Source: Collinsella aerofaciens
Lineage (GTDB): Bacteria; Actinomycetota; Coriobacteriia; Coriobacteriales; Coriobacteriaceae
Direction of reading: 5' to 3'
DNA length: 64,000 nt
Assembly: GCF_018785265.1 (NCBI RefSeq)
Contig: NZ_WQPK01000036.1
Location: forward strand, 1-64,000
The position numbers and the translations under genes were made by a program. Positions 1 to 64,000 of the stretch are shown here, piece by piece. The notes under the pieces are model-generated. The model saw only the letters and a program-made list of their open reading frames with translations. It did no database searches and was not told where the DNA came from. Within the stretch, counting starts at the first letter, position 1. Each line of letters opens with the position of its first letter.

Positions 1-170
1 ATTACCCGTCCTTTCGGGCGGCTATCCCGGGGGAGGGGGCAGGTTCTCCACGTGTTACTCAGCCGTTCGCCACTCGCTTCCCTCCGGAGAGGGGTGCCGT
101 TCGACTTGCATGTGTTAGGCGCGCCGCCAGCGTTCATCCTGAGCCAGGATCGAACTCTCCGTCCAAAATA
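1..170 (-). rRNA. rrs: 16S ribosomal RNA, 5' end only (truncated by window edge)
   Basis: Read on the minus strand, positions 170 to 1 give the universal bacterial 16S start: GGAGAGTTCGATCCTGGCTC, then the AACGCTGGCGGC block and the variable V1 stem. The rest of the gene lies left of the window. The V1 region and the run up to GGACGGGTAAT fit Collinsella-type 16S from memory; no alignment was run. The 5' boundary near 168-170 is approximate because the mature end cannot be seen directly. Confidence 0.97.
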
Positions 171-596
171 TATGGGCTTCGAGCCCGTCCGGTCCTCACA
201 GTTCATCGCTGATCGGTTCCGTTCGATTCATATGGTTCTATTAGATAGGAAAAGGAATTTCTCGGGGCCGCCTCTCGGCGGCCTTGCGAAAAACAAATCC
301 AAGTTAGACCATTTCAAATGGTTCGATGTCTGCCCGGATGCGACACTGAAGTAAGTGTCCCGCGCGGCAAGGAGATATATTGCCAGACCGGAGGGGCGCC
401 GGGGGACGTCAATTCCACTCTTCACAAGTCCTACACAATATATTGCTTCCTATATAAGTCATAGAAAGGCTGGTACAGAAATACTGCACGTATCAGATGA
501 TGACCCTTCGGTTAAGAGATATATAAAGATCGGTCACCTGTAAGTGTCTATCTACCCGCGCTTTTGCTATATAAACCAGCGCTTCAGATAAAAAGA
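171..596 (-). promoter_or_regulatory. rRNA operon leader and promoter region
   Basis: This stretch of about 425 bases without a gene sits between the rplT terminator and the 16S 5' end, and should hold the rrn promoter(s) and the processed leader on the minus strand. It contains several TATATA-like AT-rich blocks (about 360-385, 430-470 and 520-570). It also has a perfect hairpin GGCCGCC/GGCGGCC at 266-283 and a palindrome GACCATTTCAAATGGTTC near 307-324. No single -35/-10 pair stands out, so no promoter is placed. Confidence 0.6.
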
Positions 597-625
597 GGGA
601 GCGCCGCGCATAACGCGACACTCCC
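590..625 (-). terminator. Rho-independent terminator of the infC-rpmI-rplT operon
   Basis: On the minus strand a GGGAGTGTCGCG/CGCGGCGCTCCC stem (597-625, two mismatched positions) is followed by TCTTTTTAT. It lies about 20 bases past the rplT stop and separates that operon from the downstream rrn leader. Confidence 0.85.
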
Positions 626-646
626 CTAGCGATTCAAGAGAATCTA

Positions 647-1006
647 TTAGGCCTCGAGAGCCTTCTTGGCAATGGTAGCCAGCTCGTTGAAGGACTCGAT
701 GTCCTCGTAAGCCATCTGAGCCAGGACCTTGCGGTCGAGCTCGATGCCGGCAACCTTCAGGCCGTGCATAAACTGAGAGTAAGAGATGTCGTTCAGGCGA
801 GCGGCAGCGTTGATACGAGTGATCCAGAGAGAACGGATCTCGCGCTTCTTGTTGCGGCGATCACGATACTGATACTGCAGGGAGTGCTGGACCTGCTCTT
901 TAGCATGCTTGTAAGTACGCGAAGCGGCACCGTAGTAACCCTTCGCACGGTGCATAACGGTACGGCGCTTCTTCTTGGCGGCAACAGCGCGCTTAATACG
1001 TGCCAT
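647..1006 (-). CDS. rplT: 50S ribosomal protein L20
   Basis: The 119-residue product matches bacterial L20 in length and sequence: MARIKRAVAAKKKRR at the start, HRAKGYYG, and the central RDRRNKKREIRSLWI and RINAAAR blocks. L20 binds 23S rRNA early in assembly of the large subunit. In several Firmicutes it also represses its own operon by binding the leader. An AGGAGTTGATAGAAC ribosome binding site precedes the ATG. It is the last gene of infC-rpmI-rplT, 46 bases behind rpmI, and ends at a strong terminator. Confidence 0.98.
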   Translation of the reverse strand: MARIKRAVAAKKKRRTVMHRAKGYYGAASRTYKHAKEQVQHSLQYQYRDRRNKKREIRSLWITRINAAARLNDISYSQFMHGLKVAGIELDRKVLAQMAYEDIESFNELATIAKKALEA

Positions 1007-1052
1007 GTTCTATCAACTCCTAGACGGTAAAACGAAAAACGGGAACGCGAAC

Positions 1053-1244
1053 TTAGGCGAGACGCGACTTGATGACCTTGCGGTCGGCAGCGGCGATCTC
1101 GGTCTCCTGACGGAAGCCACGCTTACGCTTGGTGGACTTCTTGCTCAGGATGTGGCTCTTGAAAGCCTTGGCGCGCATAAGCTTGCCGGTACCAGTCTTG
1201 CGGAAACGCTTCTTGGTGCCGCTGTGGGACTTCATCTTAGGCAT
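1053..1244 (-). CDS. rpmI: 50S ribosomal protein L35
   Basis: The product is 63 residues and highly basic, beginning [20 protein letters not shown] with the conserved [12 protein letters not shown] segment, as in bacterial L35. It is a structural protein of the large ribosomal subunit. It sits between infC and rplT in the universal infC-rpmI-rplT order, and an AGGAG motif precedes the ATG. Nothing unusual is seen. Confidence 0.97.
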
Positions 1245-1276
1245 GAAATACTCCTTAATCGGTTACAGAACACTAG

Positions 1277-1831
1277 TTACTTGGTATCGCTTGCCGCTTT
1301 ATCCTCATCGAAGGCGCCCTTAATCGGGGCGAGCAGCATAAGCATGTTACGGCCTTCCATCTTAGGCTTGGACTCGACCGTAGCGTAAGGCTTTAGATCC
1401 TCGGCGAGACGCTCGAGAACGTTAAGGCCCTGCTCCGGGTGAGCCATCTCACGGCCGCGGAACATGATGGTGATCTTAACGCGTGCGCCCTTCTTGAGGA
1501 AACGCAGAACGTGGCCCTTCTTGGTCTCGTAGTCGCCAACGTCGATCTTGGGTCGGAACTTCATTTCCTTGACCTCGACCTTGGACTGGTTCTTACGAGC
1601 AGCCTTGGCCTTCATGGCCTGCTGGTACTTGAACTTACCGTAGTCCATGACCTTGCAGACCGGCGGCTCCGCGTTGGGAGCGATCTCGACCAGGTCGAGA
1701 CCCTGATCGTCGGCGACGCGCTGGGCATCGCGGATGGCGAACAGGCCGAGCTGAGAGCCATCGACGCCAATCAAACGGCACGAAGATGCAGTAATCTCGT
1801 CGTTGATGCGGGTGTCATCAGACTTAGCTAT
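1277..1831 (-). CDS. infC: Translation initiation factor IF-3, probable AUA start
   Basis: IF-3 keeps the 30S subunit free and proofreads the start codon and initiator tRNA. The product has the family N-terminal domain (DDTRINDEI..., QLGLFAIRDAQRVADDQGLDLVEIAP) and the C-terminal rRNA-binding domain (KEMKFRPKI...HVLRFLKKGARVKITIMFRGREM). The longest frame begins at an ATG at 1846, but that ATG overlaps the only good Shine-Dalgarno sequence (GGAGGT, 1840-1845). The in-frame ATA at 1829-1831 lies seven bases beyond it. infC is known in other bacteria for rare start codons (AUU in E. coli) that IF-3 itself rejects, giving autoregulation. I infer an AUA start and 184 residues. The 1846 start would add five residues. 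Confidence 0.9.
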   Translation of the reverse strand: MAKSDDTRINDEITASSCRLIGVDGSQLGLFAIRDAQRVADDQGLDLVEIAPNAEPPVCKVMDYGKFKYQQAMKAKAARKNQSKVEVKEMKFRPKIDVGDYETKKGHVLRFLKKGARVKITIMFRGREMAHPEQGLNVLERLAEDLKPYATVESKPKMEGRNMLMLLAPIKGAFDEDKAASDTK

Positions 1832-1850
1832 TTTCCCTACCTCCATTCAT

Positions 1851-1884
1851 AAAAAAATAACCCGGCGCTTCTCAGCAACCAGGT
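1851..1884 (-). terminator. Attenuator-like terminator directly upstream of infC
   Basis: On the minus strand an ACCTGG/CCGGGT stem with an inner GCT-GAGA-AGC hairpin (1860-1884) is followed at once by TTATTTTTTT (1851-1859). It ends five bases before the infC Shine-Dalgarno region, so it must be read through or refolded for infC to be transcribed. This is the layout of a leader attenuator; in Bacillus the same operon is controlled by L20 at a leader terminator. Upstream hairpins at 1972-1987 (GGAACCC/GGGTTCC) and 1904-1917 could take part. Confidence 0.6.
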
Positions 1885-2048
1885 CGTACACATAGAAAAC
1901 CTCGATTTGAGGAAGGGAATCTAAGTTGTATGACCAGTCAGCTGCTCATTGGCGCCAAAAGGTGGGAACCCTCGGGTTCCTCTTTAGGGCATTGCGGGAA
2001 CAACGCCTTGCGAATAATAACACGTACAGCGCGTTATCACATTACGTA
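1885..2048. promoter_or_regulatory. infC operon leader
   Basis: There is no gene here. The minus-strand leader of infC carries a perfect GGAACCC-TC-GGGTTCC hairpin near 1972-1987 and a CCTC/GAGG stem followed by TTTTC near 1902-1917, upstream of the attenuator. The promoter is not obvious. Confidence 0.4.
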
Positions 2049-2116
2049 CACGAAAAAGGGGCCTTGACCCCCTTGAACGCTCGCTTGCATGTATGGTGCC
2101 CGAGGCGAGACTCGAA
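2049..2116 (-). repeat. Direct-repeat copy of the tRNA-Leu 3' end plus terminator
   Basis: This 68-base segment repeats 2232-2300: the last 20 bases of tRNA-Leu with the encoded CCA, the flank TACATGCAAG, and a GC hairpin followed by T's. From TTGAACGCT onward the two copies differ at one position. No complete tRNA is present here. It looks like an att-type or tandem-duplication scar. Confidence 0.85.
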
Positions 2117-2177
2117 GGGCCTTCGCTTCGCGAAGCCCCGGGCTTCGGGCGCGAGGCGCCCTCGCCACGCTCCGCTA

Positions 2178-2200
2178 CAAACAGGCCGCAGGCCTGTTTG
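2178..2200. repeat. Perfect 10-bp inverted repeat
   Basis: CAAACAGGCC and GGCCTGTTTG are separated by three bases. The palindrome lies in the 115-base GC-rich filler (2117-2231) between the two copies of the tRNA-Leu 3' end. The filler also has nested palindromes around 2118-2160 and no coding potential. Confidence 0.8.
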
Positions 2201-2231
2201 CTTAACGCTTCGCGCGCTCACGCGAGTTCGG

Positions 2232-2300
2232 CACGAAAAAGGGGGCCGCACCCCCCTTGAACGCTCACTTGCATGTATGGTGCCCGAGGCGAGACTCGAA
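2232..2300 (-). repeat. Direct-repeat copy overlapping the intact tRNA-Leu 3' end
   Basis: Partner of the repeat at 2049-2116. It includes the functional tRNA 3' end (2278-2300) and its terminator. Integrases commonly use tRNA 3' ends as attachment sites and duplicate them in this way. Confidence 0.85.
2236..2264 (-). terminator. Terminator after tRNA-Leu
   Basis: On the minus strand a GGGGGG-TGCGG-CCCCC-type stem is followed by TTTTT, about 15 bases past the tRNA 3' end. Confidence 0.75.
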
Positions 2301-2364
2301 CTCGCACGTTGTTGCCAACGGTGGATTTTGAGTCCACTGCGTCTGCCAATTCCGCCACTCGGGC
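2278..2364 (-). tRNA. tRNA-Leu, anticodon CAA, CCA encoded
   Basis: Read on the minus strand the 87 bases fold as a class II tRNA. The acceptor GCCCGAG pairs with CTCGGGC, the discriminator is A, and CCA is encoded. The D arm is TGGCGGAATTGGCAGACGC, the anticodon stem-loop is GTGGA-CTCAAAA-TCCAC with anticodon CAA, there is a long variable arm, and the T arm has GTTCGAGTC. It reads UUG leucine codons. It lies 39 bases past the end of the transglutaminase-like gene on the same strand, so it may share that transcript. Confidence 0.96.
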
Positions 2365-2403
2365 ACGTAATGCGTGAGTTAGTTTATCACAGCTTTCTAC
2401 CGA

Positions 2404-3837
2404 TTAGTCCGAAAATGGAACTTCGAGCATTTCGATGAGTTCGACCGTGCGTAGCATCTCGCGCTGACGGCATCCGCGACCGTCGACCGAAGCCTCACCC
2501 ATCTGGTTGTCATAGGGATCCTCGCGCATACCATCGAAAGCAGGCACAAATTCAGCCTGGAATCGATTGTTGGCCACCATACGCCATGGGTCGAGATTGC
2601 CAAAGTAGTGACGGCGGCGCCACTCCTCCCCCATCCTGCGAGCAGAAGATCCAAATGACACGTCGGCGTTGAGCCAACCGGTCTGCGGCGTATAGAACTC
2701 TGCCCAGTCGTGCGACCCCACCGAATCGGGCGCAACGTAGAGGCCGCTCTGCCAACGGGCAGGCACGCCCGCGATACGGCACATGGTGATAAACGTGAGC
2801 GCCATAACGCCGCAATCGCCGCGGAGCGAATGCGCGCAGTCATCGGCAATAGATCCCAAAAGCAAGTACGGCGGCTGATAGCGATAGTCGATATACTGCG
2901 TCAGGTAATCATAGATAGCACGGGCGCGATCGAGCGGATCCTCGAGTCCGCCAACAACGCTGGCCGTCAGCTGCTGCAGATACGGCGTAAATGCAATGTG
3001 CGGACGGTCCTCGGAAATATCCTCGGGCAGAGGCGCGTCCATACGCGGATGAACCGGAAGTGTGCCACCGTAGACATCACAATAAGCAGCATCGATGTGA
3101 TAACGATAAGTCACCGAGAATGAGCGCTCACTCGAAGAAGACCACGAGGCGGTACGCGCCGAAGCGTTCGCGGGAGCAACAGCACCCTCCGGCGTCATGT
3201 CGAGAAACTCGACCTGAGACTGTTGGCGGCAGGTGGCGGCTACGGGAAGCCAAGCGCGAACGGTCTCCCCCTCTAGAGCGCCGGGGACAGACAAGGACGC
3301 CTTAAGCGTAATAACGCGAGTCAATCCGTTTTGTGACTCCATCTCCTTGAGCATCTCGTTGCGCAGTGCAATTCCGTCCGTAGGATCGGGACGCATGCCG
3401 GGAACCTCTTTGGGATATACGCGAAGCGAATCGAGGAAGTTGTCGAGAACGAACAGCTCGCCATCGATAAAGCGCCAGTCAATACGCTTACGGTCAATCA
3501 GATCGTCAAACTGCTCCTCGGTAAACTCAGGCCACTCCTCGCGAATCATCGCAATAGCCCGATCGCGCGACACCGAAAAATGAAGCGGCGTCTCAAGCAT
3601 GCGATACCGCTCGGCACGAACGCAAGCGGCCAACGAGGGATCGGGATTCTGCCCCAAAAGACGATCACAAGCCGCAACAGCCTGCGTCAAATATCCGGCA
3701 TCCTTGAGACGAAGAATCTCGGGCGGCAGTCCAATATCGAGATGACGGAAATCATCACAGCAAACATCAACAGAGCAACCAACAGGACCCTCGTCAATGA
3801 CCTTCCCATCCGAAGGCAGCACATTAATAACAGCCAT
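2404..3837 (-). CDS. Transglutaminase-like cysteine protease-fold protein
   Basis: The C-terminal half is a transglutaminase-like core. It has a catalytic Cys in GDCGVMALTF (about residue 341), His in SHDWAEFY (about 377) and Asp in WLNADVSFG (about 392), preceded by the typical YDYLTQYIDYRY helix. The roughly 280-residue N-terminal part is less distinctive, and no signal peptide is seen, so the protein is probably cytoplasmic. Members of this superfamily are proteases, amidases or cross-linking enzymes; the substrate cannot be told here. The ATG at 3837 has GGAG six bases upstream, while the longer frame starting at 3873 has no ribosome binding site. The gene stands alone on the minus strand, followed by tRNA-Leu. 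Confidence 0.8.
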   Translation of the reverse strand: MAVINVLPSDGKVIDEGPVGCSVDVCCDDFRHLDIGLPPEILRLKDAGYLTQAVAACDRLLGQNPDPSLAACVRAERYRMLETPLHFSVSRDRAIAMIREEWPEFTEEQFDDLIDRKRIDWRFIDGELFVLDNFLDSLRVYPKEVPGMRPDPTDGIALRNEMLKEMESQNGLTRVITLKASLSVPGALEGETVRAWLPVAATCRQQSQVEFLDMTPEGAVAPANASARTASWSSSSERSFSVTYRYHIDAAYCDVYGGTLPVHPRMDAPLPEDISEDRPHIAFTPYLQQLTASVVGGLEDPLDRARAIYDYLTQYIDYRYQPPYLLLGSIADDCAHSLRGDCGVMALTFITMCRIAGVPARWQSGLYVAPDSVGSHDWAEFYTPQTGWLNADVSFGSSARRMGEEWRRRHYFGNLDPWRMVANNRFQAEFVPAFDGMREDPYDNQMGEASVDGRGCRQREMLRTVELIEMLEVPFSD

Positions 3838-3978
3838 ACCAAACTCCAAGTCATTAGAACTCTTGAAGCCCATTGTAGCGAGATAAAAAAGAAAGCCCCA
3901 ATAAAGGAACCCTCAACACCGATAAACGGTACCTCTAAAAATGAATTCAGCCCAGTAACCCTGTAGCGAGTTAACAAA

Positions 3979-4071
3979 GGAGGCCCCGTTCACCCGGAGC
4001 TTTTCCCATTGCGCGACTTCTGGCAAAGCCAGGTGAGCGCAAGGGAAAAGCGTAGGGTGAACGGGGCCTCC
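3979..4071 (-). repeat. 93-bp extended inverted repeat downstream of fba
   Basis: The arms GGAGGCCCCGTTCACCC (3979-3995) and its exact complement (4055-4071) enclose a second near-perfect stem (GCTTTTCCC...GCGC with GCGCAAGGGAAAAGC) and an inner CTGGC/GCCAG hairpin, so almost all of it can fold. On the minus strand it is followed by TTTGTT. It may end the fba transcript, but it is far longer than a normal terminator. Confidence 0.75.
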
Positions 4072-4092
4072 GGCGGGAAGTTAAACCGCTAC

Positions 4093-4959
4093 TTACGCCT
4101 TGTTGACGGAGCCAAACTCCTCCATGAGCTCCTTGGTGCGGGCAACGATGTTGTCGCGACCAGGCTTGAGGAGCTTGCGGGGGTCAAAGCCCTTGCCCTG
4201 CTGATCCTTGCCAGCCTCGATATACTCGCGAACGCCCTTGGCGAAGACGAGCTGCAGATCGGTGTTGACGTTGATCTTGGAGATACCCAGGGAGATGGCC
4301 TTCTTGATCTGATCCTCGGGGATGCCGGTGCCACCGTGCAGGACGAGGGGCAGGTCGCCGGTCTGAGCCTTGATCTCGCCCAGGCGCTCGAAGGAAAGGC
4401 CAGCCCAGTCGGCAGGGTACACGCCGTGGATGTTGCCGATACCGCAGGCGAGGAAGTCGACGCCCAGGTCAGCAATCTGCTTGCACTCAGCAGGATCAGC
4501 GAGCTCGCCGCTGGAGGTCACGCCGTCCTCGGTGCCGCCGATGCCGCCGACCTCGGCCTCGATGGACATGCCCTTGGAGTGGGCAAGCTCAACGAGCTCC
4601 TTGGTGCGGTCGAGGTTAAGCTGGAAGGTCTCCTCGTGAGAGCCGTCATACATGATGGACGTGAAGCCGGCCTCGATGCACTTGAAGCAGTCCTCGTAAG
4701 AACCGTGATCGAGGTGAAGGGCGACGGGAACGGTAACGCCCGTGGCCTCGACGGCAGCCTTGACCATGTCGGCGCAGACCTTGAAACCGCCCATCCACTT
4801 AGCGGCACCAGCGGTGCACTGAAGGATCAGCGGAGACTTGGCCTCCTCGGCGGCCTGGAGAATAGCCAGGGTCCACTCGAGGTTGTTGGTGTTGAAGGCA
4901 CCGAGACCATACTTGCCGGCCTCGGCCTTCTTGAGCATGTCTGCTGCGTTGACGAGCAT
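4093..4959 (-). CDS. fba: Class II fructose-1,6-bisphosphate aldolase
   Basis: This zinc enzyme splits fructose 1,6-bisphosphate into dihydroxyacetone phosphate and glyceraldehyde 3-phosphate in glycolysis and runs in reverse in gluconeogenesis. The 288-residue product has AFNTNNLEWT, the zinc and catalytic segment LHLDHGSYED (residues 81-90), EAEVGGIGGTEDG, and the phosphate-binding LHGGTG and INVNTD motifs. The open frame runs upstream to 5226, but the ATG at 4959 has a consensus AGGAGGT and fits family length. The gene is monocistronic, with a possible promoter at 5000-5027 and the long hairpin downstream. Confidence 0.96.
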   Translation of the reverse strand: MLVNAADMLKKAEAGKYGLGAFNTNNLEWTLAILQAAEEAKSPLILQCTAGAAKWMGGFKVCADMVKAAVEATGVTVPVALHLDHGSYEDCFKCIEAGFTSIMYDGSHEETFQLNLDRTKELVELAHSKGMSIEAEVGGIGGTEDGVTSSGELADPAECKQIADLGVDFLACGIGNIHGVYPADWAGLSFERLGEIKAQTGDLPLVLHGGTGIPEDQIKKAISLGISKINVNTDLQLVFAKGVREYIEAGKDQQGKGFDPRKLLKPGRDNIVARTKELMEEFGSVNKA

Positions 4960-4999
4960 AAAAGAAACCTCCTGTAAGGTTGCTCCGATAACGCCTGAG

Positions 5000-5027
5000 A
5001 TTTTACCACGACATACCCGAGCATAAA
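5000..5027 (-). promoter_or_regulatory. Possible fba promoter
   Basis: On the minus strand TTTATG and TAAAAT are separated by 16 bases, about 40 bases upstream of the fba start codon. The -35 is weak, so this is only a candidate. Confidence 0.3.
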
Positions 5028-5153
5028 CGTTCGTTTGTTCACGAATACCATCCGATTGGACAAATTTTGACCGTTTGCCCCACAGAATCGACCCACTGGG
5101 GAAAATAGCTTGACGATTGAGCGGTCTTCGTGGTTCGGACGACGGCTTCGAGC

Positions 5154-5837
5154 CTACATCTGCATAAACGGGTTCTGCATAAGTTCGCGCGCCATCGTGG
5201 TCAAATCGCCATGGCCCGTCAAGCAAACGGTATCGGGCGGAAGCATCTTGGCAAGTTTGGAGAGCGAGCGCATAATCGCCGCCTCGTCACCGCCGGAAAG
5301 ATCGGTACGACCGTGGCTGCCCGGGAAAAGCGTGTCGCCCACAAAGGCGATGTTCCCCCGCTCGGTCGCGGCGAACAGGACGATGCCGCCCGGCGTATGC
5401 CCCGGCGTCTCGATCACCTGCAGGCAGACGTCGCCCACCTCGATTGTATCGCCCTCGGCAAGCAAACGCGTCGGCTCACCCGGATCGGGTGTCTCGATAC
5501 CCCACATGGCGCGCTGCTCCTCGATATTTGCGCGAGGTACCGTCACGTCCTTAGCGCACAACTCATATAGCGCGCTGTCGCCAACGACAGCTCGAACCCC
5601 GGCAACCCCGCCAACATGGTCGGCATGACCGTGCGTGCAGACAGAGCCGAGTACGCGCACCTCAGGATGCGCGGTGCGGATATGCTCCACAAGACACTCG
5701 CCCTCCCACGCCGGATCGACGATTAAGCACTCGTCATTCGAAATCACGGCGTAACTGTTGGTCTGAATGGGGCCGTTGACGAGCGCCTCAATCGAAGCCG
5801 CACCTCGGGGTGTCAGGTCCAAAGTCATATCGCCCAT
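5154..5837 (-). CDS. MBL-fold metallo-hydrolase, glyoxalase II-like
   Basis: The 227-residue protein carries the metal-binding motifs of the metallo-beta-lactamase fold: THGHADHVGG, ETPGHTPGG, FVGDTLFPGSHGRTD and a late GHGDLTTM. It resembles short hydroxyacylglutathione hydrolase-like proteins common in anaerobes, but the substrate is unknown. Of two nearby ATGs, the one at 5837 is eight bases from AGGAGG, while the one at 5843 is only about two bases from it. The gene follows relA on the same strand, but a hairpin with a T tail at 5860-5891 lies between them. Confidence 0.88.
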   Translation of the reverse strand: MGDMTLDLTPRGAASIEALVNGPIQTNSYAVISNDECLIVDPAWEGECLVEHIRTAHPEVRVLGSVCTHGHADHVGGVAGVRAVVGDSALYELCAKDVTVPRANIEEQRAMWGIETPDPGEPTRLLAEGDTIEVGDVCLQVIETPGHTPGGIVLFAATERGNIAFVGDTLFPGSHGRTDLSGGDEAAIMRSLSKLAKMLPPDTVCLTGHGDLTTMARELMQNPFMQM

Positions 5838-5851
5838 GCGCATACCCTCCT

Positions 5852-5891
5852 TCTAAAATACGTTCGAGGCACCAAACGATGCCTCGAACGT
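5852..5891 (-). terminator. Hairpin terminator between relA and the MBL gene
   Basis: A perfect 12-bp stem ACGTTCGAGGCA/TGCCTCGAACGT with an 8-base loop is followed on the minus strand by ATTTTAG. The MBL gene's ribosome binding site starts right after it. Confidence 0.7.
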
Positions 5892-5925
5892 AACCAATAT
5901 CTATGATGCTGAGAGGCTCTCGCAC

Positions 5926-8286
5926 CTACACACGGCGCTTGAGCTGAGCTCCGCCTTCGCCGGGCATAAGACGGCGAGCGTCGTAGACCGAATCGACACT
6001 GCTGATGGAAGCCAGCAGCGGATCCAGACCACTCGCGTCCGAGATCTCGACCATAAAGCGCAGGGTTGCAATACCCTCGCGGTTGGTCGACGTGGCGGCA
6101 GAAAGGATATTGCCGCCCGCATCGCCAATGGCAATGGTGACATCCTTGAGCAGGCCCATACGGTCCAAGCACTCGACCACGATCTCGACCTGGAAGAGGG
6201 TGTCGGCAGCGCCGTCCCACTCCACATCGATCATGCGCTCGGGATGTTCCATAAGACCCTTGACGTTAGGGCAGTTGGCGCGATGCACCGAAACGCCACG
6301 ACCGCGCGTGATGAAGCCGACGATGTCGTCGCCCGTCACGGGGTTGCAGCAATGAGCCAGACGGACCAGCAGGCCGCTGTTGCTCTCGCCCTTGACGATA
6401 ATGCCGTTACTGGCGCTCTTGCCGCGCTTTTGCGGCTTGCGGTTGGAGCTGCGAGCGGGCTGCTTCACGACCTCGGCGATAGCCTCGGCCTTGGTGAGCT
6501 GTTCCTCGGGCTTGGGGTCCAAGATTTGCTCGACCTTATTGCCCACAGCGCGCGGGGCAACCTTGCCGGCGCCGACGGCGGCAAACAGGTCCTCGAGCTG
6601 CTTGAAGTTAAACTGCTCCGCCACGGCGTTGAGTGCACGCGTCGAACGCGGCGTAGAAATGCCATAGCCACGCTTACGCAGGTCCTTGGCCAGCATATCG
6701 CGACCAGCAGCAGCGTCGTCGTCCTTGGTCGCAGCGGCAAAATAGCGGCGGATCTTGGACTTAGCCGAAGGCGTCTTGACGATCTTGAGCCAATCACGCG
6801 ACGGCTTGGAACTCTTGTTCGTCAGGATCTCGACACGGTCACCCGTCTTAATCTCGTGCGTGAGCGGAGCCACCGCACCGTTGATTTTGGCGCCGACGCA
6901 ATGGTTTCCCACCTCGGTGTGAACGGCATAGGCAAAGTCGAGCGGCGTGGATCCGGCACGAAGCGCCATGACCTCGCCCTTGGGCGTAAAGACGAAGATC
7001 TCCTGATCGAAGAGGTCAACCTTCAGCGAATGCAGGTATTCCTTGGCGTCGGTGATCTCATCGGAAGCCGCCCAATCGAGCGAATGCTTGAGCCAGTTGA
7101 TCTGGTCGTCCAAACGTTGAGCGTCATTGGTCTTGGAAGCAGACGATCCGCCCGACTTCTTATATAGCCAGTGGGCGGCAATGCCGTACTCGGCCTGCTC
7201 ATGCATCTCGTAGGTTCGAATCTGAATCTCGAGTGGGCGGGCCGTGGGGCCGATAACCGTCGTGTGGAGCGACTGGTAGTTATTGACCTTGGGCATGGCG
7301 ATATAGTCTTTAAAGCGACCGGGCATGGGGTGCCACAGCGTATGCACCGCGCCGAGCGTGGAGTAGCAATCGCGCACCGAATGCGTGATGACGCGCAGTG
7401 CCACCAGGTCGTAGATCTCGGAGAATTCCTTGCCCTTGCGCTTCATCTTTTGGTAGATGGACCAATAGTGCTTGGAACGGCCGTTGATCTGGAAGCCTTC
7501 CAGGCCAATGCGGTTGAGCTCGTCGGTGAGTGTCTTGATGGTCTCAGCCAGATAGCGCTCACGGACCTCGCGCGACTCCGCCACCATGCGCGCAATGCGC
7601 TGGTAGGCATCGGGCTCCAGGTAGAAGAAGGACAGGTCCTCGAGCTCCCACTTAATAGAGCTCATGCCCAGGCGGTCGGCCAAGGGCGCGTACACGTCCA
7701 TGGTCTCGCGAGCCTTAAACAGGCGACGATCCTCGCGCAGGGCTGCCAGCGTTCGCATGTTGTGCAGACGGTCGGCAAGTTTAACGATGATGACGCGAAT
7801 GTCCTTGGACATGGCGAGGAACATCTTGCGCAGCGTGAGCGCCTGCTTCTCGTCCATGCTGTCGACTTCGATATTGGTGAGCTTGGTCACGCCATCGACG
7901 AGCTCGGCCACCGTATCGCCAAACAGGCCGGAAACATCGGCGAGCGAGGTCTCGGTATCCTCGACGGTATCGTGCAGCAGCGCGGCGCACACCACATCGC
8001 AGTCCATCTTGAGATCGGCCAAAATGATGGCAACCTCGACGGGATGGTTAATGTACATCTCGCCCGAGCGCCGCTTTTGGTTGCAATGCTTCTCGGCAGC
8101 AAAGCAGTAGGCCTGCTCCACCTTGGAGAAGTCATCCTCATTCATATATTTGAGGCACAGGCGCTCCAGCTTGTCGTAGCTGTCCGCCATAATCTCGGGC
8201 GGCAGCTCATCGGCATGCTTATAGTGCTCCATCTCCGAAAACGGCTGGAGGGTGGAATCATGGGCGGTACGGGCTGCGGCATCCAT
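5926..8286 (-). CDS. rel: Bifunctional (p)ppGpp synthetase/hydrolase, RelA/SpoT family
   Basis: It makes and degrades the alarmone (p)ppGpp in the stringent response. Domains in order over 786 residues: an HD hydrolase domain (YINHPVEVAIILADL, AALLHDTVEDTETS), a synthetase domain (RSKHYWSIYQKMKRKG, IYDLVALRVI), TGS (GEVMALRAGSTPLDFAYAVH) and C-terminal ACT (HPERMIDVEW... onward). Both the hydrolase HD residues and the synthetase motif are present, so it is predicted to do both reactions. The ATG has GGGGA upstream. It starts 15 bases after the RecJ-helicase gene, so the two are probably co-transcribed. Confidence 0.96.
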   Translation of the reverse strand: MDAAARTAHDSTLQPFSEMEHYKHADELPPEIMADSYDKLERLCLKYMNEDDFSKVEQAYCFAAEKHCNQKRRSGEMYINHPVEVAIILADLKMDCDVVCAALLHDTVEDTETSLADVSGLFGDTVAELVDGVTKLTNIEVDSMDEKQALTLRKMFLAMSKDIRVIIVKLADRLHNMRTLAALREDRRLFKARETMDVYAPLADRLGMSSIKWELEDLSFFYLEPDAYQRIARMVAESREVRERYLAETIKTLTDELNRIGLEGFQINGRSKHYWSIYQKMKRKGKEFSEIYDLVALRVITHSVRDCYSTLGAVHTLWHPMPGRFKDYIAMPKVNNYQSLHTTVIGPTARPLEIQIRTYEMHEQAEYGIAAHWLYKKSGGSSASKTNDAQRLDDQINWLKHSLDWAASDEITDAKEYLHSLKVDLFDQEIFVFTPKGEVMALRAGSTPLDFAYAVHTEVGNHCVGAKINGAVAPLTHEIKTGDRVEILTNKSSKPSRDWLKIVKTPSAKSKIRRYFAAATKDDDAAAGRDMLAKDLRKRGYGISTPRSTRALNAVAEQFNFKQLEDLFAAVGAGKVAPRAVGNKVEQILDPKPEEQLTKAEAIAEVVKQPARSSNRKPQKRGKSASNGIIVKGESNSGLLVRLAHCCNPVTGDDIVGFITRGRGVSVHRANCPNVKGLMEHPERMIDVEWDGAADTLFQVEIVVECLDRMGLLKDVTIAIGDAGGNILSAATSTNREGIATLRFMVEISDASGLDPLLASISSVDSVYDARRLMPGEGGAQLKRRV

Positions 8287-8301
8287 CGAGGTCCCCTTCC
8301 C

Positions 8302-11300
8302 CTAGGCCCGCGGTACGATCGGGCGGTTAACTTTGGCTAGCATATCAGAAGCGCACGAATCGAGCGCCCAGCTCCGGAAAGCCGAGAACTCCATGCGCGA
8401 GCGCAAGCCCTCCAAATAGCGAATTGACCTGCTCAATTGCACGCGGCCGGGGTTTTCGGCCATCGCGATACGACGAGTGTCGTCAAACCCCGAAACTCGA
8501 CAGAAACCAAGCTCTTCGAAGATTCCCAGGCCGCTTTCCACCGAACGCTCGTCGACCGGCGTGCGAGCATCGATGGCAAGGCACATCTGCGCGATGTCGA
8601 TATCGCTCGCGCTAAAGGAATCGTCCCCCGTCTTGCCGCGGTTGGAGCGCCACATGGTCTGCAGCGCGCGATAGAGCGTGACGAGCTCGTCGCGCTCGGG
8701 CGCATAGCAGTCGAGCAGGCGCTCGTTAATGCGGGCGTCGCGCGACGAATAGAGCAGATGGATCACGGCGGGCTGGCCGTCGCGACCGGCGCGGCCGCTC
8801 ATCTGGTTAAACTCAATGCCGCCAAACGGCATGTGATAGAGCACGACATGGCGGATATCGGGCAGGTTGACGCCCTCGCCAAAGGCAGATGTCGAGACGA
8901 TGCAGCTGAGGCTTCCGTCTCGGAATGCTTCCTCCACGCGACGGCGATCAGAACGCGCAAGCCCCGCGTTATAGAACGCGATATGGGTTGCGCAATCGGG
9001 CACACGCTTGCGCAACGTCTTGGCGAGCGCCACGGACTGGTCGCGCGAATTGACGTAGATGACGGTCTTTTCCCCCGTCGCCACGATTGACACCAGGCGG
9101 TTCTCGCGGCTCGCAAGATCTCGGTCATCCTCGAGCTGCAAGTTCTCGCGCACCGTCTCGTCGACCACCGTGCGGGTAATCGGTAGTACGCGGGCGAGCT
9201 CGGCCACAACCGGAGCCGTTGCGGTGGCCGTCGCAGCCATAACGACCGGGTCGCCCAAGGCTTTGAGGATATCGGGCATGTCGAGATAGGCGCTGCGGTC
9301 GCCGCCCTTGGCAAGACCGGCATGATGCGCCTCATCGATAACGACAAAGCCGATGCGGCCCGAACGCGCGAAGCGGTCACGGTGGATAGATAGGAACTCG
9401 GGCGTCGTGAGCACGATACCGGTGCGGCCCGAAGCTAGGCCGGCGAACACGTCATCGCGTGCGGCCTCCACGGTCTCGCCGGTCAGCACGCCAACGCCAA
9501 TGCCAAGCGATGCCATCGTCGACGAGAGGTGATAGGCCTGGTCGGCAACAAGCGCACGCAGCGGATAGACAAAGATGCTCGCACGTCCGCGAAGCACCGC
9601 CTCACGCGCGGCATGCACATGGAAGATGAGCGACTTGCCGCGGCCCGTTCCCATAACCGCCAAGACACTCTGGTGATCGGCCAAGGCGTCGAGCGCCTCA
9701 ACCTGCGCGCGGTGCGGCTGGTTCGATCCGATAAAGCTATGGATAAGCGAGCGCGTGAGCTCGGTATAGGAAAGCTGGGCGAGCGTCTCGCGCTTGCGCG
9801 ACTCCAAGCGCAGGCCGGAATCCGCCGGCTGCACGCCACGACGAAGCTCGCATGCCGGATCGTCGACGCTGGGCAGCGTGGTATCGCGGACCAGAACATC
9901 CTTGACCATGAGCTTGGGCTTCACACGACCCTGCCAATGCTCGGCAACGGCCTCGAACACCAAGTCGACAGCACTATCGCAGTTGATGAGCTTATCGATT
10001 TGCGGCACGCGGAACATAATGGCCGGCACACTCGCGGCGCCATCGGTCGCCACAAAGCGCATGTGCTCGCCGGTTTTGCCCACCACGGCGCGATCGCACA
10101 TCGTCACGCCCTCGGCGGCCAGCAGCGGCACCTTGTTGCCCTGGCCAAACGGCTCAAGACGGGAAATCTGCTCTATAGTCTCGATATTCAGTTCGGAAAG
10201 GTCGACCGTGGCGGCAACCTCGTCGATGTCTTCAAAGTCCTCGGCGGGAATCTCCGATAGCACGGCGGAAAGGCGACGACGGAATTCATCGAGCTTGGAT
10301 GCCTCGATGGTCACACCCACCGCACCGGCATGTCCGCCGCGACGAATCAGCAGGTCGGAACAGCGCTCGACGGCGTCAAACAGGTTAACTTTGCCCACCG
10401 AGCGACCAGAGCCGCGCGCGATACCGTCCTCGATCGAGAACAGCAGCGCCGGCACGTGATAGCGGTTGGTCAGACGGCTTGCCACGATGCCCTTGACACC
10501 CTCGTGCCAGCCTTCGCCGCCCACGACGATCGCGCGTCCGCCGTCATAGGTCTCCTCGACCTTTGCCATGGCATCGCGCGTGAGCTCCGCCTCGATCTCA
10601 CGGCGCTGGCGGTTGATTTCTTCGAGCTCAGCCGCCAGCGCGCTTGCTTCGATGGGATTGCGGGCAAGCAGCAGGTCGAGCGCCAGCTTGGGATCGGCCA
10701 TGCGACCGGCAGCGTTTAAGCGGGGAATGAGCGAGAATGACAGGCCGTCGGCCGTAATGCTCGAAAGGTCCGCCTTGGCGAGCGCGGCAAGCGCGATATA
10801 GCCGGGGCGAGCGGTTACGCGCATCTGCTGGATGCCCTCGGCGACCAGTGCGCGATTCTCGGGCGTGAGCGGCATCATGTCGGATACGGTGCCCAGCGCC
10901 GCGACCTCTATCAGCGAACGCCAATACGACGGCTTGCCCAAACGCTCGCCCAGGACCTGCACCAGTTTGAGTGCCACGCCGGCACCGGCAAGCTCGCGCG
11001 AGGGACCCTCGTCCTCGAGCTTGGGGTCGGTCAGGGGCACGCCCTGCGGCACCTGGTCGGAAGGCTCGTGATGGTCCGTGACCACCAAATCGATCCCCAG
11101 GCTCTCCAGATAGGAAACCTCTTCCTTGGCAGCAATACCGTTATCGACGGTCACAATCAGGTTGGGTTGGGCGAGCTCGTTGACGCGGTCGAGCGCCGCA
11201 CGCGACAGGCCGTACCCCTCGTCAAAGCGGTGCGGGATAAACGGTGTGACATTGGCGCCAAACATCCGCAGCGCCTCGGTCAACAGACAAGTCGACGTTA

Positions 11301-11589
11301 TGCCGTCGACGTCAAAATCGCCAAAGACGGCGATGCGCTCGTGACTGCGAACAGCGCGCTCAACGCGGTCGGCGACGACCGCCATGCCCGGAATAACGAG
11401 CGGGTCCGCCCAGTCGCGATCGAGCGAAGGCGTCAAAAACAGTTGGCCTTCCTCGATGGATGTAATGCCGTGCGCAACCATAATGCGCGCCACCAGCCCG
11501 GGTATGCCCAGGCCAGCCGAAAGCTCCTTTTCGAGCTCAGGGTTTTGCCGAGCGACCGCCCAGCGATGCGTCGTCTTAAGCGATGACAT
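8302..11589 (-). CDS. recJ: RecJ exonuclease fused to a RecQ-like helicase
   Basis: The N-terminal 580 or so residues are RecJ, a 5'-3' single-strand DNA exonuclease. They have a DHH-type metal site (FGDFDVDG near residue 86, TDHHEPSD near 168), a DHHA1-type GRSVGKVNLFDAV...GGHAGAVG segment and an OB-like LEPFGQGN region. The rest is a superfamily 2 helicase with Walker A MGTGRGKS (near 645), DEAH in VIDEAHHAG (near 750), and FGEGVNLPDIRHVV plus QMSGRAGRDGQP as motifs V and VI. No clear RecQ zinc or HRDC domain follows. The product is 1095 residues, about twice a normal RecJ. The ATG at 11589 has GGGGGTGGG upstream, while the GTG at 11634 has no ribosome binding site. Confidence 0.9.
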   Translation of the reverse strand: MSSLKTTHRWAVARQNPELEKELSAGLGIPGLVARIMVAHGITSIEEGQLFLTPSLDRDWADPLVIPGMAVVADRVERAVRSHERIAVFGDFDVDGITSTCLLTEALRMFGANVTPFIPHRFDEGYGLSRAALDRVNELAQPNLIVTVDNGIAAKEEVSYLESLGIDLVVTDHHEPSDQVPQGVPLTDPKLEDEGPSRELAGAGVALKLVQVLGERLGKPSYWRSLIEVAALGTVSDMMPLTPENRALVAEGIQQMRVTARPGYIALAALAKADLSSITADGLSFSLIPRLNAAGRMADPKLALDLLLARNPIEASALAAELEEINRQRREIEAELTRDAMAKVEETYDGGRAIVVGGEGWHEGVKGIVASRLTNRYHVPALLFSIEDGIARGSGRSVGKVNLFDAVERCSDLLIRRGGHAGAVGVTIEASKLDEFRRRLSAVLSEIPAEDFEDIDEVAATVDLSELNIETIEQISRLEPFGQGNKVPLLAAEGVTMCDRAVVGKTGEHMRFVATDGAASVPAIMFRVPQIDKLINCDSAVDLVFEAVAEHWQGRVKPKLMVKDVLVRDTTLPSVDDPACELRRGVQPADSGLRLESRKRETLAQLSYTELTRSLIHSFIGSNQPHRAQVEALDALADHQSVLAVMGTGRGKSLIFHVHAAREAVLRGRASIFVYPLRALVADQAYHLSSTMASLGIGVGVLTGETVEAARDDVFAGLASGRTGIVLTTPEFLSIHRDRFARSGRIGFVVIDEAHHAGLAKGGDRSAYLDMPDILKALGDPVVMAATATATAPVVAELARVLPITRTVVDETVRENLQLEDDRDLASRENRLVSIVATGEKTVIYVNSRDQSVALAKTLRKRVPDCATHIAFYNAGLARSDRRRVEEAFRDGSLSCIVSTSAFGEGVNLPDIRHVVLYHMPFGGIEFNQMSGRAGRDGQPAVIHLLYSSRDARINERLLDCYAPERDELVTLYRALQTMWRSNRGKTGDDSFSASDIDIAQMCLAIDARTPVDERSVESGLGIFEELGFCRVSGFDDTRRIAMAENPGRVQLSRSIRYLEGLRSRMEFSAFRSWALDSCASDMLAKVNRPIVPRA

Positions 11590-11863
11590 AGGCGCCCACC
11601 CCCGATAGGGGCAGGTCGCCGCGATACCTCTCACGGTTCATAGCGATGAGTCCTCTGTGTATGCCCGCTTCGGCAGGCAGATCTGTTGAACGGATTTATT
11701 ATACCGTGCGGCACGGACGCAAAACGCCGCGGTGCGCCGCGGTTTCGGCAAACGATGGCGGTAATGGCCTCGAAATAATCGAGCGTTTCAGCCGCACGGA
11801 CGCATACGAGCGTCTAGCATATCCATACAAACGAGTTCGCGGATAAAGGGAGTCACGGGACAT

Positions 11864-12862
11864 ATGAAGCAATGGTCTGGACTGGGAAAGTTCCTCGCGG
11901 GGCATATGCAGATCATCGTTCCGATTTGCGTGGCGCTCGGAGTGCTCTTTCCCCAGCAGATCGGCGTGCTCAAGCCCATTGTTCCCGCCCTCTTCGCCTT
12001 TATGACGTTTCAGGGCGCGCTCAGCAACACTTTTCACCAGGTAGCCGAGGTGTTCCACCGTCCGCTGCACCTGATTCTGGCGCTGCTGGTCTCGGCAGTG
12101 CTTATTCCCATCGCGGCGTATGCCATAGGGTCACTCTTCTTTGGCTCCAACCCCAACCTTGTCTGCGGCATCGTGCTCGAGTACAGCGTGCCCGTGGCCG
12201 TCACCGCTTTTATGTGGATCAGCATGTTCGGCGGCAACGGCCCGCTCGCGCTCACCATCATCCTGACGTCCTCGGTTATCTCCCCTGTGACGATTCCGCT
12301 TACGCTTAAGCTCTTGCTGGGTGCCACCGTCTCGATCGATGTGCCGAGCATGATGCAAGACATGGCCTTTATGATCGCCATCCCCGCCGTGCTCGGCATC
12401 GTGATCAACGAGCTCACGCGTGGATGGGGACACGAGAAGCTCTCCCCCGCGCTCTCGCCCGCTTGCAAATTCATGATGATGGGCGTTATCGCCTCCAACT
12501 CCACCGCCATGAGCGAGTACGTGCTGCACATGAACGCGGTGCGCCTGGAAGTCGCCCTCTTTATTTTGACCTTCGCCATCAGCGGCTTTGTCATCGGTTT
12601 TCTGGTCGCCCGTGCGCTGCATCTGCCATATAGCGAGGCGGCTACCATGTGCTTTACCTGCGGCATGCGTAACATCTCTTCGGGCGCCGTCATCGCCACG
12701 CAATACTTTCCGGGCGAAGTCGTATTCCCCGTCATGTGCGGCACGCTGTTTCAGCAGGTACTCGCCTCGCTTATCGGGCATCTCTTTGAGCGTCTAACCG
12801 GCGAGGAGCGCGCCGCCCAGCGCAAGCGGGTCGAGGCCGGCCGCGACGCCATGGCACGCTAG
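11864..12862 (+). CDS. Bile acid:sodium symporter (SBF) family membrane protein
   Basis: The 332-residue protein is mostly hydrophobic, with about nine to ten membrane segments. It carries the family C-terminal signature CGMRNISSGAVIATQYFP and the earlier YSVPVAVTAFMW segment. The family includes sodium-coupled transporters of bile acids, pantothenate and other organic anions, so the substrate cannot be fixed from sequence alone. It is the only plus-strand gene in this part and is divergent from recJ. A GGGAG motif lies upstream of the ATG. It converges on the DUF4931 gene, with a shared hairpin between them. Confidence 0.87.
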   Translation: MKQWSGLGKFLAGHMQIIVPICVALGVLFPQQIGVLKPIVPALFAFMTFQGALSNTFHQVAEVFHRPLHLILALLVSAVLIPIAAYAIGSLFFGSNPNLVCGIVLEYSVPVAVTAFMWISMFGGNGPLALTIILTSSVISPVTIPLTLKLLLGATVSIDVPSMMQDMAFMIAIPAVLGIVINELTRGWGHEKLSPALSPACKFMMMGVIASNSTAMSEYVLHMNAVRLEVALFILTFAISGFVIGFLVARALHLPYSEAATMCFTCGMRNISSGAVIATQYFPGEVVFPVMCGTLFQQVLASLIGHLFERLTGEERAAQRKRVEAGRDAMAR

Positions 12863-12879
12863 ACTGTCCGCAGTGTGCG

Positions 12880-12905
12880 GGCGCTCACTTTACGATGTGA
12901 GCGCC
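12880..12905. terminator. Hairpin between convergent genes
   Basis: A perfect stem GGCGCTCAC/GTGAGCGCC spans the gap and overlaps the 3' end of the minus-strand DUF4931 gene. It lacks a strong T tail. Confidence 0.45.
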
Positions 12906-13690
12906 TCCAGATGTGCACGGAGTCGCTCCGCATCGACATCGAGCGTGATCTCAGCATTGACCTGGGCCAAACGATAGCCGACAAAGTAGGGCGAAGCCAC
13001 CCAACGCGGCAGCGCCTTGGCAATGGTCCGACCGCCCAGGTGATAGAAGAACAGGTTATACGACTCTGCGCGACCACCGTGGTGCTCGTTCAGGATATAG
13101 CGCAGAGCTACCTGGATCGCATCGGCGAAGAGATCCGCCTCGGCTTGGTCTCTCGTGTCATCGCTGGCAGCGATTCCCTGCGGGGCTGAAACGTTGATCT
13201 CAAAGAACCCCATGATCGGTTCGGTTGAGATGTTGACCGCGATTCTCCCCTGTTGCCAGAGATTGATGCCTTCGAAATTGGCAGAAGTCAGCGAAGTGTA
13301 GCCGTCTTCCTGCTCCAAACCCACAATCTGCATGTGCGGATGAACGAGGCTACCGCCCGAGAGCGGACCCTTGTTCTTGTACATGAGCACACTGCAGTAC
13401 TGTTGGGAATCGATCATCTGCTGCCAACAGCCCAGGGCAAACCGCATCACATGATGCAGCTCATCCGGTTCATAGGTCACCAGGTCGGCGTCGTGATTGG
13501 CAGACTCGATCAATACGGTCTGACGTGTGGCCCGCAATGTCTTGAACTTATTCTCGAGCCAGATGCAGTCACCATCGCGCTGGATGATGTTGGCAAGCCC
13601 CTCCGTGTCGCAAAAGGGGCACGCGGTGCCAGGGCGACGATTATCGTCAGGCTTACCGCTCGCCTGCTGAACGTCAAATACCAGCGCCAC
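12890..13690 (-). CDS. DUF4931 protein, galactose-1-phosphate uridylyltransferase-like (HIT fold)
   Basis: The 266-residue protein has an N-terminal CPFC zinc-type motif (residues 24-27) and a HIT/GalT-like active-site segment LVHPHMQIVG. A GalT-type two-domain layout follows. Such proteins transfer or hydrolyse nucleotidyl groups; the substrate is unknown. The start lies four bases after the cutC stop on the same strand, so the two genes form an operon. It ends at a hairpin shared with the convergent symporter gene. Confidence 0.75.
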   Translation of the reverse strand: MALVFDVQQASGKPDDNRRPGTACPFCDTEGLANIIQRDGDCIWLENKFKTLRATRQTVLIESANHDADLVTYEPDELHHVMRFALGCWQQMIDSQQYCSVLMYKNKGPLSGGSLVHPHMQIVGLEQEDGYTSLTSANFEGINLWQQGRIAVNISTEPIMGFFEINVSAPQGIAASDDTRDQAEADLFADAIQVALRYILNEHHGGRAESYNLFFYHLGGRTIAKALPRWVASPYFVGYRLAQVNAEITLDVDAERLRAHLEALTS

Positions 13691-13693
13691 GGG

Positions 13694-14371
13694 TTATACC
13701 TCCAGCGGCACGATCTTGGTGCCATGGAGCTCGGAGACGCCTAGCGCCGCCGCGACCGTGTCGCGATTTGCCGTAGTGATGCCGCCGCCGGGAAGGATGG
13801 TCAAACGATCGCCCGCATACTCGATTAAACGAGCCAGGTGATCAAAATTATCCTCGATCGACGTACCGGCAGCGCCGCCATGCGTGAGGATGCGCGTAAC
13901 GCCGCAGTCGGCAAGTGTATCAATCGCATCGAGCTGAGCCTCGGGCGAGAGCTGGTCAAATGCCATGTGGAAGGTGATGTCGATGGGCTCACGCTTGCAT
14001 TCCTCGGTCGCGCAGCCCGCGGCCATCACGAGGGCGCCCAACGTAAGCTCGTCGAGTGCCCATCCGCCAGCGCAGGGCTTGCAGCAGCCAAAGACCAAGC
14101 CGTCAACGCCGGCGCTCACGGCAAGGCCCAGGTCCATCTCCATCATACGCAACTCGTCCTGGTTGTAGTGAAAGTCGCCGCCACGCGGACGGATCATGCA
14201 CATCACCCGTGCATCGTGCTCGTGGGCATAGTTGGTCGTAGCGCTGATAACGCCGGCCGAAGGCGTGGTGCCACCAACGGCAAGGTTGTCGCACAGCTCG
14301 ATACGCCTTGCACCGGCATCGATAGCCGCCGGCACCCGCTCAAAGTTCTCGGCACAAAACTCGTACAGCAT
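13694..14371 (-). CDS. cutC: CutC family protein
   Basis: The 225-residue TIM-barrel protein matches CutC: YEFCAENFERVPAAIDAGARRIELC, GGTTPSAGV, VMIRPRGGDF-type segment, and ILTHGGA...ILPGGGI near the end. CutC was first linked to copper homeostasis, but its reaction is not settled. The frame is open to 14428. The ATG at 14371 matches the family start and has GGGGG upstream. It leads a two-gene unit with the DUF4931 gene. Confidence 0.93.
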   Translation of the reverse strand: MLYEFCAENFERVPAAIDAGARRIELCDNLAVGGTTPSAGVISATTNYAHEHDARVMCMIRPRGGDFHYNQDELRMMEMDLGLAVSAGVDGLVFGCCKPCAGGWALDELTLGALVMAAGCATEECKREPIDITFHMAFDQLSPEAQLDAIDTLADCGVTRILTHGGAAGTSIEDNFDHLARLIEYAGDRLTILPGGGITTANRDTVAAALGVSELHGTKIVPLEV

Positions 14372-14429
14372 AGATAGACCCCCAAAGACAGCAGATGTTT
14401 TCCGACGGGCATTGTCACACATCCCCATG

Positions 14430-14498
14430 AAGTTGCGGTGGAATAGGGACTCTTTTGGCCTCTGGAGCCCGTATTCAGTCCCTATTTCACCGCAACTT
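14430..14498. repeat. 22-bp inverted repeat pair
   Basis: The arms AAGTTGCGGTGGAATAGGGA (from 14430) and their complement (14477-14498) differ at one base and enclose a 25-base loop. The arms end in AGGGACT/AGTCCCT. The element lies in the cutC leader next to the terminator at 14499-14536 and is distinct from it. Confidence 0.85.
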
Positions 14499-14536
14499 AA
14501 AAAGGGGCGCTGACTGAGATAGTCAGCGCCCCTTTT
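14499..14536 (-). terminator. Terminator of the liv operon (works in both directions)
   Basis: The stem AAAAGGGGCGCTGACT/AGTCAGCGCCCCTTTT has a GAGAT loop and A and T tracts on the two sides. It is placed 10 bases beyond the livF stop. Confidence 0.9.
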
Positions 14537-14546
14537 GTTAGGTGGG

Positions 14547-15260
14547 TTAGCCTCCGAGGTAGGCTTTGCGGACGTTGTCGTCGTGCAGCAGCTCTTGACC
14601 AGTGCCGGTCATGGTGATCTTGCCGGTCTCGAGCACGTAACCGCGTGTGGCGATGGAAAGCGCCATCTGCGCGTTTTGCTCGACCAGAAGCACCGTGGTA
14701 CCGGCCTTGTGCAGGTCCTCGACAATCTGGAAGATCTGTTCGATCAGAATCGGTGCCAGACCCATGGAAGGTTCGTCGAGCATAAGCAGTTTGGGGTTAC
14801 TCATAAGGGCGCGCCCCATAACGAGCATCTGCTGCTCGCCACCTGAAAGGGTGCCGGCGACCTGGCGACGACGTTCCTTCAGGCGCGGGAACTGCTCGTA
14901 GACGCGCTCCAGGCCCGGAGCAATTGTGGACTTGAGCTGTGTATAGGCGCCCATCTCCAGGTTCTCCTCGACCGTCATCTGCAAAAAGGCGCGACGACCC
15001 TCGGGAACCTGAGCCAGGCCCTTACCAACCAGCTTATCAGCGGGCGTATGGGTAATGTCCTCGCCCATAAACTTGATGGAGCCGGTCTTGGAGCGCAGCA
15101 GGCCCGAGACGGTCTTGAGCGTTGTGGACTTGCCGGCACCGTTGGCACCAATCAAGGCCACGATCTCGCCCTCGTTAACGTTAAAGGAGATGTCCTTGAT
15201 GGCGTGGATGGCGCCGTACCAGACGTTGATGTTGTAGACGGAAAGCATCGGCTCTGCCAT
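14547..15260 (-). CDS. livF: Branched-chain amino acid ABC transporter, ATP-binding protein LivF
   Basis: The 237-residue ATPase has Walker A GANGAGKST, the Q-loop, signature LSGGEQQML, Walker B LLMLDEPSMGLAP and an H-loop region. The LLVEQNAQMAL segment is typical of LivF. With LivG it powers uptake of leucine, isoleucine and valine through LivH/LivM. It is the last gene of livJ-livH-livM-livG-livF and starts immediately after the livG stop. A terminator follows. Confidence 0.95.
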   Translation of the reverse strand: MAEPMLSVYNINVWYGAIHAIKDISFNVNEGEIVALIGANGAGKSTTLKTVSGLLRSKTGSIKFMGEDITHTPADKLVGKGLAQVPEGRRAFLQMTVEENLEMGAYTQLKSTIAPGLERVYEQFPRLKERRRQVAGTLSGGEQQMLVMGRALMSNPKLLMLDEPSMGLAPILIEQIFQIVEDLHKAGTTVLLVEQNAQMALSIATRGYVLETGKITMTGTGQELLHDDNVRKAYLGG

Positions 15261-16121
15261 TTAGTTCTCCCCCTTATCCTGCTTACCCAGATACGCCTCG
15301 ATAACAGCGTCGTTGTTCTGGATTTCCTCGGCCGTGCCCTTGGCGATGACCTTACCAAAGTTGAGCACGCAAATGCCCTCGCAGATGTTCATAACGAGCG
15401 ACATATCATGCTCGATAAGCATGATGGCAATGCCGAAGGTGTCGCGAATCTTAACGATGTTCTCCATGAGCTCCGCGGTCTCGGACGGGTTCATGCCGGC
15501 GGCAGGCTCGTCGAGCAACAGCAGTTTGGGGTTGGTGGCAAGCGCGCGGACGATCTCCAGACGACGCTGGGCGCCGTAAGGCAGCGATCCGGCCTGCTCG
15601 TTTGCCAGATGCTCCATATCAAAGATGGACAGCAGCTCCATGGCGCGCTCGTGGGCGGCCTTCTCGTGCTTCCAATACGTCGGCAGGCGCAGCACGCCCT
15701 CAAAACCGGAGTAGCGCTCCTGGTTATGCAGACCGACCTTAACGTTGTCCTCCACCGTCATGGTGTTGAACAGGCGGATGTTCTGGAAGGTACGGGCAAT
15801 ACCCATGCGGTTGACCTGGTAGACGGACTTGCCCGAGGTGTCCTCACCGTCGAGCAGGATGGTGCCGTGCGTGGGCTGGTATACCTTGGTGAGCAGGTTG
15901 AAGACCGTGGTCTTACCGGCGCCGTTGGGGCCGATGAGACCGGCGATCTCGGTCTTACCGATGGTCAGGCTAAAGTCGTCGACCGCCTTAAGTCCGCCGA
16001 ATTCAATGCCCAGGTGGATGCACTCGAGCGCTGGGCGCTGACCCAGGTCGCGGTCGGGAACGATGGCGCCAGAAGGATACGGGACCATCTTGCCCTTGTT
16101 GAACTCAAACTTACTGGGCAT
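15261..16121 (-). CDS. livG: Branched-chain amino acid ABC transporter, ATP-binding protein LivG
   Basis: The 286-residue ATPase has Walker A GPNGAGKTT, a YGAQRRLEIVRAL signature variant, Walker B LLLLDEPAAGMNP and the LivG-type IEHDMSLVM. It works with LivF as the energising pair. The ATG at 16121 has GGAGG upstream and overlaps the livM stop by 11 bases; the frame is open to 16148. The LSGGQ signature is replaced by PYGAQRR, as is usual for LivG. Confidence 0.95.
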   Translation of the reverse strand: MPSKFEFNKGKMVPYPSGAIVPDRDLGQRPALECIHLGIEFGGLKAVDDFSLTIGKTEIAGLIGPNGAGKTTVFNLLTKVYQPTHGTILLDGEDTSGKSVYQVNRMGIARTFQNIRLFNTMTVEDNVKVGLHNQERYSGFEGVLRLPTYWKHEKAAHERAMELLSIFDMEHLANEQAGSLPYGAQRRLEIVRALATNPKLLLLDEPAAGMNPSETAELMENIVKIRDTFGIAIMLIEHDMSLVMNICEGICVLNFGKVIAKGTAEEIQNNDAVIEAYLGKQDKGEN

Positions 16122-17199
16122 CGGCTGCCACCTCCTTCTTGGAAGCAAAGCGGTCCTTAACGCGACCGAAGAATGCCTTGAGCTGCGGGTTGTTGGTAAA
16201 GATCATAACCAGGATCAGCACGATGGCGTAGATGAGCATGCGGTAGTCCGAGAACTGACGGAGCAGCTCGGGAAGCACCGTAAGCAGCGCCGCCGCGATG
16301 ACGGAGCCGCGCATATTGCCCAGACCGCCCAGGACCACGAACACCAGGATGAGGATGGACGTGTTGAAGTCGAACTTGGTGGCGGAGAGCTGCGAGAAGT
16401 TACCGCCGAAGAGAGCTCCGGCAGCACCGGCGAGGGCAGCGGAAACCACGAAGGCGATCATGCGGTACTCGGTGACGGAGATGCCTACGGACTCGGCTGC
16501 AATCTTGTTATCGCGCACGGCCATAATGGCACGGCCGGTACGGCTGCGAACCAGGTTGAGCACGATCACGAGTGCGACCATGACCAGGATGGCACCGGCG
16601 AGGAAGGTCGAGTATGTCGACACGCCCGAGGCGCCCTGGGCGCCCTTGATGATGGCAGTGCCGTCCTCGAGCAGGTGCAGGTCGTCGATCGTGGAGTTAC
16701 CCGTGATGTTAAAGATCACATGCAGGCCGCGGGAATCGACGCCCACAATGAGGCAGGTGACGACCTCTTTGATGATCTCGCCAAAAGCCAGGGTCACGAT
16801 GGCCAGATAGTCGCCGCTCAGGCGCAGGACCGGGATGCCGATCAAGAAGCCCAAGATGCCAGCGGCGATAGCGCCGACCACAATGCTGATGATCAGACGC
16901 ATCGGATCGGACGGAACGGTGCTCTCCAGCGCGACGGCAGTGACGATGCCCGTATAGGCACCGACGCTCATAAAGCCCGCGTGGCCCAGCGACAAGTCGC
17001 CCGCGATGCCGACGACGAGGTTAAGGGAGATGGCCATGACAATATAGGCCGTGATGGGAACCAGCTGACCGGCGATCATGCGCGGGATCATGTGGTTGGA
17101 CTGCATAAAGAACACGATGGCGAACGCCACAAGGCACATGGCGTACGTAACAAAGTCGTGACGCGTCTGCTTGTCTTTAAGAAACTTCATAACGCTCAC
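16111..17199 (-). CDS. livM: Branched-chain amino acid ABC transporter, permease LivM
   Basis: The 362-residue membrane protein has about ten hydrophobic segments. It carries the family blocks GDLSLGHAGFMSVGAYTG and RLSGDYLAIVTLAFGEI, followed by MAVRDNKIAAESVGI, the cytoplasmic loop that contacts the ATPase. It pairs with LivH to form the channel. Its start abuts the livH stop (17200), so the genes are translationally close. Confidence 0.95.
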   Translation of the reverse strand: MSVMKFLKDKQTRHDFVTYAMCLVAFAIVFFMQSNHMIPRMIAGQLVPITAYIVMAISLNLVVGIAGDLSLGHAGFMSVGAYTGIVTAVALESTVPSDPMRLIISIVVGAIAAGILGFLIGIPVLRLSGDYLAIVTLAFGEIIKEVVTCLIVGVDSRGLHVIFNITGNSTIDDLHLLEDGTAIIKGAQGASGVSTYSTFLAGAILVMVALVIVLNLVRSRTGRAIMAVRDNKIAAESVGISVTEYRMIAFVVSAALAGAAGALFGGNFSQLSATKFDFNTSILILVFVVLGGLGNMRGSVIAAALLTVLPELLRQFSDYRMLIYAIVLILVMIFTNNPQLKAFFGRVKDRFASKKEVAADAQ

Positions 17200-18081
17200 C
17201 TACACCTTCTCGGGGACGTACTTGCCCAAGAGGCCGGCAGGCTTGACGAGCAGGACGATGATCAAAACACCAAAGACGATGGAGTTGGCAAGGCTCGTGG
17301 AAATGTAAGCCTGCGCCATCGCCTCGATGATGCCGATGAGAATGCCGCCGACAAAGGCACCGGGAATGGAGCCGATGCCGCCGAAAACGGCAGCGTCGAA
17401 GGCCTTGATGCCAGGCATGGCGCCCGTCGTGGGCTGCAGCACCGGCGAGTAGGAGCACAGGAGCACGCCGGCGATGGCGGCAAGCGCCGAGCCGATAGCG
17501 AACGTCATCGAGATGGTGCGGTTGACGTTGATGCCCATGAGCTGAGCGGCGGCCTTGTCCTCGGACACGGCGCGCATGGCCTTGCCCATCTTGGTCTTAC
17601 CTGTAAAGAACATCAGGCCGGCCATGATAACCAGGCAGGCGACGATGGTGACGAGCGAGACGGCGCTTACGTTGAACTTGGCCAAGAACTCCGGCACCGG
17701 AAAGGTGACGAGCGAAGTGAAGTTCTTGGGCGTGGCGCCCCACAGAAGCTGCGCGGCGTTCTGCAGGAAGTAAGACACGCCGATGGCCGTGATCAGAACG
17801 GCCAGCGGGCCCGCCTGGCGCAGCGGCTTATAGGCCAAACCCTCAATGAGAACACCGAGAACCGTGCAGACCACACAAGAGAGAACTACAGATGCCCAGC
17901 CCGGGAGGCCGAGATACGACGTGGCGCAGAACGAGACATAGGCACCGACCATGATGACATCGCCGTGAGCGAAATTCAGCATCTTGGCGATACCGTAGAC
18001 CATGGTGTAGCCCAACGCGATGATGGCGTAGACGCTGCCCATGGACAGGCCGTTGACCAGGTATTGGATAAAGACCGTCAT
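17200..18081 (-). CDS. livH: Branched-chain amino acid ABC transporter, permease LivH
   Basis: The 293-residue permease begins MTVFIQYLVNGLSMGSVYAI and carries GYTMVYGIAKMLNFAHGDV and MRAVSEDKAAAQLMGIN, the LivH hallmarks. The frame is open to 18174. The ATG at 18081 has GGGGGAT at a good distance, and the ATG three codons before it is too close to that site. Upstream lie two hairpins that separate it from livJ, a layout often used to make more binding protein than membrane parts. Confidence 0.94.
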   Translation of the reverse strand: MTVFIQYLVNGLSMGSVYAIIALGYTMVYGIAKMLNFAHGDVIMVGAYVSFCATSYLGLPGWASVVLSCVVCTVLGVLIEGLAYKPLRQAGPLAVLITAIGVSYFLQNAAQLLWGATPKNFTSLVTFPVPEFLAKFNVSAVSLVTIVACLVIMAGLMFFTGKTKMGKAMRAVSEDKAAAQLMGINVNRTISMTFAIGSALAAIAGVLLCSYSPVLQPTTGAMPGIKAFDAAVFGGIGSIPGAFVGGILIGIIEAMAQAYISTSLANSIVFGVLIIVLLVKPAGLLGKYVPEKV

Positions 18082-18127
18082 GTTCCACATCCCCCTTTCG
18101 AATAGGTTTCCAGCTAATGTATGAAAC

Positions 18128-18147
18128 AGGGACGTTACACTGTCCCT
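18128..18147. repeat. AGGGAC/GTCCCT stem-loop
   Basis: A perfect 6-bp stem AGGGAC/GTCCCT with an 8-base loop lies in the livJ-livH gap. It shares the GGGAC motif with several other intergenic hairpins in this window. Confidence 0.6.
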
Positions 18148-18157
18148 AGATACCAAG

Positions 18158-18189
18158 CAAGCAGGGAAGGCCAAAACCTCCCCTGCTTG
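18158..18189 (-). terminator. Intra-operon hairpin between livJ and livH
   Basis: A CAAGCAGGGAAGG/CCTCCCCTGCTTG stem (one mismatched position) with a loop of about six bases follows the livJ stop by about 30 bases. The minus-strand tail GTATCTAGGG has no T run, so it may act as a processing or stability hairpin or as a partial terminator. Confidence 0.55.
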
Positions 18190-18220
18190 GGATCAAAACC
18201 GCTCTATGTAAGGCGGCCAA

Positions 18221-19408
18221 TTAGGCCTGTACGTACTTGCCGTCGGTGATGACGTACGCCGTGGGCTCCTTCTGGACCTGGCCCTTATCATTCCAGGTGA
18301 GCTTGCCGGTCAGACCGTCAACGGTAATCTTGAGCATAGCCTTGGACAGCTTCTCGGCGACCTCGGTCGGATCAGCGTCGACACCAAGATCGGCCTCCTT
18401 GAGGGCCTCGGCCACCGCGTGCACGCCGTCGTAGGCGTCGGCGGCAAACTGGTCGGGGGTATCGCCGTACTTATCCTTGTAAGCGTTAACGAAGTCGGCG
18501 TTCTTCTCGTCGTCGGCGGAGAACGGGGTCATGAGCAGCAGACCCTCGGCAAGAGAGGTATCGAAGCCCTCAACGCCCAGGATGCCGTCCATACCGTCGC
18601 AGCCCATCATCTTGACGTCGTAGCCCATGTCCTTGGCGTTCTTGAGCAGGACGGACGCCGGCGTGTAGTAGATCGGCGCAAAGATCATGGTGGCGCCGGC
18701 CTGCTTGGCCTTGGTCAGCTGGTTGGTAAAGCTCGTGGCGGAGTCGTCCTTAAAGGTCTCCTCGTCAACAATCTCGAGCTTGGACTCAGCGGCCTGGGCC
18801 TTAAAGGAATCTGCGATGCCCGAAGAATAGGCGTCGCCGGAGTTATAGAACAGCACGAACTTCTCGTCCGCATACTTCTGCGCCAGGAACTTGGCAGCGT
18901 TGACACCCTGGTTGGGGTCGGTGAAGCAAACCTGGAAGACGCAATCCTTGCCGTCGGTAACGTCCTCGGAGGACGCGGACGGGGTGATCATGAACGTCTT
19001 GGGGTCGTTACCGCACTCTGCGGCAACGGCAACCGACGCACCCGTGGTGGTCGGGCCGACGAGGGCCTGCATGCCCCAGTCGAGCAGGGTGTTGAAGGCG
19101 TTGACGGCCTTCTCGCCATCGGCCTGGTCATCCTCGGCCTTGTTGGCAAGCGGCAGCTCCTTGGTCGAGAAATCCTTGCAGCCAAGCTCGACACCCTGGG
19201 TAACGGACTTGCCGTAGGACGCGTTGGCGCCGGTCAGCGGGCCGATGGTGCCGATCTTAAACGAAGCGTCGCCCGAAGCGGAACCGCTATCGCCGCCGTT
19301 GGAGGAGCAGCCAGCTAGAATGGACATCGCCCCCAGACCTGCTGCGCTCGCGATAACGCTCCTGCGATTCATAACAGGGTTCAATGACTTACCGGTGAGG
19401 CTCGACAT
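18221..19408 (-). CDS. livJ: Branched-chain amino acid ABC transporter, substrate-binding lipoprotein
   Basis: The 395-residue product begins with a basic region containing NRRSVIASAAG, a hydrophobic stretch and a lipobox LAGC, so it should be exported and lipid-anchored. The double arginine may route it through Tat. The mature part is a type 1 periplasmic-binding fold: FKIGTIGPLTGANASYGKS, VGPTTTGASVAVA, a central FVLFYNSGDAYSSGIADSF, and the C-terminal WNDKGQVQKEPTAYVITDG. It catches the substrate for LivHMGF. GAGGAG precedes the ATG. It is the first gene of the operon. A broken second copy lies just upstream. Confidence 0.94.
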   Translation of the reverse strand: MSSLTGKSLNPVMNRRSVIASAAGLGAMSILAGCSSNGGDSGSASGDASFKIGTIGPLTGANASYGKSVTQGVELGCKDFSTKELPLANKAEDDQADGEKAVNAFNTLLDWGMQALVGPTTTGASVAVAAECGNDPKTFMITPSASSEDVTDGKDCVFQVCFTDPNQGVNAAKFLAQKYADEKFVLFYNSGDAYSSGIADSFKAQAAESKLEIVDEETFKDDSATSFTNQLTKAKQAGATMIFAPIYYTPASVLLKNAKDMGYDVKMMGCDGMDGILGVEGFDTSLAEGLLLMTPFSADDEKNADFVNAYKDKYGDTPDQFAADAYDGVHAVAEALKEADLGVDADPTEVAEKLSKAMLKITVDGLTGKLTWNDKGQVQKEPTAYVITDGKYVQA

Positions 19409-19679
19409 GCGGCTCTCCTCTCAAATCTCGTCGGGTTTCAGTTACCCGACAGGCCATCCTTCGCCGTGTTCGGCGTTCGCAAAATAGTAGACGCTTTAGT
19501 TGAGAAAAGTGGCGATTATTTCAACTTTTCTTTTGTTTTGCCCATTTATCCATAGTTCTGCGTATTCCTGTCTGTTTATGCAGTTTAGCCACTTTATTGT
19601 GTGAAAGTAATGTTTCTGTTCTGTTACAGGCGTCCTTGCCCTGATTAAAATGGCCTCACCGCTCGCGTTTTGTGCGCAC
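19409..19679 (-). promoter_or_regulatory. livJ upstream region
   Basis: There is no gene here. The minus-strand leader contains a GTCGGGT/ACCCGAC hairpin (19428-19448) and a small CGCCG/CGGCG hairpin near 19464-19477. AT-rich sequence from 19490 to 19560 should hold the promoter; TACTAT near 19487 could be a -10. The placement is uncertain. Confidence 0.4.
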
Positions 19680-19815
19680 CTAGGCGGCGATGTACTTGCC
19701 GTCCTGGATCGCATAAGCCGTAGCGGGCTTTTCGACCTGGCCCTCGTCATTCCACGCCGACGAGCGCCTGCATGCCCCAGTCGCACAGGGCAAACCTTAT
19801 GGCGCAAACGTTGAC
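19680..19815 (-). pseudogene. Relic of a second livJ-like binding-protein gene
   Basis: The minus strand encodes DWGMQALVG, joined within a few codons to WNDEGQVEKPATAYAIQDGK, then YIAA and a stop. These match two parts of the neighbouring livJ product that are normally about 260 residues apart (LLDWGMQALVG and the C-terminus WNDKGQVQKEPTAYVITDG). A stop codon lies at the junction, and the sequence before DWGM is degraded. This is the tail of a paralogous gene with a large internal deletion. The differences from livJ show it is an old paralogue and not a recent copy. Confidence 0.85.
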
Positions 19816-19991
19816 AGTTTGTTACGGAAGTTCGTTTGTAGCGAGCATGTTTCCAATGTTTCCGCAGCGTTTCGGGGGTGCCGTTTTGTGCGACTCCTGT
19901 TGCCTGGCGAGCACGCGCCCTCTGTTCACGCTAGAATGCACTCAACCTTTAAGCGGTTAATCCATCCATAAGATGCACGAAGGAGCTATCT

Positions 19992-21335
19992 ATGAGCGAA
20001 CCCCTGCGCACCGTGAACGTCGGCCTGATCGGTCTGGGAACCGTCGGCGGCGGCGTGGCCCGTCTGATCAAGAGCCACCACGATGAGTACCTGGCAGCCT
20101 ACGGCATCGACCTTAAGCTGACCCGCGCCTGCGCGCTTGCTTGGGAGCAGGCCGAAGCCGCCGGTATTGAGCGCGAGGCCTTTACGAGCGACTGGCACGA
20201 CGTCGTCACCGACCCCGCCGTCGACATCGTCGTCGAGCTCATCGGCGGCGAGCACCCCGCGACCGAAATCTTCACCACCGCCTTCGAGAACGGCAAGCAC
20301 GTTGTCTCTGCCAACAAGGCCCTGCTGGGCCGTCATGTCGAGACGCTCGCCGAGAAGGCGCGCGCGTGCGGCGTGCAGATTAAGTGCGAGGCCAGCTGCG
20401 GCGGTGGCATCCCCATTGTCAGCACGCTCGAGCACGACCTAGTGGGCAACAAGATCCTGACCATCGCTGGCATTCTCAACGGCACCACCAACTACATCCT
20501 GTCGCGCATGGACGCCGAGGGCGCCGATTACGCTGACGTGCTCGCCGACGCCCAGGCAAAGGGCTATGCCGAGGCCGACCCGTCCGCCGACGTCGACGGC
20601 TTCGACGCCGCCAGCAAGACGGCAATCCTCGCCTCCATCGGCTTTGGCACCCGCGTGACCACCGACGATGTCTACCAGCAGGGTATCCGTGCCATCGGCG
20701 CCGAGGACATCGCCCAGGCCCGCGAGCTCGGCTACACCATTAAGCTGCTCGGCATCGCCCGCAATACCGACGCCGGCGTCGATGTCCGCGTGCACCCCAC
20801 GCTGATCCCCGCCGACCACATGCTTGCCAAGGTCAACGGCGCCATGAACGCTGTCTACGTGGTAGGCGACGCCGTGGGCGAGACCATGTTCTACGGTGCC
20901 GGCGCAGGCTCCTTCCCCACCGCGAGTGCCGTCGTGGGCGACATCCTGTCGCTCTCCGAGCAGATCAGCCGCGGCGTGGCTCCGCTGCCCGAGATTGAGC
21001 CCTATGGCCACAACCTCGCCTTTAAGCCCATGGACGAGCTCCAGACCAAGTACTATGTGCGCCTGAAGGTCGCCGACCGCGTGGGTGCCCTGTCCGAGAC
21101 GGTCAACATCTTTGCCAAGCACAACATCTCGATCTCGCTCATCAACCAGGTCGAAGACGGCAAGTCGGGCGTCAGCGATGCCTGTTCGGTCATCTTCCTG
21201 ACGCACCGCGCGCTCGAGAAGGACGTCCAGGCTGCCGCTGCCGAGCTTGCCAGCGTCGACTGCGTGGCCGAGGTCGCCAACGTCCTGCGCATCGAGGACG
21301 TTGAGGCTTGGACCGAAGGCGTCATGGCGAACTAG
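19992..21335 (+). CDS. hom: Homoserine dehydrogenase
   Basis: It reduces aspartate semialdehyde to homoserine in threonine and methionine synthesis. The 447-residue protein has the N-terminal Rossmann motif GLIGLGTVGGG, VSANKALL, EASCGGGIPIV and GILNGTTNYILSRM, then the catalytic AEADPSADVDGFDAASK segment. A C-terminal ACT domain (RLKVADRVGALSETVNIF..., from about residue 355) probably gives threonine feedback control. AAGGAG lies upstream of the ATG. The gene is alone, with a strong terminator at 21369. Confidence 0.96.
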   Translation: MSEPLRTVNVGLIGLGTVGGGVARLIKSHHDEYLAAYGIDLKLTRACALAWEQAEAAGIEREAFTSDWHDVVTDPAVDIVVELIGGEHPATEIFTTAFENGKHVVSANKALLGRHVETLAEKARACGVQIKCEASCGGGIPIVSTLEHDLVGNKILTIAGILNGTTNYILSRMDAEGADYADVLADAQAKGYAEADPSADVDGFDAASKTAILASIGFGTRVTTDDVYQQGIRAIGAEDIAQARELGYTIKLLGIARNTDAGVDVRVHPTLIPADHMLAKVNGAMNAVYVVGDAVGETMFYGAGAGSFPTASAVVGDILSLSEQISRGVAPLPEIEPYGHNLAFKPMDELQTKYYVRLKVADRVGALSETVNIFAKHNISISLINQVEDGKSGVSDACSVIFLTHRALEKDVQAAAAELASVDCVAEVANVLRIEDVEAWTEGVMAN

Positions 21336-21368
21336 TTCGGTTTACACCCCACAACGCATTTGCTCGAA

Positions 21369-21402
21369 GGGCTCCCGTCCGATGTGGGATGGGAGCCTTT
21401 TT
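21369..21402 (+). terminator. Terminator of hom
   Basis: A GGCTCCCGTCC/GGGATGGGAGCC hairpin is followed by TTTTT, 33 bases after the hom stop. Confidence 0.88.
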
Positions 21403-21551
21403 GTCTCCTGCCCTAAGCACAACGACAGGGCACATTTGCGCGAGCCGCTCATCGGTAACGCGGGCTACCGTTCACCGATATGCAAACACGGCCGATTCCG
21501 GTTACGGCTACGCTGTGCTGCGAATGTCCGCCCGCGATGAGAGGAAATACC

Positions 21552-22301
21552 ATGTTGCTCGAGGGCAAGAAAGCAATCATCACCGGAGGCACGCGCGGTA
21601 TCGGCTATGCCATCGCCTGCCGTTTTATCGAGGAGGGCGCCTCCGTCACTGTCTTTGGCTCGCGTCAAGAGACCGCCGATGCGGCCGTTGAGAAGCTGAC
21701 AGCCGCCTATCCCGACGCCAAGGTCTGGGGCCGCTCCTGCGACCTCACCTCACTCGAAGCCGTGACCGAGGCCTTTACCCAGGCTGCATCCGACATGGGC
21801 GGCTTGGACACGGTCGTCAACAATGCCGGTATCTCCCAGCGTTCACCCCTCTTGGACTACACGGCCGAGGAGTTCGCAAAGGTCATGGACCTTAACGTCG
21901 TCGCCGTCTTTAATGGCCACCAGGCTGCCGCCAAGATCATGACCGAGGCCGGCCACGGCGGCACCATCACTACCACAAGCTCGATGGTCGCCAAGTACGG
22001 CCAGCCCTCCGGCGTCGGTTACCCCACGTCCAAGTTTGCCGTCAACGGTATGGTCCAGTCGCTCTCGCGCGAGCTCGCCCCCGTGGGCATTCGCGTCAAT
22101 GCCGTTGCACCCGGCGTAACCAAAACCGATATGGTCGCTAACCTGCCCGAAGAGGTTATTAAGCCCATCATCGCCACCATTCCGCTGGGTCGCATGGGCG
22201 AGCCCGAGGATGTCGCCAACGCCTTTGTTTTCCTGGCGAGCGACATGTCCTCCTACGTCACGGGCGCCGTGCTCCCCGTCGACGGAGCCGCCCGCTCTTA
22301 A
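21552..22301 (+). CDS. Short-chain dehydrogenase/reductase (SDR), FabG-like
   Basis: The 249-residue product has the NAD(P)-binding glycine motif TGGTRGIG (residues 11-18), DxxD-like CDLTSLE, NNAG, and the catalytic Ser/Tyr/Lys set in TTTSSMVAKYG...GYPTSKFA. The end VDGAARS is typical of FabG-like SDRs. It could be a 3-oxoacyl-ACP reductase, a sugar dehydrogenase or a hydroxysteroid dehydrogenase; the sequence does not decide. It is not inside a fatty-acid cluster. The ATG at 21552 has GAGAGG upstream; the frame itself is open from 21480. Confidence 0.85.
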   Translation: MLLEGKKAIITGGTRGIGYAIACRFIEEGASVTVFGSRQETADAAVEKLTAAYPDAKVWGRSCDLTSLEAVTEAFTQAASDMGGLDTVVNNAGISQRSPLLDYTAEEFAKVMDLNVVAVFNGHQAAAKIMTEAGHGGTITTTSSMVAKYGQPSGVGYPTSKFAVNGMVQSLSRELAPVGIRVNAVAPGVTKTDMVANLPEEVIKPIIATIPLGRMGEPEDVANAFVFLASDMSSYVTGAVLPVDGAARS

Positions 22302-22343
22302 GGGACCACAAGCCTCAGCTCCCAGCCTCAACATAGTCCAACA

Positions 22344-22393
22344 AAGAAGGCGCGCCGTCTGCATCAACTGCAGGCAGCGCGCCTTCTTCTGTT
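22344..22393 (+). terminator. Terminator of the SDR gene
   Basis: The perfect arms AAGAAGGCGCGC/GCGCGCCTTCTT (22344-22388) enclose a 21-base loop containing a CTGCA repeat, followed by CTGTTT. Confidence 0.75.
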
Positions 22394-22398
22394 TGAAA

Positions 22399-22632
22399 GG
22401 GAAGCTGTGTCCCGCAGTCCCGACTCAGACCGGGACGCAGCTTCCCTCAGGGCCATGTTTCGGAAAGAGCGCCCCGTCTTGAACGCCGATTCTGGGATAC
22501 CGTTTCCGCAACGGGTCTCTCGCGGAAACTGCATCCCACTCTGAGCGCCCATTCCGGGACACAGTTTCCCAACGGCCCCCGTTTCGGAAACCACATCCCG
22601 TTCCGAGCCTTCAAAGCGGGACGCGGCTTCCC
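22399..22632 (-). repeat. Tandem array of four 62-bp palindromic units
   Basis: Four stem-loops start at 22399, 22461, 22523 and 22585, a spacing of 62 bases. Each has arms of about 15 bases of the form CGGAAACNNCATCCC/GGGACNCNGTTTCCC, a loop of 16-18 bases and a spacer of about 14. Arms differ between units but still pair: GAAGCTG/CAGCTTC in unit 1 against GAAACTG/CAGTTTC in unit 3. Most remaining mismatches are A-C on the plus strand, which become G-U pairs in minus-strand RNA. The array fills the gap between two convergent genes and would lie in the 3' untranslated region of the antiporter mRNA. Confidence 0.9.
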
Positions 22633-22646
22633 CGAGAGAGTATCGA

Positions 22647-24209
22647 CTACTTGCCGTCGTCGTCCTCGGCTTCTTCTCTTGCATAGAGCTCCAACATGCG
22701 GCGGCGGTATTCGCGCACGGCGAGCTTGGCGCGCTCCAGGCGACGGCGTTCGAGCGGGGTGAGCTTGCCGGGGTCGATCTCGTCGCCGTAAGTCTTATCG
22801 GCAAGCAGGTGCGCCGCGTCCACGATGCGGGCATCGATGTGGTCGCTCGCTGCCTCGGCGGAAAAACGCTCGGCAATCGTATCGAGCGTAGGCAGGCCCT
22901 CGAATACGCGACCATGGCCATGCGAAGTCAGCAGCTCATGCTCGCGCGCGAGCAAGCTCGCTAGGTCGTGATGGGCGCGCAGGATGTCGAGCGCATCGGA
23001 TGGATGCTCGGCAACCTCTGCCACGGCGGCGACCGGCGCAGCATCCACCACGCGGTAGAAGAGCTGTGCGAGCAGCGGCATCAAGAACACCGTGATGGCG
23101 CCGGCGGCAACCATAACCGACGCGATGTCTTGCGACAGCGCGCCCGCGTTGACGGCAACGCTCGTAACGGCAACGATGATCGGTAGCGCCGTGGTGCAGT
23201 ACAGGGCCACGGTAATGCGACCATACGCCGACACATCGCGCGTCGCAGGACAAATACTCATAGAGATGAGAATGGGCACGGCGCGAATGATCAGCAACGC
23301 CACGATAAAGCCTGCGAGCAGCCCGGGGCGCGACGCCACGGCCGTCAGGTCGATCTTTGCGCCCGATACGGTAAAGAACACCGGAATCAAAAAGCCGTAG
23401 GCCAGGCCGTCGAGCTTGGTCTCGAGCGTATGGTTGCCCTCGGGGATGATGTAGCGCAAGACAAAGCCGGCGGCAAAAGAACCCAACACGATGTCGAGAT
23501 CAAAGACGGCCGAGAACGCCACGAGTGTGACCAGGATGAGCACCGTCAGGCGCACGAAGGTCTGCGACGTGGTATCGGCGCGTTCCTCGACAAACGCAAA
23601 GAAGCGGCTGCCGACGCGCTTGGAGCGGCTTGGGACCACGGCCAGCAACACGCAAACCACCGCAAACAAGCCAAGGATTACGAGCGTTTGGATGCCAGTG
23701 CGGGCAGACAGCAGCACCGACATGGCGAGCACAGGGCCGAGCTCGCCCCAGGTGCCATACGTGAGAATCGAGTCGCCCACACGCGTGCCAGTGAGCGAGC
23801 GCTCACGCATGATGGGCACGAGCGTGCCGAGCGCCGTCGAAGTGAGGGCAAGCGTCACGGCGATACCGTCGAAATGACTGACTGAGAACCACGGAGTAAA
23901 GCGCACGGCAAGCCAGGCGATACCAAACGTGACGACCCATGTCGCCAAGCCGTAGCGCCCCTCGACGCCCGTGATGCTCTTGGGGTCGATCTCAAAGCCG
24001 GCAAGCAGGAACAAAAAGGCCAGGCCGAGCTCGGACACAAGCGAGACCTCAGCATCTACATGGATGACGCCGAGCATATGGGGTCCCAGCACCGCGCCGA
24101 GCACGAGCAAAAAGACCGTCTCGGGAACAGGTTTTCCGGGAATCGCCGAGGCGATAAAAGGACTCGCAAAGGCCACGAGTGCGATGATGGCGAGCGAAAC
24201 GAATGCCAT
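22647..24209 (-). CDS. Cation:proton antiporter (CPA2/Kef-type)
   Basis: The 520-residue membrane protein has about 12 hydrophobic segments. It begins at the membrane (MAFVSLAIIALVAF) and carries the CPA2 pattern GLAFLFLLAGFEIDP in the ion-binding helix and a TSTALGTLVPIM segment. The last 130 residues are soluble and charged, without a visible TrkA-N nucleotide-binding domain. It should exchange Na+ or K+ for H+ for pH or ion balance. GAAAGG precedes the ATG. The four-unit palindrome array begins 14 bases past its stop. Confidence 0.88.
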   Translation of the reverse strand: MAFVSLAIIALVAFASPFIASAIPGKPVPETVFLLVLGAVLGPHMLGVIHVDAEVSLVSELGLAFLFLLAGFEIDPKSITGVEGRYGLATWVVTFGIAWLAVRFTPWFSVSHFDGIAVTLALTSTALGTLVPIMRERSLTGTRVGDSILTYGTWGELGPVLAMSVLLSARTGIQTLVILGLFAVVCVLLAVVPSRSKRVGSRFFAFVEERADTTSQTFVRLTVLILVTLVAFSAVFDLDIVLGSFAAGFVLRYIIPEGNHTLETKLDGLAYGFLIPVFFTVSGAKIDLTAVASRPGLLAGFIVALLIIRAVPILISMSICPATRDVSAYGRITVALYCTTALPIIVAVTSVAVNAGALSQDIASVMVAAGAITVFLMPLLAQLFYRVVDAAPVAAVAEVAEHPSDALDILRAHHDLASLLAREHELLTSHGHGRVFEGLPTLDTIAERFSAEAASDHIDARIVDAAHLLADKTYGDEIDPGKLTPLERRRLERAKLAVREYRRRMLELYAREEAEDDDGK

Positions 24210-24393
24210 GTGATGCCTTTCTCTTGTTTGCGCTTCACTGTAGCACCCTCGCCGTCCTCAACGCGCCGCGAGCTGTCGTATCATAGTGAGGTTTACAAAC
24301 ATGTGGCTCAAGGCGACCGCGAGGCTTGCCCCGTAAACCGACCGCTGCCGCATACCGTACCGTACGCCCAACCGATCAGGAAGGCAGGAACCA

Positions 24394-27300
24394 ATGGTCT
24401 CTCGTATCTACGTGGAGAAGAAACCCGGGTTCGACGTCGAGGCTCAGCAGCTCAAGGGCGAGCTGACCGAAATTCTCGGCATCAAGGGCATCGAGGCCCT
24501 GAGGATCATCAACCGCTACGACGCCGAGGGCATCGACGAGGAGCTTTTCCGCTCCTGCGTGCCGACCGTCTTTAGCGAGCCCCAGGTCGATGTGACCTAC
24601 GACGAGCTCCCCGCAAGCGATGGCGCCGTCTTTGCCGTCGAATTCCTGCCTGGCCAGTTTGACCAGCGCGCCGACTCCGCCAGCGAGTGCGTGCAGCTCA
24701 TCAGCCAGGGCGAGCGCCCCGCCGTGCGCTCCGCCAAGGTCTATATGATCTCGGGCGCTCTGGACGAAGCCGCCATCGATGCCATCAAGCACTACGTGGT
24801 GAACCCCGTCGAGGCGCGCATCGCCTCGCTCGACCTGCCCGAGACGCTGTACATGGAGACCCCCGAGCCCCAGCCCGTCGAGGTGCTCGACGGCTTCCGC
24901 GAGCTCGACGAGGCCGGCCTTGCCGCCTTTATTTCCGAGCGCGGCCTTGCCATGGACGAGGCGGACATCGCCTTCTGCCAGCAGTACTTCCGCGATGAGG
25001 ACCGCGACCCCACCATCACCGAGATCCGCGTGATCGACACTTATTGGTCCGACCACTGCCGCCACACCACCTTCGGCACCGTCCTGGATGACGTGACGAT
25101 CGACGACGCCGTGGTGCAGCAGGCCTTCGACCGCTACATGGAGATGCGCCACGAACTCGGCCGCGACGCCAAGCCCGTCTGCCTCATGGACATGGGCACC
25201 ATCGGCGCTAAGTACCTTAAGAAGACCGGCGTCATGACCGATGTCGATGAGTCCGAGGAGATCAACGCCTGCACCGTCAAGGTAAAGGTCGATGTCGATG
25301 GCGAGGACCAAGACTGGCTGTTCCTCTTTAAGAACGAGACCCATAACCACCCGACCGAGATCGAGCCCTTCGGCGGTGCCGCCACCTGCGTGGGCGGCGC
25401 CATCCGCGACCCGCTCTCGGGCCGCAGCTATGTGTATCAGGCCATGCGCGTCACCGGCGCCGGCGACCCCACCGTCCCGGTTTCCGAGACGCTCGAGGGC
25501 AAGCTGCCGCAGCGCAAGCTCGTGACCACTGCCGCCGCCGGCTACTCCAGCTACGGCAACCAGATCGGCCTTGCCACCGGTCAGGTCAACGAACTCTATC
25601 ACCCCGGTTACGTGGCCAAGCGCATGGAGGTTGGCGCCGTCGTGGGCGCTACCCCGGCAAACCACGTTCGTCGCGAGTGCCCCGCCCCCACCGACAAGAT
25701 CATCCTGCTGGGCGGCCGCACCGGCCGTGATGGCATCGGTGGCGCCACCGGCTCCTCCAAGACCCAGAACACCGAGTCCATCGAGACCTCGGGTGCCGAG
25801 GTCCAGAAGGGCAACGCCCCGGTCGAGCGCAAGCTGCAGCGCCTGTTCCGCCGCGGCGATGCCTGCCGTCTGATCAAGCGCTGCAACGACTTTGGCGCCG
25901 GCGGTGTCTCGGTCGCCGTGGGCGAGCTTGCCGACGGCCTGTATGTCGACCTTGATACCGTGACCAAGAAGTACGACGGCCTGGACGGCACCGAGCTCGC
26001 TATCTCCGAGTCCCAGGAGCGCATGGCTTGCGCCGTCGCCGACGGTGACGTCGAGGAGTTCATGGGCTACGCCGCCGAGGAAAACCTGGAGGCTACCGTT
26101 ATCGCCGAGGTTACCGCCGAGCCGCGCATGCGCATGGCCTGGAACGGCGTCGCCATCGTCGACCTGTCCCGCGAGTTCCTCAACTCCAACGGCGCACCCA
26201 AGCACCAGGTCGCCCACGTGTGCGCCCGCAGCGTGTGGCAGCCCAGCTGGGCCGGCACCACGCTCACCGAGCGCATGACCTCGCTTGTCACCGACCTCAA
26301 CGTCGCTTCCAACAAGGGCCTTTCCGAGCGCTTCGACTCCACCATCGGCGCCGCGACCGTGCTCATGCCCTTTGGCGGCAAGACGCAGCTCACCCCGAGC
26401 TCGGCCATGGTCGCCAAGTTCCCCGTGGACGGCGAGACCACCACGGCGAGTGCCATGGCATGGGGCTTCAACCCCTATCTGATGGAGGCCGACCAGTTTG
26501 CGGGCGCCTACCTGTCCGTGGTCGAGTCCATCGCCAAGCTCGTTGCCGCCGGCTTTGAGCACAAGCGCGCCTACCTCTCCTTCCAGGAGTACTTCGAGCG
26601 CCTGCGCACCGAGGCCGAGCGTTGGGGCAAGCCCATGGCTGCCGTCCTGGGTGCCCTCATGGCCCAGGTCGACCTGGGTGCCGGCGCCATCGGCGGCAAG
26701 GACTCCATGAGCGGTTCGTTTGAGGACGAGGCCGGCGAGCTCAACGTTCCGCCGACCCTGATCAGCTTCGCCGTCGCCGTGGGCAGGGCCGCCCGTGCCG
26801 TCTCGCCCGAATTCAAGGGCCTCACGCACCGCGTCGTCCGCATCGCCCCCGCCACCTATGGCGAGGACTACCGTCCCGACGCTCAGCAGCTGCTCGCCGC
26901 GTTTGACACCGTCGAGGCGCTCACCGCCACCGGCGACGCCCTGGCCGTCTCCACGCCCGGCTACGGCTGCGGCGCCGAGAGCCTCTTTAAGATGTGCGTC
27001 GGCAACCAGATCGGTTTCGAGCTTGCCGAGGATGTGGACGTGGAGAGCCTCTTCACCCCGCTCTACGGCAGCTTTATCGTCGAGCTCGCCGAGGATGCCG
27101 AGCTGCCCGAGGTCGCCGACGGCGTTGTCGTCGAGCCCCTGGGCACCACCGTCGAGGGCTATGTCATCGATACCGGCTCCGAGGTCATCGAGCTCTCCGA
27201 GCTCCAGGAGGCCTGGGAGAGCGGTATCGAGGGCGTCTTTGCCTACCGCAGCGCCGGCGAGACCGCCGAGGTCGAGACCATCGACTTCCGCGCCAAGGAT

Positions 27301-28140
27301 ATCCACGTGTACGGCGGCGCCAAGATCGCCCGCCCGCGCGTGATCATCCCCGTGTTCCCCGGCAACAACTGCGAGTACGACAGCGCCCGCGCCTTCCGTG
27401 CCGCCGGCGCCGAGGCCGACACCTACGTGATCAACAACCTCACGCCCGAGGCCGTCGCCGAGAGCACCCACGAGCTTGCCCGCCGCATCCGTGCAAGCCA
27501 GATCGTCATGATCCCCGGCGGCTTCTCGGGCGGCGACGAGCCCGATGGCTCCGCCAAGTTCATCACGGCGTTCTTCCGCGCTCCCGAGGTCACCGAGGCA
27601 GTCCGCGACCTGCTCAAGGCCCGCGATGGCCTGATGCTGGGCATCTGCAACGGCTTCCAGGCCCTGGTCAAGCTTGGCCTGGTGCCCTACGGCGACATCG
27701 TCGATGCCACGCCCGATGCCCCCACGCTGACGTTCAACACCATCGGTCGCCATCAGAGCCGTCTGGTGCGTACCCGTATCTCGTCCAACCTGTCCCCGTG
27801 GCTGTCGCAGTGCAGCCTGGACGACCCCTACACCGTCGCCATCAGCCACGGCGAGGGCCGCTTTGTCGCCAACGACGAGGTGCTCGCACAGCTGATCGCA
27901 AACGGCCAGGTCGCCACGCAGTACGTAGGCGAGGACGGCAAACCGAGCATGGACCTTTCCGTCAACCCCAACGGCTCCGCACTGGCCATCGAGGGCATCA
28001 CGAGCCCCGACGGCCGCGTTCTGGGCAAGATGGGCCATGCCGAGCGCCGCGGCGACAACCTGTACCGCAACGTGCCCGAGCATGTCCCCGGCGATAAGTT
28101 CATGCCGATCTTTGAGAGCGGCGTGGCCTACTTCGCTTAA
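24394..28140 (+). CDS. purL: Phosphoribosylformylglycinamidine synthase, one-chain form
   Basis: It converts FGAR, glutamine and ATP to FGAM in purine synthesis. At 1248 residues it is the large type carrying both synthetase and glutaminase, unlike the PurS/PurQ/PurL three-part enzyme of many Gram-positive bacteria. It shows VIDTYWSDHCRHTTF, NETHNHPTEIEPFGG (about 310-325), the second GGKDSMSGSFE half, and a C-terminal class I amidotransferase domain (PGNNCEYDS, catalytic Cys in LGICNGFQAL near 1085, SHGEGRF). A GGAAGGCAGGA motif precedes the ATG. A strong terminator follows. No other pur genes are adjacent. Confidence 0.97.
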   Translation: MVSRIYVEKKPGFDVEAQQLKGELTEILGIKGIEALRIINRYDAEGIDEELFRSCVPTVFSEPQVDVTYDELPASDGAVFAVEFLPGQFDQRADSASECVQLISQGERPAVRSAKVYMISGALDEAAIDAIKHYVVNPVEARIASLDLPETLYMETPEPQPVEVLDGFRELDEAGLAAFISERGLAMDEADIAFCQQYFRDEDRDPTITEIRVIDTYWSDHCRHTTFGTVLDDVTIDDAVVQQAFDRYMEMRHELGRDAKPVCLMDMGTIGAKYLKKTGVMTDVDESEEINACTVKVKVDVDGEDQDWLFLFKNETHNHPTEIEPFGGAATCVGGAIRDPLSGRSYVYQAMRVTGAGDPTVPVSETLEGKLPQRKLVTTAAAGYSSYGNQIGLATGQVNELYHPGYVAKRMEVGAVVGATPANHVRRECPAPTDKIILLGGRTGRDGIGGATGSSKTQNTESIETSGAEVQKGNAPVERKLQRLFRRGDACRLIKRCNDFGAGGVSVAVGELADGLYVDLDTVTKKYDGLDGTELAISESQERMACAVADGDVEEFMGYAAEENLEATVIAEVTAEPRMRMAWNGVAIVDLSREFLNSNGAPKHQVAHVCARSVWQPSWAGTTLTERMTSLVTDLNVASNKGLSERFDSTIGAATVLMPFGGKTQLTPSSAMVAKFPVDGETTTASAMAWGFNPYLMEADQFAGAYLSVVESIAKLVAAGFEHKRAYLSFQEYFERLRTEAERWGKPMAAVLGALMAQVDLGAGAIGGKDSMSGSFEDEAGELNVPPTLISFAVAVGRAARAVSPEFKGLTHRVVRIAPATYGEDYRPDAQQLLAAFDTVEALTATGDALAVSTPGYGCGAESLFKMCVGNQIGFELAEDVDVESLFTPLYGSFIVELAEDAELPEVADGVVVEPLGTTVEGYVIDTGSEVIELSELQEAWESGIEGVFAYRSAGETAEVETIDFRAKDIHVYGGAKIARPRVIIPVFPGNNCEYDSARAFRAAGAEADTYVINNLTPEAVAESTHELARRIRASQIVMIPGGFSGGDEPDGSAKFITAFFRAPEVTEAVRDLLKARDGLMLGICNGFQALVKLGLVPYGDIVDATPDAPTLTFNTIGRHQSRLVRTRISSNLSPWLSQCSLDDPYTVAISHGEGRFVANDEVLAQLIANGQVATQYVGEDGKPSMDLSVNPNGSALAIEGITSPDGRVLGKMGHAERRGDNLYRNVPEHVPGDKFMPIFESGVAYFA

Positions 28141-28177
28141 TGCGTCCCATCGGGTACAATCCCCTCGGGTAATAACA

Positions 28178-28212
28178 CCCGCCACCGGCACACCCGGTGG
28201 CGGGTTCTTTTT
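28178..28212 (+). terminator. Terminator of purL
   Basis: A CCCGCCACCGG/CCGGTGGCGGG hairpin is followed by TTCTTTTTT. Confidence 0.93.
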
Positions 28213-28238
28213 TGCTTCGCGCATACAGGAAGGACATC

Positions 28239-29174
28239 ATGGAAAGCCGCAAGCCGTATCTCGCCACCCTGCCCGGACTCATCCTGGGCTGCCTCGTCTG
28301 CTGCGCGCTCTGGGGGTCGGCTTTCCCCTGCATCAAGATCGGTTACGGGCTCTTTGGCATCCCCGCGCACGATTGCGCCTCACAGCTGCTCTTTGCGGGC
28401 TTGCGCTTCACGCTTGCCGGCGCCCTGGTTATCGTTGGGATGAGTGCGGCCCAGCGCCGTCCACTCGTTCCGCAGGCTCGCGACATCAAGCCCATCTTTG
28501 TCCTGTCGCTCTTCCAGACTATCGGGCAGTACTTCTTTTTCTACCTGGGACTCTCGCGCGCCAGCGCCATGTCGAGTTCCATCATCGAGGCCAGCGCCAA
28601 CTTCCTCGCAATCCTCTTTGCCGCCTTGGCATTTCACACCGAGAAGCTCAATACGGCCAAGGTGCTTGGCTGTGTGCTGGGCTTTACCGGCGTCGCGCTC
28701 GTCAACCTTTCGGGCGCGGACGGCACCTTTGGCTTTACGCTCGACGGCGAGGGCTTTATCTTGGCTTCCACTGTTGCAGGCGCCCTATCGACCTGCCTGA
28801 TCGGCATCTTCTCGCGCGAGCACGACGGCGTCTTGCTTGCCGGGTGGCAGTTTTTAGTCGGTGGCGTGGTCCTTACCGCCATCGGGTTTTTGATGGGCGG
28901 CACGTTGTCCCCCACCGAAATCGCCCCCGCCATCGCGCTCATCATTTATATGGCGCTCATTTCCGCCGTCGCGTACTCGCTGTGGTCGCGCCTGCTTGCC
29001 GTCAACCCCGTCAGCCGCGTCTCGGTCTTTGGGTTTATGAACCCCGTCTTTGGTGTGGTGCTGAGCGCGCTGCTGCTCGGCGAGGGCGCTGGCACGAGCC
29101 CCGTCACCGTACTTGTTGCCCTGCTCTTGGTCTGCAGCGGCATCATCATTGTCAACAAACCTAAAAAGGCCTAG
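28239..29174 (+). CDS. EamA-family (DMT) transporter
   Basis: The 311-residue protein has about ten membrane helices in two repeated EamA halves. Typical markers are CALWGSAFPCIKIG near the start, SIIEASANFLAILFAALAF at the end of the first half, and RVSVFGFMNPVFGVVLSALLLGE in the second. The family exports metabolites or drugs; the substrate is unknown. The ATG at 28239 has AGGAAGGA upstream, in preference to an earlier in-frame start at 28197 inside the purL terminator. A terminator follows at 29322. Confidence 0.9.
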   Translation: MESRKPYLATLPGLILGCLVCCALWGSAFPCIKIGYGLFGIPAHDCASQLLFAGLRFTLAGALVIVGMSAAQRRPLVPQARDIKPIFVLSLFQTIGQYFFFYLGLSRASAMSSSIIEASANFLAILFAALAFHTEKLNTAKVLGCVLGFTGVALVNLSGADGTFGFTLDGEGFILASTVAGALSTCLIGIFSREHDGVLLAGWQFLVGGVVLTAIGFLMGGTLSPTEIAPAIALIIYMALISAVAYSLWSRLLAVNPVSRVSVFGFMNPVFGVVLSALLLGEGAGTSPVTVLVALLLVCSGIIIVNKPKKA

Positions 29175-29321
29175 CGAGCTCACCTTTTTAGAGAGGGTGT
29201 TCGCAAACTTTAGCTTAATGGAGCACACTGGTTCTCGTTGATTTCGTACCGAGTCGCGGCGGCAGACGCCCGTCTTGCCGCACCGCGCCTGGGCATTATG
29301 GCCGGTGGCCCCCACAAACGC

Positions 29322-29362
29322 AAAAAGGGGCGCACGACCACCACGGTCGTGTGCCCCTTTTC
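29322..29362. terminator. Bidirectional terminator between EamA gene and GGDEF gene
   Basis: The stem AAAAAGGGGCGCACGACC/GGTCGTGTGCCCCTTTT is flanked by A and T tracts and sits between convergent genes. It abuts the GGDEF stop codon. Confidence 0.92.
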
Positions 29363-30504
29363 CTAGCGTATCTGGACGCCGGCCTTCTTTTTCTCGGCCT
29401 TGACGCGGTAGAGCTCCGCGTCGGCAGCGCGAAGCAAGTCTTGCCAGGTATCGACGCCGTCACCGACCCGTGCGTAGCCGATGGACATCCGCAACAGATA
29501 CGGCACCTCGGCGCGCGCGAGCTCGTCGTTGATTGCCGCGCACAGACGTATGATGTCCTGTTCCGCTGCCGCCTTTTGAAGGACTACGAACTCATCGCCG
29601 CCATAACGTGCGATAAAGCTGCCAGACGCCGTGCAGACCTTTTGAGCGCAGCAGATAAGACCTGAAGAGCATGATCACCCTCCACATGTCCATAGCGATC
29701 GTTAATCTGCTTAAAGCCGTCAGCGTCCATCATGAGAAGATACACATCGTCCGTATGACCAACATTTGAGAAGAGCGACAGCATATAGGTCTCAAAACGG
29801 TTGCGATTGTTGAGGCCAGTCAACGGGTCGGTCGAGATGAGCTGCTCCTGGCAGATGATATAGAGCAGCAACATGCTAATCATTATGCCGACACAAAGGC
29901 CAGGCACCGAGTATACGATCTGAAAGGTACCGCCCACCAGGGCCGGAATGGCGAAAAATGCTAAGGTTCGATAGATAGCCTTCGTCTGCAGGCTCCCGAC
30001 CCTGCGAGATTGCACAAACGCATGCAGGGACGTATGTATAACGTAACAGTAGCTGACAATGGGCTGGATCATATAGGCAAAGCCGCGACGATACACGCCC
30101 TGCGAATCGATATAGAACAGGGCGTGCGTCCAGTAACTGGTAAAAGCCAGCACGACCACCAGAGCCGTGGGCAACGTTACAAGCACCACCCTATAGCGCG
30201 AGGTCACAAGGTGAGAGCCCTGCATCGTCTCGGAATAGATAAACCAAATGAGACACGCGATGGCGAAGAGCGAAAACGAAACCGCGTTGGAAATCCAGTT
30301 GGCTGCAATGCCCAACGTGCCGTCCACACCATCCGAAAGCGTCCAGATCATATCGAAGAAAATGTAGGCAGCAGACGTGTAGCCCAGCATGCTAAACAAA
30401 AGCTGCTGGGTGCTCGAGAACAGGGAGCGACGGCTTCGTACGGCAAGCCCGATAAGAACAATCATGCATAGCAGGAATATCTCAATCTTGAGTGCCTTAA
30501 CCAC
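29363..30504 (-). pseudogene. Membrane GGDEF protein (diguanylate cyclase-like) with a frameshift
   Basis: The first part (to about 29640) encodes seven or eight membrane helices and the start of a GGDEF domain (STDPLTGLNNRNRFETYM, LMMDADGFKQINDRYGH). The second part, in the -1 frame, completes it with ARYGGDEFVVL, RMSIGYARVG and ADAELYRVKAEKK, stopping at 29363. The break lies at a run of four A's on the minus strand (29640-29643); a fifth A would restore ALKKVCTASG. So this is a one-base deletion or a sequence error. An intact protein would make c-di-GMP. A GTG at 30504 with GGGAGGG upstream is the likely start. Confidence 0.85.
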
Positions 30505-30604
30505 TAGACGCCCTCCCTTCAATATCCAAGTGGTCAGAATCGCCCGATTCGTGTCTGGGCAATAAACGCCCCTTTCTCCGCAGGGGTAAGGGGAATAATA
30601 GCAG

Positions 30605-30646
30605 AGCGCCCGAACGTCACTGCAAGACAGCTCTCGTTCGGGCGCT
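30605..30646 (-). terminator. Hairpin downstream of kdgT
   Basis: A perfect 12-bp stem AGCGCCCGAACG/CGTTCGGGCGCT with an 18-base loop lies just past the kdgT stop on the minus strand. The T tail is weak (CTGCTATTATT). Confidence 0.6.
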
Positions 30647-30692
30647 CAAACGGCGCGAGTTGCACGCCGGAATCATTGATGGGTATCGATTG

Positions 30693-31715
30693 CTACTCGC
30701 CATCGATGTCGGCCGCGACAGCCTCCTCGATGGCCTCGACACCGGCAGGCGACAGGTCTTCCTTGCCCTGGCAGAACTTCTTATCGACCCAGCCGGTCAG
30801 AATCGGGGCCATGATTGCCGTGATGATGACGGCGGTGGCGATCTGCGCATACGCGGTGGGCGCAAGCTCGGCATAGCGCGGAGCGACCTCGGCGAGGGCG
30901 ACCGGCGTGGTCATGGCCGTGCCGGCAATGGTGGAGCATGCCACAGCCGCCTTACCGTTGCCGCCACACAAGCGCTCGAAGGCAAAGGTAATAGGACCGA
31001 CGATAAAGAGCGTGATGAGGCCCAGCAGGATACCCGAAATACCGCCGGTGATAAAGCTCGAAAGGCTCATGGACGCACCGAGCTGAAAGCCGATAACGGC
31101 GATCGCGGGATTGGCGCCGGGGACCAGCAGGTTCTTGATAAACGGGAACAAGTTGCCCAGGACTATGCCGATAACGAGCGGCAGGATGGATCCGATGATG
31201 GTGCCGACGGGGATGTTGGCGAGACCCGAAACACCAAGGATGATCATCGTGACGGCGGGGCCGGCCGTAAAGAACAGGATACCGACAGCGCCCTGCTCGG
31301 ACTCATCGCCGAACTCGCCCATGATGCCCGTATAGAGCGCCATGTTGCAAAACGTAATGCCGCCGATGATGGAAACCGAACTCAGGCCTAAAAAGTTATC
31401 GTTAAAGAAGTACGCGACGCCCAGACCCAGCGCGGCTGCCACTACAAGCTTAGGAATCAGCACGACGATGCCGGTCTTGATGGCGCCCGGCGTGGACTTA
31501 AAGCTGATGCCGGCGCCCACGAACAGCAAGATCGCGGCAACGATGGTGTTGGAGCCACCGCGGCAGGCAGCCGTAAAGAAGCCGCCGACCTCAAAGACCT
31601 GCGGGCAGAAGGTATTGAGCAAAAGGCCGACGATCATGGGATAGATCATGATGTCGCCCGGGATACGCGGGACCTTGAATTTCTTTTGCTCGTTGGCGGT
31701 CGCTTCCTGTGCCAT
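30693..31715 (-). CDS. kdgT: 2-keto-3-deoxygluconate permease
   Basis: The 340-residue protein has about ten membrane segments and matches KdgT: KVPRIPGDIMIYPMIVGLLLNT near the start, RGGSNTIVAAILLFVGAGI, ITFCNMALYTGIMGEFG, and AGTAMTTPVALAEVAP late. It takes up the pectin or glucuronate breakdown product 2-keto-3-deoxygluconate with H+. No KDG kinase or aldolase is nearby in this window. The ATG at 31715 has GGGGG upstream, in preference to an in-frame ATG at 31745. Confidence 0.92.
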   Translation of the reverse strand: MAQEATANEQKKFKVPRIPGDIMIYPMIVGLLLNTFCPQVFEVGGFFTAACRGGSNTIVAAILLFVGAGISFKSTPGAIKTGIVVLIPKLVVAAALGLGVAYFFNDNFLGLSSVSIIGGITFCNMALYTGIMGEFGDESEQGAVGILFFTAGPAVTMIILGVSGLANIPVGTIIGSILPLVIGIVLGNLFPFIKNLLVPGANPAIAVIGFQLGASMSLSSFITGGISGILLGLITLFIVGPITFAFERLCGGNGKAAVACSTIAGTAMTTPVALAEVAPRYAELAPTAYAQIATAVIITAIMAPILTGWVDKKFCQGKEDLSPAGVEAIEEAVAADIDGE

Positions 31716-31856
31716 GAAACCCCCATTTCCGTTGACGCAGAACAAAAGCCCACGTCACGCTTTGCTACAGTAAAGTTTGACCATGGTACCAGAAGAAGCA
31801 GACCGCCTCGGTGAGAAATTCGATTCGTTAGGCCGGGACGATAACGCGTCCTGCTC

Positions 31857-32180
31857 CTATACGAGGCTCAAAACGATATAGAACACGATGCCCGAAACGC
31901 AGCACCACAACATCGACTTTGTCTTGATTGCCACCGCCACGACGCCGGCGGCCGCAATCCAGGGAACCAAGGCAGGCCAGAGTCCCGCGTCGAACGCGCC
32001 GGGGCTCACCAAGTCGTTGGCGACCAGCGCGGCAAAGGCAGCGGGCGGGATATAGCCCAGGGCCTCGGTAATACGGGGCGACAGGGTCCGCCCGCGCAAG
32101 GCGAACGCCGGCGCGATGCGAAAGAACGCGATAGCAGCCCACGACGACAGCCACAGAACCAAGAACTCGTTAACGGGCAT
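31857..32180 (-). CDS. azlD: AzlD family branched-chain amino acid export subunit
   Basis: This small membrane protein of 107 residues (MPVNEFLVLWLSSWAAIAFF...) has about four hydrophobic segments and the AzlD pattern RGRTLSPRITEALGYIPPAAFAALVANDL. AzlC and AzlD together export branched-chain amino acids or related compounds. The start overlaps the azlC stop by 11 bases, which also explains why the frame appears longer upstream. Confidence 0.9.
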   Translation of the reverse strand: MPVNEFLVLWLSSWAAIAFFRIAPAFALRGRTLSPRITEALGYIPPAAFAALVANDLVSPGAFDAGLWPALVPWIAAAGVVAVAIKTKSMLWCCVSGIVFYIVLSLV

Positions 32181-32862
32181 CGCGGGCACCTCTTCCGTCA
32201 AATACAGCATCGCACGCCAGCGCAATGGCAATGCCGACCACGACGCTTGCCGGCACGGCAATATTCGCGAGGCCCAAGAACTTGCATGCGGCGACGGACA
32301 CCGCGCCCGAAACCGCCGCGACAACGTTACCGCGCGACAGCCGCTGCGAAAAGAGCAGGCAGATAAAGAGCGAGGTGCAGACAAAGGCTGCAATGGCGGT
32401 GGGAACATCGACAACGGCGCCGACGATGGCGCCCATCGTACACGAAACGCCCCATGTTGCGATGAGGATCACGTTGAGCACAAAGGACTCGCGCGGGCCC
32501 CAATCCTCCCCCTCAATCAGCTTGGCAAGCGAGATGCCATATGCCTCCTCGGTAAGTGTCGCGGCGACGGCCAGCGTCTGGCGCTTCGAGGCACCCCTCA
32601 GATGCGGCGCGATCGATGCCGAGTAAAGTGCAAAACGCGAGGAGATGGCGGCAACGCTCGCGACGATCGATGCTGCAGGTACGCCCGCCAGCCAAAGATT
32701 GCAGATCATAAACTGGCCGCTGCCCGTCACAAACGTGCTGCTCAGGGCAAAGACCATCCAGGGCTCCATTCCCGTCTGCCCCATGATCATTCCGCACGGC
32801 GCGCCTATTGCAACATAGGTAAGCATCACCGGCCAGACGGTTCTAACGATTTTGAGCACCAT
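32170..32862 (-). CDS. azlC: AzlC family branched-chain amino acid export permease
   Basis: The 230-residue membrane protein has the AzlC blocks GAPCGMIMGQTGMEPWMVF, GSGQFMICNLW and SRFALYSASIAPHL. It pairs with AzlD, encoded next. With the Liv importer nearby, the cell has both uptake and export routes for this class of amino acids. An AGGATGAG motif precedes the ATG at 32862; the frame is open to 32931. Confidence 0.92.
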   Translation of the reverse strand: MVLKIVRTVWPVMLTYVAIGAPCGMIMGQTGMEPWMVFALSSTFVTGSGQFMICNLWLAGVPAASIVASVAAISSRFALYSASIAPHLRGASKRQTLAVAATLTEEAYGISLAKLIEGEDWGPRESFVLNVILIATWGVSCTMGAIVGAVVDVPTAIAAFVCTSLFICLLFSQRLSRGNVVAAVSGAVSVAACKFLGLANIAVPASVVVGIAIALACDAVFDGRGARDAR

Positions 32863-32988
32863 ACGCTTCTCATCCTGACAAGGTCTCCGAGCCGCATGTA
32901 GCGATACGGCAGAATCATCATCCGACAGCAACCGAGTTCACCTACAATTGCCACCGGATCGAAAGACACAACTTTTTAGGAAGTCATT

Positions 32989-33801
32989 ATGACAGCTATC
33001 GATCGAGACCGGGCGCGCGCGGCCTTCAAAAGCTACACCGATGCCTACGACGCCACCAACCCACGTATCGCGCTCAAAATCGAGCATACGTACCACGTGG
33101 CCGAGGCATGCGATGCCGTAGCGCGCGAGCAGGGCTGGTCGTCAGAAGATATTGACCTGGCATGGCTTTGCGGCCTGCTACACGATATGGGCCGCTTTGA
33201 GCAGCTGCAACGCTGGGACACCTTTAAGGACGCCGAGAGCATGAGCCATGCGGCGCTGGGCATCGAGGTCCTCTTTGGCGAGAATCCCGCCGATGCACCC
33301 GCCGTAACGAGCATCCGCGACTTTATCGATGACCCGGCAGAAGATGAGCTCATCCGAGCGAGCATTGCCTATCACAGCGATTTCCGCCTACCCGCGCAGC
33401 TCGACGTGCGCACGCGGAGCTTCTGCGATATCGTGCGCGATGGTGACAAGATCGACATTATGCGCACCATCGCCGACAGCACCGTCGAGACCATCCTTAA
33501 GGTGGACGAGAAGACGTTTCTCGGCAGCCGCTTCTCGTCGCCAACACTTGCCGCCTTTGACGAGCGCCGCTGCGTCGCACGCGCTGAACGCAATGAGCCC
33601 GCAGACTACCTGGTGGGACTCATCTGCTTTATGTTTGAGCTCGTCTATCCAGCGAGCCGCGCGCTGGCGCGCGAGCAGGGCGATATCCACCGCCTGCTCG
33701 ACGCGCCCTTTGGCATTACGCACCCCTTTACCGATCCCGCCACGCAAGCGACCTGGGAGCGCCTAAAGGACGAGATGCGCGACTGGCTGGCGCGCGCCTA
33801 G
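32989..33801 (+). CDS. HD-domain phosphohydrolase-like protein
   Basis: The 270-residue soluble protein has an HD-type metal site: HTYHVAEACDAVA, then the HD pair in CGLLHDMGRFEQLQ, ASIAYHSDFRL and a late Asp in DIVRDGDKIDIM. HD proteins hydrolyse nucleotides or phosphoesters; the substrate is unknown. AGGAAG lies upstream of the ATG. Its TAG stop and the stop of the convergent etfA share the four bases CTAG, leaving no room for a terminator. Confidence 0.88.
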   Translation: MTAIDRDRARAAFKSYTDAYDATNPRIALKIEHTYHVAEACDAVAREQGWSSEDIDLAWLCGLLHDMGRFEQLQRWDTFKDAESMSHAALGIEVLFGENPADAPAVTSIRDFIDDPAEDELIRASIAYHSDFRLPAQLDVRTRSFCDIVRDGDKIDIMRTIADSTVETILKVDEKTFLGSRFSSPTLAAFDERRCVARAERNEPADYLVGLICFMFELVYPASRALAREQGDIHRLLDAPFGITHPFTDPATQATWERLKDEMRDWLARA

Positions 33802-35003
33802 CGCTCAAGCTGGGCCAGCAGCTCCTCGACAACCTCGACGGCATCGCCGACAACCTTGTACTGGGCAGCACCAAAGATGGGGGCATCCGGGTCCTCGTTG
33901 ATGGCGATAATGCACTCCGCCCCACCGATGCCGGCAAGATGCTGGATGGCGCCCGAAACACCGATGCTCACGAGGAGTTTAGGCGAAACCGATACGCCCG
34001 TCTGGCCAATCTGATGGCGATACTCCAACCAGCCGGCCTCCACGACAGGTCGCGTGCAGCCAAGCTCGGCTCCCAGGGCCTCGGCGAGCCTTCGCATCAG
34101 CGGCAGGTTTTTCTTGGAACCAATGCCGCGGCCCACCACGACCAAGCGCTCGGCATCGGCGATCGAAGCCTGCTGTCCCCACTCCTCGGCGGAAATCGAG
34201 ATCTCGACACGAGCCTTAGCATCATCCGCAAGTGATATCTGGGTGATCGTGCCGGAGCGGCCGTAGTCAAAGTCGGGCGCCTTAAAGATGCCGGGACGCA
34301 CCGTTGCCATCTGGGGACGATGATTGGGGCAGACGATGGTGGCCATCAGGTTGCCGCCAAATGCCGGACGCGTCTGCTGCAGCAGGCCCGTCTCCGTATC
34401 CATCGAAAGTACGGTGCAGTCAGCCGTAAGGCCCGTCTGCAAGCGCACGGCAACGCCGGGTGCCAGTTCGCGGCCAAAAGCGGTCGCACCGTATAGGATG
34501 GCCTCGGGTTTGCGTTCGGCTACCAAATCGCAGATCAAGCGGGCGTAGACCTCCGCATCGTTTTGGCGCAGGCGCTCGTCGCGACAGGCCAGGACTTCGT
34601 CGGCGCCCGCGCAAACCAGATGCTCCAGGTCGCCGAGAGAACCCTCGGGACCCATACCGATCAGTGCCACCAGACGGCAGTCGCGAGCATCGGCAAGCTC
34701 GCGGCCCTTGCCCATAAGCTCATAGGCAACGGGAGTCACCGTATCGTGCTCGTCGGTCTGCGCGAATACCCAAATGTCTCGATATGCATCAAGGTCCACC
34801 GCACCAGCGGCCTCGTCACGCTCGATCGAGATAGCGTTGACGGGACAGACGTCGACGCACCCACCGCATAGGATGCAGCCGTCGGTTACGCGGGCGCAAC
34901 GGTTGGGCCGCTCGCCTTCCACTACGATGCCGCCCGAGGCACAGGCGCGAACGCAGCGACCGCAGCCGATACAGGCTTCGCTATCGATAATCAGTCCGCT
35001 CAT
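33798..35003 (-). CDS. etfA: Electron transfer flavoprotein alpha subunit with N-terminal 2x[4Fe-4S] domain (LctC-like)
   Basis: The 401-residue protein begins with two ferredoxin motifs (CIGCGRCVRAC and CILCGGCVDVC). The EtfA body follows, with the FAD-binding VGRGIGSKKNLPLMRRLAEALGA-type region and QIGQTGVSVSPKLLVSIGVSGAIQHLAG. A ferredoxin-bearing EtfA is found in electron-confurcating lactate dehydrogenase (LctBCD of Acetobacterium), where reduced ferredoxin and lactate electrons jointly reduce NAD+. The order here, lctD-etfB-etfA, fits that complex. The start abuts the etfB stop. Confidence 0.92.
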   Translation of the reverse strand: MSGLIIDSEACIGCGRCVRACASGGIVVEGERPNRCARVTDGCILCGGCVDVCPVNAISIERDEAAGAVDLDAYRDIWVFAQTDEHDTVTPVAYELMGKGRELADARDCRLVALIGMGPEGSLGDLEHLVCAGADEVLACRDERLRQNDAEVYARLICDLVAERKPEAILYGATAFGRELAPGVAVRLQTGLTADCTVLSMDTETGLLQQTRPAFGGNLMATIVCPNHRPQMATVRPGIFKAPDFDYGRSGTITQISLADDAKARVEISISAEEWGQQASIADAERLVVVGRGIGSKKNLPLMRRLAEALGAELGCTRPVVEAGWLEYRHQIGQTGVSVSPKLLVSIGVSGAIQHLAGIGGAECIIAINEDPDAPIFGAAQYKVVGDAVEVVEELLAQLER

Positions 35004-35819
35004 CTATGCCATCCCCTCGATAATCTTGGCAAGTTTTGCCGCCTGCTCGGACGCCGTGCCGTCAACGGCCTCGCACGTTTGGTCGCGGTCGGGCACAAAC
35101 GATCGCACGATCTGCGTCGGCGAGCCGGCAAGGCCGCAGCGTGCGGGGTCGGCGTTCACGTCGGCAGCGTTGACCACGCGCACGTCCGCCTCCTCGGCCG
35201 CACGAATACCGGCAATGCTCGGCATGCGCAGTTGGCCAATCTCCTTGGCGGTCGTCATCGCACACGGCATCTCAAGATAGACCGTCTCCTCGCCGGCATC
35301 GCAGCCGTGAACAAGCGCCAGTGAACCACAGGTCGTAAAGCCCGCGCTCTGCACGCAGCTCACGTCGGTCACGCAGGGAATCTCAAAGGCACCGGCAAGC
35401 TCCGGACCAATCTGGGCCGTATCGCCGTCCACCGCCATCTTGCCGCAGATGAGCAGGTCGAAGTCCTCGTCGAGCGCCTCGATGCCGCACTTGAGGGCAT
35501 AGGTGGTTGCCAGGGTATCGGCACCTGCAAAGGCGCGGTCGGTGAGCAGCAGTGCGTCATCGGCGCCTCGGGCGATGCAGTCGCGCAATAGCGATTCGGT
35601 CGCGGGGATGCCCATCGACACCACCGTTACGCGCACGTCCATGCCAAAGCCGATAAAGTCGTCCTTCAGTGCCAGCGCGCATTCCAAAGCGCTCGCGTCA
35701 AAGGGATTAATGACCGCCTGCTTGCCATCGCGCACGATGGTATTGGTCTTGGGGTCCATCTTGACCTCGGTGCTTCCCGGCACCGCCTTGACGCATACCA
35801 CCATATGGAAATCGCTCAT
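35004..35819 (-). CDS. etfB: Electron transfer flavoprotein beta subunit (LctB-like)
   Basis: The 271-residue protein has MVVCVKAVPGS, DASALECALALKD and the flavin and nucleotide motif KMAVDGDTAQIGPELAGA. The VDGDTAQ(V/I)GPE pattern is seen in bifurcating EtfB proteins. The ATG at 35819 lies nine bases past GGGGG; a GTG at 35825 is closer to it and overlaps the lctD stop. It sits between lctD and etfA in one operon. Confidence 0.92.
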   Translation of the reverse strand: MSDFHMVVCVKAVPGSTEVKMDPKTNTIVRDGKQAVINPFDASALECALALKDDFIGFGMDVRVTVVSMGIPATESLLRDCIARGADDALLLTDRAFAGADTLATTYALKCGIEALDEDFDLLICGKMAVDGDTAQIGPELAGAFEIPCVTDVSCVQSAGFTTCGSLALVHGCDAGEETVYLEMPCAMTTAKEIGQLRMPSIAGIRAAEEADVRVVNAADVNADPARCGLAGSPTQIVRSFVPDRDQTCEAVDGTASEQAAKLAKIIEGMA

Positions 35820-35821
35820 CT

Positions 35822-37422
35822 TCACGCGCCCCCTTTCTGGACGAGTTCATCCAAGAGCTTCTCCGAAAACAGGTTACCGCGACCCAGCTGCCCGGCAGGA
35901 TCGAGCTGGAGCTTGAGCCGCGCCGACTCGACCATGGCCTCGTGACCGTACATCGTCTCCAAGAAGCCCGCCTTGATCTTGCCGACACCGTGTTCGGCGG
36001 AGACGGCGCCGCCCATGGCCGTGACCTCGGAAGCCCACTGGGCAAAGAGTTCTCCGCCGCGGCGGTAATCCTGCGCATCGCGCGGCAGAATGTTCACATG
36101 CAGATGGTTGTTACCGATGTGCCCCCAGGCGGCAGATTCAAGCCCACTTTCGGCCAACGTGCGGCGATAAAGGGCGATGACATCGGCCAAGCGTGCGTTG
36201 GGCACCGACATGTCCGAGCCCAGTTTGGTGATGGTGGGATCCGTGCGGCGACGCTCGTCGATGAGCATGTTGACGCTCTCGGGCACCGCATGGCGGAAGA
36301 ATCGCTGACACTCGCGATCGACCTCGGTGCGCGCGACCCATGTCGCATCGTCGCTGCCGCCCGCAAGCTCTAGTACCCACCCCAAGTGATACAGCTCCTG
36401 AGTCGTCTGGGCCTCGTCGTCGCAGTCGAGCTCCACGTAGACACAGACCTTGGCGTCTTTGTCGAGCGCCGGCAGCGAGGCGAACGCGGTCGACTGCTCA
36501 CGCTGACGACGCAGGATATCCAGGGCGCCCGCATCGAAATACTCGATGGCAGCCGCGTGGGACAGGACGGGACGCACAGAATCGGTGAACGGCACGGCCT
36601 TATCTTCGCTGTCAAAGAAACAGCTCACGCCCCAAACGACCGCAGGCGCCGCCTGCAGAGCAATCTCGAGCTCGGTGATGACGCCGATTGTGCCACACGC
36701 ACCGATAAACAGATCGATGGCATCCATATCGTCAGCAACGAAATAGCCCGAAGCATTTTTTGTCTTGGGCATGGTATAGCCAGGAAGATCGAGCTCGAGC
36801 GTACGGCCCGCTGCCGTCACGAGCGACAGGTGGCGGCCCTGGGCAAAAGCCTCGCCGCGCTGAAGCTCAAGCAAATCGCCATCAGCCAGTGCGACGTGGA
36901 GTCCCGTGATATGTGGGCGCATGGGACCGTAGGCGTAGCTGCGGGCACCAGAGGCGTTACATGCCGCCATGCCGCCCAGACAGGCAGACGTCTCGGTGGG
37001 ATCGGTGGGAAAGAACTGCTCGGGGACCTCTTGGAACTCCTCGTAGGCCTCAAGCGATGCCTGGTCCCAACCAGCAGTCGGCAGCACCTTCTTGCTCAGC
37101 TGCTTGCGCAGCTCCGAGAGCACACGCCCGGCTCCACGCGCAGCAGAAATTGGCCTTGTTCATCGCGGCGAAGGCCCAAGTAGCGATTCATACGGGAAGT
37201 ATTGAGGATATGCCCGCCGTGGGGCACGGCACCGGCGGCAAGGCCGGTTCGGGCGCCCTGAACCGTTACCGGGACACGCTCGGCATGGAGCTTTTCCAAA
37301 ATGGCACGGACCTCGTCTTCCGTTGTCGGAAACGAGATGCTCGAGGCCTCGCCCGATGCGCGAGATTCATCGCGGCCATACTCTTCGAACTCGTCGGTGA
37401 AGGGTTTGATGGTTGCAGACAC
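35822..37422 (-). pseudogene. lctD: FAD-linked lactate dehydrogenase subunit (LctD/GlcD-like) with a frameshift
   Basis: The N-terminal frame (37422 to 37096) has the FAD-binding block FPTTEDEVRAILEKLHAERV and GARTGLAAGAVPHGG. The C-terminal frame (to 35822) continues the same protein (GYTMPKTKNASGYFV, GTIGVITELEIAL, WGHIGNNHLHVNILP, EHGVGKIKAGFL). They are out of step at GTGTGCTC (37118-37125). Removing two bases (TG) restores VEPGVLSELRKQLSK. The intact enzyme would oxidise lactate and feed the EtfAB pair downstream. It is either a real lesion or a sequence error in a short GT repeat. The start is GTG with GGGGGAG upstream. Confidence 0.85.
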
Positions 37423-37768
37423 GCGAACTCCCCCTTTAGCTAACTACAGTATTTGCAGGGAGATGTTACCGCATCGTTTCGTCGACGTGTTCGAGACCGT
37501 CTCCATAATTGGCGATTTTTACGTTCGTGCAATTCGGCGAGCGGCTTGATTTCCTCGGCAGACGATGCTTTTGACACATATGGCCCCGCCGTCGCCGACC
37601 GCGCGATTGTCGCTCGAAAAAAGTTGGAGTATTTTTTGCCGCCTTTTACCTGCGGAGACGCCAATCCGTCAAGCATTTGGTCAGAAATTGGTCAAGTAGC
37701 GGCTGATACCGTCGGCATCGACAGCCAAAACCGACAGAAGTTTTGGCCCCAGAAGCAGGGAGGTTCCC
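37423..37768. other. 346-base gap between divergent lctD and the surface-protein cluster
   Basis: No gene is supported. The region must hold the two divergent promoters; a TTGACA at 37568-37573 (plus strand) lacks a convincing -10. A minus-strand open frame of 78 codons (37440-37676) has no ribosome binding site that I can defend and is treated as chance or a repeat. Confidence 0.4.
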
Positions 37769-38065
37769 ATGGCATATTACTGGCCCCAGTACGGCATCGC
37801 CATCGAAGTCGACGACGATCCCCATCTCCTGCCTTTCGACGAAGAGGCATTCCCCGATACGACGGTCTACCACGTTACCACCGATGTGATCTGCGACCCC
37901 GAGTCGTTCTCGGCGCTCGCCCACCGCATCGCGCATATCCACGACATCGAGCTCCCTCCCGACTTCGACGAGCTTGTCTACTCACGCCGCCTGATGCTTC
38001 ACATGCTCTTTGGAGCGAACCCGTCCACCTTTGCGCGCATCTATACCGCCAAGGATGCCGCATGA
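37769..38065 (+). CDS. Small protein of unknown function, possible nuclease-fold fragment
   Basis: The 98-residue product has a clear GGGAGG ribosome binding site. It is acidic, with no signal peptide. The start MAYYWPQYGIAIEVDDDPHL followed by TVYHVTTDVICDPESFSAL recalls the core of DUF559/Vsr-like restriction-fold proteins (strand-E-x-D, then strand). The usual catalytic set is not complete, so this is only a resemblance. The stop overlaps the next start (ATGA), so the two are translationally coupled. I do not recognise the family with certainty. Confidence 0.72.
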   Translation: MAYYWPQYGIAIEVDDDPHLLPFDEEAFPDTTVYHVTTDVICDPESFSALAHRIAHIHDIELPPDFDELVYSRRLMLHMLFGANPSTFARIYTAKDAA

Positions 38066-38571
38066 GCGCGAAGAAGCCACCCCACTTTGCAGGCCTGGGT
38101 CGTCGCAAGAAGCTCATCGTTGCCTGCTTGGCCATCGTCTGTGCCCTTGTCGCCGTAGGACTATACGCTTGGCAGTCGCAGCCCGTACCCGAGGCGGGCG
38201 CTTCGGTTACGACGGCCGAGGGCAAAACGCGTCAGGAAATCCAAGATGAGCTCGACGCCATCGTCCGCGACAACATGATGACGATTTCGGTCGCACCGGT
38301 CGCTCAGCTGCAGGAGGACGGCAAGCTGCGCGTCAACGTGCAAAACGTCCAAGACAATAAATTTCCCCAGCGATTCCGCGTCATCCAAAACGACGAGACC
38401 ATGTACGAATCCGGTGTGGTCGAGACCGGCAAGACAATCGAAACGTGCCCCGCCGGCGACATCAAAGAAGGCGAGGCGTACATCGAGATCCAGGCACTCG
38501 ATGCCAAGACCCTCGACAGCCACGGCAATCCGACACGTGTCAAGGTGCGGGTTGAGCAAGCCGAGAACTAG
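38062..38571 (+). CDS. Membrane-anchored protein of unknown function
   Basis: The 169-residue protein has a short basic cytoplasmic end (GLGRRKK), one membrane helix (about residues 17-36) and an outside domain of about 125 residues rich in beta-prone sequence. There is one Cys (ETCPAGD) in the outer part. The ATG overlaps the stop of the 98-residue gene by four bases. The open frame runs far upstream to 37453, but the coding signal there belongs to the previous gene. It could help display or assemble the secreted proteins encoded just downstream. No family is recognised. Confidence 0.75.
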   Translation: MSAKKPPHFAGLGRRKKLIVACLAIVCALVAVGLYAWQSQPVPEAGASVTTAEGKTRQEIQDELDAIVRDNMMTISVAPVAQLQEDGKLRVNVQNVQDNKFPQRFRVIQNDETMYESGVVETGKTIETCPAGDIKEGEAYIEIQALDAKTLDSHGNPTRVKVRVEQAEN

Positions 38572-38661
38572 CTTTTCCGGCCGACGCGGCACCGCACGCA
38601 ATTCACCAGCATTCGTCCAATCATCGCGGGGACGGCCCGCGGCGAATAGAAAGGAACGACC

Positions 38662-39261
38662 ATGGACATCACCAGGAACATGAACGGAGCCAGAGCGCTC
38701 GTCGTGGGCGCAGGGCTCGCGCTCGCGCTCGCAATGGGCGCCGCCCCGACGCCAGCTATGGCGGCCGGGCGCGTTGGAACCACGAAAGTAATGGTCAGGA
38801 CCGAGATCGACAACGTTGAGTTCAAAGTTCCGACGGTTATTCCCTTCGTCGCCAAGGCCGACGGCACGCTTCAGGGCCCCTCAGAAGACGCGACCACCAT
38901 CGACAATCATTCGGCCTACGGCATCCATGTCACCAACATGAAGATCGACGCCATGAACACCTGGACCATTGCTGCCGACGCCAAGGCCGGAACCGCGCAG
39001 AACTCCATCGACTTTAAGGTCGGCCCCGACGGCGCACTCCAGAACGCCAGCGCCGCAATGCAGGGAACGGGCCTCGATCTTTCCAAGAACGCAGCCTTCG
39101 ACATGGGCTACCAGGGCATTGCCGGCGGCACGGACAAAATTAAGCTCAAGACAAGCGGAAACGTCGCCCGCGTCACGCGCGACATCTTCCGCGTAACCGG
39201 CGAAGGCGATCAGGTTGCAACGATCACCTGGACGGTCGAGCCCGGTGCGCACACGGCATAA
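38662..39261 (+). CDS. Secreted protein of unknown function
   Basis: The 199-residue protein has a classic signal peptide (hydrophobic GALVVGAGLALALAMGAAP, then ending AMAA). The mature part is beta-rich: EFKVPTVIPFVAKADGTLQG, IDNHSAYGIHVTNMKIDA. This pattern resembles surface beta-sandwich proteins of Coriobacteria that run from a V-P-T-x-I-P-F strand to a K-x-D turn. It has no Cys and no anchoring motif of its own. GAAAGGA precedes the ATG. It overlaps the start of the next gene, which does carry an anchor signal. Confidence 0.8.
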   Translation: MDITRNMNGARALVVGAGLALALAMGAAPTPAMAAGRVGTTKVMVRTEIDNVEFKVPTVIPFVAKADGTLQGPSEDATTIDNHSAYGIHVTNMKIDAMNTWTIAADAKAGTAQNSIDFKVGPDGALQNASAAMQGTGLDLSKNAAFDMGYQGIAGGTDKIKLKTSGNVARVTRDIFRVTGEGDQVATITWTVEPGAHTA

Positions 39262-39526
39262 GGCCGTCGCCCTGGCCGCCGCCGTCAGCATCCTAGCGTT
39301 TGGGCCAGCCATGGCCTTTGCCCAGCAAGAACAGGCGCAGGCCGCCACGCAAGTGACGGTCGACCTCTCGGAGCTCGACCGCGGCGACCGCGAGGAACCG
39401 TTGGCGCAGACAGGCGACAGACGATGGCTCTTGGCAGCAGGCGCCACAGCAGCAGGCGCGGGGACCGCCGGCCTCGGGCTGCACATCAAACGCAGCCAGA
39501 AACAAAACACGGACAGGCCGCACTAA
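39245..39526 (+). CDS. Small sortase-type cell wall protein (LAQTG signal)
   Basis: Signal peptide AVALAAAVSILAFGPAMAFA is followed by about 35 polar residues, then LAQTG, a hydrophobic stretch (LLAAGATAAGAGTAGLGLHI) and a basic tail KRSQKQ. This is the full layout of an LPXTG-type cell-wall sorting signal, with an LAQTG variant. The mature exported part would be very short. The GTG at 39245 gives 93 residues and overlaps the previous gene by 17 bases; an ATG at 39215 would give 103. No sortase gene lies in the window. Confidence 0.75.
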   Translation: MRTRHKAVALAAAVSILAFGPAMAFAQQEQAQAATQVTVDLSELDRGDREEPLAQTGDRRWLLAAGATAAGAGTAGLGLHIKRSQKQNTDRPH

Positions 39527-39544
39527 ATTAGCTAAGGAGACCCC

Positions 39545-40975
39545 ATGGCATCGAAGAACCTTTTGCCCGTCGTCGCACTCTGCGGCGCGCTCGCAACCGG
39601 AACGCCTGTCGCCGCTTGGGCGACTCCCGTCATGGCAGACTCCTTACCAGCAGCCCTAAGCTCCGCACCAAATCCGTCGAGCGCCATTGCGTGCAAGCGT
39701 TTTTCGATCGCACAGGCCGCAATCTCGACCTCGGGATGCCTTCGTCGTAATACGGACGGCTCGATAGTCGTGGATATCAATCGTTCGAACAAGGCAAACG
39801 GCTCCCAGGCGGGGTGCGCCGTCTGCACGTGGCGCTCGGTTGTGCTCGATGCAGATGGCGATCCATGCAATTTAGAGCTGCGCATCGACATCGCTTCGAT
39901 CGATGACTCGGCGAACGGAGCGAAGGTCGCCTTCGACGGTACGTTTTTCGAGAAAGGAGGCGGTATATGTCTGGGCTGCGCCGCCGCGAATGCAGACGAC
40001 ACGCAGCCCACCCTCTCATTCACGGCATCGTTGCGGCTGACCAAAGCCGGCACCGATGCCATCGCGGCGGGAGAAGCGTCCCTGCTGTTCTACGCCGTCA
40101 GCGCCAAAGACACAGACGCTCATTTCGAGAAGCCAGCCGGATCACTCAGCCTTACACGAGGGATAGAGGCAGGCCCTATTGAAATCGATGCCCACGCGCA
40201 AAGCAGGCAACGCATTCTTGCCGACCCGGCGCTTCTCGAAATGGAGTGGAACGGATCCGGAGCCATCGGAATTCTCCCCTCCGCGCTTGACGCCAAGACG
40301 CTCCCCTCAAACGACGAACCCATCAACGCAACCATACAAGAAGAGAGCACGGATAAAGAAGCAGGTGCGGGCGACACGCCGTCGCCGACAAACAGCGTCC
40401 CAGCTTCTTTCGAAGCACCGAATGAGCCCGCTACCGATCCAAACGATCCCGAGTTCGCGGACAGTCTGGGGCTTGCTGATCCTCAAGAGATCGATGAAGG
40501 TAACTGCTGCGTGCTTGCCGCGCTCGACCACACAGAGGTCATCGACGCTGCGAACATCGAAGTTGCCGCCGCCAATCAGCCCGTCCGCAAGTCGGCTATC
40601 ATCGCATTTCCCGAATCCATCGAAGTCGTCTTTTTGCCATCGGGCGAGGTCGTGGCCCCAACACTGCTCACCTTGTTGGGCGCCAAGAATACTCGAAACG
40701 AAATTAAAAAGGTCACGGTTGTCGACCCTGCAACCACCGCCAAGCTGCGTCTATATGCCGTTGCTCCAGATGGAGGCAAGACCTTGGAATTCGATGGCGA
40801 CACACTCCTAGCCTGGCGGCGTCTGGACATTATGCAAGACGTCTCGTATCAGATCGAACTCGAAGGGTTTGATCGTGCCCGCGATGCCAATATCATCGCC
40901 GCGGCTATTGAATTCCCGCAGCGGCTTATGACACTGCGCTTTGAATACTATCCCTATGTCCCGACAACCACCTGA
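39545..40975 (+). CDS. Secreted, cysteine-containing protein of unknown function
   Basis: The 476-residue protein has a signal peptide (LLPVVALCGALATGTPVAAW). The mature N-terminal region has paired Cys motifs (SGC, GCAVCTW, GDPCN, CLGC), then an acidic, Pro/Ser/Thr-rich linker (about 265-325). A C-terminal beta-rich domain starts FPESIEVVFLPSGEV. That domain has the same strand pattern as the 199-residue protein (VPTVIPFVAKADGT), so they may be related. AAGGAG lies upstream of the ATG. It is the last and largest gene of the cluster. No known family is recognised. Confidence 0.78.
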   Translation: MASKNLLPVVALCGALATGTPVAAWATPVMADSLPAALSSAPNPSSAIACKRFSIAQAAISTSGCLRRNTDGSIVVDINRSNKANGSQAGCAVCTWRSVVLDADGDPCNLELRIDIASIDDSANGAKVAFDGTFFEKGGGICLGCAAANADDTQPTLSFTASLRLTKAGTDAIAAGEASLLFYAVSAKDTDAHFEKPAGSLSLTRGIEAGPIEIDAHAQSRQRILADPALLEMEWNGSGAIGILPSALDAKTLPSNDEPINATIQEESTDKEAGAGDTPSPTNSVPASFEAPNEPATDPNDPEFADSLGLADPQEIDEGNCCVLAALDHTEVIDAANIEVAAANQPVRKSAIIAFPESIEVVFLPSGEVVAPTLLTLLGAKNTRNEIKKVTVVDPATTAKLRLYAVAPDGGKTLEFDGDTLLAWRRLDIMQDVSYQIELEGFDRARDANIIAAAIEFPQRLMTLRFEYYPYVPTTT

Positions 40976-41093
40976 GGCTTAAATGCTGCGCATCATTCCT
41001 AACACCACTTATATAACGTATTAGATGAGTCGCGATGTGCCTCGCATTTCGTTCTGCTACGATTGCCACGTTGGCATCAATACAGGAGGGCTC

Positions 41094-41810
41094 ATGCCGG
41101 GCTTGGGAACAATCATCAACGTTGTGCTTTTAGTTGCGGGCGGTCTTTTGGGATTAGCGGGCGGCCGCTTCATTACACCGCGCATCCAAGACACGCTCAT
41201 GAAAGCATCGGGGCTGTGCGTCCTGTTTATCGGCCTGGGCGGCACCATGCAAAAGATGCTCATCATCGATGGAAAGGCGCTAGCGACCACCGGTACCACC
41301 ATGCTCATCGTCTCATTTGCGCTCGGTTCGCTCATCGGCGAGGCCATCAACTTGGAGGCCGCCATCGAGAACCTTGGCGAATGGCTCAAGCGAAAAACCG
41401 GCAGCGAGGGTGACAACGAGTTCACCAACGCCTTTGTCTCGACATCGCTCACGGTGTGCATCGGCGCCATGGCCATCGTGGGCTCGATTCAGGACGGTCT
41501 GCTCGGTGACTGGTCAACGCTTGCCTTGAAAGGCGCATTGGACTGCATCATCGTCTGCACCATGACGGCGTCGCTTGGCCGCGGCTGCATTTTCTCCGCC
41601 CTGCCCGTCGCCGTGTTCCAGGGGACGATCACGTTGTTTGCCAGCGCGCTCTCCCCCATCATGACCACGGCAGCCCTCGACAGCCTTTCGCTCGTAGGCT
41701 CCATGCTCATCTTCTGCGTCGGCGTCAACCTCATCCGTCCTCAGACCTTCCGCACGGCCAATATGCTCCCCTCCGTCGTCATCGCCGTCATCTACGCCCT
41801 CCTGTTCTAA
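41094..41810 (+). CDS. DUF554 family membrane protein
   Basis: The 238-residue protein is nearly all hydrophobic, with about seven membrane segments. It begins MPGLGTIINVVLLVAGGLLG and carries DUF554 blocks: GLGGTMQKML, SLIGEAINLE and CIGAMAIVGSIQDGLLGD. The family is widespread and its function is unknown, though transport has been suggested. AGGAGGG precedes the ATG at 41094; the frame itself is open from 41025. Confidence 0.9.
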   Translation: MPGLGTIINVVLLVAGGLLGLAGGRFITPRIQDTLMKASGLCVLFIGLGGTMQKMLIIDGKALATTGTTMLIVSFALGSLIGEAINLEAAIENLGEWLKRKTGSEGDNEFTNAFVSTSLTVCIGAMAIVGSIQDGLLGDWSTLALKGALDCIIVCTMTASLGRGCIFSALPVAVFQGTITLFASALSPIMTTAALDSLSLVGSMLIFCVGVNLIRPQTFRTANMLPSVVIAVIYALLF

Positions 41811-41817
41811 ATCTATC

Positions 41818-41883
41818 AACGCAGCGGTATCTCGAACATCTGTTTGATGCTGTGCTATGATATGAGGTCACCGTAGCTGCGTT
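41818..41883. promoter_or_regulatory. Inverted repeat spanning the promoter region of the defence cassette
   Basis: AACGCAGC (41818-41825) and GCTGCGTT (41876-41883) flank a TATGATATG-like AT block and end just before the GGAGAGGAG ribosome binding site of the TerB-domain gene. It could be an operator or leader fold. Confidence 0.35.
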
Positions 41884-41898
41884 AGGAGAGGAGAAGCG

Positions 41899-43659
41899 GT
41901 GGCCGACCAGGACATCAAGATGCTCATCGAGCGCATTATGGCCGAGGCCCGGACCCATCAGTCCACCCGCTTCTCAAACGAAATCTACGCAGACGAGCCG
42001 ATTCTCAAAACCGGCCGACAGATGCAGAATTTCCTCCCCGACCAGTACCGTAAAATGCGCGAGATATCGCGCTGGCAGGATGACCCCAAGGGCGGTGCGG
42101 GCCGCTGGCTTTCGGAAGCCGAGCTTTTTTACCGCCAGGGCCTGCTGATGGCCGACTTTGAGGACGACTGTCCCTACAACGGCACCTTTAAGTCGTACTT
42201 TCCCACCTACAACGCCATGAGCGACCGACAGCTGCGCGGCTACTTTACCTGGCGCGCCCAAGTGCGCCGCGGGACCGTCGAGGAAACGTCTACGTCCTTT
42301 GCCTTTCTGTATCTCTATGAGCTGATTTGCGGCATCGGCGTAGATAATCCGCTCGATGGTTTTAACAAGATCAAGGCCTTTTGGGATGCCTACCGCGCCT
42401 TTGAGCCCGGCATCGACCGGTTTGCACGCGTGTGGTTGCAGGACTACGCCGTGTTCCACGGGCTCGACCCCAAGCTGCTTCGTGATTCTAAAACCGTCAT
42501 GTTCGACAACGCCCTTATCGAGCTGCGGCGCGCGGCACGAGACCTTGCACCAGCACCGGCACCGTCCGGCCAGACCCCCAAGCGTCGCAAAACCTCCGAG
42601 CCCACGCTCCCCCTTCCGCCCGATGAGGTGCGCGAGGAGCGACTCATGACCGCCATCAACGCCCTCTCCACGTACAACCTAAGTAACTCGCGGCTCGACC
42701 GCAGCCACCACCGCGATCTGCGCCACGTGGCATGCGCCGTGTATGTCCGCATGGCGCGCTACTATGACACGCACCGAAAGACCGGCATCGTGGCGAGTTT
42801 ATTTGGGGAGGAGACGGCCATGCCCTACACCATGTTTGCCTCGGCCGTATTCTTTGCGCCCGAGCGCCACGAGGACTGCGAATACCGCCTGGATCCTATC
42901 CATATCTACCGTTGCCAAAACGGCTTTTGGGAATGCATGCGCATCCACGGTAGTAGGCAAAAGAGCAGCAAGCTCGGTGAAATGATGCGCGCCTGCGACC
43001 AACGCCTGCGCCTGGCGCTGGACCCCGCCCATCCCCTTAAGGAAGAAAAGGTCCCCAAATATCTGGCCAAAATTATCGATGACGAGATTGTGGCATGGCT
43101 TTCGTGGGACGCCGTACACCAGCCCGTCAAGATCGATATCGATCTGAGTCAGCTGGGGCACATTCGGAGCGCCGCTGCGCAAACGCGCGAAGCGCTTTTG
43201 ATCGACGAAGAGCGCGAGGACGGCGCGTCCGCAGAAGCCGAGGCAGCGGACTCAGGGCAACCGGAAGCCGAGCCCGTAACCGACGCGATTGTCGAACCGG
43301 TCGTGGCACCCATTCGGCAGGACTTGACCGACGAGCCGACCATATCCACCGAACAGTTTGGTGTCGTGGCACCGCTTCTCGCGCCGACGCCCGCGTTCGC
43401 AGCTGCTGCGCCCGCTGACGCCACAAACAAACTCGCTCCCGCCGAAGATACCTTCCTTCGCGCGCTGCTCGAGCACAACGCAGCGCAAGCGACATCGGCA
43501 GTGGAGAGGTCGGGCCAGAGCGAGGACATGCTCGTCGATACCATCAACGAGGCGCTCTTTGACCTGGTGGGTGACACCGTTATCGAGTTTGGAACGGCAG
43601 GACCGCGCATTATCGAGGATTACGAAGCAGACGTGAGAGGATACCTAGACCATGAGTGA
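41899..43659 (+). CDS. sngA: TerB-domain protein, candidate SngA of a Shango defence system
   Basis: The 586-residue protein has a TerB N-terminal-type domain (about residues 25-215; AELFYRQGLLMADFEDDCPY, YLYELICGIGVDNPLDG), a middle region, a low-complexity acidic and Ala-rich linker (about 435-515) and a C-terminal helical segment (DTFLRALLEHNAAQATSAVE to the end) like TerB-C. It starts at GTG with GGAGAGGAG upstream. It overlaps the next gene by eight bases. A TerB protein, a DUF2791-type ATPase and an Lhr-like helicase in this order match, from memory, the Shango anti-phage system. The TerB part's biochemical role is unknown. Confidence 0.85.
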   Translation: MADQDIKMLIERIMAEARTHQSTRFSNEIYADEPILKTGRQMQNFLPDQYRKMREISRWQDDPKGGAGRWLSEAELFYRQGLLMADFEDDCPYNGTFKSYFPTYNAMSDRQLRGYFTWRAQVRRGTVEETSTSFAFLYLYELICGIGVDNPLDGFNKIKAFWDAYRAFEPGIDRFARVWLQDYAVFHGLDPKLLRDSKTVMFDNALIELRRAARDLAPAPAPSGQTPKRRKTSEPTLPLPPDEVREERLMTAINALSTYNLSNSRLDRSHHRDLRHVACAVYVRMARYYDTHRKTGIVASLFGEETAMPYTMFASAVFFAPERHEDCEYRLDPIHIYRCQNGFWECMRIHGSRQKSSKLGEMMRACDQRLRLALDPAHPLKEEKVPKYLAKIIDDEIVAWLSWDAVHQPVKIDIDLSQLGHIRSAAAQTREALLIDEEREDGASAEAEAADSGQPEAEPVTDAIVEPVVAPIRQDLTDEPTISTEQFGVVAPLLAPTPAFAAAAPADATNKLAPAEDTFLRALLEHNAAQATSAVERSGQSEDMLVDTINEALFDLVGDTVIEFGTAGPRIIEDYEADVRGYLDHE

Positions 43660-44956
43660 CACCGCATCCGCAGCGCCCCGCGTACCCAAACGCGTCGCCG
43701 CCGTTATCCTAAACTCGCTCAAGGGCGGCGTGGTCCCGCGCATCGGCCTTCCCTATATCACCGTGGGACGCGAGGTCGAGATTCGCGCCCTGCTCACCGA
43801 TTTGAGTCTCATCGCCGATGGCGGCGCGAGCTTCCGCTTCTTAGTCGGTCGCTACGGCGCCGGCAAGAGCTTCTTGCTTCAGACCATCCGAACGCATGCC
43901 ATGGGCGAGGGATTCGTCGTCGCTGATGCCGACCTGTCGCCCGAGCGCCGTCTGCAGGGCGGTCAGGGACAGGGCCTCGCCACCTACCGCGAGCTCATCC
44001 GCAATATATCGACCAAGACGCGCCCCGAGGGCGGTGCGCTCAACCTTATTTTGGATCGCTGGGTCGCCTCGTGTGCCGACGCCGACGAGCCTGCCGTTAA
44101 TGCCCAACTCGCTCCACTCGAAGAGATGGTCCACGGCTTCGACTTCACCCGCATGCTCCGCCGCTATCGCATGGCCGTATCCGAGGGCGATGAAGAGGCT
44201 ATGAGCCGCGTGACCAAATGGATCCGCGGCGAATACCGCACCAAGAGCGAGGCTCGCGCCGAACTGGGGTCCTCAACCATCATCAGCGATGACGACTGGT
44301 ACGACTACGTCAAACTCATCGCGCGTTTTTTGGTTTGCAGCGGCTACAAGGGCATGCTGGTGCTCATCGACGAGCTCGTGAATCTGTATAAGATTCCCAA
44401 CGCTATCACGCGCCAGTACAACTACGAGAAAATCCTGACCATGTACAACGACACACTCCAGGGCAAGGCACAGTACCTGGGCATGATCATGGGCGGCACG
44501 CCAACCTCCATCGAAGACCGCCGCCGCGGCGTGTTCTCCTACGAAGCTCTGCGCAGCCGACTCGCTCAGGGTCGCTTTGCGCGAGATGATCTCAAAGACA
44601 TGCTCGCGCCCATCATCCGCCTGCAGCCGCTCACCTACGAGGAGCTGCTGGTGCTCATCGAAAAGCTCATGCAGATCCATGCCGGCTACTTTGGCTGGAC
44701 GCCCACGCTTACCGAGAACGACTTGGTGAACTTTCTCAAGATTGAGTTTGGCCGCGTGGGAGCCGATACGCACCTGACGCCCCGTGAGGTCATTCGTGAC
44801 TTTATCGAGCTGCTCGATATCCTGTGTCAGAACCCCGATGCAAATGTGGCCGAGTTGCTGCAAAGCGTCGGCGGCGACGCGCTGGTGCCGGCAGCCGCAA
44901 CAGGCGACGCCGGCACCGCAGGCGGCGACCGCAACTTCGCCGAATTCACCATCTAA
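43652..44956 (+). CDS. sngB: P-loop ATPase (DUF2791/BrxD-like), candidate SngB
   Basis: The 434-residue protein has Walker A GRYGAGKS (residues 66-73) and Walker B MLVLIDELVNLYK (near 235). The surrounding LNSLKGGVVPRIGLPYITVGRE and FARDDLKDMLAPIIRLQPLTYEEL segments are those of the DUF2791 (BrxD-like) ATPases found in BREX type 2 and related defence loci. Its start overlaps sngA by eight bases. The stop is followed one base later by a palindrome, then the helicase gene. It is probably an energy-using sensor or loader working with the helicase. Confidence 0.87.
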   Translation: MSDTASAAPRVPKRVAAVILNSLKGGVVPRIGLPYITVGREVEIRALLTDLSLIADGGASFRFLVGRYGAGKSFLLQTIRTHAMGEGFVVADADLSPERRLQGGQGQGLATYRELIRNISTKTRPEGGALNLILDRWVASCADADEPAVNAQLAPLEEMVHGFDFTRMLRRYRMAVSEGDEEAMSRVTKWIRGEYRTKSEARAELGSSTIISDDDWYDYVKLIARFLVCSGYKGMLVLIDELVNLYKIPNAITRQYNYEKILTMYNDTLQGKAQYLGMIMGGTPTSIEDRRRGVFSYEALRSRLAQGRFARDDLKDMLAPIIRLQPLTYEELLVLIEKLMQIHAGYFGWTPTLTENDLVNFLKIEFGRVGADTHLTPREVIRDFIELLDILCQNPDANVAELLQSVGGDALVPAAATGDAGTAGGDRNFAEFTI

Positions 44957-44989
44957 CCTGCCAAAAAGGGACAGGTTTATTTTGGCAGG
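44957..44989. repeat. 10-bp palindrome with GGGACAGG loop
   Basis: CCTGCCAAAA and TTTTGGCAGG flank AGGGACAGGTTTA. It lies inside the defence operon, right after the sngB stop. A near relative is at 59075-59110. Confidence 0.8.
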
Positions 44990-45072
44990 TTTTATCTGGG
45001 CAAACGTCGAGGCAGTAATGCAGCAAGCCACTGCCCACCGCGTTGAGAGATTCGTTTTTGAAAGGAGGCCCC

Positions 45073-47517
45073 GTGAACGCCTTTGACCGCTACGCCCCGT
45101 TTATCCAAGACTTCATCTACTCCCACGATTGGGAGAGTCTACGCTCCATCCAGGTTGCAGCAGCTGATGCCATCTTTAACACTCAGGACAATGTGCTCCT
45201 GACGGCATCCACGGCTTCCGGCAAAACCGAGGCAGCCTTCTTTCCCATCCTGACCGAGTTTTGGGAGAACCCGCCCGCGAGCGTTGGCGCCCTCTACATC
45301 GGCCCCCTCAAGGCACTCATCAATGATCAGTTCGTCCGCCTCAACGACCTGTGCGAAGAGGCCGATATCCCCGTCTGGCACTGGCATGGCGATGTTTCGC
45401 AGTCGCACAAGGCTAAGCTCATCAAAAAACCGAGCGGTATCTTGCAGATTACGCCCGAGTCGCTCGAGGCGCTCCTGATCCATAAGCACATGGCAATCCC
45501 TCGTATGTTCTGCGATCTGCGCTATGTGGTTATCGACGAGGTTCATTCGCTCATGCGCGGCGACCGCGGCGGTCAGACGCTCTGCCTTATCGAGCGCCTC
45601 TCGCGCATGGCGGGCGTGCAGCCCCGCCGCATCGGCCTTTCTGCCACCATCGGCGACCCCGAGCGCACGGGCGCCTTTCTCTCACAGGGAACAGGACGCG
45701 ATTGCATCATCCCCCGCTTTGAGGAACCGCGCCGCGTGTGGCGCATCTCCATGGAGCACTTCTACAACTCGGGTCCCCAGGCACAGCAGCGGGGATTCGA
45801 GAGCACGGGTCCACAAGAAGCCGAGATGCTTGCTTGCGAGCGTATTGAGCCGGCGGCGCCCGCGGCGCTGCCGGCTGGCGCCCAAGACGTGCGCCACAGC
45901 GGACAGCTTACACAGGAGGAACGCCGTCAACGTCGTGAGCGGGCACGGGGCAAGGCCGCTCCCAAAGACCGTCGCACTTCCTCGGCCCCCGAGGGCGAAG
46001 TCGACATCCCACGAGCGACCGAGCAGGCGCTTCTCAACCCCACCGACACGGCGCCCGACAACGCCGACCCCGGTATGGGCTATATCTTTGAGCATACGCG
46101 CGGCCGCAAGTGCCTGGTCTTTGCCAACTCGCGTGAGGAGGCAGAGGCCGTGTGTTCCATGCTGCGCAGCTACTGCGAAAGTCGACACGAGCCCGACCGC
46201 TTTCTAATCCATCACGGCAACCTTTCGGCATCGCTGCGCGAGACGGCCGAGGAGCTCATGCGCGACGAGGAGCAGGCGCAGACAACCGTCACCACCTCTA
46301 CGCTGGAGCTCGGTATCGATATCGGCCGCCTGGAGCGCGCGTTCCAGATCGATGCGCCGTTTACCGTCAGCTCCTTTTTGCAGCGAATGGGCCGCACGGG
46401 ACGCCGCGACCTTCCGCCCGAGATGTGGTTTGTCATGCGCGAGGAAGAGCCCGAACCGCGCACGATGATGCCCGAAACCATTCCATGGAAGCTCCTGCAG
46501 GGTATCGCGCTCGTACAACTCTATCGCGAGGAAAAGTGGGTCGAGCCGCCCGAGCTCGATCGACTCCCCTACAGCCTGCTCTATCACCAGACTATGTCGA
46601 CGCTTGCCAGCACCGGCGAGCTCACGCCGGCCGAACTTGCCCAGCGCGTGCTCACGCTCAGCTATTTCCATCGCATCTCGGCCGATGACTATCGCGTATT
46701 GCTTCGTCACCTCATTAAGATCGACCATATCCAGGTCACCGAGGGCGGCGGACTCATCGTGGGTCTCGCGGGAGAGCGCATCATTAACAACTTTAAGTTC
46801 TACGCCGTGTTCCAGGAAAACGAGGAGTTCACCGTTCGCAGCGAGTCGGCCGAGTTGGGCACGATCGTCAATCCCCCTCCGCCCGGTGAGCGCATCGCCA
46901 TCGCCGGACACTGCTGGATTGTCGAGGAAGTGGACTGGAAGCGCCACACCGTCTTTGCCACGCAGGTCAAGGGCCGTGTGCCGGCCTACTTTGGCGACTG
47001 CCCCGGTGACATCAATACGCATGTGCTCGAGCGCATGCGCAAGGCGCTTAACGAGCACGCGGCATATCCGTACCTTATGGGTAACGCACGGGCCCGCTTG
47101 GCGCAGGCTCGCCATACGGCCGAGATTTCGGGCGCGGGGGCCAAGCCGCTCATTAACCTGGGCGGCGACACCTGGGTGCTCTTCCCCTGGCTGGGCAGCT
47201 ACGCCTTTTTGGCGCTCGAGCGCATGCTCAAGATTAAATGCGCCGCGGAGCTGGGCCTTCGCGGACTCGACCCGTCACGCCCGTACTTTATGCAGTTTAA
47301 GATGAAGGCCGACGAGGAGACGTTCTTTGAGGTACTCGCAGCCGAGGCCGAAAAGGACTTCGATCCCATCGAGCTCGTCTATCCCGGCGAGGTGCCTTAT
47401 TTTGATCGCTACGACGAGTTTGTTCCCGAAGAGCTCGTGCGCAAGGGCTTCGCCGAAGGCGTGCTCGACATCGAGGGCATGAAGCAGCGCGTTCTCGGCT
47501 GGCGCGACCACGCCTAA
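45073..47517 (+). CDS. sngC: Lhr-like DEAD/DEAH helicase (BrxHI-like), candidate SngC
   Basis: The 814-residue superfamily 2 helicase has motif I TASTASGKTEA (near residue 47), DEVH in VVIDEVHSLMRGDRGGQ (near 152), GLSATIGDP, motif V TTSTLELGIDIG and motif VI QRMGRTGRRD (near 436), followed by a long C-terminal Lhr-type region. It includes a charged insertion (about residues 275-330). The GTG at 45073 follows AAAGGAGG directly; the frame is open from 45043. As third gene of the TerB-ATPase-helicase set it is the presumed DNA-acting effector. Confidence 0.88.
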   Translation: MNAFDRYAPFIQDFIYSHDWESLRSIQVAAADAIFNTQDNVLLTASTASGKTEAAFFPILTEFWENPPASVGALYIGPLKALINDQFVRLNDLCEEADIPVWHWHGDVSQSHKAKLIKKPSGILQITPESLEALLIHKHMAIPRMFCDLRYVVIDEVHSLMRGDRGGQTLCLIERLSRMAGVQPRRIGLSATIGDPERTGAFLSQGTGRDCIIPRFEEPRRVWRISMEHFYNSGPQAQQRGFESTGPQEAEMLACERIEPAAPAALPAGAQDVRHSGQLTQEERRQRRERARGKAAPKDRRTSSAPEGEVDIPRATEQALLNPTDTAPDNADPGMGYIFEHTRGRKCLVFANSREEAEAVCSMLRSYCESRHEPDRFLIHHGNLSASLRETAEELMRDEEQAQTTVTTSTLELGIDIGRLERAFQIDAPFTVSSFLQRMGRTGRRDLPPEMWFVMREEEPEPRTMMPETIPWKLLQGIALVQLYREEKWVEPPELDRLPYSLLYHQTMSTLASTGELTPAELAQRVLTLSYFHRISADDYRVLLRHLIKIDHIQVTEGGGLIVGLAGERIINNFKFYAVFQENEEFTVRSESAELGTIVNPPPPGERIAIAGHCWIVEEVDWKRHTVFATQVKGRVPAYFGDCPGDINTHVLERMRKALNEHAAYPYLMGNARARLAQARHTAEISGAGAKPLINLGGDTWVLFPWLGSYAFLALERMLKIKCAAELGLRGLDPSRPYFMQFKMKADEETFFEVLAAEAEKDFDPIELVYPGEVPYFDRYDEFVPEELVRKGFAEGVLDIEGMKQRVLGWRDHA

Positions 47518-47521
47518 GACC

Positions 47522-47544
47522 AGTCTTTTTGGGACGGGGAGACT
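47522..47544. repeat. Small inverted repeat between convergent genes
   Basis: AGTCT and AGACT flank TTTTGGGACGGGG (GGGAC motif). It lies between the convergent helicase and spermidine-synthase-like genes and may serve as a weak terminator. Confidence 0.4.
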
Positions 47545-48422
47545 TACTTGTCGTGAAGGACGGTGCCGAGAAAGTCGGTGTCGAAGGGCACGGCTTCGGC
47601 AAAGGCGTAGTTGCCGTCGCTGGCGATGAGCAGGTAGTTTTCCTCGCCGCCGAACTTCGCATCGCCACATGGGACCACCCAGGCGTGGGCGAATACCTCG
47701 AGTGCCGTGGCGGCACAGTCGCGCAGGAACGTCACATCGCTCCCCTCGCTTGCGCTCACGATATTGGCAACGTAGACGCCACCGAAATTTAGGCTGCCCC
47801 GCACCAAACGCAACGCTTCAACCGTCGCCAGCTCGCGTACGGGTTCGGCGCCGCCAAAGCAATCGCTCACGACCACGTCGTAGCGACGATGGCCCACACT
47901 CGTCACACCCAGATACGAGCGAGCCTCAGCAGTAATCACCCGCAAGCGGTCGCCCACCGTGCGCTCCAGCTCGTCCAGATAGAACCAACGGCGCGCCAGG
48001 CGCGTAATCTCTCCGTCATACTCGATGACGTCCACGCGCAAGCCCTCGTGCGACATCAGCGCGAACTTGGGATAGGCAAACCCGCCGCCGCCCAGCATCA
48101 GCATACGGTTGATACCGTGACCATAAGCGTCGCGCATCGCATCCTCGGCCTCAAACACGTCGTCAAACGCGCGATAGTACGCAAAGACGGGCTCCGCCCA
48201 GCGCTCGCCAACGTAACTCGCGCTTTGGTAGACGCCGCCTTGCACCAATACGCGGACTTCGTCACCGCTCTCGTCGTGCACGCGTTTCACACGCGCCAAC
48301 CCATTGCGGGTTCGCGCAACTTGCAGACAGGCAGCACGAACAGCGACAGCGGCCGCACCAAGCGCCGCGGCTCCCAGAGCAACGCCGGCAACGACGCCGG
48401 CAGAAACACTCGGCTTGTTCAT
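47544..48422 (-). CDS. Spermidine synthase-like methyltransferase-fold protein
   Basis: The 292-residue protein has an N-terminal membrane helix (about 7-30) and a Rossmann domain with MLMLGGGGFAYPKF, VDVIEYDGEITRLARRWF and YDVVVSDCFGGAEPV. These match the spermidine synthase family's SAM-type site. It is related to the membrane-linked spermidine synthase-like proteins, and the true substrate is not known. Its start directly abuts the elp3 stop, so they form an operon. Confidence 0.82.
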   Translation of the reverse strand: MNKPSVSAGVVAGVALGAAALGAAAVAVRAACLQVARTRNGLARVKRVHDESGDEVRVLVQGGVYQSASYVGERWAEPVFAYYRAFDDVFEAEDAMRDAYGHGINRMLMLGGGGFAYPKFALMSHEGLRVDVIEYDGEITRLARRWFYLDELERTVGDRLRVITAEARSYLGVTSVGHRRYDVVVSDCFGGAEPVRELATVEALRLVRGSLNFGGVYVANIVSASEGSDVTFLRDCAATALEVFAHAWVVPCGDAKFGGEENYLLIASDGNYAFAEAVPFDTDFLGTVLHDK

Positions 48423-50330
48423 CTAGAGCTCCTTTTGCAGATAGAGTCCATGATCGTAAAAACCCAAATGGCGATAGTACTCGCGCGTACCAATCGCGCT
48501 GATCACGTTGACGCGCGCATAGCCGGCATCCCGGGCAATCTCGGACGCACGCTCTACGAGTAAACGCCCCAACCCGTGATGCTGCGCCGCCTGGCCCTGG
48601 TCGCCCACGCGTGCCGCCATGCCATACACGTGTACCTCGCGAATCATCGCCTCGTCCGGCGACGTCGGCAACTCGTCCGCATGCGCGGCAACAAACGAAT
48701 GGTCGGGCAGCGACAACCGCAAAAAGCCCGCGATCTTGCCCTGCGGCGTCACCCACTGCAAAAAGCGCTCGTGCGTCACCGGCGTCTCGTACGCCACCTC
48801 CTCATCAAGAGAAAGCTCATCCAAGTCGGCACCCGCCGTACTGATCTCGCGATAGCGAATCTCGCGCACCGTCGCACCGTCACCCCGAGCAGCCAGGCGG
48901 TTCTCAACGAGCTGACGCAGGTTGGGTTTCTTGTTGCCCACCATAATGTCGTCGGAACTAAAGTCGCGGATCATGCGACTGATACGGCAGAACGCCGGCG
49001 TCACCACGATGTCATCGGCCAGCACGTCGAGCAGCTCCTCCTCGGTATAGGGGCGCCACTCGCCGAGCTCGTAGCAGCCCACCAGACGCGAGCCCTCGAT
49101 GAGCGCACACGGGTAGACCTTGACCTCGTCGGGCATAAAGGCCCCTTCGGTCATAAAGCGCTCGTAGTCGCGCTTGTCCCCCTCGGGCGTGGCGCCCAGC
49201 AGGTTAAGCATAAAATGCGCATGGATCTTAAAGCCAAACAATCGTGCAAGCGAAAACGCCCGCTCGATCTGAGCCACCGAAATGCGACGCTCGTTGATAT
49301 CGAGCAGGTGCTGGTCGAGACTCTGGATACCCATCTGAATCTTGGTGCAGCCCAGGCGGCGGATGAGCGTGAGGGCCTGCGGCGTTACGGCATCGGGGCG
49401 CGTCTCGATAACGAGCCCCACCACGCGATGCTTCGCCGTCTCGTTGATGCGCTGCTGACGCTCGAGCTCCTCCATCGTTGCCGTCTGCCACTCAGTGACC
49501 TCGCCCCACGGCGTACCGGGACCGTACAGACGACGCACCGCACGGTTATAGCCGCCCACGGCAGCATCCACACGCCCCTGCTCGTCGGCAACGCCGGCAG
49601 CAAGCTCGACCTCGTCTGTCGCAATGCCGGCGGCCCGATAGCGCTCGCGGCGCTCCGCCACCACCGGCGGCAGCGCATCGGCGGGCGCGTCATCGAGCAG
49701 GCGCTCTGCCTCGGCACGGCTGATGCCCGGACGCGCCAACATGGGGTTTGCCGCCACGCTCGCCACCGCATCATCATTGAGCGCCCGGAAGAGCTCCGAC
49801 ATAAACCATGCCTGATAGCCTTCCGGATAGTCGCTCCAAGTACCGCCAAGAACGATAAGCTCGATCTTGTCGGTTGCATGCCCCATTTGCGAAAGCGCGG
49901 TCAAACGAGCACTCACCTGCAAATACGGATCAAAGCAATTTTGCTCCGCACGGGCACACGCCGGCTCGGCATGCAGATAGCTTTTAGGCATGCGCAGATC
50001 GTTGGGGCAAAACAGGCAATCGCCCGAGCACGGCCAGGGCTTGGTGATGACGGTAATGGTCGCCACGCCCGAGGCCGTGCGACGAGGCTTCATACGCAGC
50101 ACCTGCAACAGTCGACGTTCCAGCTCGGCATCGACATTCCACCCAGCCCAACGAGCCGGCTCCTCACGTTTTACCCGCTGGTAGAACGGCAGCAGACGGC
50201 GCTTGGCCAAATCGCGTTTGTCAGCACCCTCACGGCGCGCCTCGGCATGTATCAGTTTGACGAGCGCTTTGTCATCCACGGTCTCGCCGCGACGCAGAGC
50301 CTCGAGTATGTTCAAGATAATCTGTTCCAT
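48423..50330 (-). CDS. elp3: Elp3-family radical SAM/acetyltransferase (tRNA wobble uridine modification)
   Basis: The 635-residue protein joins a radical SAM domain (Cys 101, 105 and 108 in CSGDCLFCPND) to a C-terminal GNAT acetyltransferase domain (about 470-635; GQAAQHHGLGRLLVERASEIA). Middle blocks IVLGGTWSDYPEGYQAWF, VIETRPDAVTPQAL and KIQMGIQSLDQHLLDIN are typical of Elp3. In archaea and eukaryotes Elp3 adds the carboxymethyl precursor to U34 of tRNA; a few bacterial forms act alone. The gene precedes the spermidine-synthase-like gene. Confidence 0.92.
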   Translation of the reverse strand: MEQIILNILEALRRGETVDDKALVKLIHAEARREGADKRDLAKRRLLPFYQRVKREEPARWAGWNVDAELERRLLQVLRMKPRRTASGVATITVITKPWPCSGDCLFCPNDLRMPKSYLHAEPACARAEQNCFDPYLQVSARLTALSQMGHATDKIELIVLGGTWSDYPEGYQAWFMSELFRALNDDAVASVAANPMLARPGISRAEAERLLDDAPADALPPVVAERRERYRAAGIATDEVELAAGVADEQGRVDAAVGGYNRAVRRLYGPGTPWGEVTEWQTATMEELERQQRINETAKHRVVGLVIETRPDAVTPQALTLIRRLGCTKIQMGIQSLDQHLLDINERRISVAQIERAFSLARLFGFKIHAHFMLNLLGATPEGDKRDYERFMTEGAFMPDEVKVYPCALIEGSRLVGCYELGEWRPYTEEELLDVLADDIVVTPAFCRISRMIRDFSSDDIMVGNKKPNLRQLVENRLAARGDGATVREIRYREISTAGADLDELSLDEEVAYETPVTHERFLQWVTPQGKIAGFLRLSLPDHSFVAAHADELPTSPDEAMIREVHVYGMAARVGDQGQAAQHHGLGRLLVERASEIARDAGYARVNVISAIGTREYYRHLGFYDHGLYLQKEL

Positions 50331-50342
50331 GCCCCCATTGTA

Positions 50343-50382
50343 AAGGCAAAGGCGCCGGAGCCGATCTCGGCTTCGGCGCCTT
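50343..50382 (-). terminator. Terminator of the XRE/DUF4097 operon
   Basis: A 16-bp stem AAGGCGCCGAAGCCGA/TCGGCTCCGGCGCCTT (50349-50382, minus strand) with a two-base loop and one mismatch is followed by TGCCTTT. It lies about 50 bases past the DUF4097 stop and just upstream of elp3. Confidence 0.75.
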
Positions 50383-50428
50383 CATCAAACAGCGCAGCTA
50401 TGGTATATAAGTCTTCGATAACCGCCCG

Positions 50429-51331
50429 TCACTCTGAATCAAATGACATGTCGCCCGAACCGACCTCAAAACGATACGTAGCAGACTTATCGCCGTTATC
50501 GAATTCAAGATTCAAAATGGTCTCGCCGTCGTAGCCAAGCGGAAGGAAATCGCTCTCGAAGTCGCCGCTGCCCAGGGTAAGGCTCGCCTTAAAGCCCGTC
50601 GAGTTCGGAACCATCATCTCCACATCGCCCGAGCCCACACTCACGTCCATCGACTTCGCGGGGGCCTGGTAGAGCTCGAACGTCACATCGCCCGAACCGA
50701 CCTCAGCACTGAGCGCATCAGTCACGCTGCCCGCAAACTCTACATCTCCCGCACCCAGGAAAAGGTCGAAACCATCACAGGTGACACCGGTAATCTGCAG
50801 ATCACCCGAGCCCACGTGCGCGTTGACTCCCTTCAGATGTTCGGCAACACGGCGCGGCAGCTCGACCGTAACTGAGCGATCGATTGCCTTACCGTCATCA
50901 CTTCCAAACTGGGAAACCTTGAGCGTCGAGTCCTCGACGGATGCGATGTTCTGCGTCGCGGCCTTGGAGGCATCCATACCATTGGCAACGCGTCCCCGCT
51001 CGATAACGCGAGCCTTGTTACCATCAATAACCTTGACGTCCACCGTAGCCGCATCGATATCGAAATCGAGGTAGCGAAACTCATCGGCATCAAAGGTCGT
51101 ACACGAAAGCTGCTGAGGCCGAGCGGAATAGTTACCGCCATCGTTCATAAAATCGTCGTCATCAACCACATCGTCCATACCGGACAAGCCGGGTATAACA
51201 TCGTCGAGATCCCACGGGCCATCAAAATGAATCAAAGTCCGCGAAACGCCAAAAACAAGCCCGATAATCAGTACAAACGCTCCGATGCCGACGCCCAGGC
51301 GCAGCTTGGATTCATGCGAAAGCTTCATCAT
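50429..51331 (-). CDS. DUF4097 beta-repeat membrane protein
   Basis: The 300-residue protein has one N-terminal membrane helix (about 13-32), an acidic linker and a repeated beta-strand domain. The repeats end in GSGD or GAGD (VGSGDLQ, LGAGDVEF, VGSGDVTF, VGSGDVEM, LGSGDFES, VGSGDMSF), the DUF4097 hallmark. Such proteins form stacked beta coils outside the cell, and their function is unsettled. ATGA overlap couples it to the upstream XRE regulator, which is probably its partner. Confidence 0.9.
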   Translation of the reverse strand: MMKLSHESKLRLGVGIGAFVLIIGLVFGVSRTLIHFDGPWDLDDVIPGLSGMDDVVDDDDFMNDGGNYSARPQQLSCTTFDADEFRYLDFDIDAATVDVKVIDGNKARVIERGRVANGMDASKAATQNIASVEDSTLKVSQFGSDDGKAIDRSVTVELPRRVAEHLKGVNAHVGSGDLQITGVTCDGFDLFLGAGDVEFAGSVTDALSAEVGSGDVTFELYQAPAKSMDVSVGSGDVEMMVPNSTGFKASLTLGSGDFESDFLPLGYDGETILNLEFDNGDKSATYRFEVGSGDMSFDSE

Positions 51332-52050
51332 TCGTCACCTTCTTTGGCACATGGCTCAGCGGTGGCCGCGGTAGCCACGTCAGCATCAGGTTCCGCAGAA
51401 GTATCCTTCCCCTGGGCCCTGACCGCCACCGGTGCCGGACCAACCTGAATATCCCCGCGCGCCCAATCGCCATCGAGTGCACGCGCCACCCAGTGATAGA
51501 TGGGAATCGTGAAGAAGATCAGCGCAGCAAAGGGGCCGGCACCAAACAGGAACATCAGTAAAAAGAACAGCAGCCAGCACACGGCCCAATACGGGAATGA
51601 CTGGAACGGACCCTTCACCGGAGTCGGACCAGCCGCACCGGTACCCGTCACCTGAGCCGTCGCCGCATTGGCAGCCTGCGCACTCCAGCTTGCCGCCTGC
51701 GCCGCCTTGGCTGCCGCGTCACTTGCCTGCGTTGCCGCCTCGGTGGCGCGCGCCGCCGCCTCATGGGTGCGGGCGCGCTCTGCCGCCTCGGCCTCGCGCT
51801 GACGAGTGCGGTCCTCGTTCTCAAACTCGATATCGTCCTCAATCTCATCGCTCGGATTGAGCAGCTCGTCCAGACTCACACCATAGAGCTTGGCGAGCGA
51901 GATCAGGTTCTCGGTATCGGGCGAGCTCTCCGCACGCTCCCATTTACTAACCGCCTGGCGCGACAGCCCCAGCTTTCGCGCCAGCCCTTCTTGGCTAAAG
52001 CCCTTGCTGCGGCGAAGGTCGGCGAGCCGCTGCGCAGTTTCTACATTCAT
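51328..52050 (-). CDS. XRE-family regulator with membrane segments
   Basis: The 240-residue protein starts with a helix-turn-helix (about residues 5-58; LRRSKGFSQEGLARKLGLSR, AVSKWERAESSPDTENL). An acidic and Ala-rich coiled region follows (about 68-125), then two hydrophobic segments (about 145-190) and a polar tail. A membrane-tethered repressor that senses envelope state would fit. The ATG at 52050 has AGGAGG; the frame is open to 52299. It is translationally coupled to the DUF4097 gene. Confidence 0.9.
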   Translation of the reverse strand: MNVETAQRLADLRRSKGFSQEGLARKLGLSRQAVSKWERAESSPDTENLISLAKLYGVSLDELLNPSDEIEDDIEFENEDRTRQREAEAAERARTHEAAARATEAATQASDAAAKAAQAASWSAQAANAATAQVTGTGAAGPTPVKGPFQSFPYWAVCWLLFFLLMFLFGAGPFAALIFFTIPIYHWVARALDGDWARGDIQVGPAPVAVRAQGKDTSAEPDADVATAATAEPCAKEGDE

Positions 52051-52317
52051 GGTTCCTCCTATGTGATGCCAGCCGTGCCGCCGGACCGTTTTTGTTCTTA
52101 AGGCGCCTTGCACAGTTAAAAATCTATCCGCCACCGCCAAAAGCATGCCACCTATTCTAGTGAGATTTTTGACAACCGGCGGTTGCGGGCACATATGAGC
52201 TGCGGAAATGTGTCCAAACAAAGCAATGACCCACGGCTCGGTTGTCCCCGTTGCGGCGTTAACGGTAGTATGGTCGTACTGTTTATTCCGCACCGCCAAC
52301 GGAGGGAGTTCCGCGCC

Positions 52318-53190
52318 GTGAACCGCGATTTCGCCTCATCGCTCATCCAGCTCAACAATACGTTCTATCGCGAGCACTCCGCTTCCTTTTCCGATACGCG
52401 CCAGGCCCCGTGGCCCGGCTGGGTGCGCACCATGGACATCGCGCTCGGGCAGCTCAACGCCGCCACGATCGAGCATCCCGTCCGCGTCTTCGATCTTGCC
52501 TGCGGCAATATGCGATTCGAGAACTTTGCCGCCGGCGGCGCACTTGCCGCCAAGGGCGTCGACGGCGCAAACCCCTCGGCAGATGCCAGCTGCCCGTTTG
52601 AGTTCTATGGTGTCGACTCGTGCCAAGACCTGGCTATCGATGCACATGGCCACGCGCTTCGCATTCCCAACCTGCACTTCCAGGAACTCGACGTGCTCGA
52701 CGCCCTCATGAAGCTCAACCCCGCCGAGACGCCCGACGTGCTTTTCGACGCCCCGCTCGCCGACATCTCGGTCTGCTTTGGCTTTATGCACCACGTGCCA
52801 TCGTGCGAGTACCGCGTACGTGTGCTCGACGCCCTGGTGCGCCAGACGCGCCCAGGCGGCATCATCGCCATCAGCTTTTGGGAGTTTATGAACGACGAGC
52901 GCATGGCGCGCAAGGCCGTTCGAGCCGAGGCCCGCGCCGAGCTCACCCCGCCGTTTGAGGGTTACGATTCCGCGCAGTTTGAAGCCGGCGACCACCTCAT
53001 TGGCTGGCAAAACGACCGCCACGCCTACCGCTATTGCCATCACTTTGACGATCAGCAAATCACCGACCTGGTGCGCGGCGTCCGTACGTTCTACAAGAGC
53101 GGCGAGGTCCCCGTGCGCGAGCTTGAGCGCTTCCATGCCGACGGTCGCAGCGGCGAGCTCAACCGCTATGTGATCCTCAAGCGCCTGTAG
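52318..53190 (+). CDS. Trm9-like class I SAM methyltransferase
   Basis: The 290-residue protein begins NRDFASSLIQLNNTFYREHS and carries SFSDTRQAPWPGW, which resembles the F-S-x-T-R-x-x-x-W-P signature of Trm9/ALKBH8 tRNA methyltransferases. A SAM site follows (VRVFDLACGNMRF), then FGFMHHVPS and a late IIAISFWEFM. Trm9 esterifies cm5U34 made by Elp3 to mcm5U. With elp3 in the same neighbourhood, a similar role is proposed here but is not shown. The GTG at 52318 with GGAGGGAG upstream is the likely start, though the spacing is a little long. Confidence 0.78.
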   Translation: MNRDFASSLIQLNNTFYREHSASFSDTRQAPWPGWVRTMDIALGQLNAATIEHPVRVFDLACGNMRFENFAAGGALAAKGVDGANPSADASCPFEFYGVDSCQDLAIDAHGHALRIPNLHFQELDVLDALMKLNPAETPDVLFDAPLADISVCFGFMHHVPSCEYRVRVLDALVRQTRPGGIIAISFWEFMNDERMARKAVRAEARAELTPPFEGYDSAQFEAGDHLIGWQNDRHAYRYCHHFDDQQITDLVRGVRTFYKSGEVPVRELERFHADGRSGELNRYVILKRL

Positions 53191-53309
53191 GCACCGACGA
53201 CTCGCCGTCGAGCCGCACCGCGTCTTTCGGACAAACTATGCCCACCCTTTTTTCAACCCATTGACGGAACGCGCAGCTATGCGTTCCATACTTATGACCA
53301 AGGAGCCTC

Positions 53310-54149
53310 ATGGGAGCCGTCCACGTTCGCACGCCTAAGAACTTTGTGCTCGAGGAGCGCCTGGAGCGCTACACCGATGCGATCGAGACGAACCCCGAGG
53401 CTTATGCCGGAGATTGGCGCGAGGCTTGCGCGCCAGCTGGCAGCAAGCCCTTCGAACACCTTCACCTGGATCTTGGCTGTGGCAAGGGAACCTATCTGGT
53501 CGAGCGCGCCCACCGCGAGCCCGACACCCTCTTTATCGGCATGGACCAGGAGCCCATCTGCATCGCCTATGCCGCGCAGAAAATCTGCGAGCAGGAACTG
53601 ACCAACGCACTCGTCCTGCCCCGAGGCGCCGCATCGCTGCCGCAGCTGTTTGACACAGGCGAGCTCGATGCCATCACCATCAACTTTCCCACGCCGCAGC
53701 CCAAGGCCAAGTACGCCAAAAAACGACTCGTCCATGTCCACCATCTGATGCTCTACCGCCCGCTCCTTGCAGCCGGCGCCACCGTCACGCTGCGAACCGA
53801 CAGCAAGCCATTGCGCGACTACGCCCTGGGGCAGTTTGCCGCGGCCGGCTACGACACGCTTTGGGTAAGTGACGACGTCCGCCGCGACCATCCCGAGCAC
53901 CCCGAGACCGAATATGAATGCCGCACGCGCGAGATGGGTGCCGTCGTCTACGGCATTTGCGCCACACCCGGCGAGAAGCCTACCGAAGAGCAACTCGTAG
54001 CAGGCCGAGCGCAGGAGCAAAGCCTTGCCTGCTACCTGCCCGATAACCTCGATGAGCTCACCTATGTACCTCTGGGCATGGAAGAGGCCGTCGAGAACTT
54101 TAGAAACCGCGCCCGCAAGGGCAAGAAGCGTCTGCCGCAAGAGTCCTAG
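53310..54149 (+). CDS. trmB: TrmB-like tRNA (guanine-N7)-methyltransferase
   Basis: The 279-residue protein has the TrmB layout: LHLDLGCGKGTYLVERAHRE, FIGMDQEPICIAYAAQKI, and NFPTPQPKAKYAKKRLVH where the family has PDPWPKKRHHKRR. The later TDSKPLRDYALGQFAAAGY is also family-like. The enzyme methylates G46 of tRNA. The catalytic loop differs from the consensus (Asp to Thr, Trp to Gln), so activity or specificity may have shifted. AAGGAG precedes the ATG. It follows the Trm9-like gene on the same strand. Confidence 0.82.
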   Translation: MGAVHVRTPKNFVLEERLERYTDAIETNPEAYAGDWREACAPAGSKPFEHLHLDLGCGKGTYLVERAHREPDTLFIGMDQEPICIAYAAQKICEQELTNALVLPRGAASLPQLFDTGELDAITINFPTPQPKAKYAKKRLVHVHHLMLYRPLLAAGATVTLRTDSKPLRDYALGQFAAAGYDTLWVSDDVRRDHPEHPETEYECRTREMGAVVYGICATPGEKPTEEQLVAGRAQEQSLACYLPDNLDELTYVPLGMEEAVENFRNRARKGKKRLPQES

Positions 54150-54215
54150 GGGCTTCTTATGGTCGCGGCGTCGGCAAACAAGCGCAAGTAGGCGCCAGCG
54201 AACGACCCTCAAAAC

Positions 54216-54337
54216 CTAAGTGAGTAGACTTTTTTGCAATAGCCAAGCACAACCCGCATAACGAAACTAAAACCGCAGGTAAAGCCCTTGCGCAAAAGCC
54301 ATGTGCTCGCGATATTGCAAAAAGTCTACTCACTTAG
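54216..54337. repeat. Long inverted repeat, about 24-bp arms
   Basis: CTAAGTGAGTAGACTTTTTT (from 54216) to GCAAT (54240) pairs with ATTGCAAAAAGTCTACTCAC to TTAG (54314-54337), with one base of length difference. The loop is 73 bases and holds an AGCACA/TGTGCT inner pair. It lies between trmB and the helicase gene. Confidence 0.85.
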
Positions 54338-54458
54338 CCGGCAACTACACCAAACGGCTGGGCAGAACGCCCATTTCCTGCATTTTCTTGCCTGCGAACG
54401 CATCGATGCGACGCTACGCCATAATAGTTGGCGGACAATCGCGAGAGAAAGCAACCAC

Positions 54459-57140
54459 ATGGCACAGACCACGACAGATACCGCCGCCAGCACCGTCTCC
54501 GGCGCCGGCGCCGCCAGCTCATTCTCGGGCGGCACGGGAACCGAAGCCGAGTTCGGCTCGCTCGGCGCGCTCTCCCCCACCTGGTGGGAGCCCGAGGATG
54601 GTAGTGAGCCCGAACCATGGCTCACGCCCGATCAGGCCTTCGAACGCTTCTTTGAATGGACGAGCGACCGCGGCATTGAACTGTGGGATCACCAAGAAGA
54701 GGCCCTCATGGATCTTGCCGCCGGCGATCACGTCATTTTGGGAACACCGACCGGATCGGGCAAGTCGCTTGTCGCGCTGGGCATACTCTTTATGGGCATG
54801 GCGCAGGGCAAGCGCTGCTACTACACGGCTCCTATCAAGGCTCTGGTCAGCGAAAAGTTCTTCGACCTGGTACAGGTGCTCGGCCGCGATAACGTCGGTA
54901 TGATCACCGGCGACACGCACATCAACACCAAGGCGCCCGTCATCTGCTGCACGGCAGAGATCCTTGCCAACGACGCACTGCGCGAGGGCGAAGATGCCGA
55001 TGTTGGCTGCGTCGCCATGGACGAGTTCCACTACTTTGCCGACCCTGATCGCGGTTGGGCCTGGCAGGTGCCGCTGCTCACCCTGCCTCACACGCAATTC
55101 ATGCTCATGAGCGCCACGCTCGGCGATGTCACTGCCATCGCCGCCTCACTCGAGGAACACACCGGCGCTACCTGCGACTTAGTCGTCGATGCCCCGCGCC
55201 CCGTGCCGCTGAGCTACGACTACGTGACAACCTCGCTCGAGGGCACCGTCGAGCTCGCCATGCGCCGTGGAGAGGCCCCGCTCTATATCGTGCACTTTAG
55301 CCAGGATGCCGCCCTTGCGACGGCACAGTCGCTCGCCAACTTTGGCATTGCCAGCAAGGAGCAGCGCGAGGCCATCAAGGAGGCGGCCAAGGGCACGAGC
55401 TTCTCGACGGCCTTCGGCAAGATCCTCAAGCGCTTACTCGGCTGCGGCGTCGGCGTGCACCATGCTGGCATGTTGCCGCGCTATCGCCTACTGATCGAGC
55501 GCCTGGCGCAGCAGGGCCTGTTGCCCGTCATTTGCGGCACCGATACGCTCGGCGTCGGCATCAACGTGCCCATCCACACCGTGGTCCTCACCGCACTCAC
55601 CAAGTTCGATGGCTACAAGATGCGTCGCCTGCGCGCCCGCGAGTTCCATCAGATTGCCGGTCGTGCCGGCCGCTCGGGCTTCGATACCGAGGGTATGGTC
55701 ATCGCCGAGGCCCCGGAGCACGAGATCGAGAACGCCAAGCTCATGGCCAAGGCGGGCGACGACCCCAAAAAGCTCCGCAAGATTAAAAAGAAGAAGGCCC
55801 CCGAGGGCTTTGTCACCTGGAACAAGCAGACCTTTGAGCGCCTGATTGAGACTCAGCCCGAGACGCTCAAGCCGCGACTTCGCATCACACACTCCATGGT
55901 GATTAGCGTGGTCGAGCAGGGCGGCGACGCTCGCGCCCGCGTGCACGACCTCATCGAGACAAGCCTGCAAACGCTCGAGGAAAAGGCAAAACTCGATGAG
56001 CGTGCCGACGAGATCTTCGCCACGCTCATCGACTCCGGCGTCGTCGTGCGCACCGAGGTGCCGCCCGCACCCGACGCTCCGGCTGACGCCGCGCCGGACA
56101 TCGACTACGCGCTGACGGTCGACCTGCCCGAGGACTTTGCGCTCGACCAGCCGCTCTCGCCGTTTTTGCTTGCCGCGCTGGAGCTACTCGACCCCGAGAG
56201 TGAGACCTATACCATGGACCTCATCTCGATGGTCGAGGCTACGCTCGAGGACCCCAAGCAGGTATTGCGCGCACAGGAGCGCGCTGCACGCGATCGCGCG
56301 ATGGCCGAAATGAAGGCTGACGGCGTCGAATATGAGGAACGCCTGGAGCGCATCCAGGATGTCACCTACGAAAAGCCGCTCGAGGACTTGCTCGATGCCG
56401 CCTTCGACAAGTACTGCCAGGAAGTACCCTGGGCCAACGACTACCAGCTCTCGCCCAAGAGCGTCCTGCGCGACATGCTGGAGAGCGCGAGCGACTTTAA
56501 GGGCTATATCCAAAAGCTCGGCATCGCCCGCTCCGAGGGTATTCTGCTTCGCTACCTAGCCGAGGCCTACCGTTCGCTCGATCGCACCGTGCCCATCGAG
56601 AAGCGCGACGAGCGCCTGCGCGACATTATCTCGTGGCTGGGCTTTGTGGTACGCTCGGTGGACTCGAGCCTGGTGGACGAGTGGGAGAACGCCGGCAACC
56701 CCGCCGCACTCGACGCCGCACCGCCGCAGGGCATCGACGAAGTCGTGGCGGACCGCCGCGGCTGTACGCTGTTGGTGCGCAACGCGCTCTTCCGCCGCGT
56801 GTCCCTTGCCGCCCGCGAGCGCGTTCGCGACCTGGGCGAGCTCGACGACGACTGGGGCATGAGCGAGATCCGCTGGCAAAAAGCACTCGATGCCTACCAT
56901 GAGCAGCACGAGGAGATCCTCACCGACGGAGACGCCCGCAGCGCCGCGATGTTTTCCATCGACGAGTCCGACGAGAAGACCGCGCACGTATGGCACGTGC
57001 ACCAGATCTTTGCCGACAAGGATGGCGACCACGATTTTGGCATCATGGGCGATGTCGATCTGGACGCCACGCAAGACGGTGGCGAGGTCATCTTCAAGAA
57101 CTACCGCGTCGGCTTTATCGAGGATCTGCTCGAAGACTAA
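54459..57140 (+). CDS. DUF3516 DEAD/DEAH-box helicase
   Basis: The 893-residue superfamily 2 helicase has motif I GTPTGSGKSLVALG (near residue 97), DEFH in VAMDEFHYFADPDRGWAW (near 186), MSATLGD, motif V GTDTLGVGINVPIHTVV and motif VI HQIAGRAGRSGF (near 396). The large C-terminal part (YALTVDLPEDFALDQPLSPF to the end) is the DUF3516 region found in actinobacterial helicases of the Ski2-like group. Probably an RNA or DNA helicase; the substrate is unknown. The ATG at 54459 is the first residue of a plausible start; the open frame runs from 54288 inside the repeat. Confidence 0.9.
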   Translation: MAQTTTDTAASTVSGAGAASSFSGGTGTEAEFGSLGALSPTWWEPEDGSEPEPWLTPDQAFERFFEWTSDRGIELWDHQEEALMDLAAGDHVILGTPTGSGKSLVALGILFMGMAQGKRCYYTAPIKALVSEKFFDLVQVLGRDNVGMITGDTHINTKAPVICCTAEILANDALREGEDADVGCVAMDEFHYFADPDRGWAWQVPLLTLPHTQFMLMSATLGDVTAIAASLEEHTGATCDLVVDAPRPVPLSYDYVTTSLEGTVELAMRRGEAPLYIVHFSQDAALATAQSLANFGIASKEQREAIKEAAKGTSFSTAFGKILKRLLGCGVGVHHAGMLPRYRLLIERLAQQGLLPVICGTDTLGVGINVPIHTVVLTALTKFDGYKMRRLRAREFHQIAGRAGRSGFDTEGMVIAEAPEHEIENAKLMAKAGDDPKKLRKIKKKKAPEGFVTWNKQTFERLIETQPETLKPRLRITHSMVISVVEQGGDARARVHDLIETSLQTLEEKAKLDERADEIFATLIDSGVVVRTEVPPAPDAPADAAPDIDYALTVDLPEDFALDQPLSPFLLAALELLDPESETYTMDLISMVEATLEDPKQVLRAQERAARDRAMAEMKADGVEYEERLERIQDVTYEKPLEDLLDAAFDKYCQEVPWANDYQLSPKSVLRDMLESASDFKGYIQKLGIARSEGILLRYLAEAYRSLDRTVPIEKRDERLRDIISWLGFVVRSVDSSLVDEWENAGNPAALDAAPPQGIDEVVADRRGCTLLVRNALFRRVSLAARERVRDLGELDDDWGMSEIRWQKALDAYHEQHEEILTDGDARSAAMFSIDESDEKTAHVWHVHQIFADKDGDHDFGIMGDVDLDATQDGGEVIFKNYRVGFIEDLLED

Positions 57141-57163
57141 CCGGGCACAATGGAACGAAACGA

Positions 57164-57203
57164 AGCGGGGCCGCTGGCAACATCGCCAGCGGCCCCGCTT
57201 TTT
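57164..57203. terminator. Terminator between helicase and DUF2130 gene
   Basis: The perfect stem AGCGGGGCCGCTGGC/GCCAGCGGCCCCGCT with a six-base loop is followed by TTTTG on the plus strand. The convergent gene ends 17 bases on. Confidence 0.93.
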
Positions 57204-57220
57204 GCGCGATACGCTATCCC

Positions 57221-58978
57221 CTACTCGGCATCCTCGACCTCATACGAATCCGCCTCGGCGGGCTCATCGTTTGTCTCTAGCGCAGCCCCGCGCGCCTCGT
57301 CAAAGGCGGCCTTCATGGTCTTGTTGCCCCACGTGAGCTTGCGAATGGTAAGATCGTCGGCTTTCTTGTTGGCTAGGCGCAGGTTGTTCTCGGAGGACAG
57401 CAACGCCTCCTTGGTTTTCTGCAGATGGCTAATCGTCTTGTCGATTTCATCGATCGCCGTTTGAAACTTGCGGCTCGCGATCTCGTAGTTGCGACCGAAA
57501 TCATTCTTGAACTTTTCCATCTTGGCTTCGAAGTTCGTGACGTCGATATTCTGCTGCTTGTACTCCGCCAGCTCCTGCTTATAGCGCAGCGAACCCATAG
57601 CGGCGTTGCGCAGCAGCGTAATCATGGGAATGAAGAACTGCGGGCGGATCACGTACATCTTCTCATAGCGGTAACTCACGTCGACGATACCCGCGTTATA
57701 GAGCTCGCTCTCGGGCTCGAGCAGTGTGCAGAGCACCGCGTACTCACAGCCTTTTTGGCGACGATCGTGATCGAGTTTCTTAAAGAAGTCCTCGTTTTTA
57801 TGCTTGGTCGCGGTCTCATCGTTCTCGTTTTTCATCTCGAACATAATCGAAATGACCTCGTTGCCGCTCGCGTCGCACTCGCGGAAGATAAAGTCGCCCT
57901 TGGTGCCCTCGGACGCATCGTTATCTTTCTCGAAGTACGCATTAGGAAACGCCGTCATGCGCAGACGGTTAAACTCGGTCTCGCAGTGCTGCTCGAGCGA
58001 CTCGCCCACCATCTTGGTGGACAGGCGGACCTTCATATCCTTAAGGCGCTCAATCTCTTCGTCCTTGTAGCGAATCAACTCGTCGCTCACGCGCTTGGCC
58101 TGCGCAAGCTCGAGCTCGTGCGCTGCTCTGGCCTGTTCCTCGCGCGAATCGCGCACCGCCAGCTCGCTCGTCAGTTTGGCACGTGCCTCGTCACGCTCAC
58201 GCTCTGCCGCGGCGACCGCCTCCGATAGGTTCATTTTGGCCGTCAGCTCCTGTTCGCGCAGCTGCGCACGCAGGCCCTCGGCCTCCTGCTCAGACTGAGC
58301 CTTTGCGGCGGAAAACTTCTCTTGTATCTTCGCGCGATAGTCAGCAAGCGTGCGCTCAGCCTCGCCGCGAGCAGCATCGATCTCACGCTGCGACTCGGCC
58401 GCAGCGGCGGCAAGCGCCATCTCCTGGGCCTTGTCCGCCGCGGCAAGCCTGGCCTGCAGCTCGGCAATCTGGGCATCACGTGCAGCCAAATCGTTTTGAG
58501 CAGCATTGCGCGCCGAAGCCTCGGCAAGCTTGGCTTCGTCATCCTTGCGTCCCAGCTGCGCACGCAAATTGTCAATCTCGCGCTGAAGCTCAGCATTCTC
58601 CTTTTGAGCATCGGCACGGGCCTCAACCGCTGCACGCTGGCTTGCACCCTCACGCTCTGCGGCAGCGCCCTCGAGCTTGGCACGCAGCTCAGCAAGCTCA
58701 GCATCGCGCTTGGCAACCTCTTGTGCCAACTGCCGAGCTGCAGCATTCTTCTGCTCGACAAGCTGAGCATTGCGCTGAGACTCTGCCTTTTGCAAGGCGG
58801 CCGTCGAACGCGAGCGCTCAAGTTCTAGCGCCTGCTCGCCCTCGCGCTGGACTGCCTTCACACGCTCATCCAGGTCGCGCGAGAACTCGGCATCGCGCAC
58901 TTGCTTGACGATATCCGCATAGCCGGACGCATCGACCTTGAAAACTTCGCCACAATGCGGGCACTTGATCTCATTCAT
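57221..58978 (-). CDS. DUF2130 protein: zinc ribbon, long coiled coil, possible nuclease-fold core
   Basis: The 585-residue protein opens with half a zinc ribbon (CPHCGEVF), then a coiled coil of about 290 residues rich in Ala, Glu, Arg and Lys. The conserved DUF2130 core follows ([15 protein letters not shown]..., [46 protein letters not shown]). The core's D...D...FEMK pattern resembles a PD-(D/E)xK nuclease site, but this is inference. No partner gene is adjacent. Terminators lie on both sides. Confidence 0.85.
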
Positions 58979-59035
58979 AGCAGCTCCTCGATGGACGCAA
59001 ATTTCAACCGCCTACACTCTACCGCGCCGCGCGGA

Positions 59036-59070
59036 CAAAAAAGACGCCGCCGCCATAATGGCAACGGCGC
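59036..59070 (-). terminator. Terminator of the metallophosphoesterase gene
   Basis: On the minus strand a GCGCCGTTGCCA/TGGCGGCGGCG-type stem (59045-59070) is followed by TCTTTTTTG. It lies about 60 bases after that gene's stop. Confidence 0.8.
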
Positions 59071-59074
59071 CAGA

Positions 59075-59110
59075 ACCACCACAAAGGTGCCTGTCCCCTT
59101 TTGTGGCGGT
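59075..59110. repeat. Palindrome with GGGGACAGG motif
   Basis: ACCACCACAAAGG and CCTTTTGTGGCGGT flank a short TGCCTGTC-type loop. On the minus strand it reads AAAAGGGGACAGGCACCTTT, the same central motif as the palindrome at 44957-44989. Confidence 0.8.
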
Positions 59111-59129
59111 TTGTGTGACGGTTCGAGAA

Positions 59130-59675
59130 TTACAGTCCAAAGAAGCCGAGGATTTGGTCTCGGCTTACGGGCTTGCACTCGTTGGCGTCGAGGCCGACAT
59201 CGTAGCGAAAGATAGGACGTTCGCGGTCGCGGTTGCGCACGTTGGTCCGGTCTCCCCTGCTGTGGATATGCCCGTGCAGCATGATGGCGCCACGTGCCTT
59301 GCCATTCCAGCTAAGCATGGGGTAGTGGCTCATAACCAGACGATGGCCCTTGGCATAGCCGGGGGCAATCTCCAGATAATCACGCACGTCTTCCCAAATT
59401 TGCGGTGCATCGGGATCTTCCCAATCGACGTCATGGTTGCCCCGTATGAGCGTCACATTCTTGCATTCGATACGCTCGCGCAGGCGCACAGCATCCGCCA
59501 GGGGCAAACGATAGGTAAAGTCACCCAGAATATAGAGGCGGTCATCCGCAGCCACGCACTCATTGATGGCATCGATGACCTTGCGGTTCATCTCCTCGAC
59601 CGAGCCAAACGGTCGATCCATATCGTGCAGGATATTCGTATCGCCCAGGTGCAGGTCGGCGGTAAACCACATCAT
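59130..59675 (-). CDS. Metallophosphoesterase
   Basis: The 181-residue protein has the calcineurin-like motifs: FTADLHLGD, ILGDFTYR, LIRGNHDVDW, VMSHYPMLSW and LHGHIHSRGD. These supply the residues for a two-metal site. It is a small single-domain phosphoesterase of unknown substrate. The first two codons are both ATG; no strong ribosome binding site decides between them. A terminator follows. A 59-residue gene lies just upstream on the same strand. Confidence 0.9.
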   Translation of the reverse strand: MMWFTADLHLGDTNILHDMDRPFGSVEEMNRKVIDAINECVAADDRLYILGDFTYRLPLADAVRLRERIECKNVTLIRGNHDVDWEDPDAPQIWEDVRDYLEIAPGYAKGHRLVMSHYPMLSWNGKARGAIMLHGHIHSRGDRTNVRNRDRERPIFRYDVGLDANECKPVSRDQILGFFGL

Positions 59676-59741
59676 CGTCTATACCCTCATTTCGCAACGC
59701 GTCTAAGACCTGTTTAGTATACAGACGCAGCGATGCGACGG

Positions 59742-59921
59742 TTACCCAAAGAGACCACCAAACAGTCCGCGGCGGCGTTTGTCTTTCTTTTTCGAAGCGT
59801 CACCCTGAGCGTTCTTATCCTGCCGCTTCTTACGATCCCGCTCCAACTCATTGTCATCGAGTAGCATATCCCACTCAAACGGATCGTCTGTCAAATCGAA
59901 CTGGTCGTCGTCATCAAACAT
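59742..59921 (-). CDS. Small charged protein (59 residues), unknown function
   Basis: An ATG with GGGAG eleven bases upstream opens a 59-codon frame. The product has an acidic first half (MFDDDDQFDLTDDPFEWDML) and a basic second half (DRKKRQDKN, KKKDKRRRG) ending in LFGGLFG. It has no membrane segment. It lies 18 bases past the HIRAN-protein stop on the same strand, so the two are probably co-transcribed. No family is recognised; the opposite charges suggest binding to a partner or nucleic acid. Confidence 0.7.
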   Translation of the reverse strand: MFDDDDQFDLTDDPFEWDMLLDDNELERDRKKRQDKNAQGDASKKKDKRRRGLFGGLFG

Positions 59922-59939
59922 GGCAGTCTCCCTAACCGA

Positions 59940-60266
59940 TTAGCGAGCATCCACCACGTAGAGTCCAACACGCACCTGATGCCACGGGCTGTGCTCGGGG
60001 GCAACCTGCTGCACGCGCGCCTCAAATACACCCTCGTGTCCGTAATACATCATCACGGATAGCGGGCCGACCTCGTTTCCCGGAACATAGCCGAGCTTGG
60101 TGTTGCCGTAGTAGATTGCAACCGCCTCGGAATCATGGGGATTATCGCGCTCGGCACGCAGCGTCAGCTTATCGCCCACTTTAAGATCGCCTAGGACCAA
60201 AGCGCCGTCGGCATATTGAAATCCTGCGATATGAAATGACAGAAGAACACGTGAAGGCTCGTACAT
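59940..60266 (-). CDS. Stand-alone HIRAN-domain protein
   Basis: The 108-residue protein is a HIRAN domain almost end to end: FHIAGFQYADGALVLGDL, LTLRAERDNPHDSEAVAIYY, KLGYVPGNEVGPLS. HIRAN domains bind DNA ends or damaged DNA, as in the HLTF helicase; bacterial members often stand alone. No helicase is fused. A GGAG motif lies upstream of the ATG. It forms a pair with the 59-residue gene. Confidence 0.86.
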   Translation of the reverse strand: MYEPSRVLLSFHIAGFQYADGALVLGDLKVGDKLTLRAERDNPHDSEAVAIYYGNTKLGYVPGNEVGPLSVMMYYGHEGVFEARVQQVAPEHSPWHQVRVGLYVVDAR

Positions 60267-60501
60267 GGCAACTCCTCTAACGGCCGGATAAACCGGCGCT
60301 TAACCTTACTGAGAAGTTTACGGGCCCGTGCGGACACGAATTCACCCGCTCGTGCCTTTCACCCAGTTGCCGCAACGCTTGCGCGACGGAACGCTTGCAG
60401 ATAAGATAGGAGCACGGATGGCACCCGTTGCCGCGGGTCTTGCCAACTCCGATACACGTTTTCATCGTGAGAAGTGGCCGTCTTCGCTTACGCGGGGGCG
60501 G
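60267..60501. other. Gap with no supported gene
   Basis: Short frames on either strand lack coding character and a ribosome binding site. It includes the upstream region of the HIRAN gene and sequence downstream of the 27-residue peptide. Confidence 0.5.
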
Positions 60502-60585
60502 CTATTTCATTCGGCCGATAAACAGGCCGAGTTCGATAGCCGCGATTAACAACGCCAATAACGAAATAACATCGCTTACGTTCAT
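60502..60585 (-). CDS. 27-residue hydrophobic peptide, possible membrane toxin-like or small protein
   Basis: The minus strand has AAGGGATTTGGT then ATG, followed by 27 codons encoding MNVSDVISLLALLIAAIELG, then LFIGRMK and a stop. It is a single membrane helix with a basic end, the size and layout of small holin-like or type I toxin peptides. The short length means this could also be chance, but the ribosome binding site and compact hydrophobic helix support a real gene. No antitoxin RNA was identified. Confidence 0.55.
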   Translation of the reverse strand: MNVSDVISLLALLIAAIELGLFIGRMK

Positions 60586-60641
60586 ACCAAATCCCTTCTA
60601 AAGGGAGTTGGCCCATCCGTGCTCCATAGCAGTAGTCTAAC

Positions 60642-60683
60642 GCAAAATGCGGGTAATAGGAACACTTGTTCGTATTACCCGCG
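60642..60683 (-). terminator. Terminator of the aldehyde/alcohol dehydrogenase operon
   Basis: The stem GCGGGTAAT/ATTACCCGC with an inner GAACA/TGTTC pair is followed on the minus strand by ATTTTGCG. It begins a few bases beyond the aldehyde dehydrogenase stop. Confidence 0.75.
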
Positions 60684-60690
60684 CTCTTTT

Positions 60691-62070
60691 CTAGTGTACA
60701 AACATGCGCACGAACTTGTGCTTCCAGCTTGCGTAGGGGGCATAGCGGAATGGCACGTCCAGCCAGGTTGCCTTGTTCACGATGCTCTTCTTGTGGCTAA
60801 ACGTACCGAAGCTCTCGCGGCCATGGTACTGACCCATACCGCTCGCGCCCATGCCGCCAAAGCCCATATGGCTCGTAGCTAAGTGCATGATCGTGTCGTT
60901 AACGCAGCCGCCGCCAAAAGGCACGTAGCGCACAAAGCGCTGCTGAACCGCACGGTCCTGGCTAAAGATATACAGGGCCAGCGGCGTCGGACGATCCGTA
61001 ATAAACGCTTCGGCCTCGTCTAGGCTCTCAAACGTCAGCACCGGCAAGATGGGGCCGAAAATCTCCTCCTGCATCACGGCGTCCTCAGGCGCCACGCCGT
61101 CTAGGATCGTCGGCTCAATCTTGAGCGACGACTCGCGCGCCGTTCCTCCCAGCACAACCTTATCGGGGTCGATCAGCCCGCGTACGCGCGCGAAATGCTT
61201 GGCGTTGACAATTTGACCGTAGTCCTCGTTGTCGAGCGGGTGCTCGCCAAACATGCGACGGACCTCCTCCTTGATGAGGCCCAACAGCTCATCGTGCACG
61301 CGCGTATCGACCAGCAGGTAGTCGGGCGCCACGCAGGTCTGCCCCACGTTGAGCCATTTACCAAAGGCGATACGTCGTGCCGCGACCTTCAAGTTTGCCG
61401 TCGCATCCACGATGCAGGGACTCTTTCCGCCCAGCTCAAGCGTCACGGGCGTGAGGTTTTTGCTCGCGCGCTCCATGACGAGCTTGCCGACCGGAACACT
61501 ACCGGTAAAGAAGATCTTGTCCCAGCATTCATCGAGCAACGCTTCGTTCTCGGCACGCCCGCCTTCGACGACCGTCACCAGGCGCGGATCAAATGCTTCC
61601 TCGCAAATCTGCCTGAGCACCGCGCTCGAAGCCGGCGCATAGGCACTCGGCTTGATGACCACGGTGTTACCCGCGGCAAGGGCGCCGGCGAGCGGCTCGA
61701 GTGTTAGCAAAAACGGGTAGTTCCACGGAGCCATAATGAGCGTGACGCCATAGGGCACGGCTTGCGTTTTGCACACACTCACGGCGTTGGCAAGGTCACA
61801 CGGACGCAGGCGCGGACGACTCCATCGAGCCACATGCGCAATCTGATGTCGAATCTCGGAAAGCGACGTGCCGATCTCGCACATATATGCCTCGTCATGC
61901 GACTTTCCCAAATCGGTCTTGAGCGCATGGGCAATATCGGCCTCGTGCGCCCGCACCGCATCGCGCAGGCGCACGAGGGCGCGACGTCGAGCATCGACAT
62001 CAAACGTGGCGTGCGTCTTAAAATAGGCGCGCTGCTCGCCGACAATGCGCGCGATTTCCTCGGTATTCAT
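60691..62070 (-). CDS. Aldehyde dehydrogenase family protein
   Basis: The 459-residue NAD(P)-dependent enzyme has MAPWNYPFLLTLEPLAGALA, FFTGSVPVGK, the general base in VTLELGGKSP and the catalytic Cys in GQTCVAPDYLL, and a late PFGGGCVND. It resembles class 3 aldehyde dehydrogenases acting on medium-chain or aromatic aldehydes. It lies eight bases after the iron-containing alcohol dehydrogenase in one operon, so the pair could interconvert an alcohol, aldehyde and acid. Confidence 0.94.
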   Translation of the reverse strand: MNTEEIARIVGEQRAYFKTHATFDVDARRRALVRLRDAVRAHEADIAHALKTDLGKSHDEAYMCEIGTSLSEIRHQIAHVARWSRPRLRPCDLANAVSVCKTQAVPYGVTLIMAPWNYPFLLTLEPLAGALAAGNTVVIKPSAYAPASSAVLRQICEEAFDPRLVTVVEGGRAENEALLDECWDKIFFTGSVPVGKLVMERASKNLTPVTLELGGKSPCIVDATANLKVAARRIAFGKWLNVGQTCVAPDYLLVDTRVHDELLGLIKEEVRRMFGEHPLDNEDYGQIVNAKHFARVRGLIDPDKVVLGGTARESSLKIEPTILDGVAPEDAVMQEEIFGPILPVLTFESLDEAEAFITDRPTPLALYIFSQDRAVQQRFVRYVPFGGGCVNDTIMHLATSHMGFGGMGASGMGQYHGRESFGTFSHKKSIVNKATWLDVPFRYAPYASWKHKFVRMFVH

Positions 62071-62078
62071 GGGCCCTC

Positions 62079-63299
62079 CTAGTTCTCGCCCTCAAACATA
62101 CCACCCGCAATGACCTCGTACATACGCTCGAGTTCCAAACGGTCCATCAAAAGTGGAACAGGGTATAGCGGATTGGCCTCGGCATCGGCATGGGCCGCCA
62201 TTTGCGGAATATCGGAGCGGCGAATACCCGAGACATATTTGGGGATTCCCAGGGCCTCGTTCATGCGGTCGACCCAATCGATAAAGGCCTCGGCCGCAAG
62301 ACTGTCCTGCGCGGTAGCCGGCGCGATACCGGCCATGCGGGCGAGATCGGCGAGCTTGGGAACAGCAGCTTCGCCATAGGCGCGAAGCATATGCGGCAGG
62401 ATGATGGCGTTGGCCAAGCCATGCGGAATCCCGTAACGCCCGCCCAAGCTGTGTGCGATGGCATGAACGTATCCAACATAGGAGCGCGTAAAGGCAACAC
62501 CCGCCTTATACGCCGCCGAAAGCATATTGCGGCGCGCACGCATGTCGTCGCCATGCTCATAGGCCTCGAGCAAATTGTCGCGGATGAGCTGGACCGCCTG
62601 ACGCGCCATCTTGCGCGTGTAGGGCGTGGTGCTACGGCCGATAAAGGCCTCGACAGCATGCGTCAGGGCATCCATACCCGTCTGCCCCGTAATGGACGCC
62701 GGCAACCCGCGCGTAAACTCGGGGTCGTGGACCGCAAAACGCGGAATAAGCACAAAGTCGTTAATGGGGTACTTGTAGTGCGTCTCGTCATCGGTAATTA
62801 CCGCCGCGAGCGTGACTTCGCTTCCCGTACCGGCGGTAGTGGGAACCGCAATAAGCAGCGGCAGGAGACGGTGGACGCGCAACAGGCCGCGCATCTTGTT
62901 GATGGGCTTGTTTGGCTGCGCAATGCGTGCCCCCAAACCCTTGGCGCAGTCCATGGCCGAACCGCCACCAAAGCCGATAATGGCCCGGCAGTCGTTCTCG
63001 CGATACAGCGCCGCCGCTTCCTCCACGTTTGAGACCGTGGGGTTCGCACGCGTTTCGGCATAGACCGTAACGCCAATCCCCTGAGCCGTAAGCGCACGCT
63101 CGAGTGATGCCGTGAGCCCCAAACGTGCAATACCAGGGTCTGTCACGATAAGGATCTTCTGGATCGAGCGCTTTTGAAGCACCGCGGGCACATCCTCGGC
63201 ATGCTCCAAAATACGCGACTCGGTATAGGGCAGGATCGGCAATGCAATGCGAAAAACCGTCTGATATGTTCGGCACCAGGCACGACGGGCTAGATGCAT
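62079..63299 (-). CDS. Iron-containing alcohol dehydrogenase
   Basis: The 406-residue protein matches the Fe-ADH family: GFGGGSAMDCAKG, VPTTAGTGSEVTLAAVI, DALTHAVEAFIGRS, and the metal-binding HAIAHSLGGRYGIPHGLANAI. It should be NAD(P)-dependent. The ATG has AAAGGAG upstream. It is the first gene of a two-gene operon with the aldehyde dehydrogenase. The substrate is not known. Confidence 0.94.
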   Translation of the reverse strand: MHLARRAWCRTYQTVFRIALPILPYTESRILEHAEDVPAVLQKRSIQKILIVTDPGIARLGLTASLERALTAQGIGVTVYAETRANPTVSNVEEAAALYRENDCRAIIGFGGGSAMDCAKGLGARIAQPNKPINKMRGLLRVHRLLPLLIAVPTTAGTGSEVTLAAVITDDETHYKYPINDFVLIPRFAVHDPEFTRGLPASITGQTGMDALTHAVEAFIGRSTTPYTRKMARQAVQLIRDNLLEAYEHGDDMRARRNMLSAAYKAGVAFTRSYVGYVHAIAHSLGGRYGIPHGLANAIILPHMLRAYGEAAVPKLADLARMAGIAPATAQDSLAAEAFIDWVDRMNEALGIPKYVSGIRRSDIPQMAAHADAEANPLYPVPLLMDRLELERMYEVIAGGMFEGEN

Positions 63300-63443
63300 A
63301 AAGGAAACTCCTTTATTTGTTGATAGGTCAACATTTGCTCGACCGATTGTACTCAGCGGCGGTCAAAGACGGCCTGTCAATCGTTAATCAATCAACATCT
63401 TCATATCTCATAATTATTTTATTAAAAATCATTCCTAATAGGC

Positions 63444-63471
63444 TTCACATTTGGTTGCATTTATGGATAAT
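63444..63471 (+). promoter_or_regulatory. Likely promoter of the rubrerythrin gene
   Basis: TTCACA and GATAAT are spaced by 16 bases in an AT-rich region, about 85 bases upstream of the start codon. Confidence 0.5.
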
Positions 63472-63555
63472 AGAACTCGTCAAGACGCACGTCCGAAGAG
63501 GGCCCTTACGGGACCGGACGAGCGCACAATCGCCATCGATCGAAAGGATCGAATC

Positions 63556-64000
63556 ATGAAGTTTGTTTGCCCCGTTTGCGGTTATGTGGAAGAGTTCGAC
63601 GGCGACCAGCTGCCCGAGGACTTCAAGTGCCCCCAGTGCGGCGTTCCCGGTTCTCGTTTCCTGAAGCAGGAGGAGGGCCAGCTCGAGTGGGCTGCCGAGC
63701 ACGTCGTGGGCGTCGCCAAGATGGAGGGCGTCTCCGAGGACATCGTTGCCGACCTGCGCGCCAACTTTGAGGGCGAGTGCTCCGAGGTCGGTATGTACCT
63801 GGCCATGGCTCGCGTCGCTCATCGCGAGGGCTACCCCGAGATCGGCCTGTACTGGGAGAAGGCTGCCCACGAGGAGGCCGAGCACGCCGCCAAGTTCGCC
63901 GAGCTCCTGGGTGAGGTCGTGACCGACTCCACCAAGAAGAACCTCGAGATGCGTGTTGAGGCCGAGAACGGCGCCACCGCCGGCAAGACCGATCTTGCCA
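63556..64000 (+). CDS. Reverse rubrerythrin / NADH peroxidase-type protein (runs off window)
   Basis: The frame opens at an ATG with AAAGGA upstream and continues to the edge (148 codons). It starts with a rubredoxin-like zinc or iron site (CPVCGY at residues 5-10, CPQCGVPGS at 25-33), then a ferritin-like diiron domain (NFEGECSEVGMYLAMARVAH, HEEAEHAAKFAELLG). Rubredoxin first is the reverse rubrerythrin order, known to reduce hydrogen peroxide in anaerobes. The C-terminal end is not in the window. Confidence 0.95.
   Translation, partial: MKFVCPVCGYVEEFDGDQLPEDFKCPQCGVPGSRFLKQEEGQLEWAAEHVVGVAKMEGVSEDIVADLRANFEGECSEVGMYLAMARVAHREGYPEIGLYWEKAAHEEAEHAAKFAELLGEVVTDSTKKNLEMRVEAENGATAGKTDLA

Follow-up and report, generated by a model that had tools for sequence, protein, structure and literature searches.

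A predicted Shango gene set across the Coriobacteriaceae: resident immunity or genome maintenance?

Introduction

Strains often differ in the defence systems that they carry. The locus described here, at positions 41899-47517 of the 64,000-nt stretch of Collinsella aerofaciens DNA that we analysed (the window), holds a defence-type three-gene machine that occurs in every checked species of a common gut family, and it raises the question of whether such a machine is resident immunity or housekeeping, which this single-copy setting makes testable. The family-wide locus also supplies a deep natural alignment from which the action of Shango could be worked out, and Cas1 and HSDR_N, unlike the Shango genes, are patchy in the same family.

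In the available text of PMC10250203, Shango relatives block phage and the Pseudomonas copies are located in a defence hotspot. No account of the Shango mechanism was found in the literature, as far as the available texts extend, and Shango as a core system in Coriobacteria is not described in any title or abstract found; Collinsella and Shango together gave only titles on gut bacteria, colorectal cancer or bile acid. The available part of a rumen survey naming Shango (PMC13356809) contains no word starting with Coriobacter, Olsenella or Atopobi, and that of PMC13060105 gives only AbiE as core in the related species Eggerthella lenta.

Results

The window locus matches all three Shango profiles

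Reading the open frames of the window showed three intact genes on the + strand in the order SngA-SngB-SngC, an arrangement that is not due to chance. The first, sngA (41899-43659), has a GTG start and encodes a 586-aa TerB_N/TerB_C protein, and it overlaps by 8 nt with sngB (43652-44956), encoding a 434-aa BrxC/BrxD-type P-loop ATPase with the Walker A motif GRYGAGKS at residue 66 (43847-43870). A 116-nt gap (44957-45072) separates this from sngC (45073-47517), encoding an 814-aa Lhr/BrxHI-type SF2 helicase with a DEVH box at residue 155 (45535-45546) and the further motifs ASGKT and QRMGRTGR. For sngC, the TTG listed as its start (45043; 824 aa) is probably wrong, and we prefer the GTG at 45073 because it lies 3' of the RBS-like GAAAGGAGG and is also the start picked by codon score. 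Genes in the GC-rich DNA of the loci were called by a codon-score caller, which fails on one locus (L090, genome G024). Within the B-C gap, a palindrome-like repeat at 44968-44990 is one of 32 dispersed genome copies (≤2 mismatches), with none for the reversed control.

All three proteins matched their PADLOC Shango profiles: SngA with PDLC03958 (E 7e-78, profile span 53-525 of 528), SngB with PDLC03959 (E 7.7e-169, 560 bits) and SngC with PDLC03960 (E 7.8e-276, 915 bits). Pfam found TerB_N (1.6e-32; 42091-42492) and TerB_C (3.4e-16; residues 410-580, 43126-43638) in SngA, both above the Pfam cut-offs, BrxC_BrxD (4.8e-149) in SngB, and DEAD (1.8e-26) and Helicase_C (6.8e-18) in SngC, while no NCBIfam family was found for SngA. 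The TerB core domain PF05099, given for Shango (PMC10952713), had no match in the window SngA even with E allowed to reach 5, and none in SngA of an Aeromonas plasmid. On these profiles the assignment of the locus as a complete Shango set is well supported. The earlier note had read the region as three overlapping or closely spaced genes with the GRYGAGKS and DEVH motifs, akin to BrxD and BrxHI and forming a Coriobacteriia member of the Shango group, and each of these points was borne out, the BREX matches being weaker than those to Shango. Shango as a kind is already known, and its fixation in one family is the interesting part.

Through the PADLOC profiles the locus can be likened to Shango of Pseudomonas aeruginosa PA14 and Escherichia coli, each with a TerB-type protein, an ATPase and a DEAD/DEAH helicase; however, these lie in a defence hotspot or immune island in the available text of PMC10250203, whereas the window set sits at a family-wide chromosomal locus. 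A place in a defence island or mobile element is typical but not defining for Shango, and the window locus has neither. SngB and SngC are also homologous to BrxD (131 bits) and BrxHI (408 bits, E 1.8e-122) of BREX type 2, although SngB reached 132.3 bits against an NCBIfam BREX_BrxD cut-off of 350, and its partner in the window is a TerB protein. SngC likewise fell far below the NCBIfam equivalog cut-offs for Lhr-type and ligase-associated helicases (TIGR04121, 194 of 850 bits; NF010338, 165.3 of 849; NF007284, 84.2 of 1496).

Predicted folds: a possible DNA-contacting tail and a helicase near Lhr and MrfA

The model of SngC had Lhr (5v9x) and MrfA (6znp) as its nearest solved folds, and both were also among its best sequence matches to solved structures. 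MrfA is a repair helicase; SngC is thus kin in fold and sequence to the Lhr/MrfA (YprA) SF2 helicases, and differs from them by its partners A and B. For SngA and SngB, profile searches against the PDB gave no credible relative, the sole SngA match having an E of 0.3, and a whole-model fold search with SngA returned weak winged-helix matches only. Residues 506-586 of SngA (43414-43656) were modelled with a mean pLDDT of 82 as a winged-helix-like fold resembling LysR/MarR/ModE-type domains (best VIA-align Z 6.1, rmsd 3.4, 74 aligned; a middling match of fold only), so that DNA contact by this predicted tail is possible.

Shango genes are near-universal in the family

Of 65 Coriobacteriaceae genomes, 62 gave a SngB match, as did 56 of the 57 good ones; in the three genomes with no match SngA is present and ends within ~75 bases of a contig end. 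Since at E 0.001 other helicases, too, are picked by the SngC profile, as happened in 13 of 14 control genomes, only matches at E < 1e-117 were counted, and by this measure 42 of 43 genus genomes have the full-length type and the 43rd a fragment. The same 65 family genomes gave RpoB in 59, Cas1 in 14 and HSDR_N in 24. Across a sample of the phylum the system occurred in 18 of 396 genomes, one of the 18 lying outside the order. Within a related family (f2), genera g34, g35 and g11 also carry it, and it is absent from all searched genomes of g15 and g21. A housekeeping setting for these genes in every relative, which the earlier note had set against its own reading, is thus largely the picture within the family and not across the phylum.

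B and C are often apart in relatives of the window locus, unlike the three-gene Shango order elsewhere: in 20 of 30 loci they lie more than 400 nt from each other, and in three genomes (G014, G015 and G028) C lies away from A-B, so a single co-transcribed unit is not needed. Cargo defence genes between B and C were considered as an explanation and are not supported, since ten chosen gap proteins were by Pfam two Fe-hydrogenases, a binding protein, an ABC transporter protein, a methyltransferase-like protein, an M13 peptidase, two glutamate synthases, a LytTR protein and an AAA_14/DUF4143 protein.

Among plasmid records, 680 hold a SngB-like ATPase (539 typed conjugative), a count of that ATPase and not of Shango sets, and no phage record matched SngB. 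One plasmid each of Aeromonas and Paenibacillus is annotated in the order TerB_N protein, ATP-binding protein and DEAD/DEAH helicase, and their SngA and SngC match the PADLOC profiles found in the window, although the Aeromonas SngA has 789 aa against 586 aa here. Window SngB shares at most about 52% identity with its plasmid-borne relatives, and activity may therefore not carry over.

The locus appears old and mostly vertically inherited

As 1.5-kb flanks were uninformative for family f2, longer stretches were compared, with between-group pairs as control. A same-side flank gene was common to 318 of 465 within-family locus pairs (110/153, 65/78 and 143/234), against none of 403 control pairs between the family and g34 or g35. 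The addresses in g34, g35 and g11 also differ from one another (0 of 159 pairs), and relocation or transfer has consequently occurred in the related family. One fixed address for all loci, which we had considered, therefore applies inside genera and, for the most part, across the family, and fails between these three genera.

Tree splits were shared with RpoB in 17 of 38 cases (label shuffles: mean 0.2, maximum 3), with six well-supported B+C splits in conflict; distances correlated with those of RpoB at 0.45-0.60, compared with 0.57-0.66 for two neighbour genes. Median dN/dS over 21 loci was 0.129 for A, 0.037 for B and 0.033 for C, with neighbour genes (DUF554, Elp3-like and the gene at 47544) at 0.040-0.105, and median identity was 0.50 for SngA versus 0.77-0.79 for SngB and SngC. 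GC content and codon use of the locus are native, and no internal stops were seen in family SngB matches or listed SngC matches. Because flanks are partly shared and composition is native, these data, together with the trees and dN/dS, point to an old locus that is mostly vertically inherited in the Coriobacteriaceae.

Proposed action and competing explanations

We somewhat favour the reading that, in the family of the window, a complete Shango has become a resident, mostly vertically inherited chromosomal machine for DNA surveillance and immunity rather than a mobile island. SngC, which belongs to the Lhr/BrxHI branch of SF2 helicases, would be the DNA motor, loading on and remodelling unusual DNA structures, for example ends, forks and the intermediates of replication or recombination, and SngB, a BrxC/D-type ATPase, would load or control it. 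SngA would be a fast-changing TerB_N/TerB_C adaptor, with its predicted winged-helix tail and a disordered linker, that tells the chromosome apart from DNA that is foreign or damaged and turns the motor on. As the locus is without a nuclease, phage replication might be stalled or stripped, or the DNA passed to host nucleases. We infer the assembly of the three proteins, their DNA targets and the effect on phage, and anti-phage activity of the window locus is suggested by analogy with distant relatives. Hachiman HamAB, a sensor helicase guarding genome integrity (PMC12278908, available text), offers a model by analogy; HamB is Ski2-like and HamA is a nuclease, a component that the window locus lacks, and the same text places SngC with BrxHI, DruE and DpdJ, in a clade that may be distinct.

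The serious rival, which we consider less probable, is that these are housekeeping genes of the Coriobacteriaceae for DNA repair or replication restart, phage defence being incidental, or a function taken on later by mobile relatives. Near-universality and the low dN/dS of B and C are as compatible with housekeeping as with immunity, and a distribution like that of RpoB, partly common surroundings, the kinship of SngC to Lhr and MrfA in fold, and the lack of another recognised defence system among the scanned window proteins (for PADLOC, among the matches listed, 25 of 79) all favour it. Against this, absence from g15, g21 and most of the phylum sample shows that the system is not generally needed, SngA evolves fast, and relatives block phage in the available text of PMC10250203. 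A further reading, speculative and rather doubtful, is that Shango in this family is a core genome-integrity system, in which immunity may be one output of a general surveillance of DNA replication intermediates, and that the mobile cassettes of other phyla may derive from such resident systems.

That the set is a mobile defence cassette acquired recently, as Shango is commonly pictured, draws on the many plasmid records with a SngB-like ATPase, the Pseudomonas hotspot (PMC10250203, available text) and the differing addresses among related-family genera; however, essentially every family genome has the locus with flanks common within the family, composition is native, phage records lack SngB and the tree is mostly congruent with RpoB. 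These contradict a cassette for the family and make it very improbable, although it could conceivably be revived for outliers such as G024. Thus, of the anti-phage Shango cassette proposed in the earlier note, membership of the group stands, and a patchy, mobile system in the usual sense does not fit. Still less probable is an orphan BrxD and BrxHI pair left from BREX type 2, as both do match those profiles, but far below their Shango scores and, for BrxD, below the cut-off, which contradicts this origin; the TerB_N/TerB_C partner and the lack of PglX/PglZ among the scanned window proteins (for PADLOC, among the matches listed, 25 of 79) also count against it. Least probable, to the point of being barely credible, is a decaying, non-functional locus retained by chance: B and C are separate in several species, yet the open frames, intact motifs, lack of stops in SngB or listed SngC matches and a median dN/dS of 0.03-0.13 contradict it.

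Neighbouring genes in the window

Upstream of sngA lies a gene for a DUF554 membrane protein (41094-41810, +), which we count as context and not as a component of the machine. It lies no more than 3 kb from sngA in all 8 aerofaciens-like loci, in none of 16 others of the genus and, among other family loci with A, in 8 of 18. Upstream neighbours of aerofaciens-like loci are unlike those of most other genus loci, of which 1 of 16 has any of three upstream genes. Downstream, on the - strand, follow a gene (47544-48422) whose product had no Pfam match at 1e-3 and which we take to be spermidine-synthase-like, and a gene for a presumably Elp3-like Radical-SAM and GNAT protein (48423-50330). Both occur within 5 kb of sngC in all 8 aerofaciens-like loci and in 8 of 19 other family loci, and in 16 and 13, respectively, of 21 other genus loci.

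That the locus stands alone, as the earlier note had it, is broadly right. Among 23 window proteins including SngA-C, Pfam (in part at E 1e-8) found no DNA methylase or restriction enzyme and no PglX/PglZ, and PADLOC on 49 of the 52 genes called in the window gave, among the matches listed (25 of 79 families), mostly cross-matches of helicase type. A RecJ-helicase fusion is encoded ~30 kb upstream of sngABC.

Genes and family assignment

The earlier note reported a TerB-domain protein, an ATPase and a helicase in adjacent genes matching the Shango anti-phage system, and we confirmed three genes on one strand at 41899-47517. SngA (41899-43659) contains TerB_N and TerB_C and matched the PADLOC SngA family at 7e-78, SngB (43652-44956) is a BrxC_BrxD ATPase (PADLOC SngB 7.7e-169; second-best family BrxD, 1.3e-38), and SngC is a DEAD/Helicase_C protein (PADLOC SngC 7.8e-276; second-best family BrxHI, 1.8e-122), with motifs intact. 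For sngC the GTG at 45073 is the better choice of start; it is preceded by GAAAGGAGG, and the codon score picks the same position. By homology this is a Shango system, most aptly termed a resident form. A search of SngA for the TerB core domain PF05099 gave no match at E up to 5, and the SngA of an Aeromonas plasmid gave none either. The closest named SngB matches (best 80 of at least 485) were 96-98% identical and came from C. aerofaciens or Collinsella sp., and judged by sequence the genome is close to Collinsella aerofaciens.

Distribution within and outside the family

SngC was matched in 43/43 genomes of the genus, 42 of them at E 1.3e-252 or better, while the last, 72% complete, gave only a fragment (E 7.9e-118) on a 4.1-kb contig. 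Across the Coriobacteriaceae, SngB (matches at E up to 1e-60) was present in 62/65 genomes (56/57 good ones) and in all six genera, and SngA was found in each of ten genomes chosen for searching. The three SngB misses (G026, G032, G055) are probably assembly gaps, because in each of these genomes SngA reaches within ~75 bases of a contig end. The same 65 genomes gave 59 with the RpoB domain, 14 with Cas1 and 24 with HSDR_N, and these counts indicate that Shango is core-like in this family, unlike the two other defence genes tested.

Presence was thinner in the class sample (SngB in 121/296 genomes and 28/125 genera) than in the family. A related family (f2), inferred to be Atopobiaceae, had SngB in 105/140 genomes (79/101 good ones) and 19/35 genera, mostly genus by genus (20 of 35 empty rows listed): all genomes searched of genera g15 and g21 lacked Shango and g346 was mixed. 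The phylum sample gave 18/396, with G388 the sole genome outside the order. A search of 50,697 phage records with SngB returned no match. SngB-like proteins occurred in 680 plasmid records, 539 of them typed conjugative, as counted by this protein alone at <60% identity and E up to 1e-40; two records that we inspected have the annotated order TerB_N protein, ATP-binding protein, DEAD/DEAH helicase, and their SngA and SngC proteins match Shango profiles.

Genomic address

Flanks were compared at loci from a chosen part of the available genomes. All eight aerofaciens-like loci have the DUF554 membrane protein gene (41094..41810 in the window, +) upstream and homologues of the genes at 47544..48422 (-) and 48423..50330 (-) downstream. 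Of 21 further genus loci that include sngC, 16 have the 47544 homologue and 13 the 48423 homologue at most 5 kb from that gene, and the upstream DUF554 gene was near sngA in 0/16. Among 19 loci of other family genera, some ending too near to tell, the counts were 8, 8 and, for DUF554, 8/18. Two loci had homologous genes on the same flank in 110/153 pairs within the genus, 65/78 among other family genera and 143/234 between the two, with 0/403 in control pairs of the family against f2 genera g34 or g35. Inside f2 genera such pairs were frequent (g34 15/15, g11 36/36, g35 15/21), with 0/159 between these genera, and the flank genes common to g11 and the family lay for the most part on opposite sides (79/162 and 49/117 pairs, with a single same-side pair). 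In one f2 genome (L263), DUF554 is upstream and the 47544 homologue downstream, as in the window. The address is thus constant inside each genus and for the most part common to the family; in f2 as a whole the system was relocated or gained repeatedly.

At the g11 loci L272, L273 and L292-L298, the opposite-side Collinsella flank genes appear as if the block were inverted, and in most of these loci the gap separating sngB from sngC contains an oppositely oriented gene for a 305-aa lipoprotein-like protein.

Evolution and selection

Distances were compared with those of RpoB in the 41 of 65 family genomes with RpoB, SngB and SngC at hand. Correlations were 0.515 for SngB and 0.602 for SngC, lower for SngA (0.45), and 0.57 and 0.66 for two neighbour genes (27 and 24 genomes), and none was reached in 999 permutations. 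Median identity was 0.50 for SngA versus 0.77 for SngB and 0.79 for SngC. A combined SngB and SngC tree, made by a quick method with no mixture model, had 17/38 splits in common with the RpoB tree (shuffles: mean 0.2, maximum 3); six well-supported splits went against RpoB, and by eye the main outliers were G024 and G052. GC and codon use at the locus are native. Across 21 aerofaciens-group loci, median dN/dS was 0.129 for sngA, 0.037 for sngB and 0.033 for sngC, with 0.040, 0.059 and 0.105 for the DUF554, 48423 and 47544 genes. At L090, the locus of G024, SngA is only 28% identical and SngB and SngC are long-branched and in conflict with RpoB, and this system was possibly replaced by transfer.

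Operon architecture

The sngA and sngB genes overlap in 32 of 33 loci with both called, the other having a 1-nt gap. Between sngB and sngC the gap was ≤116 nt in 10/30 loci and >400 nt in 20/30, with a maximum of 9.6 kb (the figure for L090 is unreliable), and in G014, G015 and G028 sngC is on another contig from sngA-sngB. Ten proteins from these gaps had in the main metabolic or regulatory Pfam assignments. In f2 genus g35, sngC was not near sngA-sngB within the 16-kb stretch examined in 3/7 loci (L285, L288, L289). Retention of the three genes in the family despite operon break-up argues that each is selected.

Further features were observed between sngB and sngC. At 44968-44990 in the window lies a dispersed repeat with 32 copies in its own genome (up to 2 mismatches; 0 for the reversed control) and 13 places in one Collinsella record. 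A LytTR-related membrane protein (L112 query) had its best match in the sngB-sngC interval in 6/71 loci with both genes, spanning both families (L112 8013-9188, L255 6868-8022, L257, L292, L293, L295), and in no other of 88 loci scanned; it is possibly an ancestral partner or regulator. L114 (9917-11166) and L117 have small ORFs that by eye look like a toxin-antitoxin pair, including a common ~92-aa ORF (57% identity). Some Collinsella species have Fe-hydrogenase-like genes (L099 8984-13411, L088 8347-9969), accompanied in L099 by ABC-transporter genes.

Predicted structures and function

In the SngA model (mean pLDDT 82, from 38 sequences) the body is ordered, confidence is low at ~438-509, and the C-terminus forms a winged-helix-like unit, whose best VIA-align match was middling (Z 6.1, rmsd 3.4, 74 residues). 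The closest structures to the SngC model (mean pLDDT 70) were mycobacterial Lhr (Foldseek 4.3e-18), followed by MrfA (4.5e-15), in agreement with sequence, and a published helicase tree (PMC12278908) groups SngC with BrxHI, DruE and DpdJ as a potentially distinct clade. On the basis of these models, the SngC sequence matches and the published tree, SngC may be a DNA motor run by the SngB ATPase and a SngA adaptor. Phage DNA would be the target and replication would be blocked, as the protection by the Pseudomonas system suggests; that protection is reported as a modest 10-100-fold (PMC10250203), with some phages unaffected. By analogy only, the sensor helicase of Hachiman reacts to DNA damage (PMC12278908).

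We favour, with some reserve, a resident machine for immunity and surveillance, and consider purely housekeeping genes the less likely account, at little better than one chance in four. Sequence alone cannot separate the two accounts. According to one survey (PMC10924106), Shango is a preferred neighbour of R-M systems outside defence islands.

Other observations in the window

A single protein at 8302-11589 (-) has RecJ parts (DHH, DHHA1, RecJ_OB) fused to a DEAD/Helicase_C helicase, and many relatives have an equally long frame (1111 aa). At 35822-37422 (-), a FAD-oxidase gene is split over two overlapping frames of 433 and 108 aa, from either a frameshift or a sequencing error; at L103 and L106 it is a single 533-aa frame.
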